Of a stretch of DNA of 64,000 bases, positions 1 through 64,000 are shown piece after piece (positions within the stretch are counted from its first letter, which is position 1; every line of letters begins with the position of its first letter). The translations under genes and the position numbers were made by a program. The stretch covers positions 8,308,001 to 8,372,000 of the forward strand of contig NZ_JADBEK010000001.1 of the NCBI RefSeq assembly GCF_014873145.1. The letters run 5' to 3'. The notes under the pieces are model-generated. The model worked only from the letters and a program-made list of their open reading frames with translations. It made no database searches and was not told the origin of the DNA. The DNA is from Nonomuraea angiospora (lineage in GTDB: Bacteria; Actinomycetota; Actinomycetes; Streptosporangiales; Streptosporangiaceae).

Positions 1-905
1 GTGGCGTTCACCCAGGTCGGCTTGATGGTGGCGCCCTTGGTGTAGGTCTCGAACCTGGCGGCCGTGTCGCACATCCCGCCCTTGGGCCCGCCGGTGGTGA
101 CGACCGCGAAATAGCGGCCGTCGGGTGAGAAGTCCAGGCCGCGCACGTACGAGGGGAACGCGCTCATGCACGGGCGCGCGTACGCCTCGGTCCGCCACGG
201 TGCGAGCCTGGCGGTGGGGCCGCTGATGTCGATGAGCCCGAGCTGCGGCCTGGACCGGCCGTCGAGCGTGGTGAACGAGCCGTCCACGAGGAGCCGGTAG
301 CGGGTGGCGGCGATCGCGTAGACCTTCACGCTGGGCGTGAGCGAGCCGCCGGGCGTGATGCCGAACGCCGGGTCGGCCGCGCCCGTCGTCGCGTCGATCC
401 TGGCCAGCGCGGTGCGCGGGCTGGTGAAGTCGCCGCCCACGTAGAGCTTGGAGCCCTGCCTGGCCAGCGTCGAGACCATGCCGCCGCCGATGCGCGGCGC
501 GAAGCCGGTCACCAGCGAGCCGTCGGAGAGCTTGAGCCTGGCCAGCGACCTGGCGGGCGAGTCGTTGACGCCGATGAACTCGCCGCCGACGTAGACGGTG
601 CCCTGGTCGCCGGCGGCCAGGCCGTACACGGGGCCCGGGACGACCGGCGCGAAGTCCGGCAGGACCCGTCCCGTGGTCAGGCTGTAGGCGAAGAGGTTGG
701 AGCGCGGGTAGGCGGTGGTGCGGGCGGCGTCGCTCACCTCGCTGAAGGAGCCGCCGACCACGACGGTGTCGCCGACGACCGTGATCGCGTTGACGATGCC
801 GTCGAGCACGTGGGGAGTGCTGTCTACCGGGTCGGCCGAGACGACGCGGAAATGCGCCGTGGGAGCCGAGGCGATGAGCGCCGCAAGGGCGACACGGGCA
901 AGCAT
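1..905 (-). CDS. Secreted beta-propeller protein, C-terminus beyond window
   Basis: Read on the minus strand from an ATG at 905, the frame stays open to base 1, so about 301 residues are visible and the C-terminus lies outside the window. The N-terminus (MLARVALAALIASAPTAHF) looks like a signal peptide. The rest is a series of blades with recurring VYVGGEF, LYVGGDF and VVVGGSF segments about 50 residues apart, as in delta-60/DUF5122-type propellers of actinomycetes. That points to an extracellular protein, perhaps sugar- or wall-binding. No catalytic motif is seen. It is divergent from the methyltransferase gene at 1012 with 106 nt between them. The fold is fairly secure; the function is unknown. 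Confidence 0.75.
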   Translation of the reverse strand, partial: MLARVALAALIASAPTAHFRVVSADPVDSTPHVLDGIVNAITVVGDTVVVGGSFSEVSDAARTTAYPRSNLFAYSLTTGRVLPDFAPVVPGPVYGLAAGDQGTVYVGGEFIGVNDSPARSLARLKLSDGSLVTGFAPRIGGGMVSTLARQGSKLYVGGDFTSPRTALARIDATTGAADPAFGITPGGSLTPSVKVYAIAATRYRLLVDGSFTTLDGRSRPQLGLIDISGPTARLAPWRTEAYARPCMSAFPSYVRGLDFSPDGRYFAVVTTGGPKGGMCDTAARFETYTKGATIKPTWVNA

Positions 906-1011
906 TCGCCAAGTTTTAGCAGACGTTCAGTAGTCTCGCTGCTACTTTCCGTTAAATGTCGTGTTCATGGCCCCGGGTATGGGCCTGGAAGGCACCCCAT
1001 AGTCTTGGGCT

Positions 1012-1728
1012 ATGACGCGCGCTCAGTTGGACAAACAGCCGGACGAGGTCGCCGCGATGTTCGATCGCACCGCCCGGCGCTACGACCTGGTCAATGACGT
1101 GATCTCCCTCGGGCAGGTCAGGATGTGGCGCAAGGCGGTGGCCGCGGCCGTCGACGCGGGCCCCGGGGAGCTCGTGCTCGACCTGGGCGCCGGCACCGGC
1201 ACGTCCACCGACGCGTTCACCACGCTGGGCGCGCGGGCCATCGCGTCCGACTTCTCGCTGGGCATGCTCCGCACCGGCGTGCGCCGCCACGGCGGCAACG
1301 CGCTGTCGGGTGACGGGGTGCCCTTCATCGCGGGCGACGCGCTGCGGCTGCCGTTCGCCGACGACGTGTTCGACGCGGTGACGATCTCGGTGGCGCTGCG
1401 CAACGTCCACGACACCGAGCAGGCGCTGCGGGAGATGCTGCGCGTGACCAGGCCGGGCGGCCGGTTGGTGATCTTGGAGTTCTCCCACGTGAAGTACGGG
1501 CCCTTCGATCTCGTCTACCGCGAATATCTGATGAAGCTGCTGCCAAAAGTGGCCAAGGTGTTCGGCTCGAATGACGATTCCTATGAATATCTGGCGGAGT
1601 CGATCCGGGATTGGCCCGACCAGCGCACGCTGGCCCGGACCATTCAGGACGCCGGCTGGGAGCGGGTCGCCTGGCGCAATCTCACGATGGGCATCGTCGC
1701 CCTGCACAGAGGGTTCAAGCCGGCGTGA
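1012..1728 (+). CDS. menG: Demethylmenaquinone methyltransferase (UbiE/MenG family)
   Basis: This 238-residue class I methyltransferase should carry out the last step of menaquinone synthesis, SAM-dependent C-methylation of demethylmenaquinone at the membrane. Visible UbiE-family signatures are the N-terminal [12 protein letters not shown] segment, the SAM-binding loop DLGAGTGTS at residues 57-65, and the [15 protein letters not shown] block. Length is normal for the family. It lies upstream of a geranylgeranyl-reductase-like flavoprotein, the nuo operon and a polyprenyl diphosphate synthase. That context favours a menaquinone substrate over ubiquinone, which actinomycetes lack. The 163-nt gap before the next gene holds a probable Rex operator, so this gene is probably transcribed separately. 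Confidence 0.92.
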
Positions 1729-1821
1729 GACCACACGCGACACACCGTTCCTCTTGGATCACAGAACAGCACCCCGACTGCCACTATGTACTGGAAAAGC
1801 AGTAGACTGCGGGCCGACAAG

Positions 1822-1841
1822 TTTGTGAAGGGGTTCACAAA
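1822..1841. promoter_or_regulatory. Probable Rex operator
   Basis: Perfect dyad TTTGTGAA-GGGG-TTCACAAA, 50 nt before the flavoprotein start and just downstream of a possible -10 hexamer TAGACT at 1803-1808. It fits the Streptomyces Rex site TGTGAAC-N3-TTCACA, with 8-bp arms and a 4-nt centre. Rex represses respiratory operons when NADH/NAD+ is low. Its position between the presumed promoter and the start codon suits repression of the reductase and possibly the nuo genes beyond. The match is by eye. Confidence 0.75.
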
Positions 1842-1891
1842 GGAACGAAGGCAGCACACCCCCGAGGCCTTCGAGCGTGTAGGACAGGACA

Positions 1892-3145
1892 GTGACCGTG
1901 CCAACAGCCACGAAGGCTGACGCTGACGTCATCGTCGTCGGCGCCGGTCCCGCCGGTTCCGCAGCCGCCTTTTACCTCGCTCAGGCCGGGCTCGACGTGC
2001 TGCTCCTGGAGAAGACCAGGTTCCCCCGCGAGAAGGTCTGCGGCGACGGGCTGACGCCGCGGGCGGTCAAGCAGCTGCTCAACATGGGCGTCGACATCGA
2101 CGCTCCCGGCTGGATCAGGAACAAGGGGCTGCGCGTCGTCGGCGGCGGCCACCGCTTCGACCTCGACTGGCCCCAGCTCGAGCGCTTCCCCGACTTCGGC
2201 CTCGTGCGCACCCGCCAGGACTTCGACCAGATCGTCGCCGCCAACGCGGTCAAGAACGGCGTGCGCCTGATGGAGGGCGTGACCGTCACGGGGCCCGTCC
2301 TCGACGACCGCAGCGGCCACATCGTCGGCGTGACGACCAAGGACGGCCGCGAATACCGCAGCCGCGTGGTGGTGGCCGCCGACGGCAACAGCACCCGGCT
2401 GGCCCTGGGCATGGGGCTGCACAAGCGCGAGGACCGCCCGATGGGCGTGGCGGTGCGGACGTACTTCGAGAGCCCGCGCCACGACGACGACTACCTCGAG
2501 ATCTGGCTGGAGCTGTGGGCGCAGGAGAAGCTGCTGCCCGGCTACGGCTGGATCTTCGGCGTCGGCGACGGCACCGCCAACGTGGGTCTCGGGCTGCTCA
2601 ACACCAGCGCGCAGTTCAAGAACATCGACTACCGGGACCTGCTGCGGACCTGGTGCAAGGCCATGCCTCCCGAGTGGGAGTTCACCGAGGAGAACATGAC
2701 GGCCCCCATTCGCGGCGCCGCGCTCCCCATGGCCTTCAACCGGCAGCCGCACTACACGCGGGGCCTGGTGCTCGTGGGCGACTCGGGCGGGTCCATCAAC
2801 CCGTTCAACGGCGAGGGCATCGCCTACGCCATGGAGACCGGCGAGATAGCCGCGGAGGTCATCGCCAAGGCCCTCAGGGGCACCACCCCCGCGGAGCAGG
2901 AACGCACTCTGAGGACCTATCCTCAGGTGCTGAAGGACGCCTACGGCGGCTACTTCACCCTGGGCAGGCTGTTCGTCGAGCTCATCGGAAAGCCGGGCGT
3001 GATGGGCTTCGGCACCAGGCACGGTCTGCCTCACCCGAGGCTGATGCGCTTCGCCATCAAACTCCTTGGTAATCTCACCGACCGGCGAGGCGATGCGTCA
3101 GACATGATCATTAACGCTCTCTCGAAGGTCGCGCCACCAGCATGA
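1892..3145 (+). CDS. FAD-dependent geranylgeranyl reductase family protein (MenJ-like)
   Basis: This 417-residue flavoprotein has the N-terminal dinucleotide motif VGAGPAG at 16-22, a PREKVCGDG segment typical of the family, and the second FAD motif GDSGGSINPFNGEGIAYA near residue 303. Geranylgeranyl reductase family members hydrogenate isoprenoid double bonds. The mycobacterial relative MenJ saturates one unit of the menaquinone side chain, and the position between menG and nuo supports that role here. The start is a GTG at 1892, preceded by the Rex-like dyad. A related function such as saturation of membrane-lipid isoprenoids cannot be excluded. nuoA starts 64 nt downstream, close enough for read-through. 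Confidence 0.85.
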   Translation: MTVPTATKADADVIVVGAGPAGSAAAFYLAQAGLDVLLLEKTRFPREKVCGDGLTPRAVKQLLNMGVDIDAPGWIRNKGLRVVGGGHRFDLDWPQLERFPDFGLVRTRQDFDQIVAANAVKNGVRLMEGVTVTGPVLDDRSGHIVGVTTKDGREYRSRVVVAADGNSTRLALGMGLHKREDRPMGVAVRTYFESPRHDDDYLEIWLELWAQEKLLPGYGWIFGVGDGTANVGLGLLNTSAQFKNIDYRDLLRTWCKAMPPEWEFTEENMTAPIRGAALPMAFNRQPHYTRGLVLVGDSGGSINPFNGEGIAYAMETGEIAAEVIAKALRGTTPAEQERTLRTYPQVLKDAYGGYFTLGRLFVELIGKPGVMGFGTRHGLPHPRLMRFAIKLLGNLTDRRGDASDMIINALSKVAPPA

Positions 3146-3209
3146 ATCTCAGAATTGACAGATCCGGCTGCGCGCCCGCGCGCGCGGCGACTCCGGAGGA
3201 GGCGTAGCG

Positions 3210-3605
3210 ATGGACCTTTACGTGCCCATCCTGGTGCTCGCCGTTCTCGCGGGGGGCTTCGCGATCTTCTCGGTCGCCATCGCTCCCTTCACCGGCCCCA
3301 AGCGCTGGAACCGCGCCAAGCTTGACGCCTATGAATGCGGCATCGAGCCGACGCCCCAGCCCGTCGGTGGTGGACGGTTCCCGCTCAAGTACATGGTCAC
3401 CGCGATGCTCTTCATCGTGTTCGACATCGAGATCATCTTCCTCTACCCATGGGCGGTCTCGTTCGCGCCGCAGACGAACGACGCCGGCCAGGTGCTCAGC
3501 TCCGGCCTGGGGCTGTTCGCGCTCGTGGAGATGGTGCTGTTCATCGTCACCGTGCTCGTCGCCTATGCGTACGTGTGGCGCCGCAAGGGTCTGGACTGGG
3601 ACTGA
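3210..3605 (+). CDS. nuoA: NADH-quinone oxidoreductase subunit A
   Basis: This is a 131-residue membrane subunit of proton-pumping complex I with three predicted helices. Family hallmarks are the DAYECGIEP loop (the cysteine loop contributing to the quinone-site region) and [15 protein letters not shown] in helix 2. A strong GGAGGAGG ribosome site precedes the ATG. It is the first of 14 subunit genes in the standard A-to-N order, and nuoB starts 2 nt after its stop. Confidence 0.97.
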
Positions 3606-3607
3606 AA

Positions 3608-4159
3608 ATGGGACTTGAAGAGAAACTCCCCAGCGGGTTCATCCTCAGCACGGTCGAGGCGGCCGCCGGATGGGCGCGCAAGAACTCCGTGTGGCCCGCC
3701 ACATTCGGCCTCGCGTGCTGTGCCATCGAGCTGATGGCCACCGGCGGCCCCCACTACGACCTGGCGCGCTTCGGCATGGAGCGCGCTTCGGCGTCTCCTC
3801 GCCAGGCCGACCTCATGATCGTCGCCGGCCGCGTCTCGCAGAAGATGGCGCCCGTGCTGCGGCAGATCTACGACCAGATGGCCGAGCCGAAGTGGGTCAT
3901 CTCCATGGGTGTGTGCGCCTCCAGCGGCGGCATGTTCAACAACTACGCGATCGTGCAGGGCGTCGACCACGTCGTGCCCGTCGACATCTACCTGCCGGGC
4001 TGCCCGCCGCGGCCCGAGATGCTGATCGACGCGATCGTGAAGCTGCACGACAAGATCCAGAACATGAAGTTCGGCGCCCACCGCGCCAAGCAGATCGAGG
4101 AGCTCGAGCTGCAGGCGCTGCGGCCGCTGCCGCTGATCGACCAGGGAGCCTCGAAGTGA
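3608..4159 (+). CDS. nuoB: NADH-quinone oxidoreductase subunit B
   Basis: The 183-residue peripheral-arm subunit carries Fe-S cluster N2, the last electron carrier before quinone. The N2 ligands are visible as the tandem cysteines in GLACCAIEL, the cysteine in MGVCASSGG and the one in [10 protein letters not shown] chose the ATG at 3608, which gives the usual N-terminus [12 protein letters not shown]; the frame is open further upstream but that part overlaps nuoA. The stop overlaps the GTG of nuoC by 4 nt, so the two are translationally coupled. Confidence 0.97.
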
Positions 4160-4860
4160 CCTCGCCCGACAACCTCCCCGGCAGCCCGGAAAGCGGTGAG
4201 ACCCCCGAGGCCGCGGTTCCCGCCGTCCCCGAGGCGCCGATCGCCCGGCACGGCATGTTCGGCGCCCAGGACTCCGGCGACACCTCCGGCTACGGCGGCC
4301 TCGTCGTGCGCCGGGCGCCGCAGCTGTCCACGCCCCGCCCGTACGGCGGCTACTTCGACGAGGTCGTCGACGGCCTGGCCCTCGACGACGCCATCGAGCG
4401 CGTGGTCGTCGACCGCGGTGAGCTGACCCTGCACGTCAAGCGGGAGCGGTTGGTCGAGGTCGTCCAGAAGCTGCGCGACGACCCGGCCCTGCGCTTCGAG
4501 CTCTCGCTGGGCGTCACCGGCGTGCACTACCCGCACCTGACGGGCGAGGAGCTGCACGCGGTCATCCACCTGTGCTCGATCACCTACAACCGCCGCGTAC
4601 GCGTCGAGGCCAGCGCCCCCGACTCCGACCCGCACATTCCATCGACCGTGGGCGTTTACCCTGGTCACGACTGGCATGAGCGTGAGGCGTACGACTTCTT
4701 CGGGATCATCTTCGACGGTCACCCCGCGCTCACCCGGATCATGATGCCGGACGACTGGGACGGCCACCCGCAGCGCAAGGACTACCCGCTCGGCGGCATC
4801 CCGGTCGAATACCGCGGCGCCACCATCCCCGCGCCCGACCAGAGGAGGAGCTACTCGTGA
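4156..4860 (+). CDS. nuoC: NADH-quinone oxidoreductase subunit C
   Basis: This 234-residue 30-kDa-type subunit of the peripheral arm has the family signature [17 protein letters not shown] and, near the end, [13 protein letters not shown]. The first 60 residues are a proline/glutamate-rich extension common in actinobacterial NuoC and absent from the core fold. The start is the GTG of a GTGA overlap with nuoB, and the end overlaps nuoD by 4 nt. NuoC and NuoD are separate here, unlike the fused form in enterobacteria. Confidence 0.96.
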
Positions 4861-6182
4861 GCACCGCTTATGACGAGGCGACCGAGGGCAAGGTCTATTC
4901 GGTCAACGGCGGCGACTGGGACGAGGTCGTCACCGGAGCGCGTGACACCGAAGAAGAGCGCCTGGTCGTCAACATGGGGCCGCAGCACCCGTCCACGCAC
5001 GGCGTGCTCCGCCTGGTCCTGACCCTCGACGGCGAGACGGTGACCGAGGCGCGCAGCGTCATCGGCTACCTGCACACCGGCATCGAGAAGAACATGGAAT
5101 ACCGGACGTGGACCCAGGGCACCACGTTCGTGACCCGCATGGACTACCTCTCGCCGATCTTCAACGAGACCGCCTACTGCCTGGGCGTGGAGAAGCTGCT
5201 CGGCATCGAGGACCGCATCCCGGACCGGGCGCAGGCCATCCGCGTGATGATGATGGAGCTCAACCGGATCTCCTCGCACCTGGTCGCGATGGGCACGTTC
5301 GGCATGGAGCTGGGCGCGACCACGCCGTTCCTCTTCGGCTATCGCGACCGCGAGATGATCATGGATCTCTTCGAGTACATCACCGGTCTGCGGATGAACC
5401 ACGCCTACATCAGGCCGGGCGGCGTGAGCGTCGACCTGCCCGCGGGCGCGGTCGACAAGGTCGGCGAGTTCCTCAAGGAGATGCCCAAGCGGATCAAGGA
5501 CATCCGCAAGCTCCTCGACGCCAACCCGGTCTACGTGCGCCGCACCCAGGACGTGGCCTACCTCGACTTGACCGGCTGCATGGCCCTGGGCATCACCGGC
5601 CCGATCATGCGCGCCGCCGGCCTCCCGTGGGACCTGCGCAAGTCGCAGCCCTACTGCGGCTACGAGACGTACGAGTTCGACGTCGCCACCGAGCGCGGCT
5701 GTGACGTCTACTCGCGCTACCTCGTGCGCATGAAGGAGATGGAAGAGTCCCTCAAGATCGTTGAGCAGGCGCTCGACCGCATCGCCGGCCCGCTCAAGGG
5801 CGACCCGGTGATGATCGAGGACAAGAAGATCGGCTGGCCCGCGCAGCTCGCGCTCGGCCCCGACGGGTTCGGCAACTCGCCCGACCACATCGCCCACATC
5901 ATGGGCACCTCGATGGAAGCGCTCATTCACCACTTCAAGCTGGTGACCGAGGGCTTCCGGGTGCCGGCCGGGCAGGCGTACGCCAGCATCGAGTCGCCCA
6001 AGGGCGAGCTCGGCGCCCACGTGGTCAGCGACGGCGGCACCCGCCCCTACCGCGTGCACTTCCGCGAGCCGTCCTTCTGCAACCTGCAGGGTTTCCCCGC
6101 GATGGCAGAGGGCGGCCAGGTCGCCGACGTGATCGCCGCGGTGGCTTCTATCGACCCTGTCATGGGAGGTGTGGACCGGTGA
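4857..6182 (+). CDS. nuoD: NADH-quinone oxidoreductase subunit D
   Basis: The 441-residue 49-kDa-type subunit forms the quinone pocket with NuoB. The conserved N-terminal block [13 protein letters not shown], which holds a quinone-site histidine, is present, as are [11 protein letters not shown] and the C-terminal SPKGELG and [10 protein letters not shown]. The GTG start overlaps the nuoC stop and an AGAGGAGG-like site lies about 7 nt upstream. The protein is slightly longer than the E. coli domain because of about 40 extra N-terminal residues. Confidence 0.97.
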
Positions 6183-6831
6183 CTTATTCACCGGAGATCC
6201 GGGAGCGTCTGGAGCGGGACGCCAAGGAGATCATCGGGCGTTACCCGAAGACGCGCTCCGCACTGCTGCCGCTGCTCCACCTCGTGCAGTCGGAGGACGG
6301 CTACGTCTCCGACGACGGGCAGGAGTTCTGCGCGGAGATGCTGGGCATCAGCAAGGCCGAGGTCACCGGCGTCGCGACCTTCTACACGATGTACAAGCGC
6401 AAGCCCGCCGGCGACTATCACGTCGGCGTGTGCATCAACGCGCTGTGCGCGGTCATGGGCGGCGACCAGATCTGGGACGAGCTGACCGAGCACGTCGGCG
6501 TCGGCCACGAGGAGACGACCTCCGACGGCAAGATCTCGCTGGAGCGCCTCGAGTGCAACGCGGCCTGCGACTTCGCCCCCGTCATGATGGTCAACTGGGA
6601 GTTCTTCGACAACCAGACCCCCGAGTCGGCCAAGCAGCTCGTCGACGACCTGCGTGACGGCAAGGACGTGCGGCCGACCCGCGGCCCGAAGAAGCTCTGC
6701 AGCTTCAAGGACGCCTCGCGCGTGCTCGCCGGCCTGCCCGACGACCTGGCCGCTGACGGCCCGTCGGCCGCCGGCGCCTCGCTGGAGGGCCTGAAGGTCG
6801 CCAAGGCCAACGGATGGAAGGCCCCCGAGGC

Positions 6832-6835
<4 letters not shown>
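6179..6835 (+). CDS. nuoE: NADH-quinone oxidoreductase subunit E
   Basis: This 218-residue 24-kDa-type subunit of the NADH-dehydrogenase module binds the off-path [2Fe-2S] cluster N1a. Its ligands are visible as CINALC (C-x4-C) and CNAAC (C-x3-C), the usual thioredoxin-like arrangement. It has about 50 extra C-terminal residues relative to E. coli NuoE, including a KKLCSF segment. The GTG start overlaps nuoD and its stop overlaps nuoF by 4 nt. Confidence 0.96.
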
Positions 6836-8117
<1,282 letters not shown>

Positions 8118-8121
<4 letters not shown>

Positions 8122-10493
8122 CAGTCGTAGAGACCGAGACGAACCTGGTGACCCTGACCATCGACGGGTTCCAGGTCAGCGTGCCCAAGGGCACCTTGAT
8201 CATCAGGGCCGCCGAGCTCCTGGGCATCCAGATCCCCAGGTTCTGCGACCACCCGCTGCTCGACCCGGCGGCCAACTGCCGCCAGTGCCTGGTCGACATC
8301 CCCGACGCGGGCAACGGCCGCGGCTTCCCCAAGCCGCAGCCGTCGTGCGCGATCGAGGTCGCCGAGGGCATGGTCGTGCAGACCCAGCTCACCTCGCCGG
8401 TCGCCGAGAAGGCGCAGCGCGGGGCCATGGAGCTGCTGCTCATGAACCACCCGCTCGACTGCCCGGTCTGCGACAAGGGCGGCGAGTGCCCCCTGCAGAA
8501 CCAGGCCATGTCCAACGGCCAGGGCGAGTCCAGGTTCCAGGAGCAGAAGCGGACCTTCCCCAAGCCGCTGCCGCTGTCCACGCAGGTGCTGCTCGACCGC
8601 GAGCGCTGCGTCCAGTGCGCCCGGTGCATCCGCTTCTCCGACCAGATCGCCGGCGACCCGCTCATCGAGTTCTTCGAGCGCGGGGCCAAGGAGCAGGTGC
8701 GCACCGCCGAGGGCAAGCCGTTCAACTCCTACTTCTCCGGCAACACGGTGCAGATCTGCCCGGTCGGCGCGCTGACCGGCGCCGCCTACCGGTTCCGGGC
8801 CCGCCCGTTCGACCTGGTCTCCACGCCGAGCGCGTGCGAGCACTGCGCCGCCGGTTGCGCCCAGCGCACCGACCACCGGCGCGGCCGGGTCACCCGCCGC
8901 CTGGCGGGCAACGACCCGCAGGTCAACGAGGAGTGGAACTGCGACAAGGGCCGCTGGGCCTTCACCTACGCCCAGCAGCCCGACCGGCTGAAGACGCCGC
9001 TGGTCCGCAACGAGGAGGGCGTGCTCGTGCCCGCCTCGTGGCCGGAGGCGCTGGCGGTGGCCGCCGCGGGCCTGGCCAAGGCCCGCGGCAAGGCCGGCGT
9101 GCTGGTCGGCGGCCGGGTCACGGTCGAGGACTCGTACGCGTACGCCAAGTTCGCCCGCCTGGCCCTGGCCAGCAACGACATCGACTTCCGCGCCCGGCCG
9201 CACTCCGCCGAGGAGGCGCAGTTCCTGGCCCACGCGGTGGCCGGCAAGGGCATCGAGGTCAGCTACACCGACCTCGAGAACGCCCCCCACGTGCTGCTCG
9301 TCGGGTTCGAGCCCGAGGAGGAGTCGCCGATCGTCTTCCTGCGCCTGCGCAAGGCGTGGCAGAAGAAGGGCCTCAAGGTCACCTCGATCGCCCCGTTCGC
9401 CTCGCCCGGCCTGGCCAAGATGGGCGGCACGCTCATCCGCACCGCGCCCGGCGCCGAGGCCGACGCGATCGGCGACCTGGTCGGCACCCTCGCCGAGGGC
9501 GCGATCGTGCTCGCCGGCGAGCGCCTGGCCACCGTGCCCGGCGCGCTGTCCGCCGTGGTGCGGCTCGCCAACGCCTCCGGCGCCAGGCTCGCCTGGGTGC
9601 CGCGCAGGGCCGGCGAGCGCGGCGCGGTCGAGGCCGGCGCGCTGCCCAACCTGCTGCCGATCGGCCGCCCGGTCGACGACGAGTCCGCCAGGGCCGAGGT
9701 GGCCAGGGCGTGGAACGTGGCCTCGCTGCCCGCCACCCCCGGCCGCGACACGACCGGCATCCTGGAGGCCGCCCGCGCCGGCGAGCTGGACGCGCTGGTC
9801 GTGGCCGGCGTCGACCCCTACGACCTGGCCGACCCCGTGGCGGCGCTCGACGCGCTCGAGCACACGCCGTTCATCGTCAGCCTGGAGATCCGCGCCAGCG
9901 CCGTCACCGACCGCGCCGACGTGGTCCTGCCCGTCGCCGCGGTGCAGGAGAAGGGCGGCACGTTCGTCAACTGGGAGGGCAGGGGCCGCTCGTTCGAGGC
10001 GCCGCTGAAGGTGCCCGGCCTGCAGAGCGACCTGGCCGTGATCGGCAACCTGGCCGACCGGATGGACGTCCACCTGGGCCTGCCGGACGCCAAGGCCGCC
10101 CGGCGGGAGCTGTCCGGCCTGGGCGCCTGGCGCGGCAGCCGCGTCACCGCCCCGCACACCGCCACCCGCGCCCAGGGCGCCCCGGCGGCCGGCGAGGCGC
10201 TGCTGGCGACCTGGCACCTGCTGCTCGACGAGGGCAGGCTGCAGGACGGCGAGCCGTACCTGGCGGGCACCGCCCGCGCCGCCGAGGCGCTGGTCTCCGA
10301 GAGCACGGCGGCCGAGCTCGGCGTCGCGGACGGCGACAAGCTCGTCGTGGGCGACAGCGTCACCCTGCCCGTGCGCGTCGCCGATCTGCCGGACCGGGTC
10401 GTCTGGGTGCCTGCGAACTCCGGCGGCTGCTCGGTCACCCGTGACCTGCACGCGGTGGCCGGCGACATCGTCACCATCGGGAGCGCCTCATGA
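8118..10493 (+). CDS. nuoG: NADH-quinone oxidoreductase subunit G
   Basis: This 791-residue 75-kDa-type subunit relays electrons from NuoF. The N-terminal ferredoxin domain carries [2Fe-2S] N1b ligands ([16 protein letters not shown]), then the His-Cys-Cys-Cys region ([13 protein letters not shown]), then the paired cysteines of [11 protein letters not shown] second group EHCAAGCAQ could bind the extra N7-type cluster found in some bacteria. The C-terminal half is a molybdopterin-oxidoreductase-like domain that has lost its active site in the family. It overlaps nuoF and nuoH by 4 nt each. Confidence 0.96.
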
Positions 10494-11791
10494 CCCACGT
10501 TCTCGCGGCCGATCCCACCCTCGCCGACTTCGGCAAGGACCCGCTGTGGATCACGATCATCAAGGCCGTGCTGCTGTTCGCCTTCCTGATGCTGGGCATC
10601 CTGTTCGGCGTCTGGTTCGAGCGCAAGCTGATCTCCAGGATGCAGAACCGGTACGGCCCCAACCGGGCCGGAAAGTTCGGCCTCCTGCAATCGGTGGCCG
10701 ACGGCCTGAAGATGGGTCTGAAGGAGGACATCTTCCCGCGGACCGTGGACAAGGTGCTCTACCTGCTGGCCCCGGTCATCATGGTGATCCCGGCCTTCCT
10801 GGCCTTCTCGATCGTGCCGTTCGCGGGGATGGTCAACCTGTTCGGCGTGCAGACGCCGCTGCAGCTGGTCGACCTGCCGGTGGCGGTGCTGTTCATGCTC
10901 GCCATGGGCGCGGTGTCGGTCTACGGCGTGGTGCTGGCCGGTTGGTCGTCGCGCTCGCCGTACGCGCTGCTGGGCGGTCTCAGAAGCGCGGCGCAGGTGG
11001 TCTCGTACGAGATCGCCATGGGCCTGTCGTTCGTGGCCATCTTCCTGTTCGCCGGGACGCTGTCCACCTCGGAGATCGTCAACGCGCAGGGGCAGACCTG
11101 GTTCGTGTTCCTGCTGATCCCGTCGTTCGTGATCTACGTGATCTGCATGTTCGGCGAGGCCGCGCGCATCCCGTTCGACCTGCCCGAAGGCGAGGGCGAG
11201 CTGGTCGGAGGCTTCCAGACCGAATACTCCTCGTCGCTGAAGTTCGCCCTGATCATGATGGGCGAATACCTGCACACCTTCACCGCCTCGGGCATCGCCG
11301 TGACGTTGTTCCTCGGCGGCTGGCGGGCGCCGATCCCGATCTCCTGGTGGGAGGGCGCCAACCAGGGCTACTGGCCGGTGCTGTGGTTCCTCGTCAAGTT
11401 CGTGCTCACCTTCAGCTTCATCATCTGGGTGCGGGCCTCGCTGCCGCGCGTGCGCTACGACCAGCTCATGTCGCTGGGCTGGAAGGTGCTGATCCCCGTC
11501 AACCTGGCGTGGATCATGCTCGTGGCCGGCGTGCGCAGCGTGATGCTCAACGAGGAGTCCCGGATGATCGCCCTCGGGGTGACCGGGGTCATCGTGATCG
11601 GTGGGCTGGCCATCTGGATGCGGTTCGACACCGTCAACCAGCGGCGCAAGGAGGACCGGAAGGCCCAGGTCGAAGCCGAGTTCGAGGAACTGTCCGAAGA
11701 GCCGACGGCAGGTGGCTTCCCGGTGCCGCCGCTCGATCTGCCGCACTACCACGGGGTGCAGCACAAGGAGATTCCCAGTGGGACTAACTGA
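10490..11791 (+). CDS. nuoH: NADH-quinone oxidoreductase subunit H
   Basis: The 433-residue membrane subunit joins the quinone chamber to the proton-pumping arm. It has eight or so hydrophobic helices and the conserved loops [40 protein letters not shown] acidic segment and [14 protein letters not shown]. The C-terminus has about 60 polar residues beyond the last helix, longer than in E. coli. It starts with the ATG of an ATGA overlap and ends 14 nt inside nuoI. Confidence 0.97.
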
Positions 11792-12293
11792 TTGGCTGAA
11801 CCCCGTCAAGGGCTTCGGGGTCACCTTCCACACGATGTTCAAGAAGCCCGTCACGACGAACTACCCGGAGGAGAAGAAGCCGACGGCTCCTCGCTTCCAC
11901 GGGCGTCACCAGCTCAACCGCTGGCCTGACGGGCTGGAGAAGTGCGTCGGCTGCGAGCTGTGCGCCTGGGCGTGTCCGGCCGACGCGATCTACGTCGAGG
12001 GCGCGGACAACACCGACGAGGAGCGGTTCTCGCCGGGTGAGCGTTACGGGCGCACGTACCAGATCAACTATCTGCGGTGCATCCTCTGCGGTCTGTGCAT
12101 CGAGGCCTGCCCGACCCGGGCGCTCACCATGACCAACGAGTACGAGCTCGCCGACACCTCCCGAGAGAGCCTCATCTTCACCAAGGAGATGCTCCTCGCG
12201 CCGCTGACGCAGGGCATGGAGCAGCCGCCGCACCCCATGCGGCTCGGTGAGACCGAAGAGGACTACTACCGGCTGGGGCGGACCAATGGGTGA
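11778..12293 (+). CDS. nuoI: NADH-quinone oxidoreductase subunit I
   Basis: This 171-residue ferredoxin-like subunit carries clusters N6a and N6b. The two [4Fe-4S] motifs are [12 protein letters not shown] and [13 protein letters not shown] placed the start at the GTG at 11778, which has an AAGGAG site 7 nt upstream and overlaps the end of nuoH by 14 nt; the resulting [17 protein letters not shown] is a normal actinobacterial NuoI N-terminus. nuoJ begins within its last codons. Confidence 0.95.
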
Positions 12294-13107
12294 GACCATC
12301 ACTTTCTGGGTGCTCGCCGTCGTGTCCGTCGGCGCCGCGCTCGGCATGGTCTTCAACAGGAAGGCCGTGTACTCCGCGCTGATGCTCGGCACGGTGATGC
12401 TCAGCCTCGCGGTCCTGTACGCCGTGCAGGACGCGCCCTTCCTGGCCGCGGTGCAGATCATCGTCTACACCGGCGCCATCATGATGCTGTTCCTGTTCGT
12501 GCTCATGCTGGTGGGCGTCGACTCCTCCGACTCCTTCGTCGAGACGCTGAAGGGCCAGCGCGTCTGGGCCACCCTCGCGGCCCTCGGCTTCCTGGTGTTG
12601 ATCATCCTGGCCTTCGGCAACGCGATCTTCGCCGACCAGGCGGGGCTGGCGCAGGCCACGGCGCAGGGCGGCTACATCCGCTCGATCGCGCTGCTGCTGT
12701 TCACCAAGTACGTCTTCGCGTTCGAGATCACCTCCGCGCTGCTGATCACGGCGGCGCTGGGCGCGATGGTGCTGGCGCACCGCGAGCGGCTCACCGACAA
12801 GCCGACGCAGAAGGACCTGGCCCGCGCCAGGTTCCTCGGCGACCAGCCGTCGCCGCTGCCGGGCCCCGGCACCTACGCCAGGAGCAACGCCATCGACATG
12901 CCTGCGCTGCTGCCCGACGGGTCGGTCGCCCCGACCTCGGTCAACCGCTACATCGCCCGCTACGACGTGGAGCACGACCACCTGCCGGCCGACCCGAAGC
13001 TCGCCGAGGCCATCAAGCACACGGCCGAGGAAGACGCCGAGGAGCGCGCCATCGAGCGGGACGGCGAGCGGGATGACAGCGAGCAGAACAATGAGGTGAC
13101 CAAGTGA
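12286..13107 (+). CDS. nuoJ: NADH-quinone oxidoreductase subunit J
   Basis: The 273-residue membrane subunit has five hydrophobic helices in the first 165 residues, including the conserved [19 protein letters not shown] pi-bulge helix. About 100 polar residues follow and end in a strongly acidic tail rich in E and D, an extension seen in actinobacterial NuoJ and absent in E. coli. The start is the ATG at 12286 (MGETITFW), overlapping nuoI by 8 nt. It overlaps the GTG of nuoK by 4 nt. Confidence 0.95.
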
Positions 13108-13400
13108 CGACGCACTACCTCGTCCTGTCCGGCCTGCTGTTCGCCATCGGCGCTCTGGGCGTGCTGATCCGGCGCAACGCCATCGTGGTGTTCATGTGCG
13201 TGGAGCTCATGCTCAACGCCTGCAACCTCGCCTTCGTCACCTTCTCCAGGCAGGTCGGCAACCTGGAAGGCCAGATCATCGCGTTCTTCGTGATGGTGGT
13301 GGCCGCGGCCGAGGTCGTGGTCGGCCTGGCGATCATCGTGACGATCTTCCGAACCCGCAGGTCCGCGTCCGTCGACGACGCGAACCTGCTGAAGTACTAA
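13104..13400 (+). CDS. nuoK: NADH-quinone oxidoreductase subunit K
   Basis: This 98-residue, three-helix subunit of the proton-pumping arm is related to MrpC antiporter subunits. Conserved features are the helix-2 glutamate in [16 protein letters not shown] and the helix-3 glutamate in [14 protein letters not shown], both part of the hydrophilic axis. It starts at the GTG of a GTGA overlap with nuoJ and lies 10 nt before nuoL. Confidence 0.97.
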
Positions 13401-13410
13401 GAGGTGACTG

Positions 13411-15318
13411 GTGGAATCTCCTGTTGAGATCGTCCAGCACACCGGCGGCGTGATCGGGGTCTCCTGGCTGATGATCGCCCTCCCTCTCGTGGGGGCGGCC
13501 ATCCTGCTGGTGCTGGGCCGGTTCACCAACCGCTGGGGCCATCTGCTGGGCGTGGCCATGTCCCTCGCCTCGTTCGTCGTGGCGGTGCTGGCGTTCTTCG
13601 AGCTCATCGGGTTCGGGGACGAACAGCGCCGGCGGGCGGTCGAGCTCTACGACTTCATCCCCGGCATGGTGAAGATGGGGCTGCTGATCGACCCGCTGTC
13701 GATCAGCTTCGCGCTGTTGATCACCGGTGTGGGTTCGCTGATCCACATCTACTCGATCGGCTACATGTCGCACGACGAGCACCGGCGCAGGTTCTTCGGA
13801 TACCTGAACCTGTTCGTCTCCGCGATGCTCCTGCTGGTGCTGTCCGACAACTACGTGGGCCTGTTCATCGGCTGGGAGGGCGTCGGTCTGGCGTCGTACC
13901 TGCTGATCGGGTTCTGGCAGTTCAAGCCGTCGGCGGCGGTCGCGGCGAAGAAGGCGTTCGTCGTCAACCGCGTCGGTGACTTCGGCCTGCTGGTCGGCAT
14001 GTTCCTCATCTGGACCACGTTCGGCACGCTGACCTTCAAGACGCTCGGCGAGCAGATCACGCCGGGCCAGGAGAGCGGCACCATGCTGGCCATCGGCCTG
14101 CTGCTGCTCCTCGGCGCGTGCGGCAAGTCCGCCCAGCTCCCGCTGCAGTCCTGGCTCCTGGACGCCATGGAGGGCCCGACCCCCGTGTCGGCCCTGATCC
14201 ACGCCGCGACCATGGTCACCGCCGGCGTCTACCTGGTGGTCCGCTCGGGGGCGTTCTTCTTCCCCGAGGGCTCGGGCGCGGCGCTCGCCGTCGCCATCGT
14301 CGGCGCGGCCACGCTGCTCGCCGGTGCGATCATCGGTTGCGCCAAGGACGACATCAAGAAGGGCCTGGCCGGTTCGACGATGTCGCAGATCGGCTACATG
14401 ATGCTCGGCGCGGGCCTCGGCCCCGCGGGGTACGCGTTCGCGATCGGCCACCTGATCACGCACGGCTTCTTCAAGGCCAACATGTTCCTCGGCGCCGGTT
14501 CGGTCATGCACGGCATGAACGACGAGGTGAACATGCGGAAGTTCGGCGGGCTGCGCAAGTACATGCCTGTCACCTTCTACACGTTCTTCATCGGCTACCT
14601 GGCGATCATCGGGTTCCCGCTGCTGTCCGGCTACTTCACCAAGGACGGCATCATCGAGACCGCGGTGCACCACCAGCCGGTGCTGGGCTGGCTGGCCGTG
14701 CTCGGCGCGGGCATCACCGGCTTCTACATGTCGCGGATGGTCTTCATGACCTTCTTCGGCGAGAAGCGCTGGGCGGAGGACGCCCACCCGCACGAGTCGC
14801 CGGCCGTCATGACCTGGCCGCTGATCATCCTGTCGATCGGCTCGATCGGGCTGGGCGGCTACCTGGTGCTGAACGGGACCCTGTACCACTTCCTGCAGCC
14901 CGCTGTCGGTGGCGAGGGCCCCGCGCCGGAGTTCGTGTTCACCAGCACGCCTGGTCTGGCCACGCTCGCGCTCGTCGCGGTCGGCGCCGCCTTCGCCTGG
15001 ATGAGGTACGGCCGGGCCGAGGTGCCCGCCGTGCAGCCGCGCGGGTCGTTCCTCACCACGTTCGCCCGCCGTGACCTCTACGGCGACGCGATCAACGAGT
15101 CGCTCTTCATGCGCCCCGGCCAGTGGCTGACCCGCATCGCGGTGTTCTTCGACAACCGGGGCATCGACGGGCTGGTCAACGGCCTGGCCGCGGGCATCGG
15201 GGGCACCTCGGGGCGCATGCGGAGGCTCCAGACGGGCTTCGCCAGAACGTACGCGCTGTCCATCTTCATCGGTGCCGCCCTGCTGACCGGCGCCCTGCTC
15301 CTCGTTGGGAACCTCTGA
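13411..15318 (+). CDS. nuoL: NADH-quinone oxidoreductase subunit L
   Basis: The 635-residue antiporter-like subunit lies at the distal end of the membrane arm and provides the long lateral helix. It has about 14-16 helices and the conserved helix-5 segment with glutamate ([18 protein letters not shown]), the lysine helix [19 protein letters not shown], and the [22 protein letters not shown] loop. The start is a GTG with GAGGTG upstream. Its stop shares one base with the ATG of nuoM. Confidence 0.97.
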
Positions 15319-16877
15319 TGTCACCCTGGCTTCCGATACTCATGGCGGTGCCCGTGGTGGGCGCCATCGTGGTGGCCCTGCTTCCCAAGGGCAGTGACAA
15401 GCTGGCCAAGCAGGTCACCCTGCTGGTCTCGCTGCTGACGCTGGTCCTCACGGGTGTCATGGCCGCCGGGTTCAAGCCGACCGGTCCGCGCTTCCAGTTC
15501 ACCGCCGAGTACAACTGGATCCCGAGCTTCGGCGTGAAGTTCGGGGTCGGCGTGGACGGCGTCGCGCTCGTGCTGATCGCGCTCTCGGTGGTGCTGGTGC
15601 CGATCGTGGTGCTGGCCTCCTGGCACGACGCCGACGGCGTCAAGACCGCCGACGGCACGCTCATCACGCCCAAGCGGTCGGTGAAGACGTACTTCTCGCT
15701 GCTGCTCGTGCTCGAGACGATGATGATCGGCGTCTTCGCGGCGACCGACATCTTCCTCTTCTACGTGTTCTTCGAAGCCATGCTGATCCCGATGTACTTC
15801 ATGATCGGGTCGTACGGCGGCGCCCAGCGGTCCTACGCGGCCGTCAAGTTCCTGCTGTACTCGCTGTTCGGCGGCCTGCTCATGCTGGTCGCGGTCATCG
15901 GGCTCTACGTGGTCGGCGGCAGCAAGACCTTCATGTTCCCCGAGCTGATCGGGGTCGTGCAGGACCCGGCCATGCAGAAGTGGCTGTTCGCGGGCTTCTT
16001 CATCGCCTTCGCGATCAAGGCGCCGCTCTGGCCGGTGCACACCTGGCTGCCCGACGCGGCCGCGCAGGCTCCGGCCGGCGCCGCTGTGCTGCTGGTGGGC
16101 GTGCTGGACAAGGTCGGCACGTTCGGGATGCTCCGCTTCTGCCTGGAGCTGTTCCCCGACGCGGCCAAGGCGTTCACGATGCCGATCGTCGTACTGGCGG
16201 TCATCAGCATCATCTACGGCGCCATCGTGGCCATCGGGCAGACCGACATGAAGCGCCTCATCGCGTACACGTCGATCTCGCACTTCGGGTTCATCGTGCT
16301 CGGCGTGTTCGCCATGTCGTCGGTCGCGCAGTCCGGCGCGGCCCTCTACATGGTCAACCACGGCTTCGCCACCGGCGCGCTGTTCCTGGCCGCGGGCTTC
16401 CTCATCGCCAGGCGCGGCTCGCCGTTCATCGGGGACTACGGAGGCGTGCAGAGCGTCGCGCCGGTGCTCGCGGGCTTCTTCCTGGTCGCCGGTCTGGCCG
16501 GTCTCTCGCTGCCGGGGCTCTCCTCGTTCGTGAGCGAGTTCATGGTCATGATCGGCACGTACTCCAGCCAGGCCCACGGGTCGGGCGCCCTGACGGTGGC
16601 CGCGGTGGTCGCCGCGGTGGCGGTCATCCTCGCGGCCGTCTACATCCTGTGGATGGTCCAGCGGACCATGAACGGGCCGACGGCCGAGCCGGTCAAGGCG
16701 TTCAAGGACCTGAACGCGCGCGAGATCTGGGTGCTGGCCCCGCTGGTCGCCCTGATCATCGGCTTCGGCTTCTTCCCCAAGCCGCTGCTCGACGTGATCA
16801 ACCCGTCGGTGCACCAGACGCTGACCAACGTGAAGGTGCCCACCTCCACCATCGCTGAGAAGGGGACAGGTCAGTGA
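15318..16877 (+). CDS. nuoM: NADH-quinone oxidoreductase subunit M
   Basis: This 519-residue antiporter-like proton-pumping subunit starts at the ATG at 15318 ([15 protein letters not shown]), which shares one base with the nuoL stop; an open frame further upstream lies inside nuoL. Conserved segments include FEAMLIPMYFMIGSYGG with the helix-5 glutamate and KAPLWPVHTWLPDAAAQAP with the channel lysine. It overlaps the GTG of nuoN by 4 nt. Confidence 0.97.
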   Translation: MSPWLPILMAVPVVGAIVVALLPKGSDKLAKQVTLLVSLLTLVLTGVMAAGFKPTGPRFQFTAEYNWIPSFGVKFGVGVDGVALVLIALSVVLVPIVVLASWHDADGVKTADGTLITPKRSVKTYFSLLLVLETMMIGVFAATDIFLFYVFFEAMLIPMYFMIGSYGGAQRSYAAVKFLLYSLFGGLLMLVAVIGLYVVGGSKTFMFPELIGVVQDPAMQKWLFAGFFIAFAIKAPLWPVHTWLPDAAAQAPAGAAVLLVGVLDKVGTFGMLRFCLELFPDAAKAFTMPIVVLAVISIIYGAIVAIGQTDMKRLIAYTSISHFGFIVLGVFAMSSVAQSGAALYMVNHGFATGALFLAAGFLIARRGSPFIGDYGGVQSVAPVLAGFFLVAGLAGLSLPGLSSFVSEFMVMIGTYSSQAHGSGALTVAAVVAAVAVILAAVYILWMVQRTMNGPTAEPVKAFKDLNAREIWVLAPLVALIIGFGFFPKPLLDVINPSVHQTLTNVKVPTSTIAEKGTGQ

Positions 16878-18457
16878 ACTCCATCCCAGCGCCGACGATC
16901 GAGTACGGCACGCTGGCGCCGCTGCTGGTGGTGTTCGGCGCGGCCGTCATCGGAGTGCTCGTCGAGGCGTTCGCGCCCCGATACCTGCGTAAGTCGATCC
17001 ACGTCCCGCTCACCCTGCTGAGCCTGTTCGGCGCGTTCGCCCTGGTGCTCGTGCAGGTGCTGCGCGGCAACGTGCCCACCGCGCCGGTCGCCATGGGCGC
17101 GGTCGCGGTGGACGGGCCCGCGCTGTTCATCTGGGGCGTCATCCTCGTCCTGTCGTTCGTGTGCGTGCTGCTGATCAACGACGAGGGCCACTTCGTCGCG
17201 TCGGCCGCGGCCGTGCCCGGCAGCGCCGACGAGGAGGAGGCCGAGGCCGCGGGCGGCGGGCACACCGAGGTGTACCCGCTGGTGCTGTTCGCGGTCGGCG
17301 GCATGCTGCTCTTCCCGGCCGCCCACGACCTGCTGATGATGTTCGTGGGCCTCGAGGTCATGTCGCTGCCGCTCTACCTGCTGTGCGGCCTGGCCCGCCG
17401 GCGCCGCCTGCTCTCGCAGGAGGCGTCCATGAAGTACTTCCTGCTGGGCGCGTTCTCCTCGGCCTTCTTCCTGTACGGCACCGCGATGGTGTACGGCTTC
17501 GCCGGCACCGTCTCGCTGCCGGGCATCAACGAGGCCATGGGCAGGAGCGCCTCGCTCGACCCGATCCTGATGCTCGGCCTCGCGCTGCTCGGCGTGGGCC
17601 TGCTGTTCAAGATCGGTGCGGCGCCGTTCCACGCCTGGAAGCCGGACGTCTATCAGGGCGCCCCGACGCCCATCACCGCCCTCATGGCCTCCGGCACGCT
17701 GGTCGCGGCCATGGGCGCCGTGCTGCGGGTGTTCTGGGTGGGTCTGGGGAACCTCGACTGGAACTGGCGGCCGATCATCTGGGGCGTCGCCGCCCTGACC
17801 ATGATCGTCGGCTCGATCCTGGCGATCACGCAGACCGAGATCAAGCGGATGCTGGCGTACTCGTCCATCGCGCACGCGGGCTTCCTGCTCGTCGGCGTGA
17901 TGGCCACGTTCGGCTCCGCCGAGCAGAACGCGGTCTCCCTGAAGGCGATCCTGTTCTACCTGGCGGTCTACGGCATCACGACGGTCGGCGCGTTCGCGGT
18001 GGTCACGCTCATACGCGACCCGGGCGGCGAGGCCGGGCACCTGTCGCGCTGGGCCGGGCTCGGCAAGCGCGCGCCGGTGCTGGCCGGGGTGTTCGCCTTC
18101 TTCCTGCTGGCCTTCGCCGGCATCCCGCTGACGAGCGGCTTCTTCGGCAAGTACGCCGTCTTCGCCGCCGCTCTGAACAGCGGCACGCAGCCCGGCGACT
18201 CGATGGGCGGCTGGATGGCCGGCCTGGTCGTGGTGGGCGTGGTGGCCTCGGCCATCGCCGCGTTCTTCTACGTCCGCGTGATCGTGCTGATGTTCTTCAG
18301 CGAGCCGGCGGCCGACGGCCCGGCGATCGCGGTGCCCAGTATGGGGACCGTGGCGGTCATCGCCGTTTCGTTGCTGGTTACCGTAGGAGTGGGGCTCTAC
18401 CCGGAGTCCGTGCTCGGTGTCGCCAACGACGCCGCACACAGCCTGTTCATCAGATAA
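16874..18457 (+). CDS. nuoN: NADH-quinone oxidoreductase subunit N
   Basis: The 527-residue antiporter-like subunit is the last nuo gene. The helix-5 region FVGLEVMSLPLYLLCGLAR and the lysine helix region KIGAAPFHAWKPDVYQGAP are present. A loop near residues 115-130 is rich in Glu and Ala, as in other actinobacterial NuoN. The polyprenyl synthase begins 12 nt after its stop, so that gene probably belongs to the same transcript. Confidence 0.97.
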   Translation: MNSIPAPTIEYGTLAPLLVVFGAAVIGVLVEAFAPRYLRKSIHVPLTLLSLFGAFALVLVQVLRGNVPTAPVAMGAVAVDGPALFIWGVILVLSFVCVLLINDEGHFVASAAAVPGSADEEEAEAAGGGHTEVYPLVLFAVGGMLLFPAAHDLLMMFVGLEVMSLPLYLLCGLARRRRLLSQEASMKYFLLGAFSSAFFLYGTAMVYGFAGTVSLPGINEAMGRSASLDPILMLGLALLGVGLLFKIGAAPFHAWKPDVYQGAPTPITALMASGTLVAAMGAVLRVFWVGLGNLDWNWRPIIWGVAALTMIVGSILAITQTEIKRMLAYSSIAHAGFLLVGVMATFGSAEQNAVSLKAILFYLAVYGITTVGAFAVVTLIRDPGGEAGHLSRWAGLGKRAPVLAGVFAFFLLAFAGIPLTSGFFGKYAVFAAALNSGTQPGDSMGGWMAGLVVVGVVASAIAAFFYVRVIVLMFFSEPAADGPAIAVPSMGTVAVIAVSLLVTVGVGLYPESVLGVANDAAHSLFIR

Positions 18458-18469
18458 GGGGAATCTCGT

Positions 18470-19459
18470 ATGTCTGCGCCTCCCGTGGTTGACCTTCCCA
18501 TCGAGGACGAACGGCTGGCGCAGGACGTGGCCACCGGACTGGCCGCGGTCGAGAAGCTCCTGCGTTCGTCGGTGGAGAGCGAGGACGCCTTCGTCACGGA
18601 GGCGTCCAAGCACCTCATCGAGGCCGGCGGCAAGCGGTTCCGTACGCTGATGGTGCTGCTGGCCGCGCAGTTCGGCGACCCGTCCGCGCCGGGGGTCGTG
18701 CCCGGCGCGGTGGTGATCGAGCTGACCCACCTGGGCTCGCTCTACCACGACGACGTCATGGATGAGGCCCCGGTCCGCCGGGGCTCCCCGTCGGCCAACG
18801 CCCGGTGGGACAACACCGTGGCCATCCTCACCGGCGACTATCTGTTCGCCCAGGCGTCCGACCTCCTCGCGGACCTCGGTCCCGAGCTGATCCGCATCCA
18901 GGCCCAGACGTTCTCCCGCCTCGTCCAGGGGCAGATCCGCGAGACCGTCGGCCCGCGCGACGGCGAGGACCCGATCGGCCACTACCTGAGCGTGCTCGCC
19001 GACAAGACGGGCTCCCTGATCGCCGCCTCCGGCCGCTTCGGCGCGCTGCTGTCCGGCGCGCCCGCGGACGTCGAGGAGCGGCTCAGCCGCGCCTGCGAGG
19101 CCATCGGCGTGGCCTGGCAGCTCGGTGACGACCTGCTGGACGTGGCCTCGTCCGGCGCCCAGTCGGGCAAGACGCCGGGGACCGACCTGCGGGAGGGGAT
19201 CAGGACCCTGCCGGTTCTGTACGCTCTGGCGTCGGAGGAGCCGTCGCGGCTGCGCGAGCTGCTGGCGGGTCCGGTGGCCGAGGAGGATGTGGAGGAGGCG
19301 CTGACCCTGCTCCGCGCCGACCCGGCGATGGCCCAGGCCCGGGCCGAGCTGGAAGCCTGGGTGGACCGCGCCCGTGCCGACATCTCCGGCCTTCCCGACA
19401 TCCCCGCCAGGTCCGCATTTTTGGCGCTATGTGACTACGTGGTCCAGCGTTCCGGCTGA
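18470..19459 (+). CDS. Trans-polyprenyl diphosphate synthase (menaquinone side chain)
   Basis: This 329-residue all-trans isoprenyl diphosphate synthase extends farnesyl- or geranylgeranyl-diphosphate with isopentenyl-diphosphate. The first aspartate-rich motif is DDVMD at 94-98 and the second is DDLLD at 220-224, inside the typical WQLGDDLLD. Residues GGKRFR near 53-58 bind diphosphate. Its place directly behind nuoN, near menG and a side-chain reductase, suggests it makes the long chain of menaquinone (heptaprenyl to nonaprenyl). Chain length cannot be read from the sequence with confidence. The 3' end overlaps the convergent permease gene by 33 nt. Confidence 0.9.
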   Translation: MSAPPVVDLPIEDERLAQDVATGLAAVEKLLRSSVESEDAFVTEASKHLIEAGGKRFRTLMVLLAAQFGDPSAPGVVPGAVVIELTHLGSLYHDDVMDEAPVRRGSPSANARWDNTVAILTGDYLFAQASDLLADLGPELIRIQAQTFSRLVQGQIRETVGPRDGEDPIGHYLSVLADKTGSLIAASGRFGALLSGAPADVEERLSRACEAIGVAWQLGDDLLDVASSGAQSGKTPGTDLREGIRTLPVLYALASEEPSRLRELLAGPVAEEDVEEALTLLRADPAMAQARAELEAWVDRARADISGLPDIPARSAFLALCDYVVQRSG

Positions 19460-20359
19460 TTTCCTGACCCGCTTCGAGGCGCGAGCCGTCCTCAAGCCGT
19501 CGTACGTGAAGATCGCCAGGGCCAGCCAGACGATCGAGAAGCCGATCCACCGGCTGGACGGCATGGTCTCCTTGGCGATCAGCACACCGCACGCGAACTG
19601 CAGGACCGGCGCGATGTACTGCAGCAGCCCCATGGTGCTGAGCGGCACCCGGATGGCCGCCGCCCCGAAGCAGATCAGCGGGATGGCGGTGCCGATCCCG
19701 CCGCCGACCAGCAGCAGGGCGTGCGCGAGGCCGTGGTCGGCGAACGTCCCCTGCCCGCCGGTCTGCAGGAAGAAGATGTAGCCGAGCGCGGGGAGGATCA
19801 GCACCAGGGTCTCGATCGCGAGGCCCTCGGTGGCCGGCACGTTGGCCCGCTTCTTCAGCAGCCCGTACACGCCGAAGCTCACGGCCAGCGTCAGCGCGAT
19901 CCACGGCAGCCGCCCGTAGTCGAACGTCAGCACCAGCACCGCCAGGGCCCCGAACCCGACGGCCACCCACTGCATCGGCCGCAGCCGCTCCCGCAGCAGC
20001 ACCACCCCGAACACCACGTTGACGAGCGGGTTGATGAAGTAACCGAGGGCGCCCTCGACGACGTGACCGCTGTTGACGGCGTAGATGTACGTGCCCCAGT
20101 TGAGGGTCACGACCATGGCCGCCAGCACCAGCAGCCCCAGCTTCATGGGCTGCTTGAGCAGCGGCCGGAACCAGGCCCAGTGCCTGCGCACCGCCAGCGC
20201 GGCCGCGACGGCGACCAGCGACCACACCATCCGGTGGGCGAGGATCTCAACGGCTCCGGAAGGCTTGAGGAGCGGCCAGTAGAGGGGGAACAGTCCCCAC
20301 ATCGTGTAGGCGGCGATCCCGAACAAGACACCGCGCCGAAGGTCAGGCATGAACCCCAT
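19427..20359 (-). CDS. rarD: RarD-like EamA family permease
   Basis: This 310-residue inner-membrane protein of the drug/metabolite transporter superfamily has ten hydrophobic helices. It opens with [22 protein letters not shown], which is characteristic of RarD (the chloramphenicol-sensitivity protein family). Substrate and direction of transport are unknown. An in-frame ATG at 20350 (MPDLRRGV) is an equally possible start. The gene converges on the polyprenyl synthase and diverges from msrA with 114 nt between, which probably holds both promoters. Confidence 0.85.
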
Positions 20360-20473
20360 CTTCGGCCATTACCACCTTTAAACACAAACGCCTCTCACTA
20401 TACGGAAATGTGTAGAGCTCCTAAAGCGTTAGGCCCTATGTACTCTGGGACGAGACCTACTGGAGGTAGTGCC

Positions 20474-21130
<657 letters not shown>

Positions 21131-21292
21131 TCGGCCGCCTCTGATCCACGCTGCATCCTCACTGGGTGAGATTCTTGCGGGCGGTCCGGCGGTCCGGCGG
21201 CGTCTTGTGTTCTGGACGGCTGCTGGACGTGGAAAACGCCATGCGGGAAGACCGTGAAGGTGGTCGGGGCCTGAGACTGCCAATCGTGGCGA

Positions 21293-21360
21293 TCTTCAGC
21301 CGAAAGTACGACTGATCGGTGGTCAATCGGACGACTCGGGTCGGGCTCTTCGGCTGAAGA
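21293..21360. repeat. Perfect 12-bp inverted repeat upstream of the DUF2306 gene
   Basis: Arms TCTTCAGCCGAA (21293-21304) and TTCGGCTGAAGA (21349-21360) are exact reverse complements separated by 44 nt. They lie 33 nt before the next start codon in an otherwise featureless 262-nt gap. The arms could be a regulator site pair, a transcript stem or the ends of a tiny insertion; no target duplication is apparent. Confidence 0.6.
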
Positions 21361-21392
21361 ATTCCCATGGCGTCGGCCGTCACCATCAGGAC

Positions 21393-22067
21393 ATGACCGA
21401 CGAGAGCATGGCAGTACGATCCGCGCGTTCGCCGCGCGGCCGTGTGCGGGGTGGGTGGCAGGTCCCTGCCGGGTTGATCGCCCTCAGTCTCATTCCCCTG
21501 ATCGCAGGTGCCCTACGCATGACTGAATTGGCCGGTGGTCCCGTGATCATGCCGGAGACCGCGGCCCTGGCGGCGCCTCTGCCCCTGGGGCTGCACATTG
21601 TCAGCGTCAGTGCGTACAGCATCCTGGGGGCCTTTCAGTTCGTCCCTCGATTGCGGCGTCGCAGAAACGGCTGGCATCGGAGAGCTGGGCGGCTGCTCGT
21701 CGGCTTCGGGCTTCTCGCGGCGCTCACAGGTATGTGGATGGCGCTATTCCATAGCCATCCCGGGGACGGCGGTCTCCTGCTCGGCTTCAGGCTCGTGTTC
21801 GGTGGGGTGATGGCCGTTTCGATCGTGCTCGGGTTCGTCGCGATCCGGCGGCGGGACGTTGCCGGGCATCGGGCCTGGATGGTCCGGGGTTATGCCATCG
21901 GCATGGGGGCCGGCACGCAGGCGCTCACCCAGTTGCCCTGGATTGTCATCCTCGGGGCGCCGAGCGGGCTCCCCAGGGCGTTGCTCATGGGCGCCGCGTG
22001 GGTGATCAATCTGCTGGTGGCCGAATGGGTCATCCGGCGGTGGCGCGTCCAGGCGGTGCTCCTCTGA
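21393..22067 (+). CDS. DUF2306 membrane protein
   Basis: This 224-residue protein has six or so hydrophobic segments. The blocks LHIVSVSAYSILGAFQF, RRRNGWHRRAGRLLVGFG and GHRAWMVRGYAIGMGAGTQA, with histidines at helix borders, match the DUF2306 family, whose function is not established. The regularly placed histidines might bind haem or metal, but that is inference. Its ATG follows a GACATG context without a strong ribosome site. It is the first gene after msrA in a region of accessory character. Confidence 0.75.
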   Translation: MTDESMAVRSARSPRGRVRGGWQVPAGLIALSLIPLIAGALRMTELAGGPVIMPETAALAAPLPLGLHIVSVSAYSILGAFQFVPRLRRRRNGWHRRAGRLLVGFGLLAALTGMWMALFHSHPGDGGLLLGFRLVFGGVMAVSIVLGFVAIRRRDVAGHRAWMVRGYAIGMGAGTQALTQLPWIVILGAPSGLPRALLMGAAWVINLLVAEWVIRRWRVQAVLL

Positions 22068-22156
22068 GAGCAACTTTGTTAGGTCGATTGGGCGGCTGAG
22101 CCAGGTGCGGCGTGAGCCTGTGCTCGCTCATGAATCGCGATTCTGTGCAGAAAGAT

Positions 22157-22171
22157 ATACAGTTGATGTAT
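22157..22171. promoter_or_regulatory. Dyad and -10-like element at the antitoxin start
   Basis: ATACA-GTTGA-TGTAT is a perfect 5-bp dyad that overlaps the antitoxin ATG (22170). TATACA at 22156-22161 would serve as a -10 placing transcription within a few bases of the start codon, so the message may be leaderless; no Shine-Dalgarno sequence is seen. Antitoxins of this type commonly repress their own promoter at such palindromes. Confidence 0.5.
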
Positions 22172-22478
22172 GACTGCTCTGCACGACGCTACTGAACTGA
22201 GCGTCACAGAAGCGGCCCAGAGAGGGGTCGCCCGCCTGGTGGCTGATGCGGAGCAGGGAACCGATCTGGTGGTCACCCGCCGGCATCAGCCGGTGGCGGC
22301 CGTGGTGAGCATCCGCCGACTCAACGAGTTGGAGGAGGCGGCGGCCGATCTTCGTGATCTGGCGCTCGTGCTTACCCGATCGGTCACGGACACGGGGGAG
22401 CGAGTCTCGCTCGATGAGGTACTCGCTGCTTTCGGTCATACTCGTGAGTCCCTGGCCGCCATCCCAGACGACGAGTAA
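22170..22478 (+). CDS. Type II antitoxin, Phd/YefM family
   Basis: This 102-residue protein has the compact N-terminal DNA-binding fold of Phd/YefM antitoxins: SVTEAAQRGVARLVADAEQ, then TDLVVTRRHQPVAAVVSIRRLNEL, where the VTRRHQPVAAVVS strand is the family hallmark. The acidic C-terminus (IPDDE) should wrap the toxin. It is followed after 2 nt by a RelE-like toxin gene. The pair would repress its own promoter; a dyad overlaps the start codon. No ribosome site is visible. Confidence 0.85.
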   Translation: MTALHDATELSVTEAAQRGVARLVADAEQGTDLVVTRRHQPVAAVVSIRRLNELEEAAADLRDLALVLTRSVTDTGERVSLDEVLAAFGHTRESLAAIPDDE

Positions 22479-22480
22479 AC

Positions 22481-22999
22481 GTGTCCGACATCGTCTTCAC
22501 GGCGCCGGCGGTGGATGACCTCCGACGCATCGGCCCAGACGCAGTACCCAGGGTGCTCAAGAAGATTCTTCTCCTGCTGGACAACCCTGAGGCTGGTTAC
22601 CCACTCGGCGGGGAACTGACCGGATTCCGGAAGCTGGTGGTCGGTCGTAACATCTGGCGTGTCATCTACCGCATCACTGAGGACAAGTCGGTGGAGATCT
22701 GTGAGGTGTGGGCTGTCGGTGAGCGGGCCGACGCGGAAGTGTACGCCGAGGCGACGGCGAGGGTCCACGAGGCGGGCACCGACCGTCCTGAGATCGTCCA
22801 GCTCAGTCAGGTGATCGAGCGTCTTGGCGCGCTGACCGATCACATTCGGGTGGAGAAAGCACCCCCTAGAGAGCCGGTTCCAGACTGGCTCGCGGATCGG
22901 TTGATCTACACGGCCGGGATGGCCCGCGAGGACGTTGCCGCTCTTGATCTGCAAGAGGCTGTCGACTTGTGGGCTGAGTACCGATCCAAGTCTCATTAG
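22481..22999 (+). CDS. RelE/ParE-type toxin with C-terminal extension
   Basis: The first 90 residues of this 172-residue protein match RelE/ParE toxins: FTAPAVDDLRRIGPDAVPRVLKKILLLLDNPEAG, then GFRKLVVGRNIWRVIYRIT and the final strand VEICEVWAVGERADAEVY. Such toxins cut mRNA at the ribosome or poison gyrase. Unlike the usual 85-95-residue toxin, about 80 more residues follow (residues 92-172) with a helical look and EDVAALDLQEAVDLWAEYRSKSH at the end. The GTG start comes 2 nt after the antitoxin stop. An msrA remnant begins directly behind the stop. The toxin half is well supported; the extension is unexplained. Confidence 0.8.
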   Translation: MSDIVFTAPAVDDLRRIGPDAVPRVLKKILLLLDNPEAGYPLGGELTGFRKLVVGRNIWRVIYRITEDKSVEICEVWAVGERADAEVYAEATARVHEAGTDRPEIVQLSQVIERLGALTDHIRVEKAPPREPVPDWLADRLIYTAGMAREDVAALDLQEAVDLWAEYRSKSH

Positions 23000-23113
23000 G
23001 CCGTACATCTATTGCCCGAAGCGAAGCGCTACCGCCAGCAGTACGTGTTCAAGATCCCGAACGGCCGCTGCGGGCGTCTCCTGCCCGGTCGGCCTGACAT
23101 CCACCGAGGGGGA
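23000..23113 (+). pseudogene. Decayed copy of the msrA 3' end (first)
   Basis: Conceptual translation gives YRQQYVFKIPNGRCG, matching Msr[16 protein letters not shown], then, after loss of about 14 nt and a frame change, [10 protein letters not shown], matching the MsrA C-terminus. The 17 nt GTCTCCTGCCCGGTCGG (23076-23092) are identical to msrA 21092-21108. The similarity begins right after the toxin stop and ends at the ribosome site of the next gene. No catalytic part exists. Confidence 0.7.
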
Positions 23114-23116
23114 GCG

Positions 23117-23611
23117 ATGACTCGCGGTACGCGGCGTGAGAGTGAGACGCAGGCTCTGGCCGGAAGTCTCACTCCCGACGAACGTCAGATGATCAGTGTC
23201 CTCGATCTTCAGCGCCTCGCCGTGGAGAAGGAGAGCATCCTGCCCGAACATGCGGCGCAGGCCAAGGAGCCGATCTATGGCGTTCTTTCCTCACTCAAGT
23301 GGTGGGAGGATTTGATCCACGACATGGAAGGGTGGCCTGGCGAGGTCTTTTACCCGGTCTACGAGTACCTCAATGACCTGACCGTTCGGGATGGTCTGGA
23401 GGAGTACTGCGAGGCTCTGCAGGGGATGGCTCGCACGAAGCTCACCAGCACGCTGAATCGCCTCGACGAGCGCTATCGCGCCGTGACGCATGAGGACGGT
23501 GGCGCTGAGCTCGCACGGTACTGGCGGCCCCTTTCAGAGGGGACCGAGACCCGATGGTGGTGGACTCGAAGGCCGAACCATCTACCCCCGGGTTGGGTTG
23601 GCGGTCGCTAG
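23117..23611 (+). CDS. Hypothetical protein
   Basis: I do not recognise this 164-residue protein. The ATG at 23117 has GGGGGAG 5 nt upstream; the frame is open another 105 nt upstream but that part is the msrA remnant, so I exclude it. It is polar, probably helical and soluble, with LTPDERQMISVLDLQRLAVEKESIL near the start and a Trp/Arg-rich end (TRWWWTRRPNHLPPGW). It has no signal peptide or membrane segment. It sits between remnants of msrA and may belong to a mobile segment. Confidence 0.5.
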   Translation: MTRGTRRESETQALAGSLTPDERQMISVLDLQRLAVEKESILPEHAAQAKEPIYGVLSSLKWWEDLIHDMEGWPGEVFYPVYEYLNDLTVRDGLEEYCEALQGMARTKLTSTLNRLDERYRAVTHEDGGAELARYWRPLSEGTETRWWWTRRPNHLPPGWVGGR

Positions 23612-24396
23612 AGCCACGGCGACAACTTTCCCTACATGGTCAAGGCGTCGGCGCTGCGAGCCGCCCTCTCCGCCGGGCTGCGGCCTGGGGCCGATCCCGG
23701 CGGGAACGGCCAAGCCGCCCGCAGTCTGATGGCGCAGGTTCGAGCGCCATACTTCGGAGCGGCCCACGATCGCCATCGCCGGATTGATCTCCGTATCCGG
23801 CTGGGATCATCGACATCAGGCTGACGCAGGCAGGGGGCTCTGGGGGCCGTGGGTCGGAACCTGATGGACCACTCGCACATCGGTAGCGGTCGCACGGGCG
23901 CTCCGTACAGGGCGTGGCTGTCGATAGCCGTCATGCACGTCGCTCGCGATGCCCAGGCGGATCAACTCCCTATGTAGCGCCTCAGCGGCTTCGCGCGACT
24001 CCACCGGGCGTGAGGTCGGGCAGCGGGTGCGGCACCGTGGCGGCCAACATCCGCTCGTCCTTGACGTACTACCGGGACGCTGCCCGATCTCGACGGCTGC
24101 GAGGTGCTTCTTCGGGATGCCAGCCTGCATGGTCACAAGTAGGCCATCGACGCTGTGGTGGCGGCCGCCGCGCTGCGCTCGGTACGCCCTGCCATCGTTC
24201 TGACGTCTGACGCGCACGACAAGAGCAAACTGCGCGGGAAGCAGGGCAGGTGGTCCCTGTCTGACACTGTGCGAGGGCCGGGTGGAAGTTTCCGGAACCA
24301 TTGCGGGAGGCGAACCGCTACCCAAGGCGTGGCGGCAGCTTCGCCGGCATCGGACATCAGCCCACGGAAGGGACAAAGGTTCGCTAACCTCTTCCG
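23612..24396. other. 785-nt gap with no convincing intact gene
   Basis: Open frames on both strands here have poor actinomycete codon character. The only coding-like piece is on the minus strand around 23900-24010, REAAEALHRELIRLGIASDVHDGY, which resembles the start of small orphan proteins common in actinomycetes but runs into low-quality sequence on both sides. I take it as a remnant. The last 60 nt should hold the promoter of the acetyltransferase gene. Confidence 0.4.
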
Positions 24397-25323
24397 GTGA
24401 TTTCCTACCGTGCGATCGTCCCTGCGGACCTCGACCGTGTGACCGCGTGGGTCGTGACCGAGCCCGTCGGCTGGATCCCCGCCGACCGTTACCTCGCAGA
24501 ACTGGCCGAGAACATGTACCGGCCGGAGTGGACGTGGATCGCCAAGGTCGGCGACCGGGTCGTGGGACGGGCGCTGTGGTGGGGGCCGAGGGACAGCGCG
24601 CACCCGGTCGCGCTCGACTGCCTCGACGTGGATCCCGCGGTGGGGGAGCGCACCGCCGTCGCCGCCGAGCTGATCAGGGCCGCACTGGCGGTGTTCCCGC
24701 GGCCGGTGCAGTACGCGATCAAGGCGGCCGGCGGCTGGCGCGACGATCCGGCCACCTCGGCGGCCGTGGAATGGCGGCGGGCGGCAGCGCACGCGGCCGG
24801 CCTCACCCGGGAGGTGGAGCGGCTGCAGTTCGAGTGGGCGCCGGCCGACGGGGTGCCCCCGGCGACCGGGGTGCTGCGGTTCGCCGAGGCGTCCGATGAG
24901 GAGTTCCTGGCGGTGTTCACGAGAATCGCCGAGGGCAGCCTGGACTTCCAGACCCGGACGAGCGTGGCGGCCAAGGGCGTGGACGCGACCGCGCGCGAAG
25001 AGATGGACTTCTATCTCGGAGCGCCGGGCAAGCGGGAGTGGTGGCGGATCGCCTATACGCACGAGGGCGAGGTGGCAGGCATGGCGATCCCCTCGGCGAC
25101 GCCGTACAGCGTGAACGTGGGGTATCTCGGGGTGGTCCCGGAGTTCCGGGGGCGCGGATACGTGGACGAGGTACTCGCCGAGATCACCCGCATGCACGCG
25201 GCCAACGGAGAGCCGCGCATCACCGCCTCCACCGACGTGGGCAACGCGCCGATGGCGGCCGCGTTCCTGCGCGCCGGATACCGCAACACGGAGATCCGGA
25301 TCAACCTCTCCAACGCCCTTTAG
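24397..25323 (+). CDS. GNAT family N-acetyltransferase (two-domain)
   Basis: The 308-residue protein has two GNAT-like halves. The second holds the acetyl-CoA site: VNVGYLGVVPEFRGRGYVDEVLAEITR near residues 237-263, with the R/Q-x-x-G-x-G/A loop seen as RGRGYV, then NAPMAAAFLRAGYRNTE. The first half (YRAIVPADLDRVTAWV to about 150) keeps the fold without a clear CoA loop. Substrate is unknown. The start is a GTG at 24397 (MISYRAIVPADLD). It stands alone, bracketed by decayed sequence. Confidence 0.85.
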   Translation: MISYRAIVPADLDRVTAWVVTEPVGWIPADRYLAELAENMYRPEWTWIAKVGDRVVGRALWWGPRDSAHPVALDCLDVDPAVGERTAVAAELIRAALAVFPRPVQYAIKAAGGWRDDPATSAAVEWRRAAAHAAGLTREVERLQFEWAPADGVPPATGVLRFAEASDEEFLAVFTRIAEGSLDFQTRTSVAAKGVDATAREEMDFYLGAPGKREWWRIAYTHEGEVAGMAIPSATPYSVNVGYLGVVPEFRGRGYVDEVLAEITRMHAANGEPRITASTDVGNAPMAAAFLRAGYRNTEIRINLSNAL

Positions 25324-25469
25324 TCCTACCGGCACGAGAGGTCCCGGCCTGGGCGAGGCGTCGACGTGTCACCCGTCGGCGGGATCTGCCGAGGAGTAGG
25401 AGGAGGCGATCCTGGCGTGGTCGTGGTAGATCGACAGTACGCGCGGGCCGGCGGGCGTCCCGTTCCTAC

Positions 25470-25517
25470 GGAGGCACGGGCGTGGCCCTGCCCGGTCGGC
25501 CGGACGTCCGGCGAGGG
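25470..25517 (+). pseudogene. Decayed copy of the msrA 3' end (second)
   Basis: CCTGCCCGGTCGG at 25487-25499 and GACGTCCGGCGAGG at 25503-25516 match the last 40 nt of msrA with few changes. Reading across one inserted base gives YGGTGVA then CPVGRTSGEG, as in Msr[19 protein letters not shown]. Similarity fades upstream of about 25470. This is the third occurrence of the same gene end within 4.4 kb. Confidence 0.6.
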
Positions 25518-25521
25518 ACGG

Positions 25522-25680
25522 TCAGGCGGTGCGGGCGCCCTGTCGGGGGCTCACGGGGACCTCGAGGACGATGGCGTGGGCGCCGTCGGCGTCGATGAGG
25601 TGCTCTTCCAGGGTGGGGCCGGTGACAGCCAGGCGGTGGCGGTGCAGCCAGCCGAACAGGTCCTGTCCGGCTCGGACCAT
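25522..25680 (-). pseudogene. Fragment resembling a regulator effector domain
   Basis: A 52-codon frame reads MVRAGQDLFGWLHRHRLAVT and continues GPTLEEHLIDADGAHAIVLEVPVS. This pattern (aromatic-rich helix, GPxxE, then a beta strand ending in EVPV) resembles the last part of GyrI-like/MerR effector-binding domains. The DNA-binding part is absent upstream, where another fragment on the opposite strand starts, so I regard it as a leftover 3' piece. Confidence 0.4.
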
Positions 25681-25689
25681 CCCCGCTGA

Positions 25690-26055
25690 GGGTGGAACGA
25701 CGGCACGGGCAGGCAGGAGGAGCTGCTCGCCGGTGCCGGTGAGGTCACCGCGGCGGCCTCGGCCGTCCTGCTCACCGCCACGTGGGCGGTCAATCTGGCC
25801 GGGCTGCTGTGGGTCGCCGCCACAGCCGCCGGCGCGGCGGGCATCCCGACGCCCGCCGGGCTTCGTGTCACCGGCTTGATCGCCGCGCTCAGCGGCCTGG
25901 CCGCGGTCGTGCTTCCGTGGACGACCGGAACCGGCGGCCCCACGGGGGCGCTGGAACAGCTCGGGTACGCGCTCGACCTGCCCGTCATGATCTGGTACGG
26001 GGTCCTGGGGTGGCGGTATCTGCGCACGCCGCAGGGGTTCAGGCCTGCGCGGTGA
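25690..26055 (+). pseudogene. 5'-truncated membrane protein fragment
   Basis: An open frame of 121 codons has no plausible start and is preceded at once by an in-frame TGA. It encodes three hydrophobic segments (AVLLTATWAVNLAGLLWVAA, VTGLIAALSGLAAVVLPW and LDLPVMIWYGVLGWRYL), like the end of a small actinomycete membrane protein. The family is not recognised. It overlaps the convergent regulator gene by 17 nt. Confidence 0.45.
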
Positions 26056-27028
26056 GCAGGGCGTCGGCGAGGGCGGTGCGGGCGTAGAGGACCGAGCGGC
26101 CCGCCCGGTGGGTGCTGGTCAGGCCGGCGGCCCGCAGGGCGGTGAGGTGCTGGGACACCGCCGCCGCGGACAGGCCCGAGCGTTGGGCGAGCTCGGTGGT
26201 CGAGGCGGGCGTGTCCAGTCCGGCCAGGATCGATGCCCGGGAACGGCCGATCACGGCGGTAAGGGCTTCCAGCTGCGTACGTGTCCGGCGCTCCCACAAC
26301 AGGCCGATGCCGCGCGCCGGGTAGGCCAGCTGCGGTGGTTCGGACTCGACGGACCGGGTCAGCACCCGCGGCCAGGCGAAGACCGACGGCACCAGGAGCA
26401 GCCCGGCTCCGGTCTCGATCCTGGTGATGGCGCAGTGCCGCTCTGTCAGATGGAGGCTGCCGCCGGCCCAGCGCACCGTGTGGTGCAGCTCGTCCAGCGC
26501 CTGGGCCGTGCCCTGCTCGGCCACCTGGCGGCCCCGGTGGAAGATGTCCGCCTCCAGGACCGAGCGGATCCTGGCCCAGTAGGGCGCTATCGCCAGGCCC
26601 CAGTAGACCTCGATCTCCGCCACGATCCGGGGCAGGCAGCTCCGCGGGGTGCGGTGAAGGCTGCGCAGCCGGGAGGGAAGAGCTCCTTCGCGCTCGGCGG
26701 CCAGGTGATCGACGTCCCGCCGTACCTGCTCGGGGTCGGTGGCCTCGATGGCGGCCAGCTCGTCGGAGAGGCCGGGCGAGGGGGCGGTCGGCGTCGGGTT
26801 GAGGAAGTCGGGGAGGTGGCCGCTGGGCGGGATCATGTCGGCCAGCCAGCCGCGATCGAGGCCCGCGGCGGCGAGCCGGGGGCGTACCTGGTCGGCCCAG
26901 CCGCGCAGCGGGCGCGGCGCCACGGTGGCGGCCAGCGCCCTGAAGCTGGTGACGACTTCCCACATGGGCGAGACGGCGAAGCGGGTCTCGGCCAGATCGT
27001 TCACCGAGAACGCGAGCCGCGCCTTCAT
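26039..27028 (-). CDS. ArsR-type winged-helix regulator with large N-terminal domain (DUF5937-like)
   Basis: This 329-residue regulator has a C-terminal ArsR-type helix-turn-helix at about 262-325 (TTELAQRSGLSAAAVSQHLTALRAAGLTSTHRAGRSVLYART). The long N-terminal domain begins FSVNDLAETRFAVSPMWEVV, the pattern of the DUF5937 family common in actinomycetes, which probably senses a ligand. No metal-binding cysteine pair is seen. It is divergent from the PEP-mutase-like gene with 99 nt between starts, so it probably controls that gene and itself. Confidence 0.85.
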   Translation of the reverse strand: MKARLAFSVNDLAETRFAVSPMWEVVTSFRALAATVAPRPLRGWADQVRPRLAAAGLDRGWLADMIPPSGHLPDFLNPTPTAPSPGLSDELAAIEATDPEQVRRDVDHLAAEREGALPSRLRSLHRTPRSCLPRIVAEIEVYWGLAIAPYWARIRSVLEADIFHRGRQVAEQGTAQALDELHHTVRWAGGSLHLTERHCAITRIETGAGLLLVPSVFAWPRVLTRSVESEPPQLAYPARGIGLLWERRTRTQLEALTAVIGRSRASILAGLDTPASTTELAQRSGLSAAAVSQHLTALRAAGLTSTHRAGRSVLYARTALADALLTAQA

Positions 27029-27127
27029 ATCGCCCTCCTTGATTCGGTCTGAGCTTAATCAGTGGATCCTCGACCCGCTGCCCAGCAGTATCCCGGAAGC
27101 AGGACGACCCGAAAGGCAGTCACGTAC

Positions 27128-27982
27128 ATGTCCGTTGACATCTCCTCCTCCGCCGATGCCGCGACCCAGCGGAAGGCCCGGCTGTTCCGTGCCCTGAGCA
27201 CCGAGCCCGTGCTGGTGCTGCCCAATGCCTGGGACGCCGCCAGTGCGGCCGTCATCGCCGCGGCCGGCGCCACGGCGATCGCCACGACCAGCGGTGGCGT
27301 CTCGTGGTCGCTGGGCCGCGGGGACGGGCAGCGGCTGAGCCGGGACGAGATGGCGCAGGCCGCGCGGCGCATCGTGGACTCCGTCGACGTGCCGGTGACG
27401 GTGGACGTGGAGGGAGGGTACGGGCCGGACCCGGCGGATGTCGCCGCGACCGTGCGGGCGGTGGTCGAGGCCGGGGCGGTGGGCGTCAATCTGGAGGACT
27501 CCACGGCCGTCGGCGGTCCTCTGTTCGACGTGGCCGAGCAGAGTGCCAGGCTGCGCGCCGCCAGGGAGGCCGCGGCCGCCGCGGCCCTGCCGGAGCTGTT
27601 CGTCAACGCCCGTACCGACGTCTTCCTGTTCGGGATCGGTGCGGCGGACGGGCGGTTGGGCGAGGTGCTGGAGCGTGCGGAGGCCTACGCGGAGGCGGGA
27701 GCCGACGGCATCTTCGTCCCGGGCCTGCTCGACCTGGACACGCTGAACACCCTCTGCGCGGCATCGCCGCTGCCGGTCAACGCGATGGCCGTCGCGGGCG
27801 GACCGAGCGTCAGCGAGCTCGCGCAGGCCGGGGTACGCCGGGTCAGCCTGGGCACCGGCCTGGCCCAGGCCGCCTACGCCGCGACCCGGAGGGCCGCAGC
27901 GGAGCTGCTGGGCACGGGCGGTCTCACGGCGCTGGACGGCTCACTGGACTTCAGCGAACTCGACGTCCTGTTCCGCCGCTGA
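27128..27982 (+). CDS. Isocitrate lyase/PEP mutase superfamily enzyme
   Basis: The 284-residue TIM-barrel enzyme shows the superfamily's metal and substrate residues: VDVEGGYGPD with Asp93 and Glu95, NLEDS with Glu123, and FVNARTDVFLFG. Relatives act on C-C or C-P bonds of 2-oxo acids (oxaloacetate decarboxylase, methylisocitrate lyase, PEP mutase). The KKCGH-type loop of true isocitrate lyases is absent, so an oxaloacetate-decarboxylase or petal-death-like hydrolase role is likelier. The ATG at 27128 gives MSVDISSSADAA; the frame is open 66 nt upstream without a better start. The divergent ArsR-type gene probably regulates it. Confidence 0.82.
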   Translation: MSVDISSSADAATQRKARLFRALSTEPVLVLPNAWDAASAAVIAAAGATAIATTSGGVSWSLGRGDGQRLSRDEMAQAARRIVDSVDVPVTVDVEGGYGPDPADVAATVRAVVEAGAVGVNLEDSTAVGGPLFDVAEQSARLRAAREAAAAAALPELFVNARTDVFLFGIGAADGRLGEVLERAEAYAEAGADGIFVPGLLDLDTLNTLCAASPLPVNAMAVAGGPSVSELAQAGVRRVSLGTGLAQAAYAATRRAAAELLGTGGLTALDGSLDFSELDVLFRR

Positions 27983-28010
27983 TCGAGAAGCCGGAGGGCG
28001 GCCGCGTCAG

Positions 28011-29426
28011 CTAGGACAGGAGGGAGTCGTACGCGACCGAGTGCTGCTGCCCCGACATGAAGGACAGGAACTGCCTGACGAAGGCGCTGCGCGAGTAGGC
28101 GTCGGCTCCGCCGGTCAGATCGCGGCGGAAGGCCGTGCGGAACAGGCTCTGGAACTCCTGCGCGTCGATCGCCTGGTCGTCGTCGGCGTCCGTGACGTCG
28201 AACAGCACGTCGGCGACCTTGATCAGCCCTGCGCCGGGCAGAGAGACGGCCGTGGCGGCGTATTCCTGCCGGGTGACGCGCCCGTCGTCGTCGGCGTCGA
28301 GATTGGTCTGCAGCTCCCGCCACCAGGCGGCGTAGGCGTCGTAGAGCCGCTCCTCGTCCTGCTCGTCCAGGTCGAGCCGGGTGGCGAGCTCTCTTGCCAT
28401 GGCCGCCAGGTCGGGCCAGGTGAGGTAGCCGTCGCCCGTCTGGTCCAGGACCTCGGCGAAGAACCGGTCGGCCGAGCGGGTGGTCGGGCTGACGTCGTCG
28501 GGGGCCGGGGTGACGAGCCTGACCAGGGCCGCGGCCTGGCCGGCCTTGCGGCGTACGGTCTGCCATGGTCCGGAACCACCGGTGTGGCTGGGATCCAGCA
28601 GGCTCACGAGCGAGTTGACGTCCACCCAGCCGTCCGGGAGCACGCGGCTGGCGAAGCCGGCGGTGAGGTAGGCCCCGTGCATGAGCGTCCGCGCACCGGG
28701 GAGGTCGGGCAGGGCGACCCGGCGGCAGAAGGGCTCCGGCAGCGACGCGATGGTGATCGCGGCGGCCACCGGGCCCGCCACGCTCCGGCCCGCGGCCCAC
28801 ACCGCGGGATGGTTGCGCAGCAGGGGCGGCGCGGGCACGTTGGCGAAGAGCCGGTAGAGGATGACCCGCACGGCCTCGGTGCTCTCCAGGCGGTGGGTGA
28901 TCATGTCGTCGTAGTAGGCCCAGAACTCCAGCAAGGTGGCGGGGAGCTGGTCGCTGTCGCCCTCGATCAGGGCCAGGAACGCGCGGAACTCGGCGTAGAG
29001 CTGCTCCAGCGCGGGCCGGTCGAGCGACTCGCCGCTCAGCCGGTACATCGTCACCGTCGACTCGAACAGGGTCGCCACCACCCAGGCGCGTGCCCCGGCG
29101 TCCGTGCCGTCGTAGTGGCGGCCCTGCGGGTCGGTGCCCGAGATGCGGGCGTGCAGGCGGTTGAGGCGGGTCGCCTCCCGGGTGCGAACGTGCTGGTCGG
29201 GGTCGAGCACGCGCTGCATGCTCACCAACGTGTTGCGCAGCCGCCGCCACGGATGCGTCACGAACGACGAGTTTTCGATCAGCGCGGCGCCGATCTGCGG
29301 GTGCGCGGCCTCCAGGACCGTGGCGCGGGTCACCGCGAGGCCCCACCGCGCGTCGTTGACGAGGCGGCGCAGCATCGAGTCCGGCCCGAAGGCGTCCACG
29401 GCCTGCTCCGCGGTGCTCTGGCTCAT
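28011..29426 (-). CDS. MpaB/Lcp-type (ex-DUF2236) oxygenase fused to EF-hand domain
   Basis: The first 280 of 471 residues match the MpaB/rubber-oxygenase family: LEAAHPQIGAALIENSSF, HPWRRLRNTLVSMQRVL, LNRLHARISGTDPQGR, AWVVATLFESTVTMYRL. Members are haem or metal oxygenases that cleave isoprenoid chains (MpaB, Lcp) along with many uncharacterised ones. Residues 320-471 form a calcium-binding module with three canonical loops: D328-QTGDGYLTWPD, D377-ADDDGRVTRQE and D413-ADDDQAIDAQE. No signal peptide is seen, so it is probably cytoplasmic. Its ATG lies in a 4-nt overlap with the upstream cis-prenyltransferase gene, so the two are coupled. The domain calls are firm; the substrate is unknown. 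Confidence 0.8.
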   Translation of the reverse strand: MSQSTAEQAVDAFGPDSMLRRLVNDARWGLAVTRATVLEAAHPQIGAALIENSSFVTHPWRRLRNTLVSMQRVLDPDQHVRTREATRLNRLHARISGTDPQGRHYDGTDAGARAWVVATLFESTVTMYRLSGESLDRPALEQLYAEFRAFLALIEGDSDQLPATLLEFWAYYDDMITHRLESTEAVRVILYRLFANVPAPPLLRNHPAVWAAGRSVAGPVAAAITIASLPEPFCRRVALPDLPGARTLMHGAYLTAGFASRVLPDGWVDVNSLVSLLDPSHTGGSGPWQTVRRKAGQAAALVRLVTPAPDDVSPTTRSADRFFAEVLDQTGDGYLTWPDLAAMARELATRLDLDEQDEERLYDAYAAWWRELQTNLDADDDGRVTRQEYAATAVSLPGAGLIKVADVLFDVTDADDDQAIDAQEFQSLFRTAFRRDLTGGADAYSRSAFVRQFLSFMSGQQHSVAYDSLLS

Positions 29427-30160
29427 CGAGGTTCCTCTCCCGTGGTGGCGCTCGACTGGCGGACGTCGCCGAACCGGCGCTGGCGCGATCGGTAGGCGTC
29501 AAGGCATTCCCAGAGGTGGGTCGCGCGGAAGTCCGGCCACAGCACCTGCGGGAAGACCCATTCGGCGTAGGCCACCTGCCAGAGCATGAAGTTGGAGATG
29601 CGCTGCTCTCCGGAGGTGCGGATGACCAGGTCCACGTCCGGCGTGTCGGAGTAGGGGAGATGCCGGGCGAAGGTGGCCTCGGTGACCTGCTCGGCCGGCA
29701 CGTCGGCGCGGATCAGCGAGCGGGCGGCCTCCACGATGTCGCGGCGCCCTCCGTGGTCGAAGGCGACCGTCAGCGTCATCTGCCTGTTGTCGCTGGTGAG
29801 CGTCATCAGGTCGGTGATGTCCCGGACCAGGGTCGGCGGGATCCGCGGATCCGACATGCCCAGGAACCTGCACCGGACGCCCCGCGCGTGCAACGCCGGC
29901 GCGTGCTTGCGGATGGCCCGGCGCACGAGCCTCATCAGGATGTCGACCTCGCCCGCCGGCCTGCGCCAGTTTTCGGTGGAGAAGGCGTACAGGCTCAACC
30001 ACCTGATGCCGGCCGAGCGGGCCTCCTCGATGATGTCGATGACGGCGGCCTCCGCCGCCTCGTGGCCCGCGGTGCGCGGCAGCGATCGCTGCGCGGCCCA
30101 CCGCCCGTTTCCATCCATCACGCAAGCGACGTGACGCGGCAATCCGCTGACGACTTTCAT
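29423..30160 (-). CDS. Cis-prenyltransferase (UppS-like)
   Basis: This 245-residue isoprenyl transferase adds isopentenyl-diphosphate in cis. The catalytic Asp is D16 in CVMDGNGRWA; also present are LYAFSTENW, AFDHGGRRDI and the long C-terminal signature DLVIRTSGEQRISNF plus LWQVAYAEW. Two usual residues differ: RTAGHEAAEAAV replaces the common RxxGHxxG context, and FDHGGR replaces the common NYGGR. It is coupled to an isoprenoid-oxygenase-like gene, so it may be a specialised paralogue and not the housekeeping undecaprenyl enzyme. A clear promoter lies just upstream, with almost no leader. Confidence 0.88.
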   Translation of the reverse strand: MKVVSGLPRHVACVMDGNGRWAAQRSLPRTAGHEAAEAAVIDIIEEARSAGIRWLSLYAFSTENWRRPAGEVDILMRLVRRAIRKHAPALHARGVRCRFLGMSDPRIPPTLVRDITDLMTLTSDNRQMTLTVAFDHGGRRDIVEAARSLIRADVPAEQVTEATFARHLPYSDTPDVDLVIRTSGEQRISNFMLWQVAYAEWVFPQVLWPDFRATHLWECLDAYRSRQRRFGDVRQSSATTGEEPR

Positions 30161-30171
30161 AGCTGAGCGTG

Positions 30172-30199
30172 ACTATATCATTACTCAAAGTGTTGTCGA
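30172..30199 (-). promoter_or_regulatory. Promoter of the cis-prenyltransferase operon
   Basis: On the minus strand TCGACA (30199-30194), a 16-nt spacer and TATAGT (30177-30172) form a good housekeeping-sigma promoter. Transcription would begin near 30165, about 5 nt before the ATG at 30160. With no Shine-Dalgarno sequence present, the transcript should be nearly leaderless. Confidence 0.6.
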
Positions 30200-30207
30200 G
30201 CGTGGGC

Positions 30208-31404
30208 TCACTGCGACCAGTGCGAATAGGGCTCCCGCAACTGCGTCTCGAGGATCTCGGTCGCTGACTCCTTGGGCAGGATCGGGTCCTGGAACGACTC
30301 CTTCCAGGGGTTGTCGAACAGCCAGGAGAACGGCTCGTCCTTCTCCAGGCGGTCGAAGTACGTGCCCTGTTCGTCGTGATAAAGGTCGACGTATTCGACG
30401 TAGGCGATCTGGGGCAGCAGCAGCTCGGCGTCCGCGGGGATCAGGTCGTAGCAGACGCCCATGTTCTGGTTGAACTCGCGCAGATACTGGCGGGCGCGGT
30501 CGTCGTCCTCGTCGTCCTCGCCGCCGGCCCACTCCCACAGGTCGTCGATCTCGAAGTCGCCGACGGCCTTGGCGCAGTTTTCCTTGTATCGCCAGTAGAG
30601 CTCGCCGAACGTCAGGAGCACGTCGCCCGTCCGGCCCGCGTCGTAGGCGAGCGTCTTCGAGCTGGCGTGCAGCATCCTGAGCGCCTGCTGGCACAGCTCC
30701 GCCGCCTCGCTGCCCCACACCTGGGCCAACCCCTTCGAGTGCCCCTCGATCGCGGCCGCCGCGCCGGCCATCCGGCCGGCGAAGTCGTGGAGCACCACGC
30801 CGAGGTCCAGCAGGCGTTCCGGATGGCTCCGGTCGAAGAACTTCCTGATGCCGGCCGCGCTGTTGGCCGAGACGTCCTCCTCGCGCCACGGCTCGGTGTC
30901 GGACGGAGGCCGGGAGTGACCCGGATCCCGCTGGCCGTGGACGGCTTTCCGCAGCTTGTCCAGACGGCGGTGGAGGATGCCCTCGGCCGTGTCGTAGTTC
31001 ATGGCGGCGACGTACACCAGCTGGCCGAAGCCCTCGTACGACTCGTGGAACGCCTCTGACCGTTCCTTGAGGCCGGAGAACTTCCGGTTGAGCGCGGTCA
31101 TCATCTTGTCGGCGGACGTCCATGCGCCGTCCAGATCGGTGCGCATGACCGCGACGGGGGAGTAGGCGCCGAAGTCGGTCCCCCAGACGTAGTGCCCGAA
31201 GGCCGAGCTCGGCATGCGGTCCGAATGCGTGCCGTCGCTGACGGAGGTCTTCGCGCCGAGGGCGTCGATGACCATCTGCTTCGAGCGCTTCTTGAGCTCC
31301 GCCCGGTCGACGACTATCCCGCGCTCAGGCGATGGCCATGATCGGTCCAGCTCAAGCCCGTCGTGCCACTGCCGCCAGGGTTCGGAGCTCGGGGGGTCCT
31401 GCAT
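30208..31404 (-). CDS. Hypothetical protein with two WXG100-like helical segments
   Basis: I do not recognise this 398-residue protein by name. Two helix-rich segments resemble WXG100/ESX helical hairpins: WTSADKMMTALNRKFSGLKE at about 95-115 and EGHSKGLAQVWGSEAAELCQ near 220-240, the latter with a W-G-S turn. A stretch near 290-300 is almost wholly acidic (GGEDDEDDD). The C-terminus is rich in aromatic and acidic residues (FSWLFDNPWKESFQDP). It has no signal peptide. No ESX secretion genes are nearby. It is divergent from the small peptide gene at 31640 with 235 nt between starts. Secretion or toxin function is only a possibility. Confidence 0.55.
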   Translation of the reverse strand: MQDPPSSEPWRQWHDGLELDRSWPSPERGIVVDRAELKKRSKQMVIDALGAKTSVSDGTHSDRMPSSAFGHYVWGTDFGAYSPVAVMRTDLDGAWTSADKMMTALNRKFSGLKERSEAFHESYEGFGQLVYVAAMNYDTAEGILHRRLDKLRKAVHGQRDPGHSRPPSDTEPWREEDVSANSAAGIRKFFDRSHPERLLDLGVVLHDFAGRMAGAAAAIEGHSKGLAQVWGSEAAELCQQALRMLHASSKTLAYDAGRTGDVLLTFGELYWRYKENCAKAVGDFEIDDLWEWAGGEDDEDDDRARQYLREFNQNMGVCYDLIPADAELLLPQIAYVEYVDLYHDEQGTYFDRLEKDEPFSWLFDNPWKESFQDPILPKESATEILETQLREPYSHWSQ

Positions 31405-31639
31405 GCGCGTGTCCTTCCGGCGCCACGGGCCGATCGCGGCGGCCGGGCGCCGCCTACATACATGTTAGGCATGTCTGTAATCTTCCCGTCAAGATCGTGT
31501 AACCCCCGACTCGCCGGCTCTTCATCGTGGATCGCTCCAGGTGGCGAGGCGGTGCTGACGCAGGCGGTTTTCATGCGGAGATCATGCGCCCCGTGATCGA
31601 TCGTGGTCAGTGACGACATTCGCGCTACGGAGGTTACGC

Positions 31640-31726
31640 ATGAAGCACATCCGACACGCAGCCGTCCGCCTCGTGGGCCGGGTCCGCATGGGAGGCATGT
31701 ACACCTACTGGAACTTCTTCAACTAA
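31640..31726 (+). CDS. Probable RiPP precursor peptide for the adjacent P450
   Basis: A 28-codon gene with a proper ribosome site (GGAGG at 31629-31633, 6 nt before the ATG) lies 12 nt upstream of a P450 gene. Residues 1-16 are basic (four Arg, two His, one Lys), a leader-like segment. They are followed by Met-Gly-Gly-Met and the aromatic tail YTYWNFFN (residues 21-28: Tyr21, Tyr23, Trp24, Phe26, Phe27). Short precursors ending in aromatic cores next to one P450 define biarylitide, cittilin and atropopeptide (tryptorubin) clusters, where the P450 makes C-C, C-N or C-O links between side chains. The core could start after Gly19 or Met20. No protease or exporter is adjacent. Call by context; I do not recognise the exact sequence. 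Confidence 0.75.
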   Translation: MKHIRHAAVRLVGRVRMGGMYTYWNFFN

Positions 31727-31738
31727 GAGGGCCGACGA

Positions 31739-33037
31739 GTGACGCATGCACCTGGTTCGGAGCGGCCCCCCGGGCCCCGAGGGCACTGGTTGTTCGGCAA
31801 CACCGAGGAGTACGACCAGGACAGGAACGGCTTCCTGGAGCGGTGTCACCGTGAATACGGGGACGTCTTCTCGTTCGACGCCCGCACCATCGTGGTGTCC
31901 TCACCGGATCAGGTGCATGCGTTGCTCACCAGGACCAACAGAGACTTCCTGGCCGAGAATTCGCCGCTGGCGGGAAGCGTGGACACCGAGCGGATGGCGG
32001 CCGACGCCGAGCTGTGGACGACGACCCGCCGCGCGGGCTGGCAGGGGCTGCACCGGAGGGTGGCGCAGGCGCACGCCGAACGGCTGCGGGAGATCTTCCT
32101 CAAGACCGTCGGTGACGGGGAGATTGACGTGCTCGCCACGATGGCCGACTTCTCCGGCCGGGCGACCGCCGACTTCTGCCTGAGCGCGGACGCGGCAGGC
32201 GTCCCGGAGACGCTGGCCGAGAACGTCGCCGCCATCGACCCCCTGTCGCGCGACTCCCTGCAGCTGCCGCCGTGGTGGCCGTCGCGCAAGGTGCGGCGCT
32301 TCGCCCGCTCCCGCAAGCGGCTCCTGGCGCTCATGACCGACATCGTGCGCCGCCGCCGGTCGGCCGGGGACTCCGCCGCCGCGCAGGATCTCCTCGGCGT
32401 GCTCCTCGCCCCGGGCGATCAGCAGCTGTCCGACCTGCAGATCGAGCGGTTCCTGCGCGGGATCATGCTGGCCGCGCTGGGCGTCCCGGCCGCCGCGCTC
32501 ACCTGGATCGTGTACGAGCTCAGCACCCGGCCCGACGTGCTGGCCCGGCTGGAGGCCGAGGCCGCGTCGGCCGGCGAGGTCCCGGTCATGGGGGACCTGC
32601 CGTACACCGAGGCGTTCGTCAAGGAGGTGCTCAGGCTCTGGCCGCCGACCTGGCTGATCGGCAGGACCGTACGTCACGGGACCGAGCTCGACGGGTGGCG
32701 TCTCAAGGCGGGGGATCAGGTGCTGTTCAGCCTGTACCGGCTGCATCGCGACCCGCGCTGGTGGTCCGACCCGGACCGGCTGGTGCCGGAACGGTGGCTG
32801 GAGCCCCACGTCGCGCCCGTCAGGCACACCTATCTGCCCTTCGGCGCCGGGCCGAGGGTGTGCGTGGGGACCCAGCTCGGCATGATGCAGCTGACCCTGG
32901 CGACGGCCTGGCTGGTCAGCGGCATGAGCCTGGCGCGGACGCGGGAGACGGAGATGGTGCCCGACTTCAGCGGTCTGCTGGTGCCGCGTGACCTGAGGGT
33001 CCGGCTGGAGCGGAAGGCGGTGCGGCAAGGCGCCTGA
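31739..33037 (+). CDS. Cytochrome P450, probable peptide side-chain cross-linking enzyme
   Basis: The 432-residue P450 starts at a GTG 12 nt behind the peptide gene. The haem loop FGAGPRVCVG puts the thiolate ligand at Cys375; the K-helix ExxR pair is Glu296/Arg299 (KEVLRLWPP); the PERW segment follows. The I-helix reads ALGVPAAALTW (residues 246-256), so the usual acid-threonine pair for oxygen activation is missing, as in some P450s that do one-electron coupling chemistry instead of hydroxylation. The N-terminus lacks a membrane anchor, so it is soluble. Its partner gene suggests aryl-aryl or aryl-amide cross-linking of the MYTYWNFFN tail. The 3' end overlaps the convergent SARP gene by 71 nt. 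The P450 call is certain; the substrate is inferred. Confidence 0.93.
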   Translation: MTHAPGSERPPGPRGHWLFGNTEEYDQDRNGFLERCHREYGDVFSFDARTIVVSSPDQVHALLTRTNRDFLAENSPLAGSVDTERMAADAELWTTTRRAGWQGLHRRVAQAHAERLREIFLKTVGDGEIDVLATMADFSGRATADFCLSADAAGVPETLAENVAAIDPLSRDSLQLPPWWPSRKVRRFARSRKRLLALMTDIVRRRRSAGDSAAAQDLLGVLLAPGDQQLSDLQIERFLRGIMLAALGVPAAALTWIVYELSTRPDVLARLEAEAASAGEVPVMGDLPYTEAFVKEVLRLWPPTWLIGRTVRHGTELDGWRLKAGDQVLFSLYRLHRDPRWWSDPDRLVPERWLEPHVAPVRHTYLPFGAGPRVCVGTQLGMMQLTLATAWLVSGMSLARTRETEMVPDFSGLLVPRDLRVRLERKAVRQGA

Positions 33038-35831
33038 GCTTCTCCTGGACGTTGCCGGCTTCGAGCGCGCGGTGCTGCTTGTGGTAGAGATCGAGCGCCC
33101 GCTGCCAGGCGTCGCGGGCGGCGGCGGGCCGGCCCGTCTCGTGGTGGAGGTCGCCGATGCGGACGAGGGTGTCGGCGCCCTGGTAGGCGTTGCCGAGCTG
33201 CTCGCGCAGGTCGAGGCACCGGTCGTAGTAGCCGAGCGCCTCATCATGCTGCCCCGTCCGGTGGGCGATGTAGCCGAGGCTGTCGAGGGTGGCGGATTCG
33301 CCGTTCAGGTCCTCGTGCTTCTGGAACAGCTCCAGAGCCTGCTCGCAGTACGACCGCGCCTGCGGGTGACGGCCCAGCTTGGCGTGGCACCAGCCGGCGG
33401 CGCTGAGCGCGTTGGCCTCCCAGAGGGGGTCCCGGAGCTCGCGCTGCAGGCGCAGGGCGTTCTCGACGTGCGGGAGCGCGCGCTCGGGCGCGCCCAGCTC
33501 CAGCCAGCAGAACCCGAGCGTGTGGCTGGTGTGCGCCTGCCCGGCGAGGTCCTCCTCCTGCTCGAACAGCTTGAACGCGAGCAGCAGGTGCTCCAGGCCG
33601 TCGTCGGCCCGGGAGTCCTGCGCGTAGGCGTACCCCAGGTACCAATGGGCGAAGGCCCGGGGGACCGGCCGCCCCAGCCGCTCGGCGGCGGCCAGGGCCG
33701 TCTCCCAGGACTGGATACGCAGCTCGTGCTGGCACCGCTTGTGGTACGTGTCCATGGCCCACGCCAGCCGCCAGACGGCCGCGTCCAGGCCCAGCCTTTC
33801 GGCGTGCCGCTGAACGGCGATGAGGCTGGACTGCTCGTCCTCGAACCACGCCCAGGCCGACGCCGCGTCCTCGAACTCCTCCCGCCCGGCCTCGCCGGAG
33901 ATCCGCCCGGCCTCGCCGGAGATCCGCGCGGCGAAGGGACGGTTGGGGTTGAGCAGCCGGTCGCCGGCGCACGCGGTGACCACGTAGGCGTCGACCAGGC
34001 GGGTCAGCGCCTCCACCCGCTCCTGCTCGGGCAGATCGGACTGCGCGCGTTCGGCGGAGTAGAGGCGGACCAGGTCATGCGTGCGGTAGTGCCCGGGGCG
34101 GTGCTGCTGGATCAGGTTGGCGGCTTCGAGGCGCCGCAGCGACACCCTGGTGCGGGAGTCGGGCAGGCCGGCGAGCGCGGCGGCCGACCGCAGGCTGATG
34201 TCCGGCCACGGCGCCAGTCCCAGCAGCGCGAACAGCCGGGCGGTGCCGGGGTGGAGTGCCTCGTACGAGGACTTGAACGCGGCCCGCAGGTCCGCGTTCA
34301 GGTCACCGGTCTGCAGGGCGTCGAGGCGGGTGGCGGGGCTGCTCAGCTCCTCGGCGAGGACCGACAGGGGAAAGCCGGGGTGCATGGCCGCGCGCGCGGA
34401 GAGCACGCTGATCGCCAGGGGGAGGCCGCCGCTGTGCTCGACGAGGGCGGCCGCGCTGTCGGGGTCCGCGCCGAGCCTCGACTCGCCCAGGTGCCGGCCG
34501 AGCAGGCGGCGCGTCTCGGCGGGCGTGAGGGCGTCCAGGCCGATCAGGCTCGCGCCGCGGGTGGCGTTCAGGCCCGGGAGGCGGTTGCGGCTGGTGACCA
34601 CGACGACGCAGCCGGGGCTGCCGGGCAGCAGCGGCTCGACCTGGGCCACGTCGCGGGCGTTGTCGAGGACGACGAGCAGGCGGCGGTCGGCGACCAGCGA
34701 CCGGTAGAGCCCGGCCTGGGCCTCCTCCCCGGCCGGGACGGCCGCCGCCGGGACACCGAGGGAGCCGAGGAAATGGCGCAGCGCCACATGGGCCGGCAGG
34801 GGGTCGCTGCCCGGGTCGAACCCGTGGAGGTTGACGTAGAGCTGGCCGTCGGGGAAGAGGTCGATGGTGTCGTGGGCCCAGTGCAGGGCCAGCGAGGTCT
34901 TCCCCATTCCCCCGGTGGCGCTGATCGCGGCGATGGCCACGCTGTTCCTGGTCCGGTCGCGGGCGAGGCGGTCCAGCTCGGCGCGCTCGCGCTCGCGGCC
35001 GACGAAGTGCGGTGGCGGGGCGGGTAGCTGCCGGGGGATCGGCGAGGCCGCCGGACGCGGCTGGGGTTCGGGCGTGCTGTCGGAGGTGAGGATCCGCTGG
35101 TGGAGCTGTTGCAGCCCGTTTTCGGGCTCCAGCCCCAGCTCCTCGGTGATCCGTTCGCGCAGTCTCCGGTAGACCGCCAGGGCGTCGGCGCGCCTGCCGC
35201 TGCGGTGCAGCGCGAGCATGAGCTGGCCGTGTGCCGACTCGCGCAGGGGATGGTCCGCGACGACCGCGGTCAGCTCGGTGACGGCTTCGGCGTGCCTGCC
35301 CGCCGCGAGCATGGCCGAGCCCCGCTCCTCCACCGCTTCCAGCCGCAGCTCCTCCAGCCTGGCCACTTCCGCCTGGACGAAGGAGCCGTCGATCCCCACC
35401 AGCGGCGCCCCGTGCCAGAGGCTCAGCGCCTCGTCGTAGCGGGTCACCGCGGTCTCCGGGTCGCCCGCGGCCGCCGCCTTGCGGGCCCGCGCCACCCCGT
35501 CGAGGAACCTGGACAGGTCGAGCTGGCCGGGTGCCAGCCGCACGACGTACCCGGGCCGCTGCGTGCGGATCAGCTCGTCCCCCGCGGCGGCGCACGTCTT
35601 CCTGAGGTCGGAGATCAGCATCCTGACGCGCGAGGAAGGGGAACTCGGCAGCGGTTCGCCCCACAGCGACTCCGCCAGCCGCTGGACCGACACCACGCGG
35701 TTGGCGCTCAGCAGCAGGATCGTCAGCAACGCCCCCTGCTTGCCGGTCAGGACGACGGATCCGCTCCCGGTCTGGAGCTCCACCGGTCCGAGAAGGCGGA
35801 ACCTGGCCCGCGTAAGACCTTCAGCACTCAC
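32967..35831 (-). CDS. SARP-type transcriptional regulator with NB-ARC and TPR domains (AfsR-like)
   Basis: This 954-residue regulator has an N-terminal OmpR-type winged helix (FRLLGPVELQTGSGSVVLTG, then LAESLWGEPLPSSPSSRVRM), a bacterial transcriptional activator domain to about residue 240, an NB-ARC ATPase with Walker A ATGGMGKTSLAL near residue 305 and Walker B LLVVLDNARD, and C-terminal tetratricopeptide repeats from about 650 on. The start is the GTG at 35831, which has GGGAGG 7 nt upstream; an in-frame ATG 72 nt earlier is less likely. SARPs activate antibiotic-type pathways. It faces the P450 gene and overlaps it by 71 nt, so it is a candidate regulator of the peptide cluster, but a global role as in AfsR is possible. 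Residues near 645 show an exact GEAGRISGEAGR duplication. Confidence 0.93.
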   Translation of the reverse strand: MSAEGLTRARFRLLGPVELQTGSGSVVLTGKQGALLTILLLSANRVVSVQRLAESLWGEPLPSSPSSRVRMLISDLRKTCAAAGDELIRTQRPGYVVRLAPGQLDLSRFLDGVARARKAAAAGDPETAVTRYDEALSLWHGAPLVGIDGSFVQAEVARLEELRLEAVEERGSAMLAAGRHAEAVTELTAVVADHPLRESAHGQLMLALHRSGRRADALAVYRRLRERITEELGLEPENGLQQLHQRILTSDSTPEPQPRPAASPIPRQLPAPPPHFVGRERERAELDRLARDRTRNSVAIAAISATGGMGKTSLALHWAHDTIDLFPDGQLYVNLHGFDPGSDPLPAHVALRHFLGSLGVPAAAVPAGEEAQAGLYRSLVADRRLLVVLDNARDVAQVEPLLPGSPGCVVVVTSRNRLPGLNATRGASLIGLDALTPAETRRLLGRHLGESRLGADPDSAAALVEHSGGLPLAISVLSARAAMHPGFPLSVLAEELSSPATRLDALQTGDLNADLRAAFKSSYEALHPGTARLFALLGLAPWPDISLRSAAALAGLPDSRTRVSLRRLEAANLIQQHRPGHYRTHDLVRLYSAERAQSDLPEQERVEALTRLVDAYVVTACAGDRLLNPNRPFAARISGEAGRISGEAGREEFEDAASAWAWFEDEQSSLIAVQRHAERLGLDAAVWRLAWAMDTYHKRCQHELRIQSWETALAAAERLGRPVPRAFAHWYLGYAYAQDSRADDGLEHLLLAFKLFEQEEDLAGQAHTSHTLGFCWLELGAPERALPHVENALRLQRELRDPLWEANALSAAGWCHAKLGRHPQARSYCEQALELFQKHEDLNGESATLDSLGYIAHRTGQHDEALGYYDRCLDLREQLGNAYQGADTLVRIGDLHHETGRPAAARDAWQRALDLYHKQHRALEAGNVQEKLRRLAAPPSAPAGPSGHAAPADR

Positions 35832-36078
35832 CGGCGACCTCCCGCGGAACCAGCTCCCCGAGGTGAGGATAGTCGAGGCTTGATCACCGCGCCGGATTCG
35901 CATTTCGCAATTGGCGAGGCGCGGCTGCCGCCGGACCTGCCGTGTTTACTTCGCTGTCATCCGGATCTTTCATTATGAAATGAGTACGGCGCAGGCCGAT
36001 GCCGGCCGCTGAATCACCGTCCAACCATGAAACCACAGGTGGACAGGGGGATTCGGGCGGCAGAAAACGGAGGTATGC

Positions 36079-36498
36079 ATGGACGTGCGGCTCGACCATC
36101 TCGTCTGCTGGGTCTCCGACCAGCTCGATTCCCTGCATTTCTACGAGCAGGTTATCGGCCTGCCCGGGGTGCGGGCCGAGGAGTTTCGCGAGGGAAAGGC
36201 GGCGTTTCCGAGTGTACGGGTCTCGGCCGAGACCATCCTCGACCTGATGGCGTACGAGGCCTCCATGGGGGTGGACGAGGGCACCGGGGTCAAGGGCAGC
36301 ACCGGGCATCCGATCAACCACTTCTGCCTGGCCGTCGGAAAGGAGGATTTCGACGAGCTGCAGGTCCGGCTGAAGCGGCACGGGGTCGAGATCACGGGCT
36401 CCGGCGTCAACTCCTTCGGCGCCCAGGGCATCGCCCCCGAGACGATGTTCTTCCCCGACCCTGACGGCAACGTCGTGGAGGTGCGCTACTACGAGTGA
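36079..36498 (+). CDS. VOC superfamily (glyoxalase/dioxygenase fold) protein
   Basis: The 139-residue protein has the paired beta-alpha-beta-beta-beta modules of the vicinal-oxygen-chelate fold. Likely metal ligands are the His in LDHLVCWV near the start, the His in INHFCLAV in the middle and the Glu in VVEVRYYE at the end. Such proteins can be lyases, dioxygenases or resistance proteins. The ATG follows GGAGGT. It overlaps the convergent TetR gene by 10 nt. No cluster link is evident. Confidence 0.82.
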   Translation: MDVRLDHLVCWVSDQLDSLHFYEQVIGLPGVRAEEFREGKAAFPSVRVSAETILDLMAYEASMGVDEGTGVKGSTGHPINHFCLAVGKEDFDELQVRLKRHGVEITGSGVNSFGAQGIAPETMFFPDPDGNVVEVRYYE

Positions 36499-37121
36499 CG
36501 GCGCAGCTTGGCCCGGGCGGCGCGGCGTACGAGGGGGCCCATGTCCTCCAGGGCCGCCACCAGGCCCGCCAGGCTCTCCAGGGCGTCGAACGCCTGGTTC
36601 GCGCCGTCCGGGTCCACTCCTTCGTAGAGCTCCAGGCCCACGAACGCCGCCGCCGTGGCCTTGGCCAGGCCCGTCACGTCCACGAACTCCGCCAGCGGCG
36701 ACCTGGCCAGCACCCTCCCCAGCGCCTGCTCGACCTCCTCGATCCACAGGTTGAGGCCGGTGGCGGTGGCCGGTGCGAGCTTGGGGTCGGTCTGGCCGCC
36801 CGCGAGGACCTGGGCGAGGGCGGCGACGGTGCCTTCCGCCCGTTCCTCCGCGTGCAGCGCGCGGCCGAGGTCGAGGAGCTCGCGGAGGGTGGTGACGGCG
36901 GCGAAGCGGGCGCGGTAGAGGGCGACGCGCTGCCGGGAGCCGTGCTCGACGGCGTCCGCGAGGAGCTGGTCGACGCTGCCGAAGTGGTAGAAGACGAGGG
37001 CCTGGTTGACCCCCGCCGCCGCGGCGATCGTCCGGGCGGAGACGCCGGCGATGCCGTGCTCCTTGAGCGTCTCCAGCGCGGCTTCGAGCAGTTTGGTACG
37101 TGTGTCGGCCACCGGTCTCAC
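36489..37121 (-). CDS. TetR family transcriptional regulator
   Basis: This is a dimeric repressor of about 210 residues. The N-terminal helix-turn-helix is clear: TRTKLLEAALETLKEHGIAG, then ARTIAAAAGVNQALVFYHFG. The C-terminal ligand domain is helical and unassigned. I chose the GTG at 37121 (MRPVADTRTKLLE); a GTG at 37112 fits too, while the ATG at 37172 would leave only 8 nt to the divergent gene. It probably controls the divergent MmcQ/YjbR-like gene or itself. Confidence 0.87.
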   Translation of the reverse strand: MRPVADTRTKLLEAALETLKEHGIAGVSARTIAAAAGVNQALVFYHFGSVDQLLADAVEHGSRQRVALYRARFAAVTTLRELLDLGRALHAEERAEGTVAALAQVLAGGQTDPKLAPATATGLNLWIEEVEQALGRVLARSPLAEFVDVTGLAKATAAAFVGLELYEGVDPDGANQAFDALESLAGLVAALEDMGPLVRRAARAKLRRHS

Positions 37122-37180
37122 GTTAGCGGGCTCCGGCGTCGCTGCCGGAACTGTCGGTCGGGTCTGGTACACAGGCGGGC

Positions 37181-37546
37181 ATGGGTGTGAGCGTCGATGA
37201 GTTCCTCCAGTTGCTGGACGAGTTGCCCGGGGTCCACATGAGCCACGGTGGCGAGTGGATCGGGCTCAAGGTCCGCGACAAGGGCTTCGGCTACCTGTGG
37301 GAGGCGACCGAGACCGTCGGGCTCAAGGCCACGATCGAGGAGCAGATCGCGCTGGTGGCCGAGCGGCCCGACGTGTTCGAGGTGCAGTTCACGGCCGGGC
37401 GGTTCGGCTGGGTGGTCGTGCACCTCGACAAGATCGACTCTGACGAGCTGTTCGAGCTGGTGGCCGAGGCCTGGTGCCTGACCGCGCCGAAGGCGATGGT
37501 GGCCGAGTTCGAGGCCGCGCATCAAATCGGGCAGGGCGCGTTATAG
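37181..37546 (+). CDS. MmcQ/YjbR-like protein
   Basis: This 121-residue protein resembles the MmcQ/YjbR fold, a small alpha-beta domain with DNA-binding-like topology and no agreed function. The supporting segments are FEVQFTAGRFGWVVVHLDKI followed by DSDELFELVAEAWCLTAPKAM, where the family's W-x-x-V strand and the final helix pair are recognisable. It diverges from the TetR gene with about 60 nt between starts and ends 26 nt before the acetyltransferase, with which it may be co-transcribed. Confidence 0.7.
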   Translation: MGVSVDEFLQLLDELPGVHMSHGGEWIGLKVRDKGFGYLWEATETVGLKATIEEQIALVAERPDVFEVQFTAGRFGWVVVHLDKIDSDELFELVAEAWCLTAPKAMVAEFEAAHQIGQGAL

Positions 37547-37572
37547 GTGCATTCCGGGTAATCTCGGGCATT

Positions 37573-38085
37573 GTGGGCGCTGTGCACGTGCGGTTGCGGG
37601 AGTGGCGCGCGGACGACGCGCCGGTCGTGCTGAGGGCCTTCCGGGCGCCGGACCTCCGGACCCAGGCGTCCTGGCCCGTCGTCACGCTCAAGGACGCCTC
37701 CGGGTGGATCGCCGCCTGGCGCGGGGTGGGCCACGCGTTCGCCATCACGATCGAGGGCCCCGAGGGCGAGCAGGTGGTCGGAAACGTCGCGGTGTCCCGC
37801 CTCGACGACCACGACAGCGGCTGGGTGTCCTACTGGGTCGTGCCCGAGGCCAGGGGTCGGGGCATCGCCGCGGCGGCCACCGGGGAGCTGGCCCGGTGGG
37901 CGTTCGGCGAGCTGGGGCTCTGCCGGCTGGAGCTGGAGCATCACGTCGACAACCCGGCGTCGTGCCGGGTCGCCGCGAAGGCCGGGTTCCGGCCGGAGGG
38001 CGTCCAGCGCGGCGAACGCCAGGAGGTGGAACGCCACGTCCGCCTGGCGACCGACCCCCCGATCGCCGCCTTCCCGGCCCCGTGA
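37573..38085 (+). CDS. GNAT family acetyltransferase (RimJ/RimL-like)
   Basis: The 170-residue enzyme has the family layout: VRLREWRADDAPVVLRAFRA at the start, the acetyl-CoA loop VPEARGRGIAAAATGELARW near residues 93-112, then LELEHHVDNPASCRVAAKAGFRPEG, which is typical of RimJ/RimL-type N-terminal acetyltransferases. I chose the GTG at 37573; GTG 37582 is possible and the frame is open further upstream inside the previous gene. The last nine codons (PPIAAFPAP) form the first unit of a 35-bp tandem repeat that continues 165 nt past the stop. Confidence 0.85.
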   Translation: MGAVHVRLREWRADDAPVVLRAFRAPDLRTQASWPVVTLKDASGWIAAWRGVGHAFAITIEGPEGEQVVGNVAVSRLDDHDSGWVSYWVVPEARGRGIAAAATGELARWAFGELGLCRLELEHHVDNPASCRVAAKAGFRPEGVQRGERQEVERHVRLATDPPIAAFPAP

Positions 38086-38250
38086 CCGGCCCCCCGATCG
38101 CCGCCTTCCCGGCCCCGTGACCGGCCCCCCGATCGCCGCCTTCCCGGCCCCGTGACCGGCCCCCCGATCGCCGCCTTCCCGGCCCCGTGACCGGCCCCCC
38201 GATCGCCACCTTCCCGGCCCCGTGACCGGCCCGCCGATCGCCGTCTTCCT
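38051..38250. repeat. 35-bp tandem repeat, about 5.5 copies
   Basis: Units begin with GATCGCC at 38061, 38096, 38131, 38166, 38201 and 38236, an exact 35-bp period. The middle copies are identical; the fifth has one change and the sixth decays after about 15 nt. The first copy is the coding end of the acetyltransferase gene and the rest is non-coding, so the array grew from the gene's own 3' end. A 35-bp period would shift frame each unit. Confidence 0.9.
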
Positions 38251-38320
38251 CGCTGCTCGGTGACCGTCACGCACAGCTGACCCGTGGCCACGTACCGCCC
38301 CGCTGATCTACCCTTTCTTG

Positions 38321-38698
38321 GTGGACAGCGAGAGTCTGGCCGCAGCCGGTCTCCTGGAAGCCCTGAGCCGGGCGTCAGGGATGCTCGCGGAATTACGTCA
38401 CCCGTTCGCCAGAAGCGAGCCCTTCTCCTATTTCCTCCCGCCCGCCGGCGCCCGCGTCGGCACCGGCCTCACGCTGCCCGATGGCCGCGAGGTCCGTTTC
38501 GAGGTCTCCATCACCGTCTTCGCCGGCGCCTTCCACATCGAGGGGTCGATCACCGCGGAGGACGAGCCGCTGTTCGAGCTCCCGCGCAAGAGCGTGCCGG
38601 ACCTCCGTGACGCCCTGGCCGTGCTGGACGACTACGCGGGGGAGGTGGTGGCCCCGGCGGGACGGCTGATCGACCAGCAACTGGACGAAATTGTCTAA
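38321..38698 (+). CDS. Hypothetical protein
   Basis: I do not recognise this 125-residue soluble protein. It starts at a GTG (MDSESLAAAGLLEALSRASG), has a central beta-rich stretch (GREVRFEVSITVFAGAFHIE) and a helical acidic end. It has no signal peptide, membrane segment or cysteine. Its stop codon lies inside the probable operator of the next operon. Codon use is normal for the window, so it is a real gene. Confidence 0.6.
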   Translation: MDSESLAAAGLLEALSRASGMLAELRHPFARSEPFSYFLPPAGARVGTGLTLPDGREVRFEVSITVFAGAFHIEGSITAEDEPLFELPRKSVPDLRDALAVLDDYAGEVVAPAGRLIDQQLDEIV

Positions 38699-38709
38699 CT
38701 GTCAGACAA
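38691..38709. promoter_or_regulatory. Probable GntR operator
   Basis: TTGTCTAAC-T-GTCAGACAA is a 19-bp dyad with 8 of 9 pairs matched, 9 nt before the EamA start. The core fits the T-x-GT-x3-AC form of FadR-type GntR sites (TTGTCTGACAG on the minus strand). The second gene of the operon is itself a GntR/FCD regulator, so autoregulation is likely. Confidence 0.55.
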
Positions 38710-38717
38710 TGGTGGGC

Positions 38718-39608
38718 ATGAGAAACGGACCACCCGCCGTTGTCGCTGCCTCCGTGCTCTGGGGCACGGCCGGGACGGCAGGACTGCTCGTCTCCGCCGA
38801 CTCCGTCGCACTGGCCGCCGCACGGCTGGTCATCGGGGGGACGGCGCTCGCGCTCGTGGCCGGGGCCGGCGTCAGGAAGGCGATCAGGCCGAGCCTGCTG
38901 CTGGCCGCCGTCGCGGTCGCCGCGTACCAGCTCTGCTTCTTCGCCGCCGTCGCCCGCACGGGGGTCGCCATCGGCACCGTGGTGGCGATCGGGAGCGGGC
39001 CCGTCTTCACGGGGCTGCTGTCCTGGCTCCTCCACGGTCACCGGCCGACCGCGCGGTGGGCCGCGGCGACCGCCGCGGCCATCTGCGGGTGCGCCGCGCT
39101 CATCGTGGGCGGCGGGGCCGAGGCCGGCGGGCAGACGGTCTCGGGGGTGCTGTTCGCGCTGCTCGGCGGCCTGCTCTACGCCTTCTACGCGGTCATGGCC
39201 GCGCGGGCGATCGGCCGCGGGGCCGAGTCCAACGCCGTCATGGGGGTCATGTTCGGCGGTGCGGCGCTCATCATGCTGCCCGTCCTCCTGGCGAACGGGC
39301 TCGCCTGGATGAGCGAGCCGCGCGGGCTGCTCGCCGTCCTCTACCTGGGCCTCGGCACCACGGCCCTGTCCTACTTCCTGTACGGCAGGGGCCTGCGGAC
39401 CACGCCGGTGGCCACGGCCGCCACGCTGGCCCTGGCGGAGCCGGCGGTCGCGGCGCTGCTCGGCCTGGTGGTGCTCGGCGAGCGGCTGGCCCCGATCTCG
39501 ATCGCGGGCCTGGTGCTCCTCGCGCTGAGCCTGGTGGCCGTGGCGATCCCGGAGAAAGCACGCGACCAAGAGCCCGTGCCGGAAAGGGAGCTAGAGTCGC
39601 AGCCGTGA
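38718..39608 (+). CDS. EamA family transporter
   Basis: This 296-residue membrane protein has ten helices in two EamA repeats, beginning PAVVAASVLWGTAGTAGLL and with the second repeat from VSGVLFALLGGLLYAFYAVM. The family exports amino acids or other metabolites; substrate unknown. I chose the ATG at 38718 over an in-frame TTG at 38691, because the latter would put the dyad inside the gene. It overlaps the GntR gene by 4 nt, so the regulator probably responds to the exported compound. Confidence 0.85.
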   Translation: MRNGPPAVVAASVLWGTAGTAGLLVSADSVALAAARLVIGGTALALVAGAGVRKAIRPSLLLAAVAVAAYQLCFFAAVARTGVAIGTVVAIGSGPVFTGLLSWLLHGHRPTARWAAATAAAICGCAALIVGGGAEAGGQTVSGVLFALLGGLLYAFYAVMAARAIGRGAESNAVMGVMFGGAALIMLPVLLANGLAWMSEPRGLLAVLYLGLGTTALSYFLYGRGLRTTPVATAATLALAEPAVAALLGLVVLGERLAPISIAGLVLLALSLVAVAIPEKARDQEPVPERELESQP

Positions 39609-40228
39609 CGTTGCCGCTCAGACCCGTCTCCACCGTCGGCGCGCTCGCCGACTCCCTGCGCAGCAGGGTGCTGTCCGGCGAGATCCCGCCCGGCACCCCG
39701 CTGCCCGAGCAGGAGATCGCCGCCTCGTACGGCGTCGCCAGGCCGACCGTGCGCGAAGCGCTGGCGAGCCTCGTCCACGAGGGGCTGCTGAGACGCGAGC
39801 GCAACCGCAGCGCTTATGTCCCCGAGGTGACGCTTTCGGACCTCGACGATCTCATGTACGTGCGCAGGCCGCTCGAAGACCTCATGGCGCAGGCCGTGGC
39901 CGGGCAGCGGGTCCCCGGGGCGGAGGCCGCGCTGCACCGGATGGCGGCCCTGCCCGCCGACGCGCCCTGGTCGGAGAGCGTGGCCGAGCACATGGCGATG
40001 CACCAGGCGCTGATCGAGGCGGTGGGCAGCCCCCGGCTCGAACGGCTCTACGGAGTCCTGGCGGCGGAGACGCGGCTCGGGCTGGTGCGGCTCCGGGAGG
40101 TCTACACGGACCGGGACGTTTTGGTGCGCGAGCATCGCGAGCTGCTCGACGCCATCGCCGACGGCCCACCGGACGCGGCCAGGGCGGCGGTGGCCGCGCA
40201 TCTCAGCCACTCGTGGGGCGGTCACTGA
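39605..40228 (+). CDS. GntR family regulator, FCD subfamily
   Basis: The 207-residue regulator has an N-terminal winged helix (ALADSLRSRVLSGEIPPGTP, then ASYGVARPTVREALASLVHE) and a C-terminal FCD ligand domain with likely metal-binding histidines (MHQALIEAVG, REHRELLDAI, AHLSHSW). The GTG start sits in a GTGA overlap with the EamA gene. It probably represses the operon through the dyad at 38691-38709. Ligands of FCD regulators are usually small carboxylates. Confidence 0.9.
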   Translation: MTLPLRPVSTVGALADSLRSRVLSGEIPPGTPLPEQEIAASYGVARPTVREALASLVHEGLLRRERNRSAYVPEVTLSDLDDLMYVRRPLEDLMAQAVAGQRVPGAEAALHRMAALPADAPWSESVAEHMAMHQALIEAVGSPRLERLYGVLAAETRLGLVRLREVYTDRDVLVREHRELLDAIADGPPDAARAAVAAHLSHSWGGH

Positions 40229-40296
40229 GGGGGTCAACCGCACCATTGTGTGCGAACCCTTGCGGGACAGCCCCTGAACTCGCAAGAATCGCGCCC

Positions 40297-40647
40297 ATGC
40301 ACGGCAATCCGATGCCGGACTCCTACGTATATGTCACGGAAGAGGGCGTCACCCGTCACTACGCGGACGGTAGCGTCGAGGCCCTCGCCTGGGAGGACGT
40401 GGTGGAGGTCCGTGTCGTCACCGAGGCCGGGGAGGACGTCCTCTACATCCTGCTCGACCGCGACGGCGAGGGCTGTGTCGTGCCGCGTTCGGCCACGGAC
40501 GCCACCTTCCTGGCGCGGCTGCGCTATCTGCCCGACTTCGACCTCGATCGGCTGGCCCTGGCCGCCGACTCCACGGGTGACGGGGTTGTGGTCGTCTGGC
40601 GCAGTCCTGACCCGCCGTCCGCATTGCCGGATCTGGAGTACGACTAG
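40297..40647 (+). CDS. Hypothetical protein
   Basis: This 116-residue acidic protein starts at the ATG at 40297 (MHGNPMPDSYVYV); Met at 40312 is an alternative. It looks like a small all-beta domain with strands VTRHYADGSVEALAWEDV, VEVRVVTEAGEDVLYILL and DGEGCVVPR, then a short helix. This pattern recurs in small cytoplasmic actinomycete proteins of unknown function. It has no membrane segment or signal. Confidence 0.6.
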   Translation: MHGNPMPDSYVYVTEEGVTRHYADGSVEALAWEDVVEVRVVTEAGEDVLYILLDRDGEGCVVPRSATDATFLARLRYLPDFDLDRLALAADSTGDGVVVVWRSPDPPSALPDLEYD

Positions 40648-40917
40648 CGGCTTGATTCAGCCGCAACCTGCCGAAATACCCCCGTAAACCGCACATTTTG
40701 CCAGCCAGAACGCTGCACTTATGGATCGTTCCGTCAAGCCCTTCTGTTGCTGAGCCCTCGTCCGATTGTGGACATTGGACGTTATTCCCCGTACCGGAAT
40801 CGATCTTTACTCTTTAGTGGGGGCCGCCGCCCTTGATTGTGCGTGGGACATGTCAACCCATGTGGTTCAAGGAACGTCCTGTTATCGCGGTGCACAAAAG
40901 TTTCTCAGGGTGGTGCT
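40648..40917. other. AT-richer intergenic region before the glycan locus
   Basis: This 270-nt stretch is less GC-rich than its surroundings, most clearly at 40680-40830. It must hold the promoter for the initiating transferase and probably the operon behind it. I see no clean -35/-10 pair, dyad or attenuator; TTTACTCTTTAGT near 40806-40818 is the best -10-like sequence. Confidence 0.35.
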
Positions 40918-42384
40918 ATGAGGGTGGGGACTGGGGAGTCCGCTGTCGTGCTCCTCGGGGCCGTGCCACGCCGCGCGTCGAGCATCTGGACGCGCGCGTA
41001 CCTGCGGCTCCTGTTAGGCGGGGACACGACCTGCGCACTGCTGGCATGCGTCTGCGTGCTGGGCATCCGGCTCGTCGCCGGGGTGTTCATACCGTGGATC
41101 GAGTTCATGCTCGGACTCGGCCTGATCGTCGCCTGGCCCGTCGCGCTCATGATGGGCGGCGCGTACCGGCAGCGCGCCAACGGCGAGGGAACGGACGAGT
41201 TCAAGGCCGTCTTCAACGGCGGCGTCGGCCTGATGGCGACCGTCGCCATCCTGGCCTATGCGACGCAGACCGCGGTCGCGCGCAGCTTCGTGATGGCGAT
41301 GCTGCCGCTGGCGCTGCTGTCCACGCTGTACTTCCGCTACCGGATGCGTAAGCGTCTCCACCGCAGGAGAGCGGTCGGCGACTACATGCGCCAGGTGATC
41401 GCGGTCGGGCACCGGGAGTCGATCCTCGACCTGGTGATGCAGTTCAGGCGGCAGCCGCACCACGGGATGCAGGTGGTGGGAGCCTGCCTTCCCCACAGTG
41501 CGATGGACAGCGCGCTGGACATCGACCTCGACGGCATCCCCGTGCTCGGCTCCTTCGGCGACGTGGCCGAGGTGGTCGAGCGCGTGCGGGCCGACGCCGT
41601 GGCCGTGCTGGCCTGCCCGGAGCTGGACGGGGCCGCGCTGCGCCGGCTGGCCTGGAGCCTGGAGACCGCGCGCACCGACCTCTTCGTGGCCCCCGCGCTC
41701 ATGGACGTGGCCGGGCCGCGCATCAGCATCAGGCCGGTCGCGGGGATGCCGCTCCTGCACCTGGAGCACCCCGAGTTCGACGGCACCAAGCAGGTCGCGA
41801 AGACCGTCTTCGACCGCCTGGTGGCGGCGACCGCCCTGCTGCTCCTGGCGCTGCCGCTGCTGGCCATCGCGCTGGTGATCCGCCTCACCAGCCAGGGGCC
41901 CGCGCTGTTCCACCAGGTGAGGGTGGGCAAAGGCGGCAAAGAGTTCCATGTCGTGAAATTTCGTACGATGGTGGTTGATGCGGAGCGGCTCAAGAGCGCG
42001 CTTCTGGACTCGAACGAGTTCGACGGCGTGCTCTTCAAGATTAGGAACGATCCAAGAATCACTCGGGTAGGCGCTTTCCTGCGGAAATACTCGCTCGACG
42101 AGCTGCCCCAGCTGCTGAACGTGCTCCGAGGAGAGATGTCCCTGGTCGGCCCCCGCCCGCCGCTGCCGGAGGAGGTGGGCCAGTACGGCGCCGACGTCCG
42201 CCGCCGGCTGGTGGTCAAACCGGGCATGACCGGGCTCTGGCAGGTCAGCGGCCGCTCCGACCTGAGCTGGGAGGAGTCCGTACGCCTCGACCTGCGGTAC
42301 GTGGAGAACTGGTCGCTCATCCTCGACCTGCAGATCCTCTGGAAGACCTGGTCCGTCGTCACCCGTGGAGAAGGGGCTTACTAG
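40918..42384 (+). CDS. Undecaprenyl-phosphate sugar-1-phosphate transferase (WbaP/WcaJ type)
   Basis: This 488-residue polyisoprenyl-phosphate hexose-1-phosphate transferase starts glycan assembly by moving a sugar-phosphate to the lipid carrier. Layout: about four N-terminal helices to residue 145, a CoA-binding-like domain (residues 150-260), a re-entrant helix (LVAATALLLLALPLLAIALV), then the catalytic domain with KEFHVVKFRTMVVDA, SLDELPQLLNVLRGEMSLVG, PRPPLPEE and KPGMTGLWQVSGRS. The ATG at 40918 follows AGGGTGG; 27 further in-frame codons upstream look non-coding. RmlA follows after 2 nt, so it leads the operon. Confidence 0.93.
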   Translation: MRVGTGESAVVLLGAVPRRASSIWTRAYLRLLLGGDTTCALLACVCVLGIRLVAGVFIPWIEFMLGLGLIVAWPVALMMGGAYRQRANGEGTDEFKAVFNGGVGLMATVAILAYATQTAVARSFVMAMLPLALLSTLYFRYRMRKRLHRRRAVGDYMRQVIAVGHRESILDLVMQFRRQPHHGMQVVGACLPHSAMDSALDIDLDGIPVLGSFGDVAEVVERVRADAVAVLACPELDGAALRRLAWSLETARTDLFVAPALMDVAGPRISIRPVAGMPLLHLEHPEFDGTKQVAKTVFDRLVAATALLLLALPLLAIALVIRLTSQGPALFHQVRVGKGGKEFHVVKFRTMVVDAERLKSALLDSNEFDGVLFKIRNDPRITRVGAFLRKYSLDELPQLLNVLRGEMSLVGPRPPLPEEVGQYGADVRRRLVVKPGMTGLWQVSGRSDLSWEESVRLDLRYVENWSLILDLQILWKTWSVVTRGEGAY

Positions 42385-42386
42385 CG

Positions 42387-43454
42387 GTGAAAGCACTCGT
42401 GCTCGCCGGCGGGTCGGGCACACGGCTCCGGCCCATCACGCACACCTCGGCCAAGCAACTGGTGCCGGTCGCGAACAAGCCGGTCCTCTTCTACGGGCTG
42501 GAGGCGATCGCGGCGGCGGGCATCAGGGAGCTCGGCCTGGTGGTCGGCGACACCCATGCGGAGATCGAGTCCGCCGTGGGGGACGGCTCGGCCTTCGGGC
42601 TGCAGGTCACCTACCTGCGGCAGGAGGCCCCGCTCGGGCTCGCGCACGGTGTGCTGATCGCCAGGGAGTTCCTGGGCGACGAGGACTTCGTCATGTACCT
42701 GGGCGACAACTTCGTCGTGGGCGGCATCAACGACCTGGTGGACAGGTTCGCCCGCGAGCGGCCCGCCGCTCAGATCATGCTGACCAGGGTCGGCGACCCG
42801 CGCCAGTTCGGGGTGGCCGAGCTCGACGCCGCCGGCCGGGTGATCGGCCTGGAGGAGAAGCCCGCCCGCCCCAAGAGCGACCTGGCGCTGGTCGGCGTCT
42901 ACCTGTTCAGCCCGGCCGTCCACGCGGCGGTGGCCGAGCTCAAGCCGTCGTGGCGGGGCGAGCTGGAGATCACCGACGCGATCCAGTGGCTGATCGAGGC
43001 GGGGCTGCGCGTCGAGTCCTCGGTGATCTCCGGCTACTGGAAGGACACCGGCAACGTCACCGACATGCTGGAGGTCAACCGGCTGGTCCTGGAGTCGGTC
43101 GAGCCCAGCGTACGCGGGCACGTGGACGACGCCAGCGAGCTGGTGGGCCGGGTGGTCGTCGCGGAGGGGGCCGTGGTCGAGCGGTCCAGGATCGTCGGCC
43201 CGGTGATCATCGGTCACGGCGCGCGGATCCGTGACAGCTACGTCGGCCCCTTCACCTCCATCGGCGCCGACTGCGCCGTCACCGGCAGCGAGATCGAGTA
43301 TTCGATCGTGCTGCCCAGGGCCTCCATCGCCGGGGTCGGCCGCATCGAGTCGTCGCTGATCGGCCACGACGTCGAGGTCACCCCGGCACCCAACACGCCC
43401 AGAGCCCACCGTCTCGTGCTGGGCGATCACAGCAAGGTACAGATCAGTTCATGA
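42387..43454 (+). CDS. rmlA: Glucose-1-phosphate thymidylyltransferase, long form
   Basis: The 355-residue enzyme makes dTDP-glucose. The nucleotidyl-binding motif is LAGGSGTRLRPIT at residues 6-18, with SAKQLVPVANKP next and YLGDNFVVGG carrying the metal-binding Asp. After residue 240 a left-handed beta-helix with hexapeptide repeats follows, as in the StrD/actinomycete long form. The start is a GTG 2 nt behind the transferase. It overlaps rmlB by 4 nt. Confidence 0.93.
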   Translation: MKALVLAGGSGTRLRPITHTSAKQLVPVANKPVLFYGLEAIAAAGIRELGLVVGDTHAEIESAVGDGSAFGLQVTYLRQEAPLGLAHGVLIAREFLGDEDFVMYLGDNFVVGGINDLVDRFARERPAAQIMLTRVGDPRQFGVAELDAAGRVIGLEEKPARPKSDLALVGVYLFSPAVHAAVAELKPSWRGELEITDAIQWLIEAGLRVESSVISGYWKDTGNVTDMLEVNRLVLESVEPSVRGHVDDASELVGRVVVAEGAVVERSRIVGPVIIGHGARIRDSYVGPFTSIGADCAVTGSEIEYSIVLPRASIAGVGRIESSLIGHDVEVTPAPNTPRAHRLVLGDHSKVQISS

Positions 43455-44377
43455 CCCGGATCCTGGTGACGGGCGGTGCGGGCTTCATCGGCTCGCACTT
43501 CGTCCGCAATCTGCACGACATGTACGTCACGGTGCTGGACAAGCTCACGTATGCCGGCAACCGGGCCAACCTCGAAGGAGCGCGCCACGAGTTCGTACAC
43601 GGGGACATCTGCGACGCCGAGCTGCTCAGGCGCGTCGTCCCCGGCCACGACCTCGTCGTGAACTTCGCGGCCGAGTCGCACGTGGACCGGTCGATCGAGG
43701 GCGCGGCCGAGTTCATGCGCACCAACGCGCTGGGCACCCAGACCCTCCTCCAGGCGTGCCTGGAGGCCGGGGTGCCGAAGGTGGTCCAGGTGTCGACCGA
43801 CGAGGTGTACGGGTCGATCGACATCGGCTCGTGGGACGAGGACGCGCCGCTGCGCCCGCGCTCGCCGTACGCGGCGTCGAAGGCCGCCGGCGACCTGATC
43901 GCCCGGGCCTACGCGATCACCTACGGCCTGAACGTCTCGATCACCAGGTGCGGCAACAACTACGGGCCGAGACAGTACCCGGAGAAACTCATCCCGCTGT
44001 TCCTGACGAACCTGATGCGCGGCCGGAAGGTCCCCCTGTACGGCGACGGCGGCAACGTCCGCGACTGGATCCACGTCGCCGACCACTGCGCCGGCATCCG
44101 GCTGGTCGCCGAGAAGGGCGAGCCGGGCGAGGTCTACAACATCGCGGGCACGGCCGAGCTGACCAACAAGGAGCTGACCGGCCGCCTGCTCCAGGCCTGC
44201 GGCAGGGGCTGGGACGCGGTCGAGTACGTCGAGGACCGCAAGGGCCACGACCGCAGGTACTCGATGGACGACGCGAAGCTGCGGGCGCTCGGCTACCGGC
44301 CGGAGATCCCGTTCGAGCAGGGGCTGAAGGAGACCGTCCGCTGGTACGCCGAGCACCGGGACTGGTGGACCTCGTGA
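43451..44377 (+). CDS. rmlB: dTDP-glucose 4,6-dehydratase
   Basis: The 308-residue extended SDR enzyme makes dTDP-4-keto-6-deoxyglucose. Visible are the NAD loop VTGGAGFIGSHF, the catalytic STDEVYGS segment (Asp-Glu that replaces the usual acid pair), SPYAASKAAGD with the YxxxK dyad, and RCGNNYGPRQYPEKLIP. Length is slightly below the 330 of E. coli RmlB. It overlaps rmlA by 4 nt. Confidence 0.95.
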   Translation: MTRILVTGGAGFIGSHFVRNLHDMYVTVLDKLTYAGNRANLEGARHEFVHGDICDAELLRRVVPGHDLVVNFAAESHVDRSIEGAAEFMRTNALGTQTLLQACLEAGVPKVVQVSTDEVYGSIDIGSWDEDAPLRPRSPYAASKAAGDLIARAYAITYGLNVSITRCGNNYGPRQYPEKLIPLFLTNLMRGRKVPLYGDGGNVRDWIHVADHCAGIRLVAEKGEPGEVYNIAGTAELTNKELTGRLLQACGRGWDAVEYVEDRKGHDRRYSMDDAKLRALGYRPEIPFEQGLKETVRWYAEHRDWWTS

Positions 44378-44402
44378 TCGATCGGCTGTGCCGGGAGGCG
44401 GC

Positions 44403-45254
44403 ATGAGGTGGCTCATCACGGGCGCCGGCGGCATGCTCGCCGCCGACGTCCTGGACAGGGCGGCATTGACCGGGGAGCCGGTGCTCGCGCTCGGCCGGGC
44501 CGAGCTGGACCTGCGCGACAGGCGCGCGGTGCGGGACTTCGTGTCCGCCTACCGGCCGAGAGTCGTGATCAACTGCGCCGGCTGGACCGCGGTGGACGAC
44601 GCCGAGGCCGGCGAGGCGGAGGCGCTGGCGGTCAACGGGCATGCCGTGCGCTGGCTGGCCGAGGCCTGCGACCTGGCGGCGGCGCGGCTGGTGCACGTCT
44701 CCACCGACTACGTCTTCGACGGGGACGGCGTGGTGCCGTACGCGGAGGACGCGCCGACGGGGCCGATCAACGCGTACGGGCGGACCAAGCTCGCCGGGGA
44801 GTACGCGGCGCTGGAGCACGGGCACTACGTGGTGCGCAGCGCCTGGCTCTACGGCGCGGGCGGCGCGAACTTCGTGCGGACCATGATCCGGCTGGCGGAC
44901 GAGCGGCCCACGGTCGACGTGGTCGACGACCAGCACGGCCAGCCGACCTGGGCGGCCGACCTGGCGGACTACCTCGTCCGGCTGGCCCGCTCCGACCTGC
45001 CGCCGGGCGTCTACCACGGCACCAGCGCGGGCGAGACCACCTGGTGCGGGTTCGCCAAGGAGATCTTCGGCCTGCTCGGCGCCGACCCGGACCGCGTACA
45101 CCCCGTGACCAGCGAGGCCTTCCCCCGCCCGGCCAAGCGGCCGGCCTACAGCGTGCTCGCGCACACGAAGGGGGAGCCGATCCGGCACTGGCGCACGGCG
45201 CTGCACGCGGCCTGGCCGGTGCTGATGCGTGGGCGTCGGTGCAGCGTCGTCTGA
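44403..45254 (+). CDS. rmlD: dTDP-4-dehydrorhamnose reductase
   Basis: The 283-residue SDR enzyme completes dTDP-rhamnose or a related 6-deoxyhexose. Motifs: ITGAGGMLA, INCAGWTAVDDAE, HVSTDYVFDGD and PINAYGRTKLAGE. I chose the ATG at 44403 (MRWLITGAGG); five more in-frame codons upstream add only MPGGG. The 3' end overlaps the phosphatase-like gene by 16 nt. rmlC is missing from this run and lies 8 kb away on the other strand. Confidence 0.93.
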   Translation: MRWLITGAGGMLAADVLDRAALTGEPVLALGRAELDLRDRRAVRDFVSAYRPRVVINCAGWTAVDDAEAGEAEALAVNGHAVRWLAEACDLAAARLVHVSTDYVFDGDGVVPYAEDAPTGPINAYGRTKLAGEYAALEHGHYVVRSAWLYGAGGANFVRTMIRLADERPTVDVVDDQHGQPTWAADLADYLVRLARSDLPPGVYHGTSAGETTWCGFAKEIFGLLGADPDRVHPVTSEAFPRPAKRPAYSVLAHTKGEPIRHWRTALHAAWPVLMRGRRCSVV

Positions 45255-46198
45255 AGGACTCGGTGCTGTGGCTCATGGTGGCGGGCCTGGCCGGGTGGGC
45301 GGGCCTGCGCCTGTGCGGCTGGGAGCCGAAGTTCGTCTGGTCGCAGCTGGTGTCGTTCACTCCGTACGCGGCCGTGCTCGCTCTGGTGCCGCTGGGGTTC
45401 GCGATCTACCTGCGCTCCGGGGCGCTGGTGGCGGCCGCGCTCGTCGTGGCCGTCGCCTTCGCGGTCATCGTGCTGCCGCGGGCGATCCCGGAGGGCAACC
45501 CGCCCGCCGGCGGTCCGGTGCTGCGGGTGATGGCCGTCAACCTGCTGCACTCTTCCGTGCTGCCGCCCGATCTGGTCGACGCGGTCGAGCGCGAGCGGCC
45601 TGACGTGCTGCACCTGCTGGAGTTCACCGACCTGATGCGGGAACGGGTGGAGGAGCTCGGGCTGGGGCGGCTGCTGCCGTACAAGATCGTCTTGCCGGGG
45701 GAGGACTCCCAGGGCGCGGCGATCTACTCGCGCTACCCGCTGCGGCCGGGGGACGCGCCGATCGCGGCCCCCGCCTTCGTGGAGAGCCCGCGCCACCTTC
45801 CCGCCGTCGTCACCCTGCCGGGCGGGCGGGAGGTGGACCTCGTCGCGGTCCACGCGTGCGCGCCCTCCGAGGGCTGGCGTACGGCGTGCTGGGCGTCGAG
45901 CATCCGGGCGCTGCCACCTGCCGGAGGGCGCCTGCGCGTGCTGGCCGGGGACTTCAACTCCACCCTGGACCACGCGGTGCTGCGCGACCTGATCGCCACC
46001 GGCTACCGGGACGCCGCCCACGTCACCGGCCAGGGGCTGTCCATGACCTGGCCCTACTACGAACAGTCGCGGTTGTTCCCGAAGGTGGCCATCGATCACG
46101 TGCTGGCCGACCCCCGGATCGCGATCCGGAGCTTCCGGACCCTGCGGATGCCCAGGACGGACCATCGCGCGACGCTCACCGAGCTGGTCCTTCCGTGA
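45239..46198 (+). CDS. Membrane-anchored endonuclease/exonuclease/phosphatase (EEP) family protein
   Basis: Of 319 residues, the first 95 form three hydrophobic helices. The rest is an EEP-fold domain facing out of the cell: VMAVNLLHSS, VLHLLEFTDL with the metal Glu, VDLVAVHACAP with the catalytic His, LAGDFNST with Asp-x-Asn, and the final TDHRATLTEL with Asp-His. Relatives in actinomycetes act on phosphodiesters, including lipids. The start is a GTG overlapping rmlD by 16 nt; GTG 45263 is an alternative. In this locus a phosphatase acting on carrier lipid or on a glycan phosphodiester is plausible but unproven. Confidence 0.83.
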   Translation: MQRRLKDSVLWLMVAGLAGWAGLRLCGWEPKFVWSQLVSFTPYAAVLALVPLGFAIYLRSGALVAAALVVAVAFAVIVLPRAIPEGNPPAGGPVLRVMAVNLLHSSVLPPDLVDAVERERPDVLHLLEFTDLMRERVEELGLGRLLPYKIVLPGEDSQGAAIYSRYPLRPGDAPIAAPAFVESPRHLPAVVTLPGGREVDLVAVHACAPSEGWRTACWASSIRALPPAGGRLRVLAGDFNSTLDHAVLRDLIATGYRDAAHVTGQGLSMTWPYYEQSRLFPKVAIDHVLADPRIAIRSFRTLRMPRTDHRATLTELVLP

Positions 46199-46250
46199 TG
46201 TCACGTTTCCGGAGCCGGAACCGATATGTCATGGACACCCAGGGGGATGG

Positions 46251-47030
46251 ATGACGAGGTTGCCGGAGCAGGCCTCCAGGAAGACGATACTCGGCACCAC
46301 ACTGGACGCCCTCACCATGCGCCAGGTGATCGCGCGGTGCGTGGCGGCGGTCTCGGAGAACAGGAGACTCACCATCGGCGTGGTGAACGCCGCCAAGGTG
46401 GTCAACATGCGGACGGACGCCGCATTACGGCAGTCCGTGGTCGACAGCGATCTCGTGCTGGCAGACGGGCAGTCGGTGGTCTGGGCGGCGCGGATGCTCG
46501 GTCACCGGCTTCCCGAGCGGGTCGCGGGCATCGACCTGTTCACGGAGCTGATGGCCGAGGGGCACCGGCGCGGCTACCGCGCCTATTTCCTCGGCGCGAC
46601 CGACGAGGTGCTGGCCGGGGTGCTGGCGGAGGTACGGCTGCGCTTTCCCGGGCTGGGCATCGCCGGTTCGCGCAACGGATACTTCGCGGTGGAGGACTCG
46701 GCCGAGGTCGCCGCCGAGATCGCCGAATCCCGAGCCGACCTGCTGTTCCTGGGCATCACCTCGCCGAAGAAGGAGATCTTCATCCGCGAGTGGGGCGAGA
46801 GCACCCGGGCGCGGATCATCCACGGCGTGGGCGGCTCGTTCGACGTGCTGGCCGGGCACACCCGCAGGGCGCCGCTGCGCTGGCAGCGCCTGGGCCTGGA
46901 ATGGCTCTACCGCATGCTGCAGGAGCCGTTGCGGCTCGGTCCGCGCTACGTGCGGACCAACGGCAGATTCCTGCTCCTGGTGCTCCGGGAGCGGGCCGGT
47001 GTCAAACGCAGGATCGAGGAGACGACGTGA
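46251..47030 (+). CDS. WecG/TagA/CpsF family glycosyltransferase
   Basis: The 259-residue family-26 glycosyltransferase typically adds the second sugar (ManNAc/ManNAcA type) to a lipid-linked precursor. Signatures: VVNAAKVVNMRTDAAL, SDLVLADGQSVVWAARMLG with the catalytic-type Asp, YRAYFLGATDEVLAGVL and LLFLGITSPKKEIFI. The C-terminus is basic (VKRRIEETT), consistent with peripheral membrane attachment. A strong AGGGGGATGG precedes the ATG. It overlaps the next gene by 4 nt. It should act right after the WbaP-type enzyme. Confidence 0.92.
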   Translation: MTRLPEQASRKTILGTTLDALTMRQVIARCVAAVSENRRLTIGVVNAAKVVNMRTDAALRQSVVDSDLVLADGQSVVWAARMLGHRLPERVAGIDLFTELMAEGHRRGYRAYFLGATDEVLAGVLAEVRLRFPGLGIAGSRNGYFAVEDSAEVAAEIAESRADLLFLGITSPKKEIFIREWGESTRARIIHGVGGSFDVLAGHTRRAPLRWQRLGLEWLYRMLQEPLRLGPRYVRTNGRFLLLVLRERAGVKRRIEETT

Positions 47031-48142
47031 CGGATCACCGGATCGCTCTGCTGAGCTCCGGACATCAGGACTTCGTGACGGGCATGGTGGACCTGTCCGT
47101 GCGCGGGCTGCCGCCGGGCTACGCCGACGGCGAGTTCGTGTTCACCCGCCGCGGACGCCAGAACGCCGACGGGACGTGGACGGCGGCGCCGGAAGGGCGC
47201 AGCATCCGCTACTCGGCGATCGTCGCGCTCGGCGTGGGGACCCTGACGGAGCAGCGGCAGCGGGCGGCCCTGGCCGGTGACAGCCTCCTCGACCTGGTGG
47301 GCAACCTGATCAAACGGCTGCCGGAGGTGACGGGGGCCGGCGACGCCGCGCTGATCTGCTGGGCGGCTGCGGAGGCCGGACACGCCGATCTGGACCTGGC
47401 GCTGAGCCGGCTCGCGGAGCTCGACACGGGCGCCCAGATCCACACCGTCGAGGCGGCGTGGGCGCTGGCCGCCCTGGTCGCGGCCGGCGTGACCGACGGC
47501 CGGGCCGAGCGCGCCCGCGAGCGGCTGCTGGCAGGGCTGCGGGGCAACCGGCTCTACCCGCACGCGCTCGGGAAGGGGCCGCTGGTCCCCCGGTACCGCG
47601 CCCACGTGGGCTGCTTCGCCGACCAGGTCTACCCGCTGCAGGCGCTGGCCAGGCTGCACGCCGCCACCGGCGACGCCGAGGCGCTGCGCGCGGCCGAGCA
47701 GGTGGCGGAGGGCATCTGCCGCGCGCAGGGCCCGCAGGGGGAGTGGTGGTGGCACTACGACGCCCGTACCGGGTCGGTGGTCGAGGGCTATCCGGTCTAC
47801 AGCGTCCACCAGCTGTCGATGGGGCCGATGGCGCTGCTCGACCTGGCAGACGCGGGGGGCACCGCCTACGTGGCGGAGATCTCCAAGGGGCTCGACTGGA
47901 TGATCGAGCGGCCCGCCTTCGTGCTCGAAGAGCTCGCTCTGACCTGGCGCAAGGAGGCCAGGGCGGATCCCCGCAAGCTGGTGCGCGGGGTGCGGGCCGC
48001 GGCGACGGGGGTGCGTCAGGGGATGCGGCTCGGCGTGCTGGACCGGATCTATCCGCCGGTGGCCGTCGATCGGGAGTGCCGGCCGTACGAGCTGGGGTGG
48101 TTGCTTTATGCGTGGCTGTCCACTTGTGGACAGACCTCGTGA
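47027..48142 (+). CDS. Hypothetical alpha-helical (toroid-like) protein of the glycan locus
   Basis: I do not recognise this 371-residue protein with certainty. It starts at the GTG in a GTGA overlap with the WecG gene (MTDHRIALLSSGHQDFV). Repeating helix pairs with GEWWWHYDARTGSVVEGYPVYSVHQ-type loops resemble the alpha/alpha barrels of glycoside-processing enzymes or terpenoid-cyclase-like folds. The acidic and histidine residues at loop tips could form an active site. No signal peptide is seen. Tight coupling to a glycosyltransferase suggests it handles or senses a glycan intermediate. Confidence 0.55.
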   Translation: MTDHRIALLSSGHQDFVTGMVDLSVRGLPPGYADGEFVFTRRGRQNADGTWTAAPEGRSIRYSAIVALGVGTLTEQRQRAALAGDSLLDLVGNLIKRLPEVTGAGDAALICWAAAEAGHADLDLALSRLAELDTGAQIHTVEAAWALAALVAAGVTDGRAERARERLLAGLRGNRLYPHALGKGPLVPRYRAHVGCFADQVYPLQALARLHAATGDAEALRAAEQVAEGICRAQGPQGEWWWHYDARTGSVVEGYPVYSVHQLSMGPMALLDLADAGGTAYVAEISKGLDWMIERPAFVLEELALTWRKEARADPRKLVRGVRAAATGVRQGMRLGVLDRIYPPVAVDRECRPYELGWLLYAWLSTCGQTS

Positions 48143-48210
48143 CTTCTCCCTGATTCGGTGCGATAGATCGAGTTCAGGGCTCGGGGGAGTTTCGGCTCAA
48201 GGGGGTTCTC

Positions 48211-51200
48211 GTGTTGAGGCGGCTTCGCCATGCGCTCCTTTCCGTCCTGCTGCTCACCACCGGCCTGACGCTCATCGCGCCGTCCGCGGCGCAGGCGCTG
48301 CCGGGCAGCTTCCAGAGACAGGTCGTCTTCAGCGGACTGACCAACCCGACCAACATCGAGTTCGCCTCGGACGGCCGGGTGTTCGTCGCCGAGAAGAGCG
48401 GCCTGATCAAGGTCTTCGACTCGATCACCGACACCACGCCGGCGATCTACGCCGACCTGCGCACGCAGGTGCACAACTTCTGGGACCGCGGGCTGCTCGG
48501 CATGGCCCTGCACCCGAACTTCCCGGCCGACCCGCGCATCTACGTCCTGTACGCCTACGACGCGGTGCCCGGTGGCACCGCGCCGCGCTGGGGCACGGCG
48601 GGCGTGAGCGCCGACCCCTGCCCGACCCCGCCCGGCCCCACCGGGGACGGCTGCCTCATCACCGGGCGCTTATCCTCGCTGGCGCCCTCGGGCGGCTCGG
48701 TTGTCGAGACCCCGCTGATCACCGACTGGTGCCAGCAGCACCCCAGCCACTCCGTCGGCGACCTCAAGTTCGGCCCCGACGGCATGCTCTACGCCAGCGG
48801 CGGCGACGGTGCCAGCTTCAACTTCGCCGACTACGGCCAGGACAACCTGACCAGCTCCGACGTCACCCCGGACAACCCGTGCGGCGACCCGCCGTCGCCG
48901 GTCGGCACGGCGCTCACCCCGCCGGCCGCCGAGGGCGGCGCGCTGCGCTCGCAGGACCCGCGCACCGGCGGTGACCCCGCGGCACTCAACGGCACCGTCA
49001 TCAGGATCAACCCGGACACCGGCGCGGCCGCCCCCGGCAACCCCAACGCCGGCAGCAGCGACCCCAACGTGGCCAGGATCATCGCCTACGGCCAGCGCAA
49101 CCCGTTCCGCTTCACCATCCGGCCGGGCACCGGCGAGGTCTGGGCCGGTGAAGTCGGCTGGAACACGTGGGAGGAGATCAACCGGATCGCCGACCCCACC
49201 GGCCCGGTGAAGAACTTCGGCTGGCCCTGCTACGAGGGCGCCGCCAGGCAGGGCGGCTACGACAACCTCAACCTGACCCTCTGCGAGAACCTCTACGCGG
49301 AGGGCGCCGCGGCGCACGCCCAGCCGTACTTCGCCTGGAACCACGGCTCCAGGCCCGCGCCTAACGACCCGTGCCCGTCCGGCGGCTCCTCCTCCAGCGG
49401 CGTGGCCTTCTACAACGGCGGCCCCTACCCCGACGCCTACGACGGCGCGATGTTCTTCTCCGACTACAGCCGATCGTGCGTCTGGGTCATGACCAAGGGG
49501 GCGAACGGCCTGCCCGACCCGGCCACCATCACCGCGTTCGACTCGGGCATGCCCGCCGTGGAGCTGCAGACCGGCCCCGGCGGAGACCTCTTCGCGGTAG
49601 ACTTCAGCAACGGGCAGGTCATCCGCTACCTCTACAACAACGCCCCGCCGAGCGCGGTCATCGGCGCTAGTGCCACCTCCGGCAGCGCGCCGCTCGCGGT
49701 GAACTTCACCTCCGCCGGATCGGCGGACGCCGACGGCGACCCGCTCACCTTCCGGTGGGACCTGGACGGCGACGGCGACTTCGACGACTCCACCTCCGCC
49801 ACCCCGTCCTTCACCTACACCCAGCCGGGCTCCTACGTGGTGAAGCTGCGCGCCGACGACGGGCGCGGCGGCCTGGGGGATGCCACCGTCACGATCAACG
49901 TGAGCAACACGGCGCCGACCGCGACCATCAACTCCCCGTCGGCCGCCCTCACCTGGGCGGTCGGGGACACGATCGCGTTCTCCGGCACGGGCACGGACGC
50001 CCAGGACGGCACGATCCCGGGGGCGCGGATGTCCTGGAAGCTGATCATGCATCACTGCCCCGGCACCTGCCACGAGCACGAGATCACCACGTTCACCGGC
50101 GCGAGCGGGTCCTTCGCCGCCCCGGACCACGAATACCCCGCTCACCTGGAGCTCAGGCTGACCGTGACGGACGCGCACGGCCTCACCGACACCAAGAGCG
50201 TGACACTCCAGCCGAAGACGGTGAACCTGACCTTCCAGACCGCGCCCGCCGGGCTGCAGCTCGGCTTCAACAGCGAGCAGACCGTCGCCCCCTTCACCCG
50301 GACGGTGATCGTGGGCTCCCACAACTCGGTCTCCGCGCCCTCGCCGCAGAGCGCCGACGGCTTCAGCCACACGTTCACCTCCTGGTCCGACGGCGGCGCG
50401 GCCGGCCACAACCTCACCGCGCCCGCCACCGCGGCGACCTACACCGCGACCTACCAGCGCTCACAGGCGCCGGACGGCCTGGTGGCCGCCTACGCGATGG
50501 ACGAGGGCGGCGGTACGGCCGTCGCCGACGCCTCGGGCAAGGGCAACAACGGCACGGCCGCGAACACCGCGTGGAGCGTGACCGGCAAGTACGGCCAGGC
50601 GCTGTCGTTCAACGGCACGTCGAGCTGGGTGACCGTGGCCGACTCCGCGTCGCTCCGGCTGACCGGCGGGATGACCCTGGAGGCGTGGGTACGGCCCACG
50701 AGCGTCTCCGGGTGGCGGACGGTGCTGATGAAGGAGTTCGGCGCCGACCTGGCCTACGCGATCATGGGCAGTGGCGGCAGTGGCCCGGCGGCGTTCATCT
50801 ACACGTCGTCGGGGGCCAATGCTCCGGCGGCGAGCAATCTCCCGTTGAACACCTGGAGTCATGTGGCGGCGACCTATGACGGGTCGACGTTGCGGATGTT
50901 CGTGAACGGCACGCAGGTGGCCACGAACCCGACGGGTGGCAACCTGCGTACCGGGACGAGCCCGTTGCGGATCGGCGGCAACAGCGGCTCCGGTGAGTAC
51001 TTCAGCGGTCTCATCGACGAGGTCCGCGTCTACAACAAGGCGCTCACCGCGGCACAGATCACCACCGACATGAACACCCCCGTCGGCCAGCAGGGACCGC
51101 CCGACACCCAGGCGCCCACCGCGCCGGGCTCACTGGCGGCGACCGGCGGGCCGGGCAGCGCCCAGCTGACCTGGGCGGCCTCGACCGACAACGTGGGGGT

Positions 51201-52023
51201 GACCGGGTACACCGTCCACAGGTCCGCCACCGCCGGGTTCACCCCGTCCGGCGCCAACCAGGTGGGCTCGACCGCGAGCACCTCGTTCACCGACGCGGGC
51301 GTCGCGGCGGGCACGTACTACTACCGCGTCGTGGCCTTCGACGGGTCCAGCAACACCAGCCCGCCGTCCGGCGAGGCGTCGGCCGTCGTGACCCAGCCGC
51401 CCACGGTCAGCGGGCTGGTGGCCGCCTACGGGATGAACGCGGGCAACGGCACCGCCGTCGCCGACGCCTCCGGCAACGGCAACCACGGCACGGCCACCGC
51501 GGCGACCTGGTCGGCCGGCAAGTACGGCCAGGCGCTGTCGTTCAACGGCACGTCGAGCTGGGTGACGGTGGCCGACTCCGCGTCGCTCCGGCTGACCGGC
51601 GGGATGACGGTGGAGGCGTGGGTGCGGCCGGACAACGTCTCGGGGTGGCGGACGGTGCTGATGAAGGAGTTCGGCGCCGACCTGGCCTACGCGATCATGG
51701 GCAGCGGGAGCAGCGGCCCGGGGGCCTTCATCTACACCTCGTCGGGGGCCAACGCTCCGGCGGCGAGCAATCTCCCGTTGAACACCTGGAGTCATGTGGC
51801 GGCGACCTATGACGGCTCGACGTTGCGGATGTTCGTGAACGGCACGCAGGTGGCCACCAATCCGACCGGTGGCAACCTGCGTACCGGGACGAGTCCGCTG
51901 CGGATCGGCGGCAACAGCGGTTCGGGTGAGTACTTCAGCGGCCTCATCGACGAGGTCCGCGTCTACAACAAGGCACTCACCGCGGCCGAGATCACCGCCG
52001 ACATGAACACGCCGGTCGGCTAA
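48211..52023 (+). CDS. Secreted PQQ-type sugar dehydrogenase with PKD, FN3 and two LamG domains
   Basis: This 1270-residue exported protein has a signal peptide (cleavage near AQA at 28-30). Residues 34-475 are a glucose/sorbosone-dehydrogenase six-bladed propeller: GLLGMALHPNFPADPRIYV, HSVGDLKFGPDGMLYASGGD, AYGQRNPFRFTIRPGTGEVW, NFGWPCYEG. A PKD domain follows (476-568, FRWDLDGDGDFDDSTS), then two beta domains to 748, LamG 1 (753-955), FN3 (965-1062) and LamG 2 (1067-1270). The LamG copies are almost identical at DNA level. It may oxidise a sugar or bind surface glycan; PQQ is assumed by family. The GTG start has GGGGG upstream. Confidence 0.88.
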   Translation: MLRRLRHALLSVLLLTTGLTLIAPSAAQALPGSFQRQVVFSGLTNPTNIEFASDGRVFVAEKSGLIKVFDSITDTTPAIYADLRTQVHNFWDRGLLGMALHPNFPADPRIYVLYAYDAVPGGTAPRWGTAGVSADPCPTPPGPTGDGCLITGRLSSLAPSGGSVVETPLITDWCQQHPSHSVGDLKFGPDGMLYASGGDGASFNFADYGQDNLTSSDVTPDNPCGDPPSPVGTALTPPAAEGGALRSQDPRTGGDPAALNGTVIRINPDTGAAAPGNPNAGSSDPNVARIIAYGQRNPFRFTIRPGTGEVWAGEVGWNTWEEINRIADPTGPVKNFGWPCYEGAARQGGYDNLNLTLCENLYAEGAAAHAQPYFAWNHGSRPAPNDPCPSGGSSSSGVAFYNGGPYPDAYDGAMFFSDYSRSCVWVMTKGANGLPDPATITAFDSGMPAVELQTGPGGDLFAVDFSNGQVIRYLYNNAPPSAVIGASATSGSAPLAVNFTSAGSADADGDPLTFRWDLDGDGDFDDSTSATPSFTYTQPGSYVVKLRADDGRGGLGDATVTINVSNTAPTATINSPSAALTWAVGDTIAFSGTGTDAQDGTIPGARMSWKLIMHHCPGTCHEHEITTFTGASGSFAAPDHEYPAHLELRLTVTDAHGLTDTKSVTLQPKTVNLTFQTAPAGLQLGFNSEQTVAPFTRTVIVGSHNSVSAPSPQSADGFSHTFTSWSDGGAAGHNLTAPATAATYTATYQRSQAPDGLVAAYAMDEGGGTAVADASGKGNNGTAANTAWSVTGKYGQALSFNGTSSWVTVADSASLRLTGGMTLEAWVRPTSVSGWRTVLMKEFGADLAYAIMGSGGSGPAAFIYTSSGANAPAASNLPLNTWSHVAATYDGSTLRMFVNGTQVATNPTGGNLRTGTSPLRIGGNSGSGEYFSGLIDEVRVYNKALTAAQITTDMNTPVGQQGPPDTQAPTAPGSLAATGGPGSAQLTWAASTDNVGVTGYTVHRSATAGFTPSGANQVGSTASTSFTDAGVAAGTYYYRVVAFDGSSNTSPPSGEASAVVTQPPTVSGLVAAYGMNAGNGTAVADASGNGNHGTATAATWSAGKYGQALSFNGTSSWVTVADSASLRLTGGMTVEAWVRPDNVSGWRTVLMKEFGADLAYAIMGSGSSGPGAFIYTSSGANAPAASNLPLNTWSHVAATYDGSTLRMFVNGTQVATNPTGGNLRTGTSPLRIGGNSGSGEYFSGLIDEVRVYNKALTAAEITADMNTPVG
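50590..51087 (+). repeat. LamG direct repeat, copy 1
   Basis: About 498 bp encoding LamG 1 recur 933 bp downstream with only scattered changes. Long identical runs such as the stretch from 50590 (TACGGCCAGGCGCTG) show a recent duplication or gene conversion. Confidence 0.9.
51523..52020 (+). repeat. LamG direct repeat, copy 2
   Basis: Second copy of the 498-bp LamG repeat, offset by exactly 933 bp (311 codons). It ends with the stop of the gene. Recombination between the copies would delete one LamG plus the FN3 domain in frame. Confidence 0.9.
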
Positions 52024-52847
52024 TCCCGGCTGCTCTCGTCACGCAGCCAGGTGGTGTAGTCGCCCGCGCGGACCGCGCGGGCGGCTCGCCGCCTGGCCAG
52101 CACTGCCACCATGACGAAGACGACCGCCGCGCCCACCAGGCGCGGGTCCCCGGCCACGATGGCCAGCAGGTCCCGCAGGCCCGTGCGCTCCCCGGCCGTG
52201 GCCGAGGTCTGCTCCAGCTCGCTCACGCTGGTCGTGGCCCGCACCCGGCGGCGCATCAGGTCGGCGACGGTACGCGGGGTCTGGATCACCGCCCGCGCGC
52301 CGGCCACGATCACGCGCTCGTCCGGCGAGAACGCCAGCGACGCGGCCAGATCGTCGGCCATCGCCGGCGGCAGGGCGCGGATCCGCGCGTTGCCCGCGTC
52401 GTTCACCGCGATGACGCCCCGGCCGAACAGCCCGGCGCGCACGTGCGGCAGCCGCGTCCAGATCGCGTAGTAGGCCCGGATCGGCCACGGGCGACCGGCC
52501 AGCGCCAGCTCCCGCTCGGGCGCGGCGGCGAGCGGCCCGTCCGGCGCGGCCAGCACCTCGGCCAGCGCGCGGACGGAGGCGGTGCTCAGCTCGATGTCGG
52601 CGTCCACGTACAGCCGGGGATACCCGCGTGCCGCCTCGTCGCCCAGCCGCAGCGCCTCGCGCTTGGAGGGGACCGGCGTCGACAGGACGCGGACGTCGTA
52701 CGGCTGCGCCGCGGCGGCCGTGCCGTCGGTGCAGCCGTTGGCCACCACGACGACGTCGAACTCGCCGGGCGCGGCCTCCCGGAGGAGGCCGTCCAGCAGG
52801 CGGCCGATCACCTTGGCCTCGTTGTGGGCCGGTATCACGACGCTCAC
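52020..52847 (-). CDS. Glycosyltransferase family 2
   Basis: This 275-residue GT2 enzyme has the nucleotide-binding start VSVVIPAHNEAKVIGRLL, VVVANGCTDGTAAAA, and the metal motif LYVDADIEL (Asp-Ala-Asp). A single hydrophobic helix near the C-terminus (LVGAAVVFVMVAVLA) anchors it in the membrane. The start is one of two adjacent GTG codons at 52850/52847 overlapping the rmlC stop. It is convergent with the secreted dehydrogenase gene, stop to stop with 4 nt overlap. Donor and acceptor are unknown. Confidence 0.88.
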   Translation of the reverse strand: MSVVIPAHNEAKVIGRLLDGLLREAAPGEFDVVVVANGCTDGTAAAAQPYDVRVLSTPVPSKREALRLGDEAARGYPRLYVDADIELSTASVRALAEVLAAPDGPLAAAPERELALAGRPWPIRAYYAIWTRLPHVRAGLFGRGVIAVNDAGNARIRALPPAMADDLAASLAFSPDERVIVAGARAVIQTPRTVADLMRRRVRATTSVSELEQTSATAGERTGLRDLLAIVAGDPRLVGAAVVFVMVAVLARRRAARAVRAGDYTTWLRDESSRD

Positions 52848-53401
52848 CACGAGGGGAGTATCCCTGCTTCCTGAGCCTGCTTGAGCGTGGGCGCCGCGGC
52901 GTCCTTGGCCGACAGGACGGGCTCCCCGTCGAGCGGCCATTCGATGCCGAGATCCGGGTCCAGCGGGTGGACGCCGTGCTCGCGCGCCGGGTCGTAGGTG
53001 GTGGAGCAGAGGTAGAGGACGGTGGCCGACTCGCTGAGCGCCATGAAGGCGTGCCCCAGGCCCTCGGAGAGGTAGACCCCGCAGCGCGAGACGTCGTTCA
53101 GCCGCACCGCCTCCCACTGGCCGAAGGTGGGCGAGCCGACGCGCACGTCCACGACGACGTCCAGCACCTCGCCGGAGACGCACATGACGTATTTGGCCTG
53201 GCCCGGCGGGACGTCGGCGAAGTGGACGCCGCGCAGCACGCCGCGTCTGGAGACCGAACAGTTCACCTGCGCGAGGTCCATCGATTGCCCCAGCGCCTCC
53301 CGCAGGTCGGCGGCGCGGAAACTTTCCAGGAAGTCGCCCCGCGGATCGCTGTGGATGCGGGGGGTGTAGACAAGTGCTCCACTGATGCTCAGGTGCTTCA
53401 T
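52844..53401 (-). CDS. rmlC: dTDP-4-dehydrorhamnose 3,5-epimerase family
   Basis: The 185-residue cupin epimerase complements rmlA, B and D on the other strand. Motifs: YTPRIHSDPRGDFLESFR, NCSVSRRGVLRGVHF with the catalytic His, and VYLSEGLGHAFMAL. The core reads RGVHF where most RmlC have RGLHY, so a dTDP-sugar epimerase of a different specificity (EvaD/NovW-like) is possible. The ATG at 53401 lies in CTTCATGAAG, a palindrome that also carries an ATG on the plus strand. It is co-transcribed with the GT2 gene. Confidence 0.87.
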   Translation of the reverse strand: MKHLSISGALVYTPRIHSDPRGDFLESFRAADLREALGQSMDLAQVNCSVSRRGVLRGVHFADVPPGQAKYVMCVSGEVLDVVVDVRVGSPTFGQWEAVRLNDVSRCGVYLSEGLGHAFMALSESATVLYLCSTTYDPAREHGVHPLDPDLGIEWPLDGEPVLSAKDAAAPTLKQAQEAGILPSW

Positions 53402-53492
53402 GAAGATACTTGTAACACTCCTTGGCGCCCCGCCGAAGTACGGAAGTGGGTTTGCCATAGGGGGAAATCTTGTCATTTTCGGGTGGGGCCCA

Positions 53493-54704
53493 TTGTTGAG
53501 GACATCGTGCCGGCTATGTGGTTCGGCCGACCTGGTCGGTGTGGTGGATCTCGGGGCGACTCCGCCCTGTGAGCTCTTCCTCACCGCGGAACAGCTCGAC
53601 GAGCCCGAGCTCACTTATCCACTTCACCTTCGGGTCTGCACCAGTTGCTGGCTGGCGCAGATACCGCCGCTCATCACACCGGAAGAAACTTTCACCGAAT
53701 ACGCCTACTTTGCCTCTTATTCCGCCTCATGGGTGGAACACGCACGGCAGTTCGTCGACTCCGCTGTGGAACGTTTGAAGCCGTCGTTCGTGGCCGAGGT
53801 GGCCAGCAACGACGGCTACCTGTTGCAGCACGTCGTCGAGCGCGGCATCAGGTGCCTGGGCATCGAGCCGTCGGCCAATGTGGGACAGGCGGCCAAGGAC
53901 AAGGGCGTGCCGACGCTCACCGCGTTCCTGACGCCGGAGACGGGCGCCGCGGTGCGGGCCGAGCACGGGCCGGCCGACCTGGTCGTGGCCAACAACGTCT
54001 ACGCGCACATCCCCGACGTGGTCGGCTTCACCGAGGGCCTGCGCGCCCTGGTGGCCGACGACGGGTGGGTGTCGATCGAGGTCCAGCACCTGCTGACGCT
54101 CATGGAGCTGAACCAGTACGACACGATCTATCACGAGCACTTCCAGTACTACACGGTCGCCTCCGCGCAGCGGGCGCTGGCCTCCGGCGGGCTGACGCTG
54201 GTGGACGTCGAGCTGCTGCCCACCCACGGCGGATCCATCCGGCTGTGGGCCCGGCCGTCGGGGAGCCCGTCCGACCGGGTGCTCGACGTGCTCGCGCGGG
54301 AGAAGGCGGCCGGACTCCATGACCTGTCCGGCTACGCCGGGTTCGCCGACCGGGTCGCACGCGTCCGCCGCGACCTGCTCCGCTTCCTGATCGACGCCGC
54401 GGAAGAAGGCAGGACGGTCGTCGGCTACGGCGCGCCGGGAAAGGGCAACACGCTCCTCAACCACTGCGGCATCCGCCAGGACCTGCTGGCCTACACGGTT
54501 GACCGCAACCCCTACAAGCACGGCAGATTCACTCCGGGCACCCGGATCCCCATCGCCGCTCCGGAGCGCATCGCCCGAGATCGCCCGGACTATGTGCTGG
54601 TCCTGCCGTGGAACCTGCGCGAAGAGCTCACCGCTCAGCTCTCCTATGTGCACGAATGGGGAGGCCGGCTGGTCTTCCCGATCCCACACCTGGAGGTCGT
54701 GTGA
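53493..54704 (+). CDS. Sugar C-methyltransferase (TylCIII/NovU-like)
   Basis: The roughly 403-residue SAM-dependent enzyme adds a branching methyl to a keto-deoxysugar. The zinc site is CRLCGS with CTSCW, the SAM loop VAEVASNDGYLLQHV, the conserved IYHEHFQYYTV with likely catalytic Tyr/His/Glu, and the C-terminal VVGYGAPGKGNTLLNHC domain. These are the hallmarks of deoxysugar C-methyltransferases. I place the start at TTG 53493, just before the zinc site, with GGTGGGG upstream; an ATG at 53400 is possible but would add 31 atypical residues. The nucleotidyltransferase follows with 4 nt overlap. Confidence 0.87.
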   Translation: MLRTSCRLCGSADLVGVVDLGATPPCELFLTAEQLDEPELTYPLHLRVCTSCWLAQIPPLITPEETFTEYAYFASYSASWVEHARQFVDSAVERLKPSFVAEVASNDGYLLQHVVERGIRCLGIEPSANVGQAAKDKGVPTLTAFLTPETGAAVRAEHGPADLVVANNVYAHIPDVVGFTEGLRALVADDGWVSIEVQHLLTLMELNQYDTIYHEHFQYYTVASAQRALASGGLTLVDVELLPTHGGSIRLWARPSGSPSDRVLDVLAREKAAGLHDLSGYAGFADRVARVRRDLLRFLIDAAEEGRTVVGYGAPGKGNTLLNHCGIRQDLLAYTVDRNPYKHGRFTPGTRIPIAAPERIARDRPDYVLVLPWNLREELTAQLSYVHEWGGRLVFPIPHLEVV

Positions 54705-55480
54705 AGGTTGTCCTGTTCTGTGGAGGCTTCGGCACGCGCATGCGAACGGGCGTGCCGGGCGAGGTGCCCAAGCCCATGGCGCTCGTCGGCCCGCGGCCGC
54801 TGCTCTGGCACGTCATGCGGTACTACGCGCACTTCGGGCACAAGGAGTTCATCCTGTGCCTGGGCTACGGCGCCCACCACATCAAGGACTTCTTCCTCGG
54901 CTACCAGGAAGCCACGTCCAACGACTTCGTCTTACGCGGCGGCAAGGTCGAGCTGCTGTCGAGCGACATCTCCGACTGGTCCATCTCGTTCGTGCAGACC
55001 GGGACCAACTCCCCGATCGGCGAACGGCTGCGCCGCGTCCGTCACCACCTGGACGGCGACGAGGTGTTCCTGGCGAACTACGCGGACGTGCTCACCGACG
55101 CGCCGCTGCCCGACATCGTCGACCGCTTCGTCGAGTCGGGCGCGGCCGCCTCGATGATGGTCGTGCCGCCGTCCCAGACCTTCCACTGCGTGGACGTGGG
55201 CGAGAACGGCCTGATCGGCGGCATCTCGCCGGTCAGCGAGATGCCGGTGTGGGTCAACGGCGGCTACTTCGTGCTGACCCAGGAGGTCTTCGAGCACATC
55301 CCGGAGAACGGCGACCTGGTCGCCGACGGCTGCGTGGAGCTGGCCAAGCGCGGACGCCTGCTGGCCTACCCGCACCGCGGCTACTGGCGGCCGACCGACA
55401 CCGTGAACCAGCGGATGGAGCTGGACGAGGCCTACTCCCGGGGCGAGCGCCCGTGGGCCCTTTGGGAACGGTCCCGGTGA
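54701..55480 (+). CDS. Sugar-1-phosphate nucleotidyltransferase (RfbF-like)
   Basis: The 259-residue enzyme is closest in pattern to glucose-1-phosphate cytidylyltransferases: VLFCGGFGTRMRTGVPGEVPKPM, FILCLGYGAHHIKDFFLGY, and WVNGGYFVLTQEVFEHI with GYWRPTDTVNQRMELDE near the end. It would supply CDP- or dTDP-sugar for the C-methyltransferase cassette. The start is the GTG at 54701, overlapping the previous gene by 4 nt; an open frame 93 nt upstream lies inside that gene. CDP versus dTDP specificity is not certain. Confidence 0.85.
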   Translation: MKVVLFCGGFGTRMRTGVPGEVPKPMALVGPRPLLWHVMRYYAHFGHKEFILCLGYGAHHIKDFFLGYQEATSNDFVLRGGKVELLSSDISDWSISFVQTGTNSPIGERLRRVRHHLDGDEVFLANYADVLTDAPLPDIVDRFVESGAAASMMVVPPSQTFHCVDVGENGLIGGISPVSEMPVWVNGGYFVLTQEVFEHIPENGDLVADGCVELAKRGRLLAYPHRGYWRPTDTVNQRMELDEAYSRGERPWALWERSR

Positions 55481-56124
55481 TCGGCCTGCGCGCGGGGCGG
55501 CTCGACGGCGTCGTGGCGCTCGCCGCGCACTGTGACGACCTGGCGATCGGAGCGGGCGGCAGCCTGCTGACCGTCTGCGCCGCCCGCCCCGGCCTCCGCG
55601 TGGACGCGCTGGTGCTGTCCGGCGGCGGCACCGAGCGCGAGGACGAGGAGCGCGCGGCGCTGGCGGACTTCTGCCCGGGCGCGGACCTGCGCGTCACCGT
55701 GCTGAAGCTGCCCGACGGCTACCTGCCGGCCAGGTGGGAGGAGGCCAAGGCCGCGGTGGAGGAGCTGCGCGCCCGTACCGACCCCGGCCTGATCTTCGCG
55801 CCCTGGCGCGGCGACGCCCACCAGGACCACCGCGGGCTGGCCAAGCTGGTGCCCACGGCCTTCCGCGACCACCTGACGCTCGGCTACGAGATCGTCAAAT
55901 GGGACGGCGACCTCGCCGCGCCCGCCGTTTTCCAGCCGCTGACGGAGGAGGTGGCGGAGCTGAAGGTCGATCTGCTCCAGCACCACTACGCCTCCCAGCG
56001 GCACCGGCCCTGGTACGACCGCGAGGCGTTCCTGGGCCTGGCCCGCATCCGCGGCATCGAGTGCCATGCGCGCTATGCCGAGGCGTTCCACGTTGCCAAG
56101 CTCATCGTCGATCTGGAGAACTGA
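55477..56124 (+). CDS. PIG-L family deacetylase
   Basis: This 215-residue LmbE/PIG-L zinc hydrolase probably removes an N-acetyl group from a sugar intermediate. The metal site reads AAHCDDLAIGAGG where most members have AHPDDE, so the acid is replaced by Leu-Ala-Ile in part; the Asp pair and the later HQDHRGL are present. The GTG start overlaps the nucleotidyltransferase. In this cassette an amino-deoxysugar is a likely product. Confidence 0.85.
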   Translation: MIGLRAGRLDGVVALAAHCDDLAIGAGGSLLTVCAARPGLRVDALVLSGGGTEREDEERAALADFCPGADLRVTVLKLPDGYLPARWEEAKAAVEELRARTDPGLIFAPWRGDAHQDHRGLAKLVPTAFRDHLTLGYEIVKWDGDLAAPAVFQPLTEEVAELKVDLLQHHYASQRHRPWYDREAFLGLARIRGIECHARYAEAFHVAKLIVDLEN

Positions 56125-57140
56125 TGCGGGTACTTCTCACCGGCCACCAGGGCTACCTGGGCAGCGTGATGGCCCCCATGCTGGCCGAGGCCGGGCACGA
56201 GGTGGCCGGCCTGGACTCCGGCCTGTTCGCCGACTGCCTGCTCGGCCCCGCGCCCGACGCGGTCGAGACGCACGCGGTGGACCTGCGTGACGCGGGTCCC
56301 GAGCACGTGGCGGGATTCGACGCGGTGATCCATCTGGCCGCGCTGTCCAACGACCCGCTCGGCGCGCTCGCGCCCGGCCTGACCTACGACATCAACCACC
56401 ACGCCTCGGTCCGGCTGGCCAGGCTGGCCAAGGAGGCGGGCGTGCGCCGCTTCCTGTACGCCTCCACCTGCTCGGTCTACGGCGCGTCCGGCGGCGAGGA
56501 ACTGCTGGCCGAGGACGCGCCGCTGCGGCCGGTGACGCCGTACGCCGAGTCCAAGGTGCGGGTCGAGGACGACCTGATCACGCTGGCCGACGACGACTTC
56601 ACGCCGGTGTTCCTGCGCAACGCCACCGCCTTCGGGTTCTCCCCGAGGCTGCGCGCCGACATCGTGCTGAACAACCTGGTGGGCCACGCGCACCTGACCG
56701 GCGAGGTCCGGGTGCTGTCCGACGGCACGCCCTGGCGCCCGCTGGTCCACGCCAGGGACATCGCCGACGCCTTCGCCGCCGCCCTCGTCGCGCCCCGCGA
56801 AGCCGTACACGCGACGGCCTTCAACGTGGGCACCGAGGTCAACAACGTGACCGTCGCCGAGATCGCGGCCGAGGTCGTCGCCGCGGTGCCCGGATCGACG
56901 CTGACCATCACCGGAGAGACGGGATCCGATCCCCGCTCCTACCGCGTCGACTTCTCGCGGATCAGGGCCGCGCTGGGCTACGAGGCGCGCTGGACGGTCA
57001 AGGCGGGCGCGGTGGAGCTGATCGACGCCTACCGCGAGCACGGCCTGACGAAGCAGGACTTCGAGCGCCGCTTCACCAGGCTGGCCCGGCTCGCCGACCG
57101 GCGCGAGGCCGGCACCGTCGACGACACCCTGCGGCCATGA
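56124..57140 (+). CDS. NAD-dependent epimerase/dehydratase
   Basis: The 338-residue extended SDR has the loop LLTGHQGYLGSVM (G-x-x-G-x-x-G), the serine-rich YASTCSVYGASG, the YAESK dyad (Tyr-x-x-x-Lys) and FRNATAFGFSPRLR. Such enzymes act on nucleotide-sugars as epimerases, reductases or dehydratases. Its place between the PIG-L and DUF4910 genes recurs, to my knowledge, in other bacterial sugar loci with C-methyltransferases. It starts at ATG 56124 sharing one base with the previous stop. Confidence 0.88.
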   Translation: MRVLLTGHQGYLGSVMAPMLAEAGHEVAGLDSGLFADCLLGPAPDAVETHAVDLRDAGPEHVAGFDAVIHLAALSNDPLGALAPGLTYDINHHASVRLARLAKEAGVRRFLYASTCSVYGASGGEELLAEDAPLRPVTPYAESKVRVEDDLITLADDDFTPVFLRNATAFGFSPRLRADIVLNNLVGHAHLTGEVRVLSDGTPWRPLVHARDIADAFAAALVAPREAVHATAFNVGTEVNNVTVAEIAAEVVAAVPGSTLTITGETGSDPRSYRVDFSRIRAALGYEARWTVKAGAVELIDAYREHGLTKQDFERRFTRLARLADRREAGTVDDTLRP

Positions 57141-58402
57141 CCGGCGAGGAGATGCACGACCTGGTACGGCGGCTCTACCCGCTGTGCCGCAGCATCACCG
57201 GCGACGGGCTGCGGCGGACCCTGGAGATCATCGGCGAGTCGATCCCGCTGGAGATCACCCAGGTGCCGACCGGGACCAAGGTCCTCGACTGGACGATCCC
57301 CCGGGAGTGGAACATCCGCGACGCCTACATCAAGGACGCCGCGGGCCACAGGGTGGTCGACTTCCAGGACTCCAACCTGCACGTCGTGGGGTACAGCGTG
57401 CCGGTCGAGGCCACGATGTCCCTGGAGGAGCTGCGCGGGCACCTGCACACCCTGCCCGAGCAGCCGGACCTGATCCCGTACCGGACCAGCTACTACGCCG
57501 AGACCTGGGGCTTCTGCCTGAGCCAGGACACCCTGGACGGCATGGCCGGCGGCCCGTACGAGGTCAAAATCGACTCCACGCTGGCCGACGGGCACCTGAC
57601 CTACGGCGAGCACGTGGTCCGCGGCAGCAGCTCCGAGGAGGTGCTGATCTCCTGCCACGTCTGTCATCCCTCGCTGGCCAACGACAACCTGGCGGGCGTG
57701 GCGGTGGCCGTCGCCCTGGCGCAGCGGCTGTCCGACCCCTGGTACACCTACCGGTTCATCTTCGCGCCCGGCACCATCGGCGCGATCACCTGGCTCGCCC
57801 TGAACCGGGAGCGCACCGACCGGATCAGGCACGGCGTGACGCTGGCCTGCGCGGGGGACAGCGGCACGATCACCTACAAGCGCAGCAGGCGCGGCGACGC
57901 CGAGATCGACCAGGTCTTCGCGCACGTGCTGAAGGACCGGCCGCACACCGTCCTGGACTTCTCACCGTACGGCTACGACGAGCGGCAGTACTGCTCGCCG
58001 GGGTTCAACCTCGCCGTCGGCTCGCTGACCAGGACGCCGTACAGCGGATACCCGGAATATCACACCTCGGCCGACAATCCCGACTTCGTGCTTCCCGAGG
58101 CGATGGAGGACACCCTTGAGACGCTGTGGACGGCCGTGCGGGTTCTGGAGGGCAACCGCCGCTACCAGAACCTCAGCCCGTACGGCGAGCCCCAGCTCGG
58201 GGCCCGGGGCCTGTACGGGTCACTCGGCGGGCGCAGTGACACGAAGCAAGCGCAGATGGCGATGTTGTGGGTGTTGAGCCTTTCCGACGGGCTGAACAGT
58301 CTCCTGGACATCGCGGAACGGTCGAACCTGCCGTTCCAGGCAATAGCGGACGCGGCTCACGCCCTGCAGAACGCGGGCCTGGTGAAGGAGTGGATGGGTT
58401 GA
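57137..58402 (+). CDS. DUF4910 family protein (M28 aminopeptidase-like plus winged helix)
   Basis: The 421-residue protein carries an M28-type zinc-hydrolase-like core: ISCHVCHPSLANDNLAGVAV (His and Asp ligand pattern H-x-C-H/D), LACAGDSGTITYKRSRRG, and PEYHTSADNPDFV near the end of the core. A C-terminal winged-helix-like tail (residues 370-421) follows. The family is common next to nucleotide-sugar genes and has no settled function; it may cleave an amide on a sugar or peptide. It overlaps the epimerase by 4 nt and the next gene by 4 nt. Confidence 0.78.
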   Translation: MTGEEMHDLVRRLYPLCRSITGDGLRRTLEIIGESIPLEITQVPTGTKVLDWTIPREWNIRDAYIKDAAGHRVVDFQDSNLHVVGYSVPVEATMSLEELRGHLHTLPEQPDLIPYRTSYYAETWGFCLSQDTLDGMAGGPYEVKIDSTLADGHLTYGEHVVRGSSSEEVLISCHVCHPSLANDNLAGVAVAVALAQRLSDPWYTYRFIFAPGTIGAITWLALNRERTDRIRHGVTLACAGDSGTITYKRSRRGDAEIDQVFAHVLKDRPHTVLDFSPYGYDERQYCSPGFNLAVGSLTRTPYSGYPEYHTSADNPDFVLPEAMEDTLETLWTAVRVLEGNRRYQNLSPYGEPQLGARGLYGSLGGRSDTKQAQMAMLWVLSLSDGLNSLLDIAERSNLPFQAIADAAHALQNAGLVKEWMG

Positions 58403-59379
58403 ACCTGGCGCTGAAAGTCGGCGACGCGGTCGAGGTCCTCAGCGCTGAGGAGATCCTCGCCACGCTCGATGACAAGGGAGAGCTGGACAGCCTCCCTTTC
58501 ATGCCGGAGATGCTGCGGTACTGCGGCCGGCGGCTCACCGTTCACAAGGTGGCCAACAAGCTCTGCGACACGATGACCAGGACCGGGATGCGGCGCATGG
58601 AGGACGCCGTCCATCTGACGGGCTCCCGCTGCGACGGCTCCGCCCACGGCGGCTGCCAGACCGCCTGCCTGCTCTACTGGAAGACCGCCTGGCTCAAGCG
58701 GGTGGACGGGCCGCCCACCTCGGATCCGGCCATCCGCCCCGAGCGGCCGCTGCTGCCGGTCCTGGAGGTCAACACCCGGAGGGAGCCGGGGCCTGAGGGC
58801 GAGGAACGCTTCCGCTGCCAGGCCACGGAGCTGCTGCGCGCCGCCCCGGAACAGCTCCCGTTCCGTGACATGAGGCAGTACGTCACCGACATCCAGGTGG
58901 GCAACGCCGGGGTCGGCTCGACCCTGCGCACGCTCCTGTTCGGGCTGTTCAACCGCTACCAGCGCCTGTCCAGGAAGTTCCCGAAGTGGCTGCGCATCAA
59001 GGGCGGCCTGGCCTGGGGCTTCGTACGGCCGGGCCCGCACACCGGCCGCACGCCGACGGGCACCACCGACCTCCAGCCGGGCGAGCTGGTGCGGATCAAG
59101 TCCAGGGACGAGATCATCGCCACGCTGAACACCAAGGGGTTCAACCGCGGGCTGGGCTTCGAGGAGGACATGGCGCGTTCGTGCGGCCGCGTCGCCCGCG
59201 TGAGCGCCCGCGTCGAGCGCTGCATCGACGAGAAGACGGGCGAGATGCTGGAGATGAAGAACCCCTGCATCGCGCTCGAAGGCATCATCTGCGACGGCGT
59301 CTACAAGTCCAACTGCCCCCGCGCGTTCGTCCCGTTCTGGCGGGAGATCTGGCTGGAGCGGATCAGCGAGCCTAGCTAG
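58399..59379 (+). CDS. Cys-rich protein of two repeated halves
   Basis: This 326-residue protein of unknown family has an internal duplication. Residues near 3-95 (VGDAVEVLSAEEILATLDDKG, RYCGRR, NKLCDTM, GSRCDGS, GGCQTACLLYWKTAWLKR) match residues about 228-322 (PGELVRIKSRDEIIATLNTKG, RSCGRV, ERCIDEK, GIICDGV, SNCPRAFVPFWREIWLER). Each half keeps about four cysteines in similar spacing, which suggests a metal or Fe-S site. The start is a TTG in a TTGA overlap with the DUF4910 stop and an AAGGAG site; GTG 58390 is possible. It lies just before the flippase. Confidence 0.6.
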   Translation: MNLALKVGDAVEVLSAEEILATLDDKGELDSLPFMPEMLRYCGRRLTVHKVANKLCDTMTRTGMRRMEDAVHLTGSRCDGSAHGGCQTACLLYWKTAWLKRVDGPPTSDPAIRPERPLLPVLEVNTRREPGPEGEERFRCQATELLRAAPEQLPFRDMRQYVTDIQVGNAGVGSTLRTLLFGLFNRYQRLSRKFPKWLRIKGGLAWGFVRPGPHTGRTPTGTTDLQPGELVRIKSRDEIIATLNTKGFNRGLGFEEDMARSCGRVARVSARVERCIDEKTGEMLEMKNPCIALEGIICDGVYKSNCPRAFVPFWREIWLERISEPS

Positions 59380-59390
59380 GGAAGGCCGGC

Positions 59391-60866
59391 ATGGCAGAGC
59401 AACCGGGCCCGGACATCAGTGACATCGGGCGTAAAGCGGGCCGAGGGGCCGTGTGGAGTTTTCTCGGCACACTGGTCACCCGCGCGGGCTCGTTCATCCT
59501 CGGCCTGATCCTGGCCAGGCTCCTCGCACCGGAGGACTTCGGCATCTACGCCGTCGCGCTCGCGGCCACCCAGTTCGTCATGGTGGTCAAGGACGTCGGC
59601 GTCATGTCGGCCGTCGTGCAGTGGCGCGGGCGGCTGGAGGACATCGCGCCCACGGCGACGACCCTGACCATGATCTCCGCACTGGGCCTGTACGGGATCT
59701 TCTGGGTCGGGGCGCCGTACTTCTCGGCGCTGGCGGGCAGCGCGGAGGCCACGTCCGTGGTGCGCATCCTCACCGCGGTCATCCTGGTCGAGGCGGTCAC
59801 CGCGGTGCGCAGCGCTGCCCTGTTGCGCTGGTTCCGCACGGGCAAGAACGCCAAGGCGGTCCTCGCCGGCTTCCTGGTCAACGCCCCCGTGGCGATCGTC
59901 CTGGCGGTCAACGGGGCGGGCGCCTACAGCTTCGCCTGGGGGCAGCTCGCGGGCGCCGTGGTCACCGGCGTCTTCATGCTGCTCTACGCGCGCCTGCCCT
60001 ACCGGTTCGGGTTCGACCGGCAGATCGCGGCCAAGCTGCTGCGGTTCGGCATCCCCTCGGCGGCGGGGATCGCGCTGGAGATCATGCTGCTCAACGTGGG
60101 CTACATCATCGTCGGCAACATCATGGGCGACGCGTGGCTGGGCTTCTACCTGATGGCCTTCAACGTGTCGAGCTGGGTGCCCGGCATCATCGGCAGCGCC
60201 ATCCGCATGGTGTCGATCGCCGGCTTCTCCCGGTTGGCCGAGCGCGACGAGGAGTCCCTGTCGCTCGGCGTGCAGCGGACCGTGCCGCTGCTCATCGCCA
60301 TGGTGCTGCCGCTGGCCGTCTTCATGGCGCTGCTCGCGCACCCGTTGATCATCTTCATCTACGGCCCGAAGTGGGAGCTGGCCGCCGGCGTGCTGCGGTT
60401 CCTGGCGGTCCTGATGGTGGTGCGCATGCTCACCTCCTTCGCCCTCGACATCCTGAACGGGCAGGGCGCCACCCGCTCGACGGTCTGGATGAACCTCGGG
60501 CACGCGGCGGCGATGATCCCGGCGGTCATCGTCGGCACGCATCTCGACGGCATCCGCGGCGCCGCGGTCGGGCAGGCGGCCGCCGCCGTGTTAGTCGCCC
60601 TCCCGCTCGCCGTGCTCGCCGTGCAGCGGGCCGGGGTCCGGCTCGCCCCGGCCCTGCCGGGTCTCGTCCGCCCGGCGGCGGGAGCGCTGGTGTGCGCGGC
60701 CGTCATGCTGGGCCTCGCGCTGCTGACCCAGGGGAGCCCCCTGGTCCAGCTCATCGTGGCGGGCGGTGGCGGCCTGCTGGCCTACGTGCTGGTCGTGGTG
60801 ACCCGCGACCAGTTCCACATTGTGAGCGATCGCCTGGTGCGGCTGCTTCCCGCCCGCGCGCGATGA
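59391..60866 (+). CDS. Oligosaccharide flippase (Wzx/MOP superfamily)
   Basis: The 491-residue membrane protein has about 12-14 helices. The N-terminus (GRGAVWSFLGTLVTRAGSFIL, then LARLLAPEDFGIYAVALA) is the signature of polysaccharide-synthesis MOP flippases. It should move the lipid-linked repeat across the membrane. A basic lateral region with RFGFDRQIAAKLLRFGIPSA sits mid-protein. It starts at ATG 59391, 11 nt after the Cys-rich gene. No Wzy polymerase is recognisable in the window. Confidence 0.9.
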   Translation: MAEQPGPDISDIGRKAGRGAVWSFLGTLVTRAGSFILGLILARLLAPEDFGIYAVALAATQFVMVVKDVGVMSAVVQWRGRLEDIAPTATTLTMISALGLYGIFWVGAPYFSALAGSAEATSVVRILTAVILVEAVTAVRSAALLRWFRTGKNAKAVLAGFLVNAPVAIVLAVNGAGAYSFAWGQLAGAVVTGVFMLLYARLPYRFGFDRQIAAKLLRFGIPSAAGIALEIMLLNVGYIIVGNIMGDAWLGFYLMAFNVSSWVPGIIGSAIRMVSIAGFSRLAERDEESLSLGVQRTVPLLIAMVLPLAVFMALLAHPLIIFIYGPKWELAAGVLRFLAVLMVVRMLTSFALDILNGQGATRSTVWMNLGHAAAMIPAVIVGTHLDGIRGAAVGQAAAAVLVALPLAVLAVQRAGVRLAPALPGLVRPAAGALVCAAVMLGLALLTQGSPLVQLIVAGGGGLLAYVLVVVTRDQFHIVSDRLVRLLPARAR

Positions 60867-60881
60867 CCTCGAGGAGAAGCG

Positions 60882-61760
60882 ATGCTGGTGTCCATCGGAA
60901 TCCCGGTCCGCAACGGTGCGGACCGCCTGGAGGCGGCCGTGCGCTCGGCGCTCGCCCAGGACCACGCCGAGATCGAGGTGGTGATCTCGGACAACGCCTC
61001 CACCGACGGCACGGAGGAGCTCTGCCGTGAGCTGGCCAGGCAGGACGGCCGCATCGCCTACTACCGGCAGCCGCGCGACCTGCACGTGGTGGGGAACTTC
61101 GTGGAGGTGTTACGGCGGGCGCGGGGGGAGTTCTTCCGCTGGATGGGCGACGACGACCTGCTCGAACCGCGCTACGTCTCGCGGACCCTGGAGCCGTTCC
61201 TGGCCGATGAGCGGCTCATCCTGGTCACCTCGGACGTCAGCTACACCGGGGCGGACGGGACGGTCCACCAGCCCCGCTACCGCGGCACCCAGATGCTCTC
61301 CGACGACCCCATCGACCGCCTGGACGAGCTGTGGGACGTCGTCACCACCCAGCACCACGGGCTCGACCCCCTCTACGGCCTGATGCGGCGGGAGCAGGTG
61401 GCAGCCGTGCCCCGGCCGCTGATGATCCGCGAGGACGAGGTCTACGCCACCATGCTCGCGCTGACCGCGCCCTGGGGTCACGTGCCGGAGACGCTCGCCC
61501 ACCGCAACCTGCGCGAGCGGCGCCTGCCCGGGATCGCCGCGGCGCTCGGCGTGCCGGCCTGGACCGCGCATTTCGCCACCACGCTGCAGTTCCGGGCGAT
61601 GTACCGAGCCGTGCGGCTCATGGAGCTGTCCACGGAGCAACGCAACCGTGCCCACGCCGTGCTGCTGCGTACCTACTACCGCCGGCAGCACCAGATGCTG
61701 ACGCACCGCAGCCGCAAACTCGCCGGGTTGGCCGCCCGACTCGTCTCCTCGAAAGGGTGA
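60882..61760 (+). CDS. Glycosyltransferase family 2
   Basis: The 292-residue GT2 enzyme begins MLVSIGIPVRNGADRLEAAV, has VVISDNASTDGTEELC, and the metal-binding RWMGDDDLLEP (Asp-Asp-Asp). Residues after 230 form a helical membrane-association tail rich in Arg and aromatics (YYRRQHQML). It has no membrane-spanning helix. It probably adds a sugar to the lipid-linked repeat before flipping. Ribosome site GAGGAG precedes the ATG. Confidence 0.9.
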   Translation: MLVSIGIPVRNGADRLEAAVRSALAQDHAEIEVVISDNASTDGTEELCRELARQDGRIAYYRQPRDLHVVGNFVEVLRRARGEFFRWMGDDDLLEPRYVSRTLEPFLADERLILVTSDVSYTGADGTVHQPRYRGTQMLSDDPIDRLDELWDVVTTQHHGLDPLYGLMRREQVAAVPRPLMIREDEVYATMLALTAPWGHVPETLAHRNLRERRLPGIAAALGVPAWTAHFATTLQFRAMYRAVRLMELSTEQRNRAHAVLLRTYYRRQHQMLTHRSRKLAGLAARLVSSKG

Positions 61761-61767
61761 TCTCCTC

Positions 61768-62589
61768 GTGTTGATCCGCATCGTGCGGCTGCTCATGCAG
61801 CCGGGCCGGATCCTGCTGGCCGCCATGCGGCGCCTGCCGTTCGGCTCGTACGAGCTGCGCTGCTCGCTCGACCTCTACCCGAGGCCGCACTACGCCTACG
61901 GCGTGCAGCAGGCGGCCGAGCTGGCCAGGCGCCTCGGCGTCGGCCGGATCAGCGTGGTCGAGTTCGGTGTCGCGGGCGGCGCGGGCATGGTGGAGCTCAA
62001 CCGCATGGCGGCGCTGGCGTCGGCCGCGTCGGGCGTGAAGATCGACGTCTACGGCTTCGACACCGGCGCCGGGCTGCCCAAACCCACCGACTACCGGGAC
62101 CTGCCCTACATCTGGCGCGAGGGCGACTTCGTCATGGACGTCGACGCCCTGCGGGCCCGGCTGGGAGAGGCGAGCCTGATCCTGGGCAACATCGAGGACA
62201 CGGTCGGCGAGTTCCTCGACGGCGAGCGTCCGGCGCCGATCGGGTTCGTCTCCATCGACGTGGACTTCTACTCCTCGACCGCCGCGGCGCTGCGGCTGTT
62301 CAAGGGCGACCACAAGTACTTCCTGCCCCGCGTGTTCTGCTACCTCGACGACACGGTCGGCGACGACGACCAGATCATCCACAACGACTTCGTCGGCGAG
62401 CTCAGCGCGATCCGGGAGTTCAACGAGGAGAACGAGTTGATGAAGCTGGCGCCGATCAACGGGCTGCGGCACAAGCGCCCGGTTCCCGCCCCCTGGAACG
62501 ACAACATCCAGGCGCTGCACCGCTTCGACCACCCCGACTATTCGGTCTACGTGGGCAGGCCGGACACGCAGACACAGTTGCCTCTGTAA
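61768..62589 (+). CDS. Class I SAM methyltransferase-like protein (TylF/CmcI type)
   Basis: This 273-residue protein has SVVEFGVAGGAGMVELNRMA (the SAM loop of the TylF group) and VYGFDTGAGLP. The late acidic pairs SIDVDFYSST and CYLDDTVGDDD match the metal-binding aspartates of TylF/CmcI-like O-methyltransferases. A sugar O-methylation is the natural proposal. The GTG start follows AAAGGGTGATCTCCTC. A hydrophobic N-terminus (LMQPGRILLAAMRRLPF) may attach it to the membrane. Confidence 0.75.
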   Translation: MLIRIVRLLMQPGRILLAAMRRLPFGSYELRCSLDLYPRPHYAYGVQQAAELARRLGVGRISVVEFGVAGGAGMVELNRMAALASAASGVKIDVYGFDTGAGLPKPTDYRDLPYIWREGDFVMDVDALRARLGEASLILGNIEDTVGEFLDGERPAPIGFVSIDVDFYSSTAAALRLFKGDHKYFLPRVFCYLDDTVGDDDQIIHNDFVGELSAIREFNEENELMKLAPINGLRHKRPVPAPWNDNIQALHRFDHPDYSVYVGRPDTQTQLPL

Positions 62590-62668
62590 CCCCTCCGACT
62601 CCCTGTAACGAAGATGCGGGCCAAGGCGAGAGAAGGGAAAAGAACCACGCGAGGGGGAAAATCTCGCT

Positions 62669-63565
62669 ATGTCCGTTTTATTGGCAAATAGCCGAATCAA
62701 CGATGATGTCCGGCGCAAAATGCTGTTCCAGGGAGACCTCTTCCTCTACTCCGCGACGCCTGCCTCGACCAAGCTGATCGAGTTCGCCCGCGAGTTGATC
62801 GAGGAGGCGTTCGAGGGCCGCGACCCCCAGACCGCCCAGCACGAGATGCCGGTGGAGGAGTTCGCGGCACTGCTCGCGGACCTCAAGCCGCGCTTCATCC
62901 ACCACCCCACCAGCAAGAAGCTCCTCGTCACCCTGCTCGACGAGCTGGGCATGGCGCTGGACAAGACCTACTTCGACGTGCCGAGGCTGCGCACCTCCAC
63001 CGCGGACCACTACCTCGACTCCGGCATCTCCTACGCCTACCACGCTCATCGCGACTGCTGGTACGCCGCGCCGTTCTGCCAGGTCAACTGGTGGATCCCG
63101 ATCTACGAGGTGGTCCCGGAGAACGTCTTCGCCCTGCACCCGCAGTACTTCGACCGCCCCGTGCGCAACGGCAGCGGCCGCTACGACTACGCGGAGTGGA
63201 CCGCCGTGAGCCGGCCCACGGCCGCCCAGCACATCTACACCGACACCCGGGAGCAGCCCAAGCCGGAGGAGGCGCTCGACCTCGAAACCGAGCTCCGGCT
63301 GGTGCCGGAGCCGGGCGGCATGCTGCTGTTCTCCGGGGCGCACCTGCACTCCACCGTCACCAACACCTCCGGCAGGACCCGCTTCAGCATCGACTTCCGC
63401 ACCGTCCACATCGACGACGTCCGCTCCCGCGCGGCGGCGCCCAACGTGGACGCCGCCTGCCGCGGCACCACCCTGCGCGACTTCTACCGGGCCGACGACC
63501 TGACGCGCATCCCGGAGGAGCTCGCGGCGGCGTACGAGGCCGAGGCGCTGGCCAAGCTCACCTGA
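62669..63565 (+). CDS. Probable Fe(II)/2-oxoglutarate-dependent oxygenase
   Basis: The 298-residue protein shows a plausible facial triad: His127 and Asp129 in YHAHRDCWYA, His227 in GAHLHSTVTN, and Arg238 in GRTRFSIDFRTV for 2-oxoglutarate, with PEPGGMLLFSG ahead. This pattern matches phytanoyl-CoA-dioxygenase-like enzymes. It may hydroxylate or modify a sugar or lipid. The first 20 codons are less GC-rich than neighbours. A 5-bp dyad, GCGAG (62649) with CTCGC (62663), encloses the ribosome site just before the ATG and may modulate translation. It overlaps the convergent acyltransferase by 8 nt. Confidence 0.7.
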   Translation: MSVLLANSRINDDVRRKMLFQGDLFLYSATPASTKLIEFARELIEEAFEGRDPQTAQHEMPVEEFAALLADLKPRFIHHPTSKKLLVTLLDELGMALDKTYFDVPRLRTSTADHYLDSGISYAYHAHRDCWYAAPFCQVNWWIPIYEVVPENVFALHPQYFDRPVRNGSGRYDYAEWTAVSRPTAAQHIYTDTREQPKPEEALDLETELRLVPEPGGMLLFSGAHLHSTVTNTSGRTRFSIDFRTVHIDDVRSRAAAPNVDAACRGTTLRDFYRADDLTRIPEELAAAYEAEALAKLT

Positions 63566-64000
63566 CCAACCGCGCGCGTACGGCGTCGCGCAGGCCCCTC
63601 CAGCTCCGGTGCCGCTGGAAGGGCAACTCGAAGACCGAGGCGAACAACCACGCCGTCCCCACGCTCACCGGCACTGCCAGGGCGAGCGTGAGGAGAAAGG
63701 CAGGCATGCCCGGTGGCACGTGCGGAGCCACGACCAGCCGGTTGATCATGACGACGAGCGGCGAGTGGATCAGGTAGAGGCTGTAGGAGAAGGAGCCCAG
63801 CCGCCGGAGCGGACGCGTGTCGAGCAGCCGTACCAGCCAGACCGGTTTGCCCGTCGCCACGCCCGTCAGCAACAACCCGGCGGCCGGGCCGACCGCGAGA
63901 TCCACCCAGAAGAAGTTGGCGACCACCCAGACCGGCCCGGCGACCACGATCAGCAGGAGCACCGGGACCGCGGCCGCCGCCGCGAACCAGTGCCAGGGCA
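63558..64000 (-). CDS. Acyltransferase 3 family membrane protein, N-terminus beyond window
   Basis: The visible 147 C-terminal residues are strongly hydrophobic, with at least four membrane helices and the family signature SFSYSLYLIHSPLVVMINRL. The end is basic (RDAVRARLVR). OafA/YrhL-type proteins O-acetylate or O-acylate surface glycans. The gene starts outside the window to the right; the frame is open at base 64000. It converges on the oxygenase gene and fits the glycan locus as a decoration enzyme. Confidence 0.85.
   Translation of the reverse strand, partial: PWHWFAAAAAVPVLLLIVVAGPVWVVANFFWVDLAVGPAAGLLLTGVATGKPVWLVRLLDTRPLRRLGSFSYSLYLIHSPLVVMINRLVVAPHVPPGMPAFLLTLALAVPVSVGTAWLFASVFELPFQRHRSWRGLRDAVRARLVR

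Follow-up and report, generated by a model that had tools for sequence, protein, structure and literature searches.

The locus

The window, that is the whole 64,000-nucleotide stretch of Nonomuraea angiospora DNA that was analysed, belongs to a 13.09-Mb genome held in a single contig. It carries a very short gene, a cytochrome P450 gene, a convergent regulatory gene and, ahead of the short gene, a set of direct repeats (Table 1).

Table 1. Position of the genes and sites of the cassette within the window
Feature	Position	Strand	Details
Putative SARP-binding box, three heptamers	31560..31588	+	GCAGGCG-N4-TCATGCG-N4-TCATGCG, 11-bp period
Ribosome-binding site GGAGG of the precursor gene	31629..31633	+	six bases ahead of the ATG
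Precursor peptide gene	31640..31726	+	ATG at 31640, TAA ending at 31726; 28 aa
Cytochrome P450, putative cross-linking enzyme	31739..33037	+	GTG start; 432 aa
AfsR-like large SARP, proposed pathway regulator	32967..35903	-	978 aa; DNA-binding, BTAD, NB-ARC and TPR domains in that order

Read as an open reading frame, the short gene encodes the peptide MKHIRHAAVRLVGRVRMGGMYTYWNFFN (28 aa), which is divided, at a provisional boundary, into a leader, MKHIRHAAVRLVGRVRMGG, and the core region MYTYWNFFN. The final eight residues, YTYWNFFN, include five aromatic ones (Y21, Y23, W24, F26 and F27). The GGAGG is unchanged in all four aligned sequences, those of the window and three relatives. The P450 gene begins 12 nt after the precursor stop codon, in the same frame, and its product matches Pfam p450 (E 6.7e-54). 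The first-pass annotation had described the short gene with its ribosome site, the aromatic tail and the 12-nt gap, and on these points it was correct. The three-gene cassette is real and conserved, and in this soil actinomycete it probably serves the P450-dependent stapling of aromatic side chains near the end of the 28-residue peptide.

Recurrence of the precursor peptide

Conservation of the peptide beside orthologous P450 genes, which had been put forward as a test of the pair, is found. Four relatives carry a closely similar enzyme and a similar precursor tail: the congeners G022 (P450 95% identical, tail MYTYWNFWN) and G005 (90%, MYTYWNFFN), Streptomyces sp. ADI96-02 (83%, MYTYWNIFN) and G896 of the Micromonosporaceae (82%, IYGYWNIFN). 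Across 131 loci, a short ORF bearing [MVIAL][GSA]G-x-Y towards its end is located upstream of the gene start at 53 of 63 related P450 genes and at none of 68 generic ones, the motif and the related/generic split both having been defined after the family had been seen; read on the antisense strand, these stretches hold such an ORF at 1 of the 131 loci. This count leaves out the window's own copy, 10 duplicate loci and L047 (213 nt upstream), and its generic set includes seven loci from the window's own genome. No motif ORF was found at 10 of the 63 related loci. When the own copy and the 10 duplicates are included and upstream is counted from the start of the match, 143 loci give 63 motif ORFs and one on the antisense strand, although the stretch scanned then lay largely or entirely within the gene for many of the generic loci, five of the seven own-genome ones among them. 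The two counts agree in kind. The 63 ORFs represent 49 distinct peptides, and the residue preceding the motif is Arg in 51 of the 63, Gln in 9 and Lys in 3. The evidence for the precursor gene also includes a selection of 28 peptides.

The 12-nt spacing, the common frame and the high DNA conservation would also fit a short ORF that is no substrate but acts as a translational leader or regulatory uORF for the P450 gene. However, it is the peptide itself, beyond its location, that is kept, beside P450s down to ~37–40% identity. The precursor start varies from 99 to 290 nt ahead of the P450 match, and the core types track the P450 tree. Such a role is therefore extremely improbable here. Among the five closest genomes, whose DNA is very alike, pS and pN for the leader are 0.15 and 0.08; the last nine codons show 0 synonymous and 26 non-synonymous differences over 10 pairs, with ~3 synonymous sites per pair. 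Because the subclade DNA is too alike, it holds little synonymous-site information.

Matches to the broad P450 family at the thresholds used, a group wider than the window's subclade, occur in 9 of 54 genomes of the window's genus, in at least 10 of 341 of its family, in at least 14 of 390 in the family of Saccharopolyspora shandongensis, in at least 28 of 354 Micromonosporaceae and in at least 3 of 394 Streptomycetaceae, sampled from a larger group. In all but the genus search, four to five first-look candidates were scored per genome, so that these values are lower bounds. In Saccharopolyspora subtropica (L032/L110) the family P450 looks broken, with two internal TGA codons and a match only from residue 109, and no motif ORF was found ahead of it.

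The P450 clade and its enzymes

In a maximum-likelihood tree of 68 rows, with a midpoint root and a long-branch warning outside the window's clade, the P450 falls in a clade of 15 (support 100/99). All 15 precursors of this clade read R-M-G-G-x-Y-x-Y-W; R5-H6, R10, G13, R16-M-G-G, Y21, Y23 and W24 are invariant. The window and its four relatives form a subclade of five (support 100/100) with the tail N-[FI]-[FW]-N, and core types agree with the P450 tree. The P450s at L025 and L142 are identical, and these loci may come from one species.

The haem motif FGAGPRVCVG (Cys375) is intact and the ExxR motif is E296-R299, so that the enzyme should bind haem and react. Its AlphaFold model has a normal P450 fold (pLDDT 83.8). 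Sequence and fold searches of the PDB returned generic P450s, with no RiPP P450 by name, among the 60 and 50 matches listed; the best of these is 7wzl/7wzm, CYP184A1. The closest named homologues are from Nonomuraea.

The E/D-T pair in the I helix of generic P450s serves oxygen activation for ordinary hydroxylation. In the window's enzyme, G248-V249-P250 stands in place of the generic E/D-T-T, and G-[VIT]-P is present in all 53 precursor-linked P450s. The 60 P450s without a precursor comprise 50 with [ED]-[ST]-[TS], 8 with G/A-[VA]-P, one with HTT and one with GTM. This count drops 11 loci (the duplicates and the own copy) and 19 translations shorter than 300 aa from the match start, none of which has a motif ORF. 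Under looser criteria, four of the 8 precursor-less G/A-[VA]-P enzymes have a candidate aromatic-tailed ORF and L138 is a fifth with one; L112, L139 and L140 have none even so. The signature thus follows peptide partnership well, if imperfectly, and may offer a cheap means of separating peptide-coupling from ordinary P450s. Aromatic-tailed ORFs outside the family motif are seen near the GVP/GAP-type P450s of L109 (G449), L133 (G1041) and L137 (G848), ending in LGVYHHYIY, ISVRYDWWYYHQA and MAGRNQWPPEHFYG respectively.

From general P450 knowledge, the missing acid–alcohol pair would favour radical coupling over hydroxylation. P450s of RiPP pathways also hydroxylate, according to the available part of the literature, and the enzyme might oxidise the peptide's aromatic residues without cross-linking them. 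This is quite improbable: the pair is absent from all 53 precursor-linked P450s, Tyr21, Tyr23 and Trp24 do not vary within the clade, and the nearest curated model, ApyO, is that of a cross-linking enzyme.

Relationship to known peptide families

The shandoamide and syrinamide clusters, san and syr, are reportedly the subject of a 2024 study by Liu et al. The two products come from these clusters (available part of PMC12299652) and are called cittilin-type RiPPs (available part of PMC12352619). Two loci within the clade of 15 are very probably san and syr, their P450s then being SanB and SyrB: L019 is from S. shandongensis (tail FYTYWIIAN), and L104 (tail FYVYWAIAE) matches P0031 of Saccharothrix syringae without a difference over 100 residues. 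This identification follows from the species names and the kinship of the P450s.

With probable shandoamide and syrinamide hosts in its clade, the window's pair is a relative of a known peptide kind. It has the short precursor gene directly ahead of one P450 gene; the P450 is ~55–57% identical to the probable SanB and SyrB, so named from the species, and shares their 15-row clade (100/99); and the Y-x-Y-aromatic core is present, as YxYW in 15 of 15. The probable precursors at L019 and L104, with the motif R-M-G-G-F-Y-x-Y-W, match the window peptide in leader and motif, and differ in the core (M-YTYW-NFFN here, F-YTYW-IIAN and F-YVYW-AIAE there). The first-pass annotation had taken the core to be unlike known ones; that view does not hold, since YxYW runs through the whole clade and FYTYWIIAN is found at the probable shandoamide host. 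The cassette is best read, with a probability of about 0.9, as a self-contained unit whose predicted product is a cittilin-type RiPP, cross-linked by the P450 and akin to shandoamide and the syrinamides, and it extends the family of P450-stapled peptides.

A further family, RYxYW[PF]Y, occurs in Micromonosporaceae, Streptomyces and Nonomuraea. Like the window, it has a homologous leader, mostly G-x-Y-x-Y-W and a GVP/GIP P450. Its precursors differ in having mostly V/I-S-G-R/K where the window has M-G-G-M, and in their longer tails; its P450s are ~40–48% identical. It forms a separate clade of 30 rows, most of them with an RYxYW[PF]Y core, and this clade joins the window's clade at 100/98 under the midpoint root. 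This family may include citreamide, a suggestion made from the name because a Catellatospora citrea P450 (P0043) is among the homologues.

ApyO is the best curated NCBIfam model for the P450, at 127 bits against a cut-off of 525, and also for the five relatives tested. It joins Tyr6 to Tyr8 in GRMGEGYLYD, the C-terminal end of its substrate, in which Arg1 is required, R1K giving ~8% conversion (available part of PMC13192836). The aminopyruvatide precursor ApyA reads R-M-G-x-G-Y-x-Y at the reaction site, where the window peptide has VRMGGMYTYW. In contrast to the window peptide, with 28 residues and a final Asn, ApyA has 66 residues and a C-terminal Asp, and ApyO works alongside an MNIO, a radical SAM enzyme and a methyltransferase, unlike the window's P450 (accessible portions of PMC11117315 and PMC13192836). 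The score below cut-off and the Asn end both speak against an aminopyruvatide. The R-M-G-x-x-Y-x-Y common to both suggests an ApyO-like docking, in which Arg16 would sit in an acidic pocket and Tyr21/Tyr23 at the haem; the comparison covered model scores and motifs.

The arrangement had been likened to cittilin, biarylitide and atropopeptide clusters. The cittilin comparison stands, as a precursor/P450 pair: CitA/CitB of Myxococcus comprise a 27-residue precursor and a P450, in clusters with a methyltransferase (available part of PMC8708641), which is absent among the neighbour genes scanned at the window. The cittilin core, given in the first-pass annotation as YIYY, has its counterpart in YTYW here. 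A search of 377 Myxococcota genomes found a match at E 1e-50 in at least 102; at 32 myxobacterial P450 loci (L148–L179), for which 30 of the listed matches were taken, no cittilin-like ORF was found nearby, this being defined as one of 15–45 aa in which at most eight residues follow a [YW]-x-[YW]-[YW] motif. The other two likenesses fall away. Atropopeptide precursors have a KSLK-type motif at residues 17–20 (PMC11450843) and cores beginning with Trp, as WxxW/WxxY (available part of PMC12352619). The window peptide has MGGM at 17–20, no listed KSLK variant anywhere and a core, YTYW, without a leading Trp. Biarylitide precursors are five residues long, in 18 bp (available part of PMC13417212), against 28 codons here.

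The SARP gene, the heptamer box and the shared unit

The first-pass annotation had mentioned neither the SARP gene nor the heptamer box, both of which accompany the pair. The SARP and P450 genes converge, with a 71-bp overlap at the end of the latter. The SARP scores 558 bits against the NCBIfam AfsR model, short of the cut-off of 1430, so it is AfsR-like and not AfsR. It also matches the NCBIfam model HaaT, a TPR protein from a pathway to a cyclophane RiPP (296 bits, cut-off 1125), probably through the common NB-ARC/TPR part.

SARP-binding sites consist of direct repeats at a spacing of 11 or 22 bp, and 8 bp separate the last repeat from the -10 element (available part of PMC10936776). The window's heptamers start at 31560, 31571 and 31582. 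The domain order and the 11-bp-period direct repeats are like those of AfsR-type regulation; what differs here is that the SARP gene adjoins a two-gene RiPP pair. The best heptamer triple scores 18–20 of 21 in all five unit-bearing genomes (the window, G022, G005, G896 and ADI96-02), against 9–13 of 21 at the other 59 related loci, with 400 nt upstream scanned. Across the 13.09 Mb of the genome there is a single exact TCATGCG-N4-TCATGCG, a pattern picked after being seen. When up to 3 mismatches are allowed, the window holds no excess of SARP-type doublets (8 against 9.45 expected), and there is no clear -10 element with the box.

The SARP gene adjoins the P450 gene in all four subclade relatives. 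In the Streptomyces and Micromonosporaceae stretches (~10 kb on each side), of 14 window genes compared by tblastn (E 1e-15 and >32% identity), only SARP and P450 match. A BTAD gene is present at two of 17 other long loci (L024 and L028), where it is 37–40% alike and more than 7 kb from the P450. Unlike the window, the S. shandongensis locus has no BTAD gene within ~10 kb on each side and no heptamer box (12/21), and L104 likewise has no box (best 12/21). In Streptomyces sp. ADI96-02 the SARP gene (L018, 11232–14348) aligns as two pieces ~0.2 kb apart, with perhaps an insert or a divergent linker between them.

The edges of the shared DNA were taken from homologous pieces longer than 80 bp. 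Homology begins at 31560, the first heptamer and left edge of the unit, for G022, G005 and ADI96-02, and at 31564 for G896. The first homology block or blocks end at 35889 (G022), 35845 (G005), 35799 (ADI96-02) and 35848 (G896); G022 and G005 have more shared blocks to the right. A 4.3-kb unit of box, precursor, P450 and SARP is thus present in three actinomycete families. These edges point to movement of the whole unit between families; loss from a common ancestor is the alternative. Among plasmids, none of the records spans 80% of the DNA of the unit, the best 10 of 63 records match the SARP part only, and the P450 matched 8 records, all at <60% identity. In G022 the gene order left of the unit differs from that of the window (window 27899–31560 against L144 5380–10111): a 105-bp piece resembling the 3' end of a PEP mutase gene precedes the unit, and the orf398 block lies ~3.5 kb further off.

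What is new here is that the heptamer box and the convergent AfsR-like SARP gene form a 4.3-kb unit with the precursor–P450 pair. No report of this regulator-linked unit and no relevant paper on the core strings of the family were found in a literature search that most subscription papers lay outside. Linkage to a SARP and its putative box suggests how a silent RiPP pathway might be switched on directly in the native host.

Proposed pathway and ring pattern

The pathway proposed here builds on the gene pair and its conservation, the motifs shared by the precursor clade and the P450s, the unit edges and the linkage of box and SARP. The AfsR-like SARP would bind the heptamer box and so switch on transcription of precursor and P450 as an operon. 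The leader is predicted to dock in the P450 through the invariant Arg16-Met-Gly-Gly just ahead of the core. The P450, which has no acid–alcohol pair, would then oxidise phenol and indole side chains and couple them, most likely twice (-4 Da), producing a bicycle from Tyr21-x-Tyr23-Trp24, after which host proteases may trim leader and tail. The calculated [M+H]+ of YTYWNFFN is 1154.494 without a link, 1152.479 with one, 1150.463 with two and 1148.447 with three.

The rings are most likely to lie among Tyr21, Tyr23 and Trp24, with two links. Links to Phe had also been raised as possible in the first-pass annotation. For Phe26 this is unlikely: position 26 is Ile in 9, Phe in 4 and Ser in 2 of the 15 clade members, which points rather to a hydrophobic filler. 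Position 27 is aromatic in all five subclade members (Phe in four, Trp in one); the remaining 10 sequences of the YxYW clade have no aromatic residue there. The same kind of RiPP might therefore carry a third cross-link or another change at residue 27, the tricycle being peculiar to the subclade. The i,i+3 distance from Trp24 fits known P450 linkages, from Trp C7 to His or Tyr at i+3 in the accessible part of the literature. However, Phe, present in four of the five, has no OH or NH group such as known coupling partners carry, and the five members are closely related, so that common ancestry could explain position 27. A third link is accordingly unlikely, if worth bearing in mind. The more specific proposal, that the same P450 links Trp24 to residue 27 (Trp in G022, otherwise Phe) in a tricycle and that the AfsR-like SARP, box, precursor and P450 act as a self-regulated mobile 4.3-kb cassette, is a little more doubtful.

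The natural tails FFN, FWN and IFN after YTYW or YGYW provide a test of which residues the enzyme couples. A precursor candidate at L143 (G1327), beside a GVP-type P450, carries its core unit twice, as LGGRYIHFD and MGGRYIHFDA; the ORF starts ~247 nt ahead of the P450 match and is possibly a multi-core relative.
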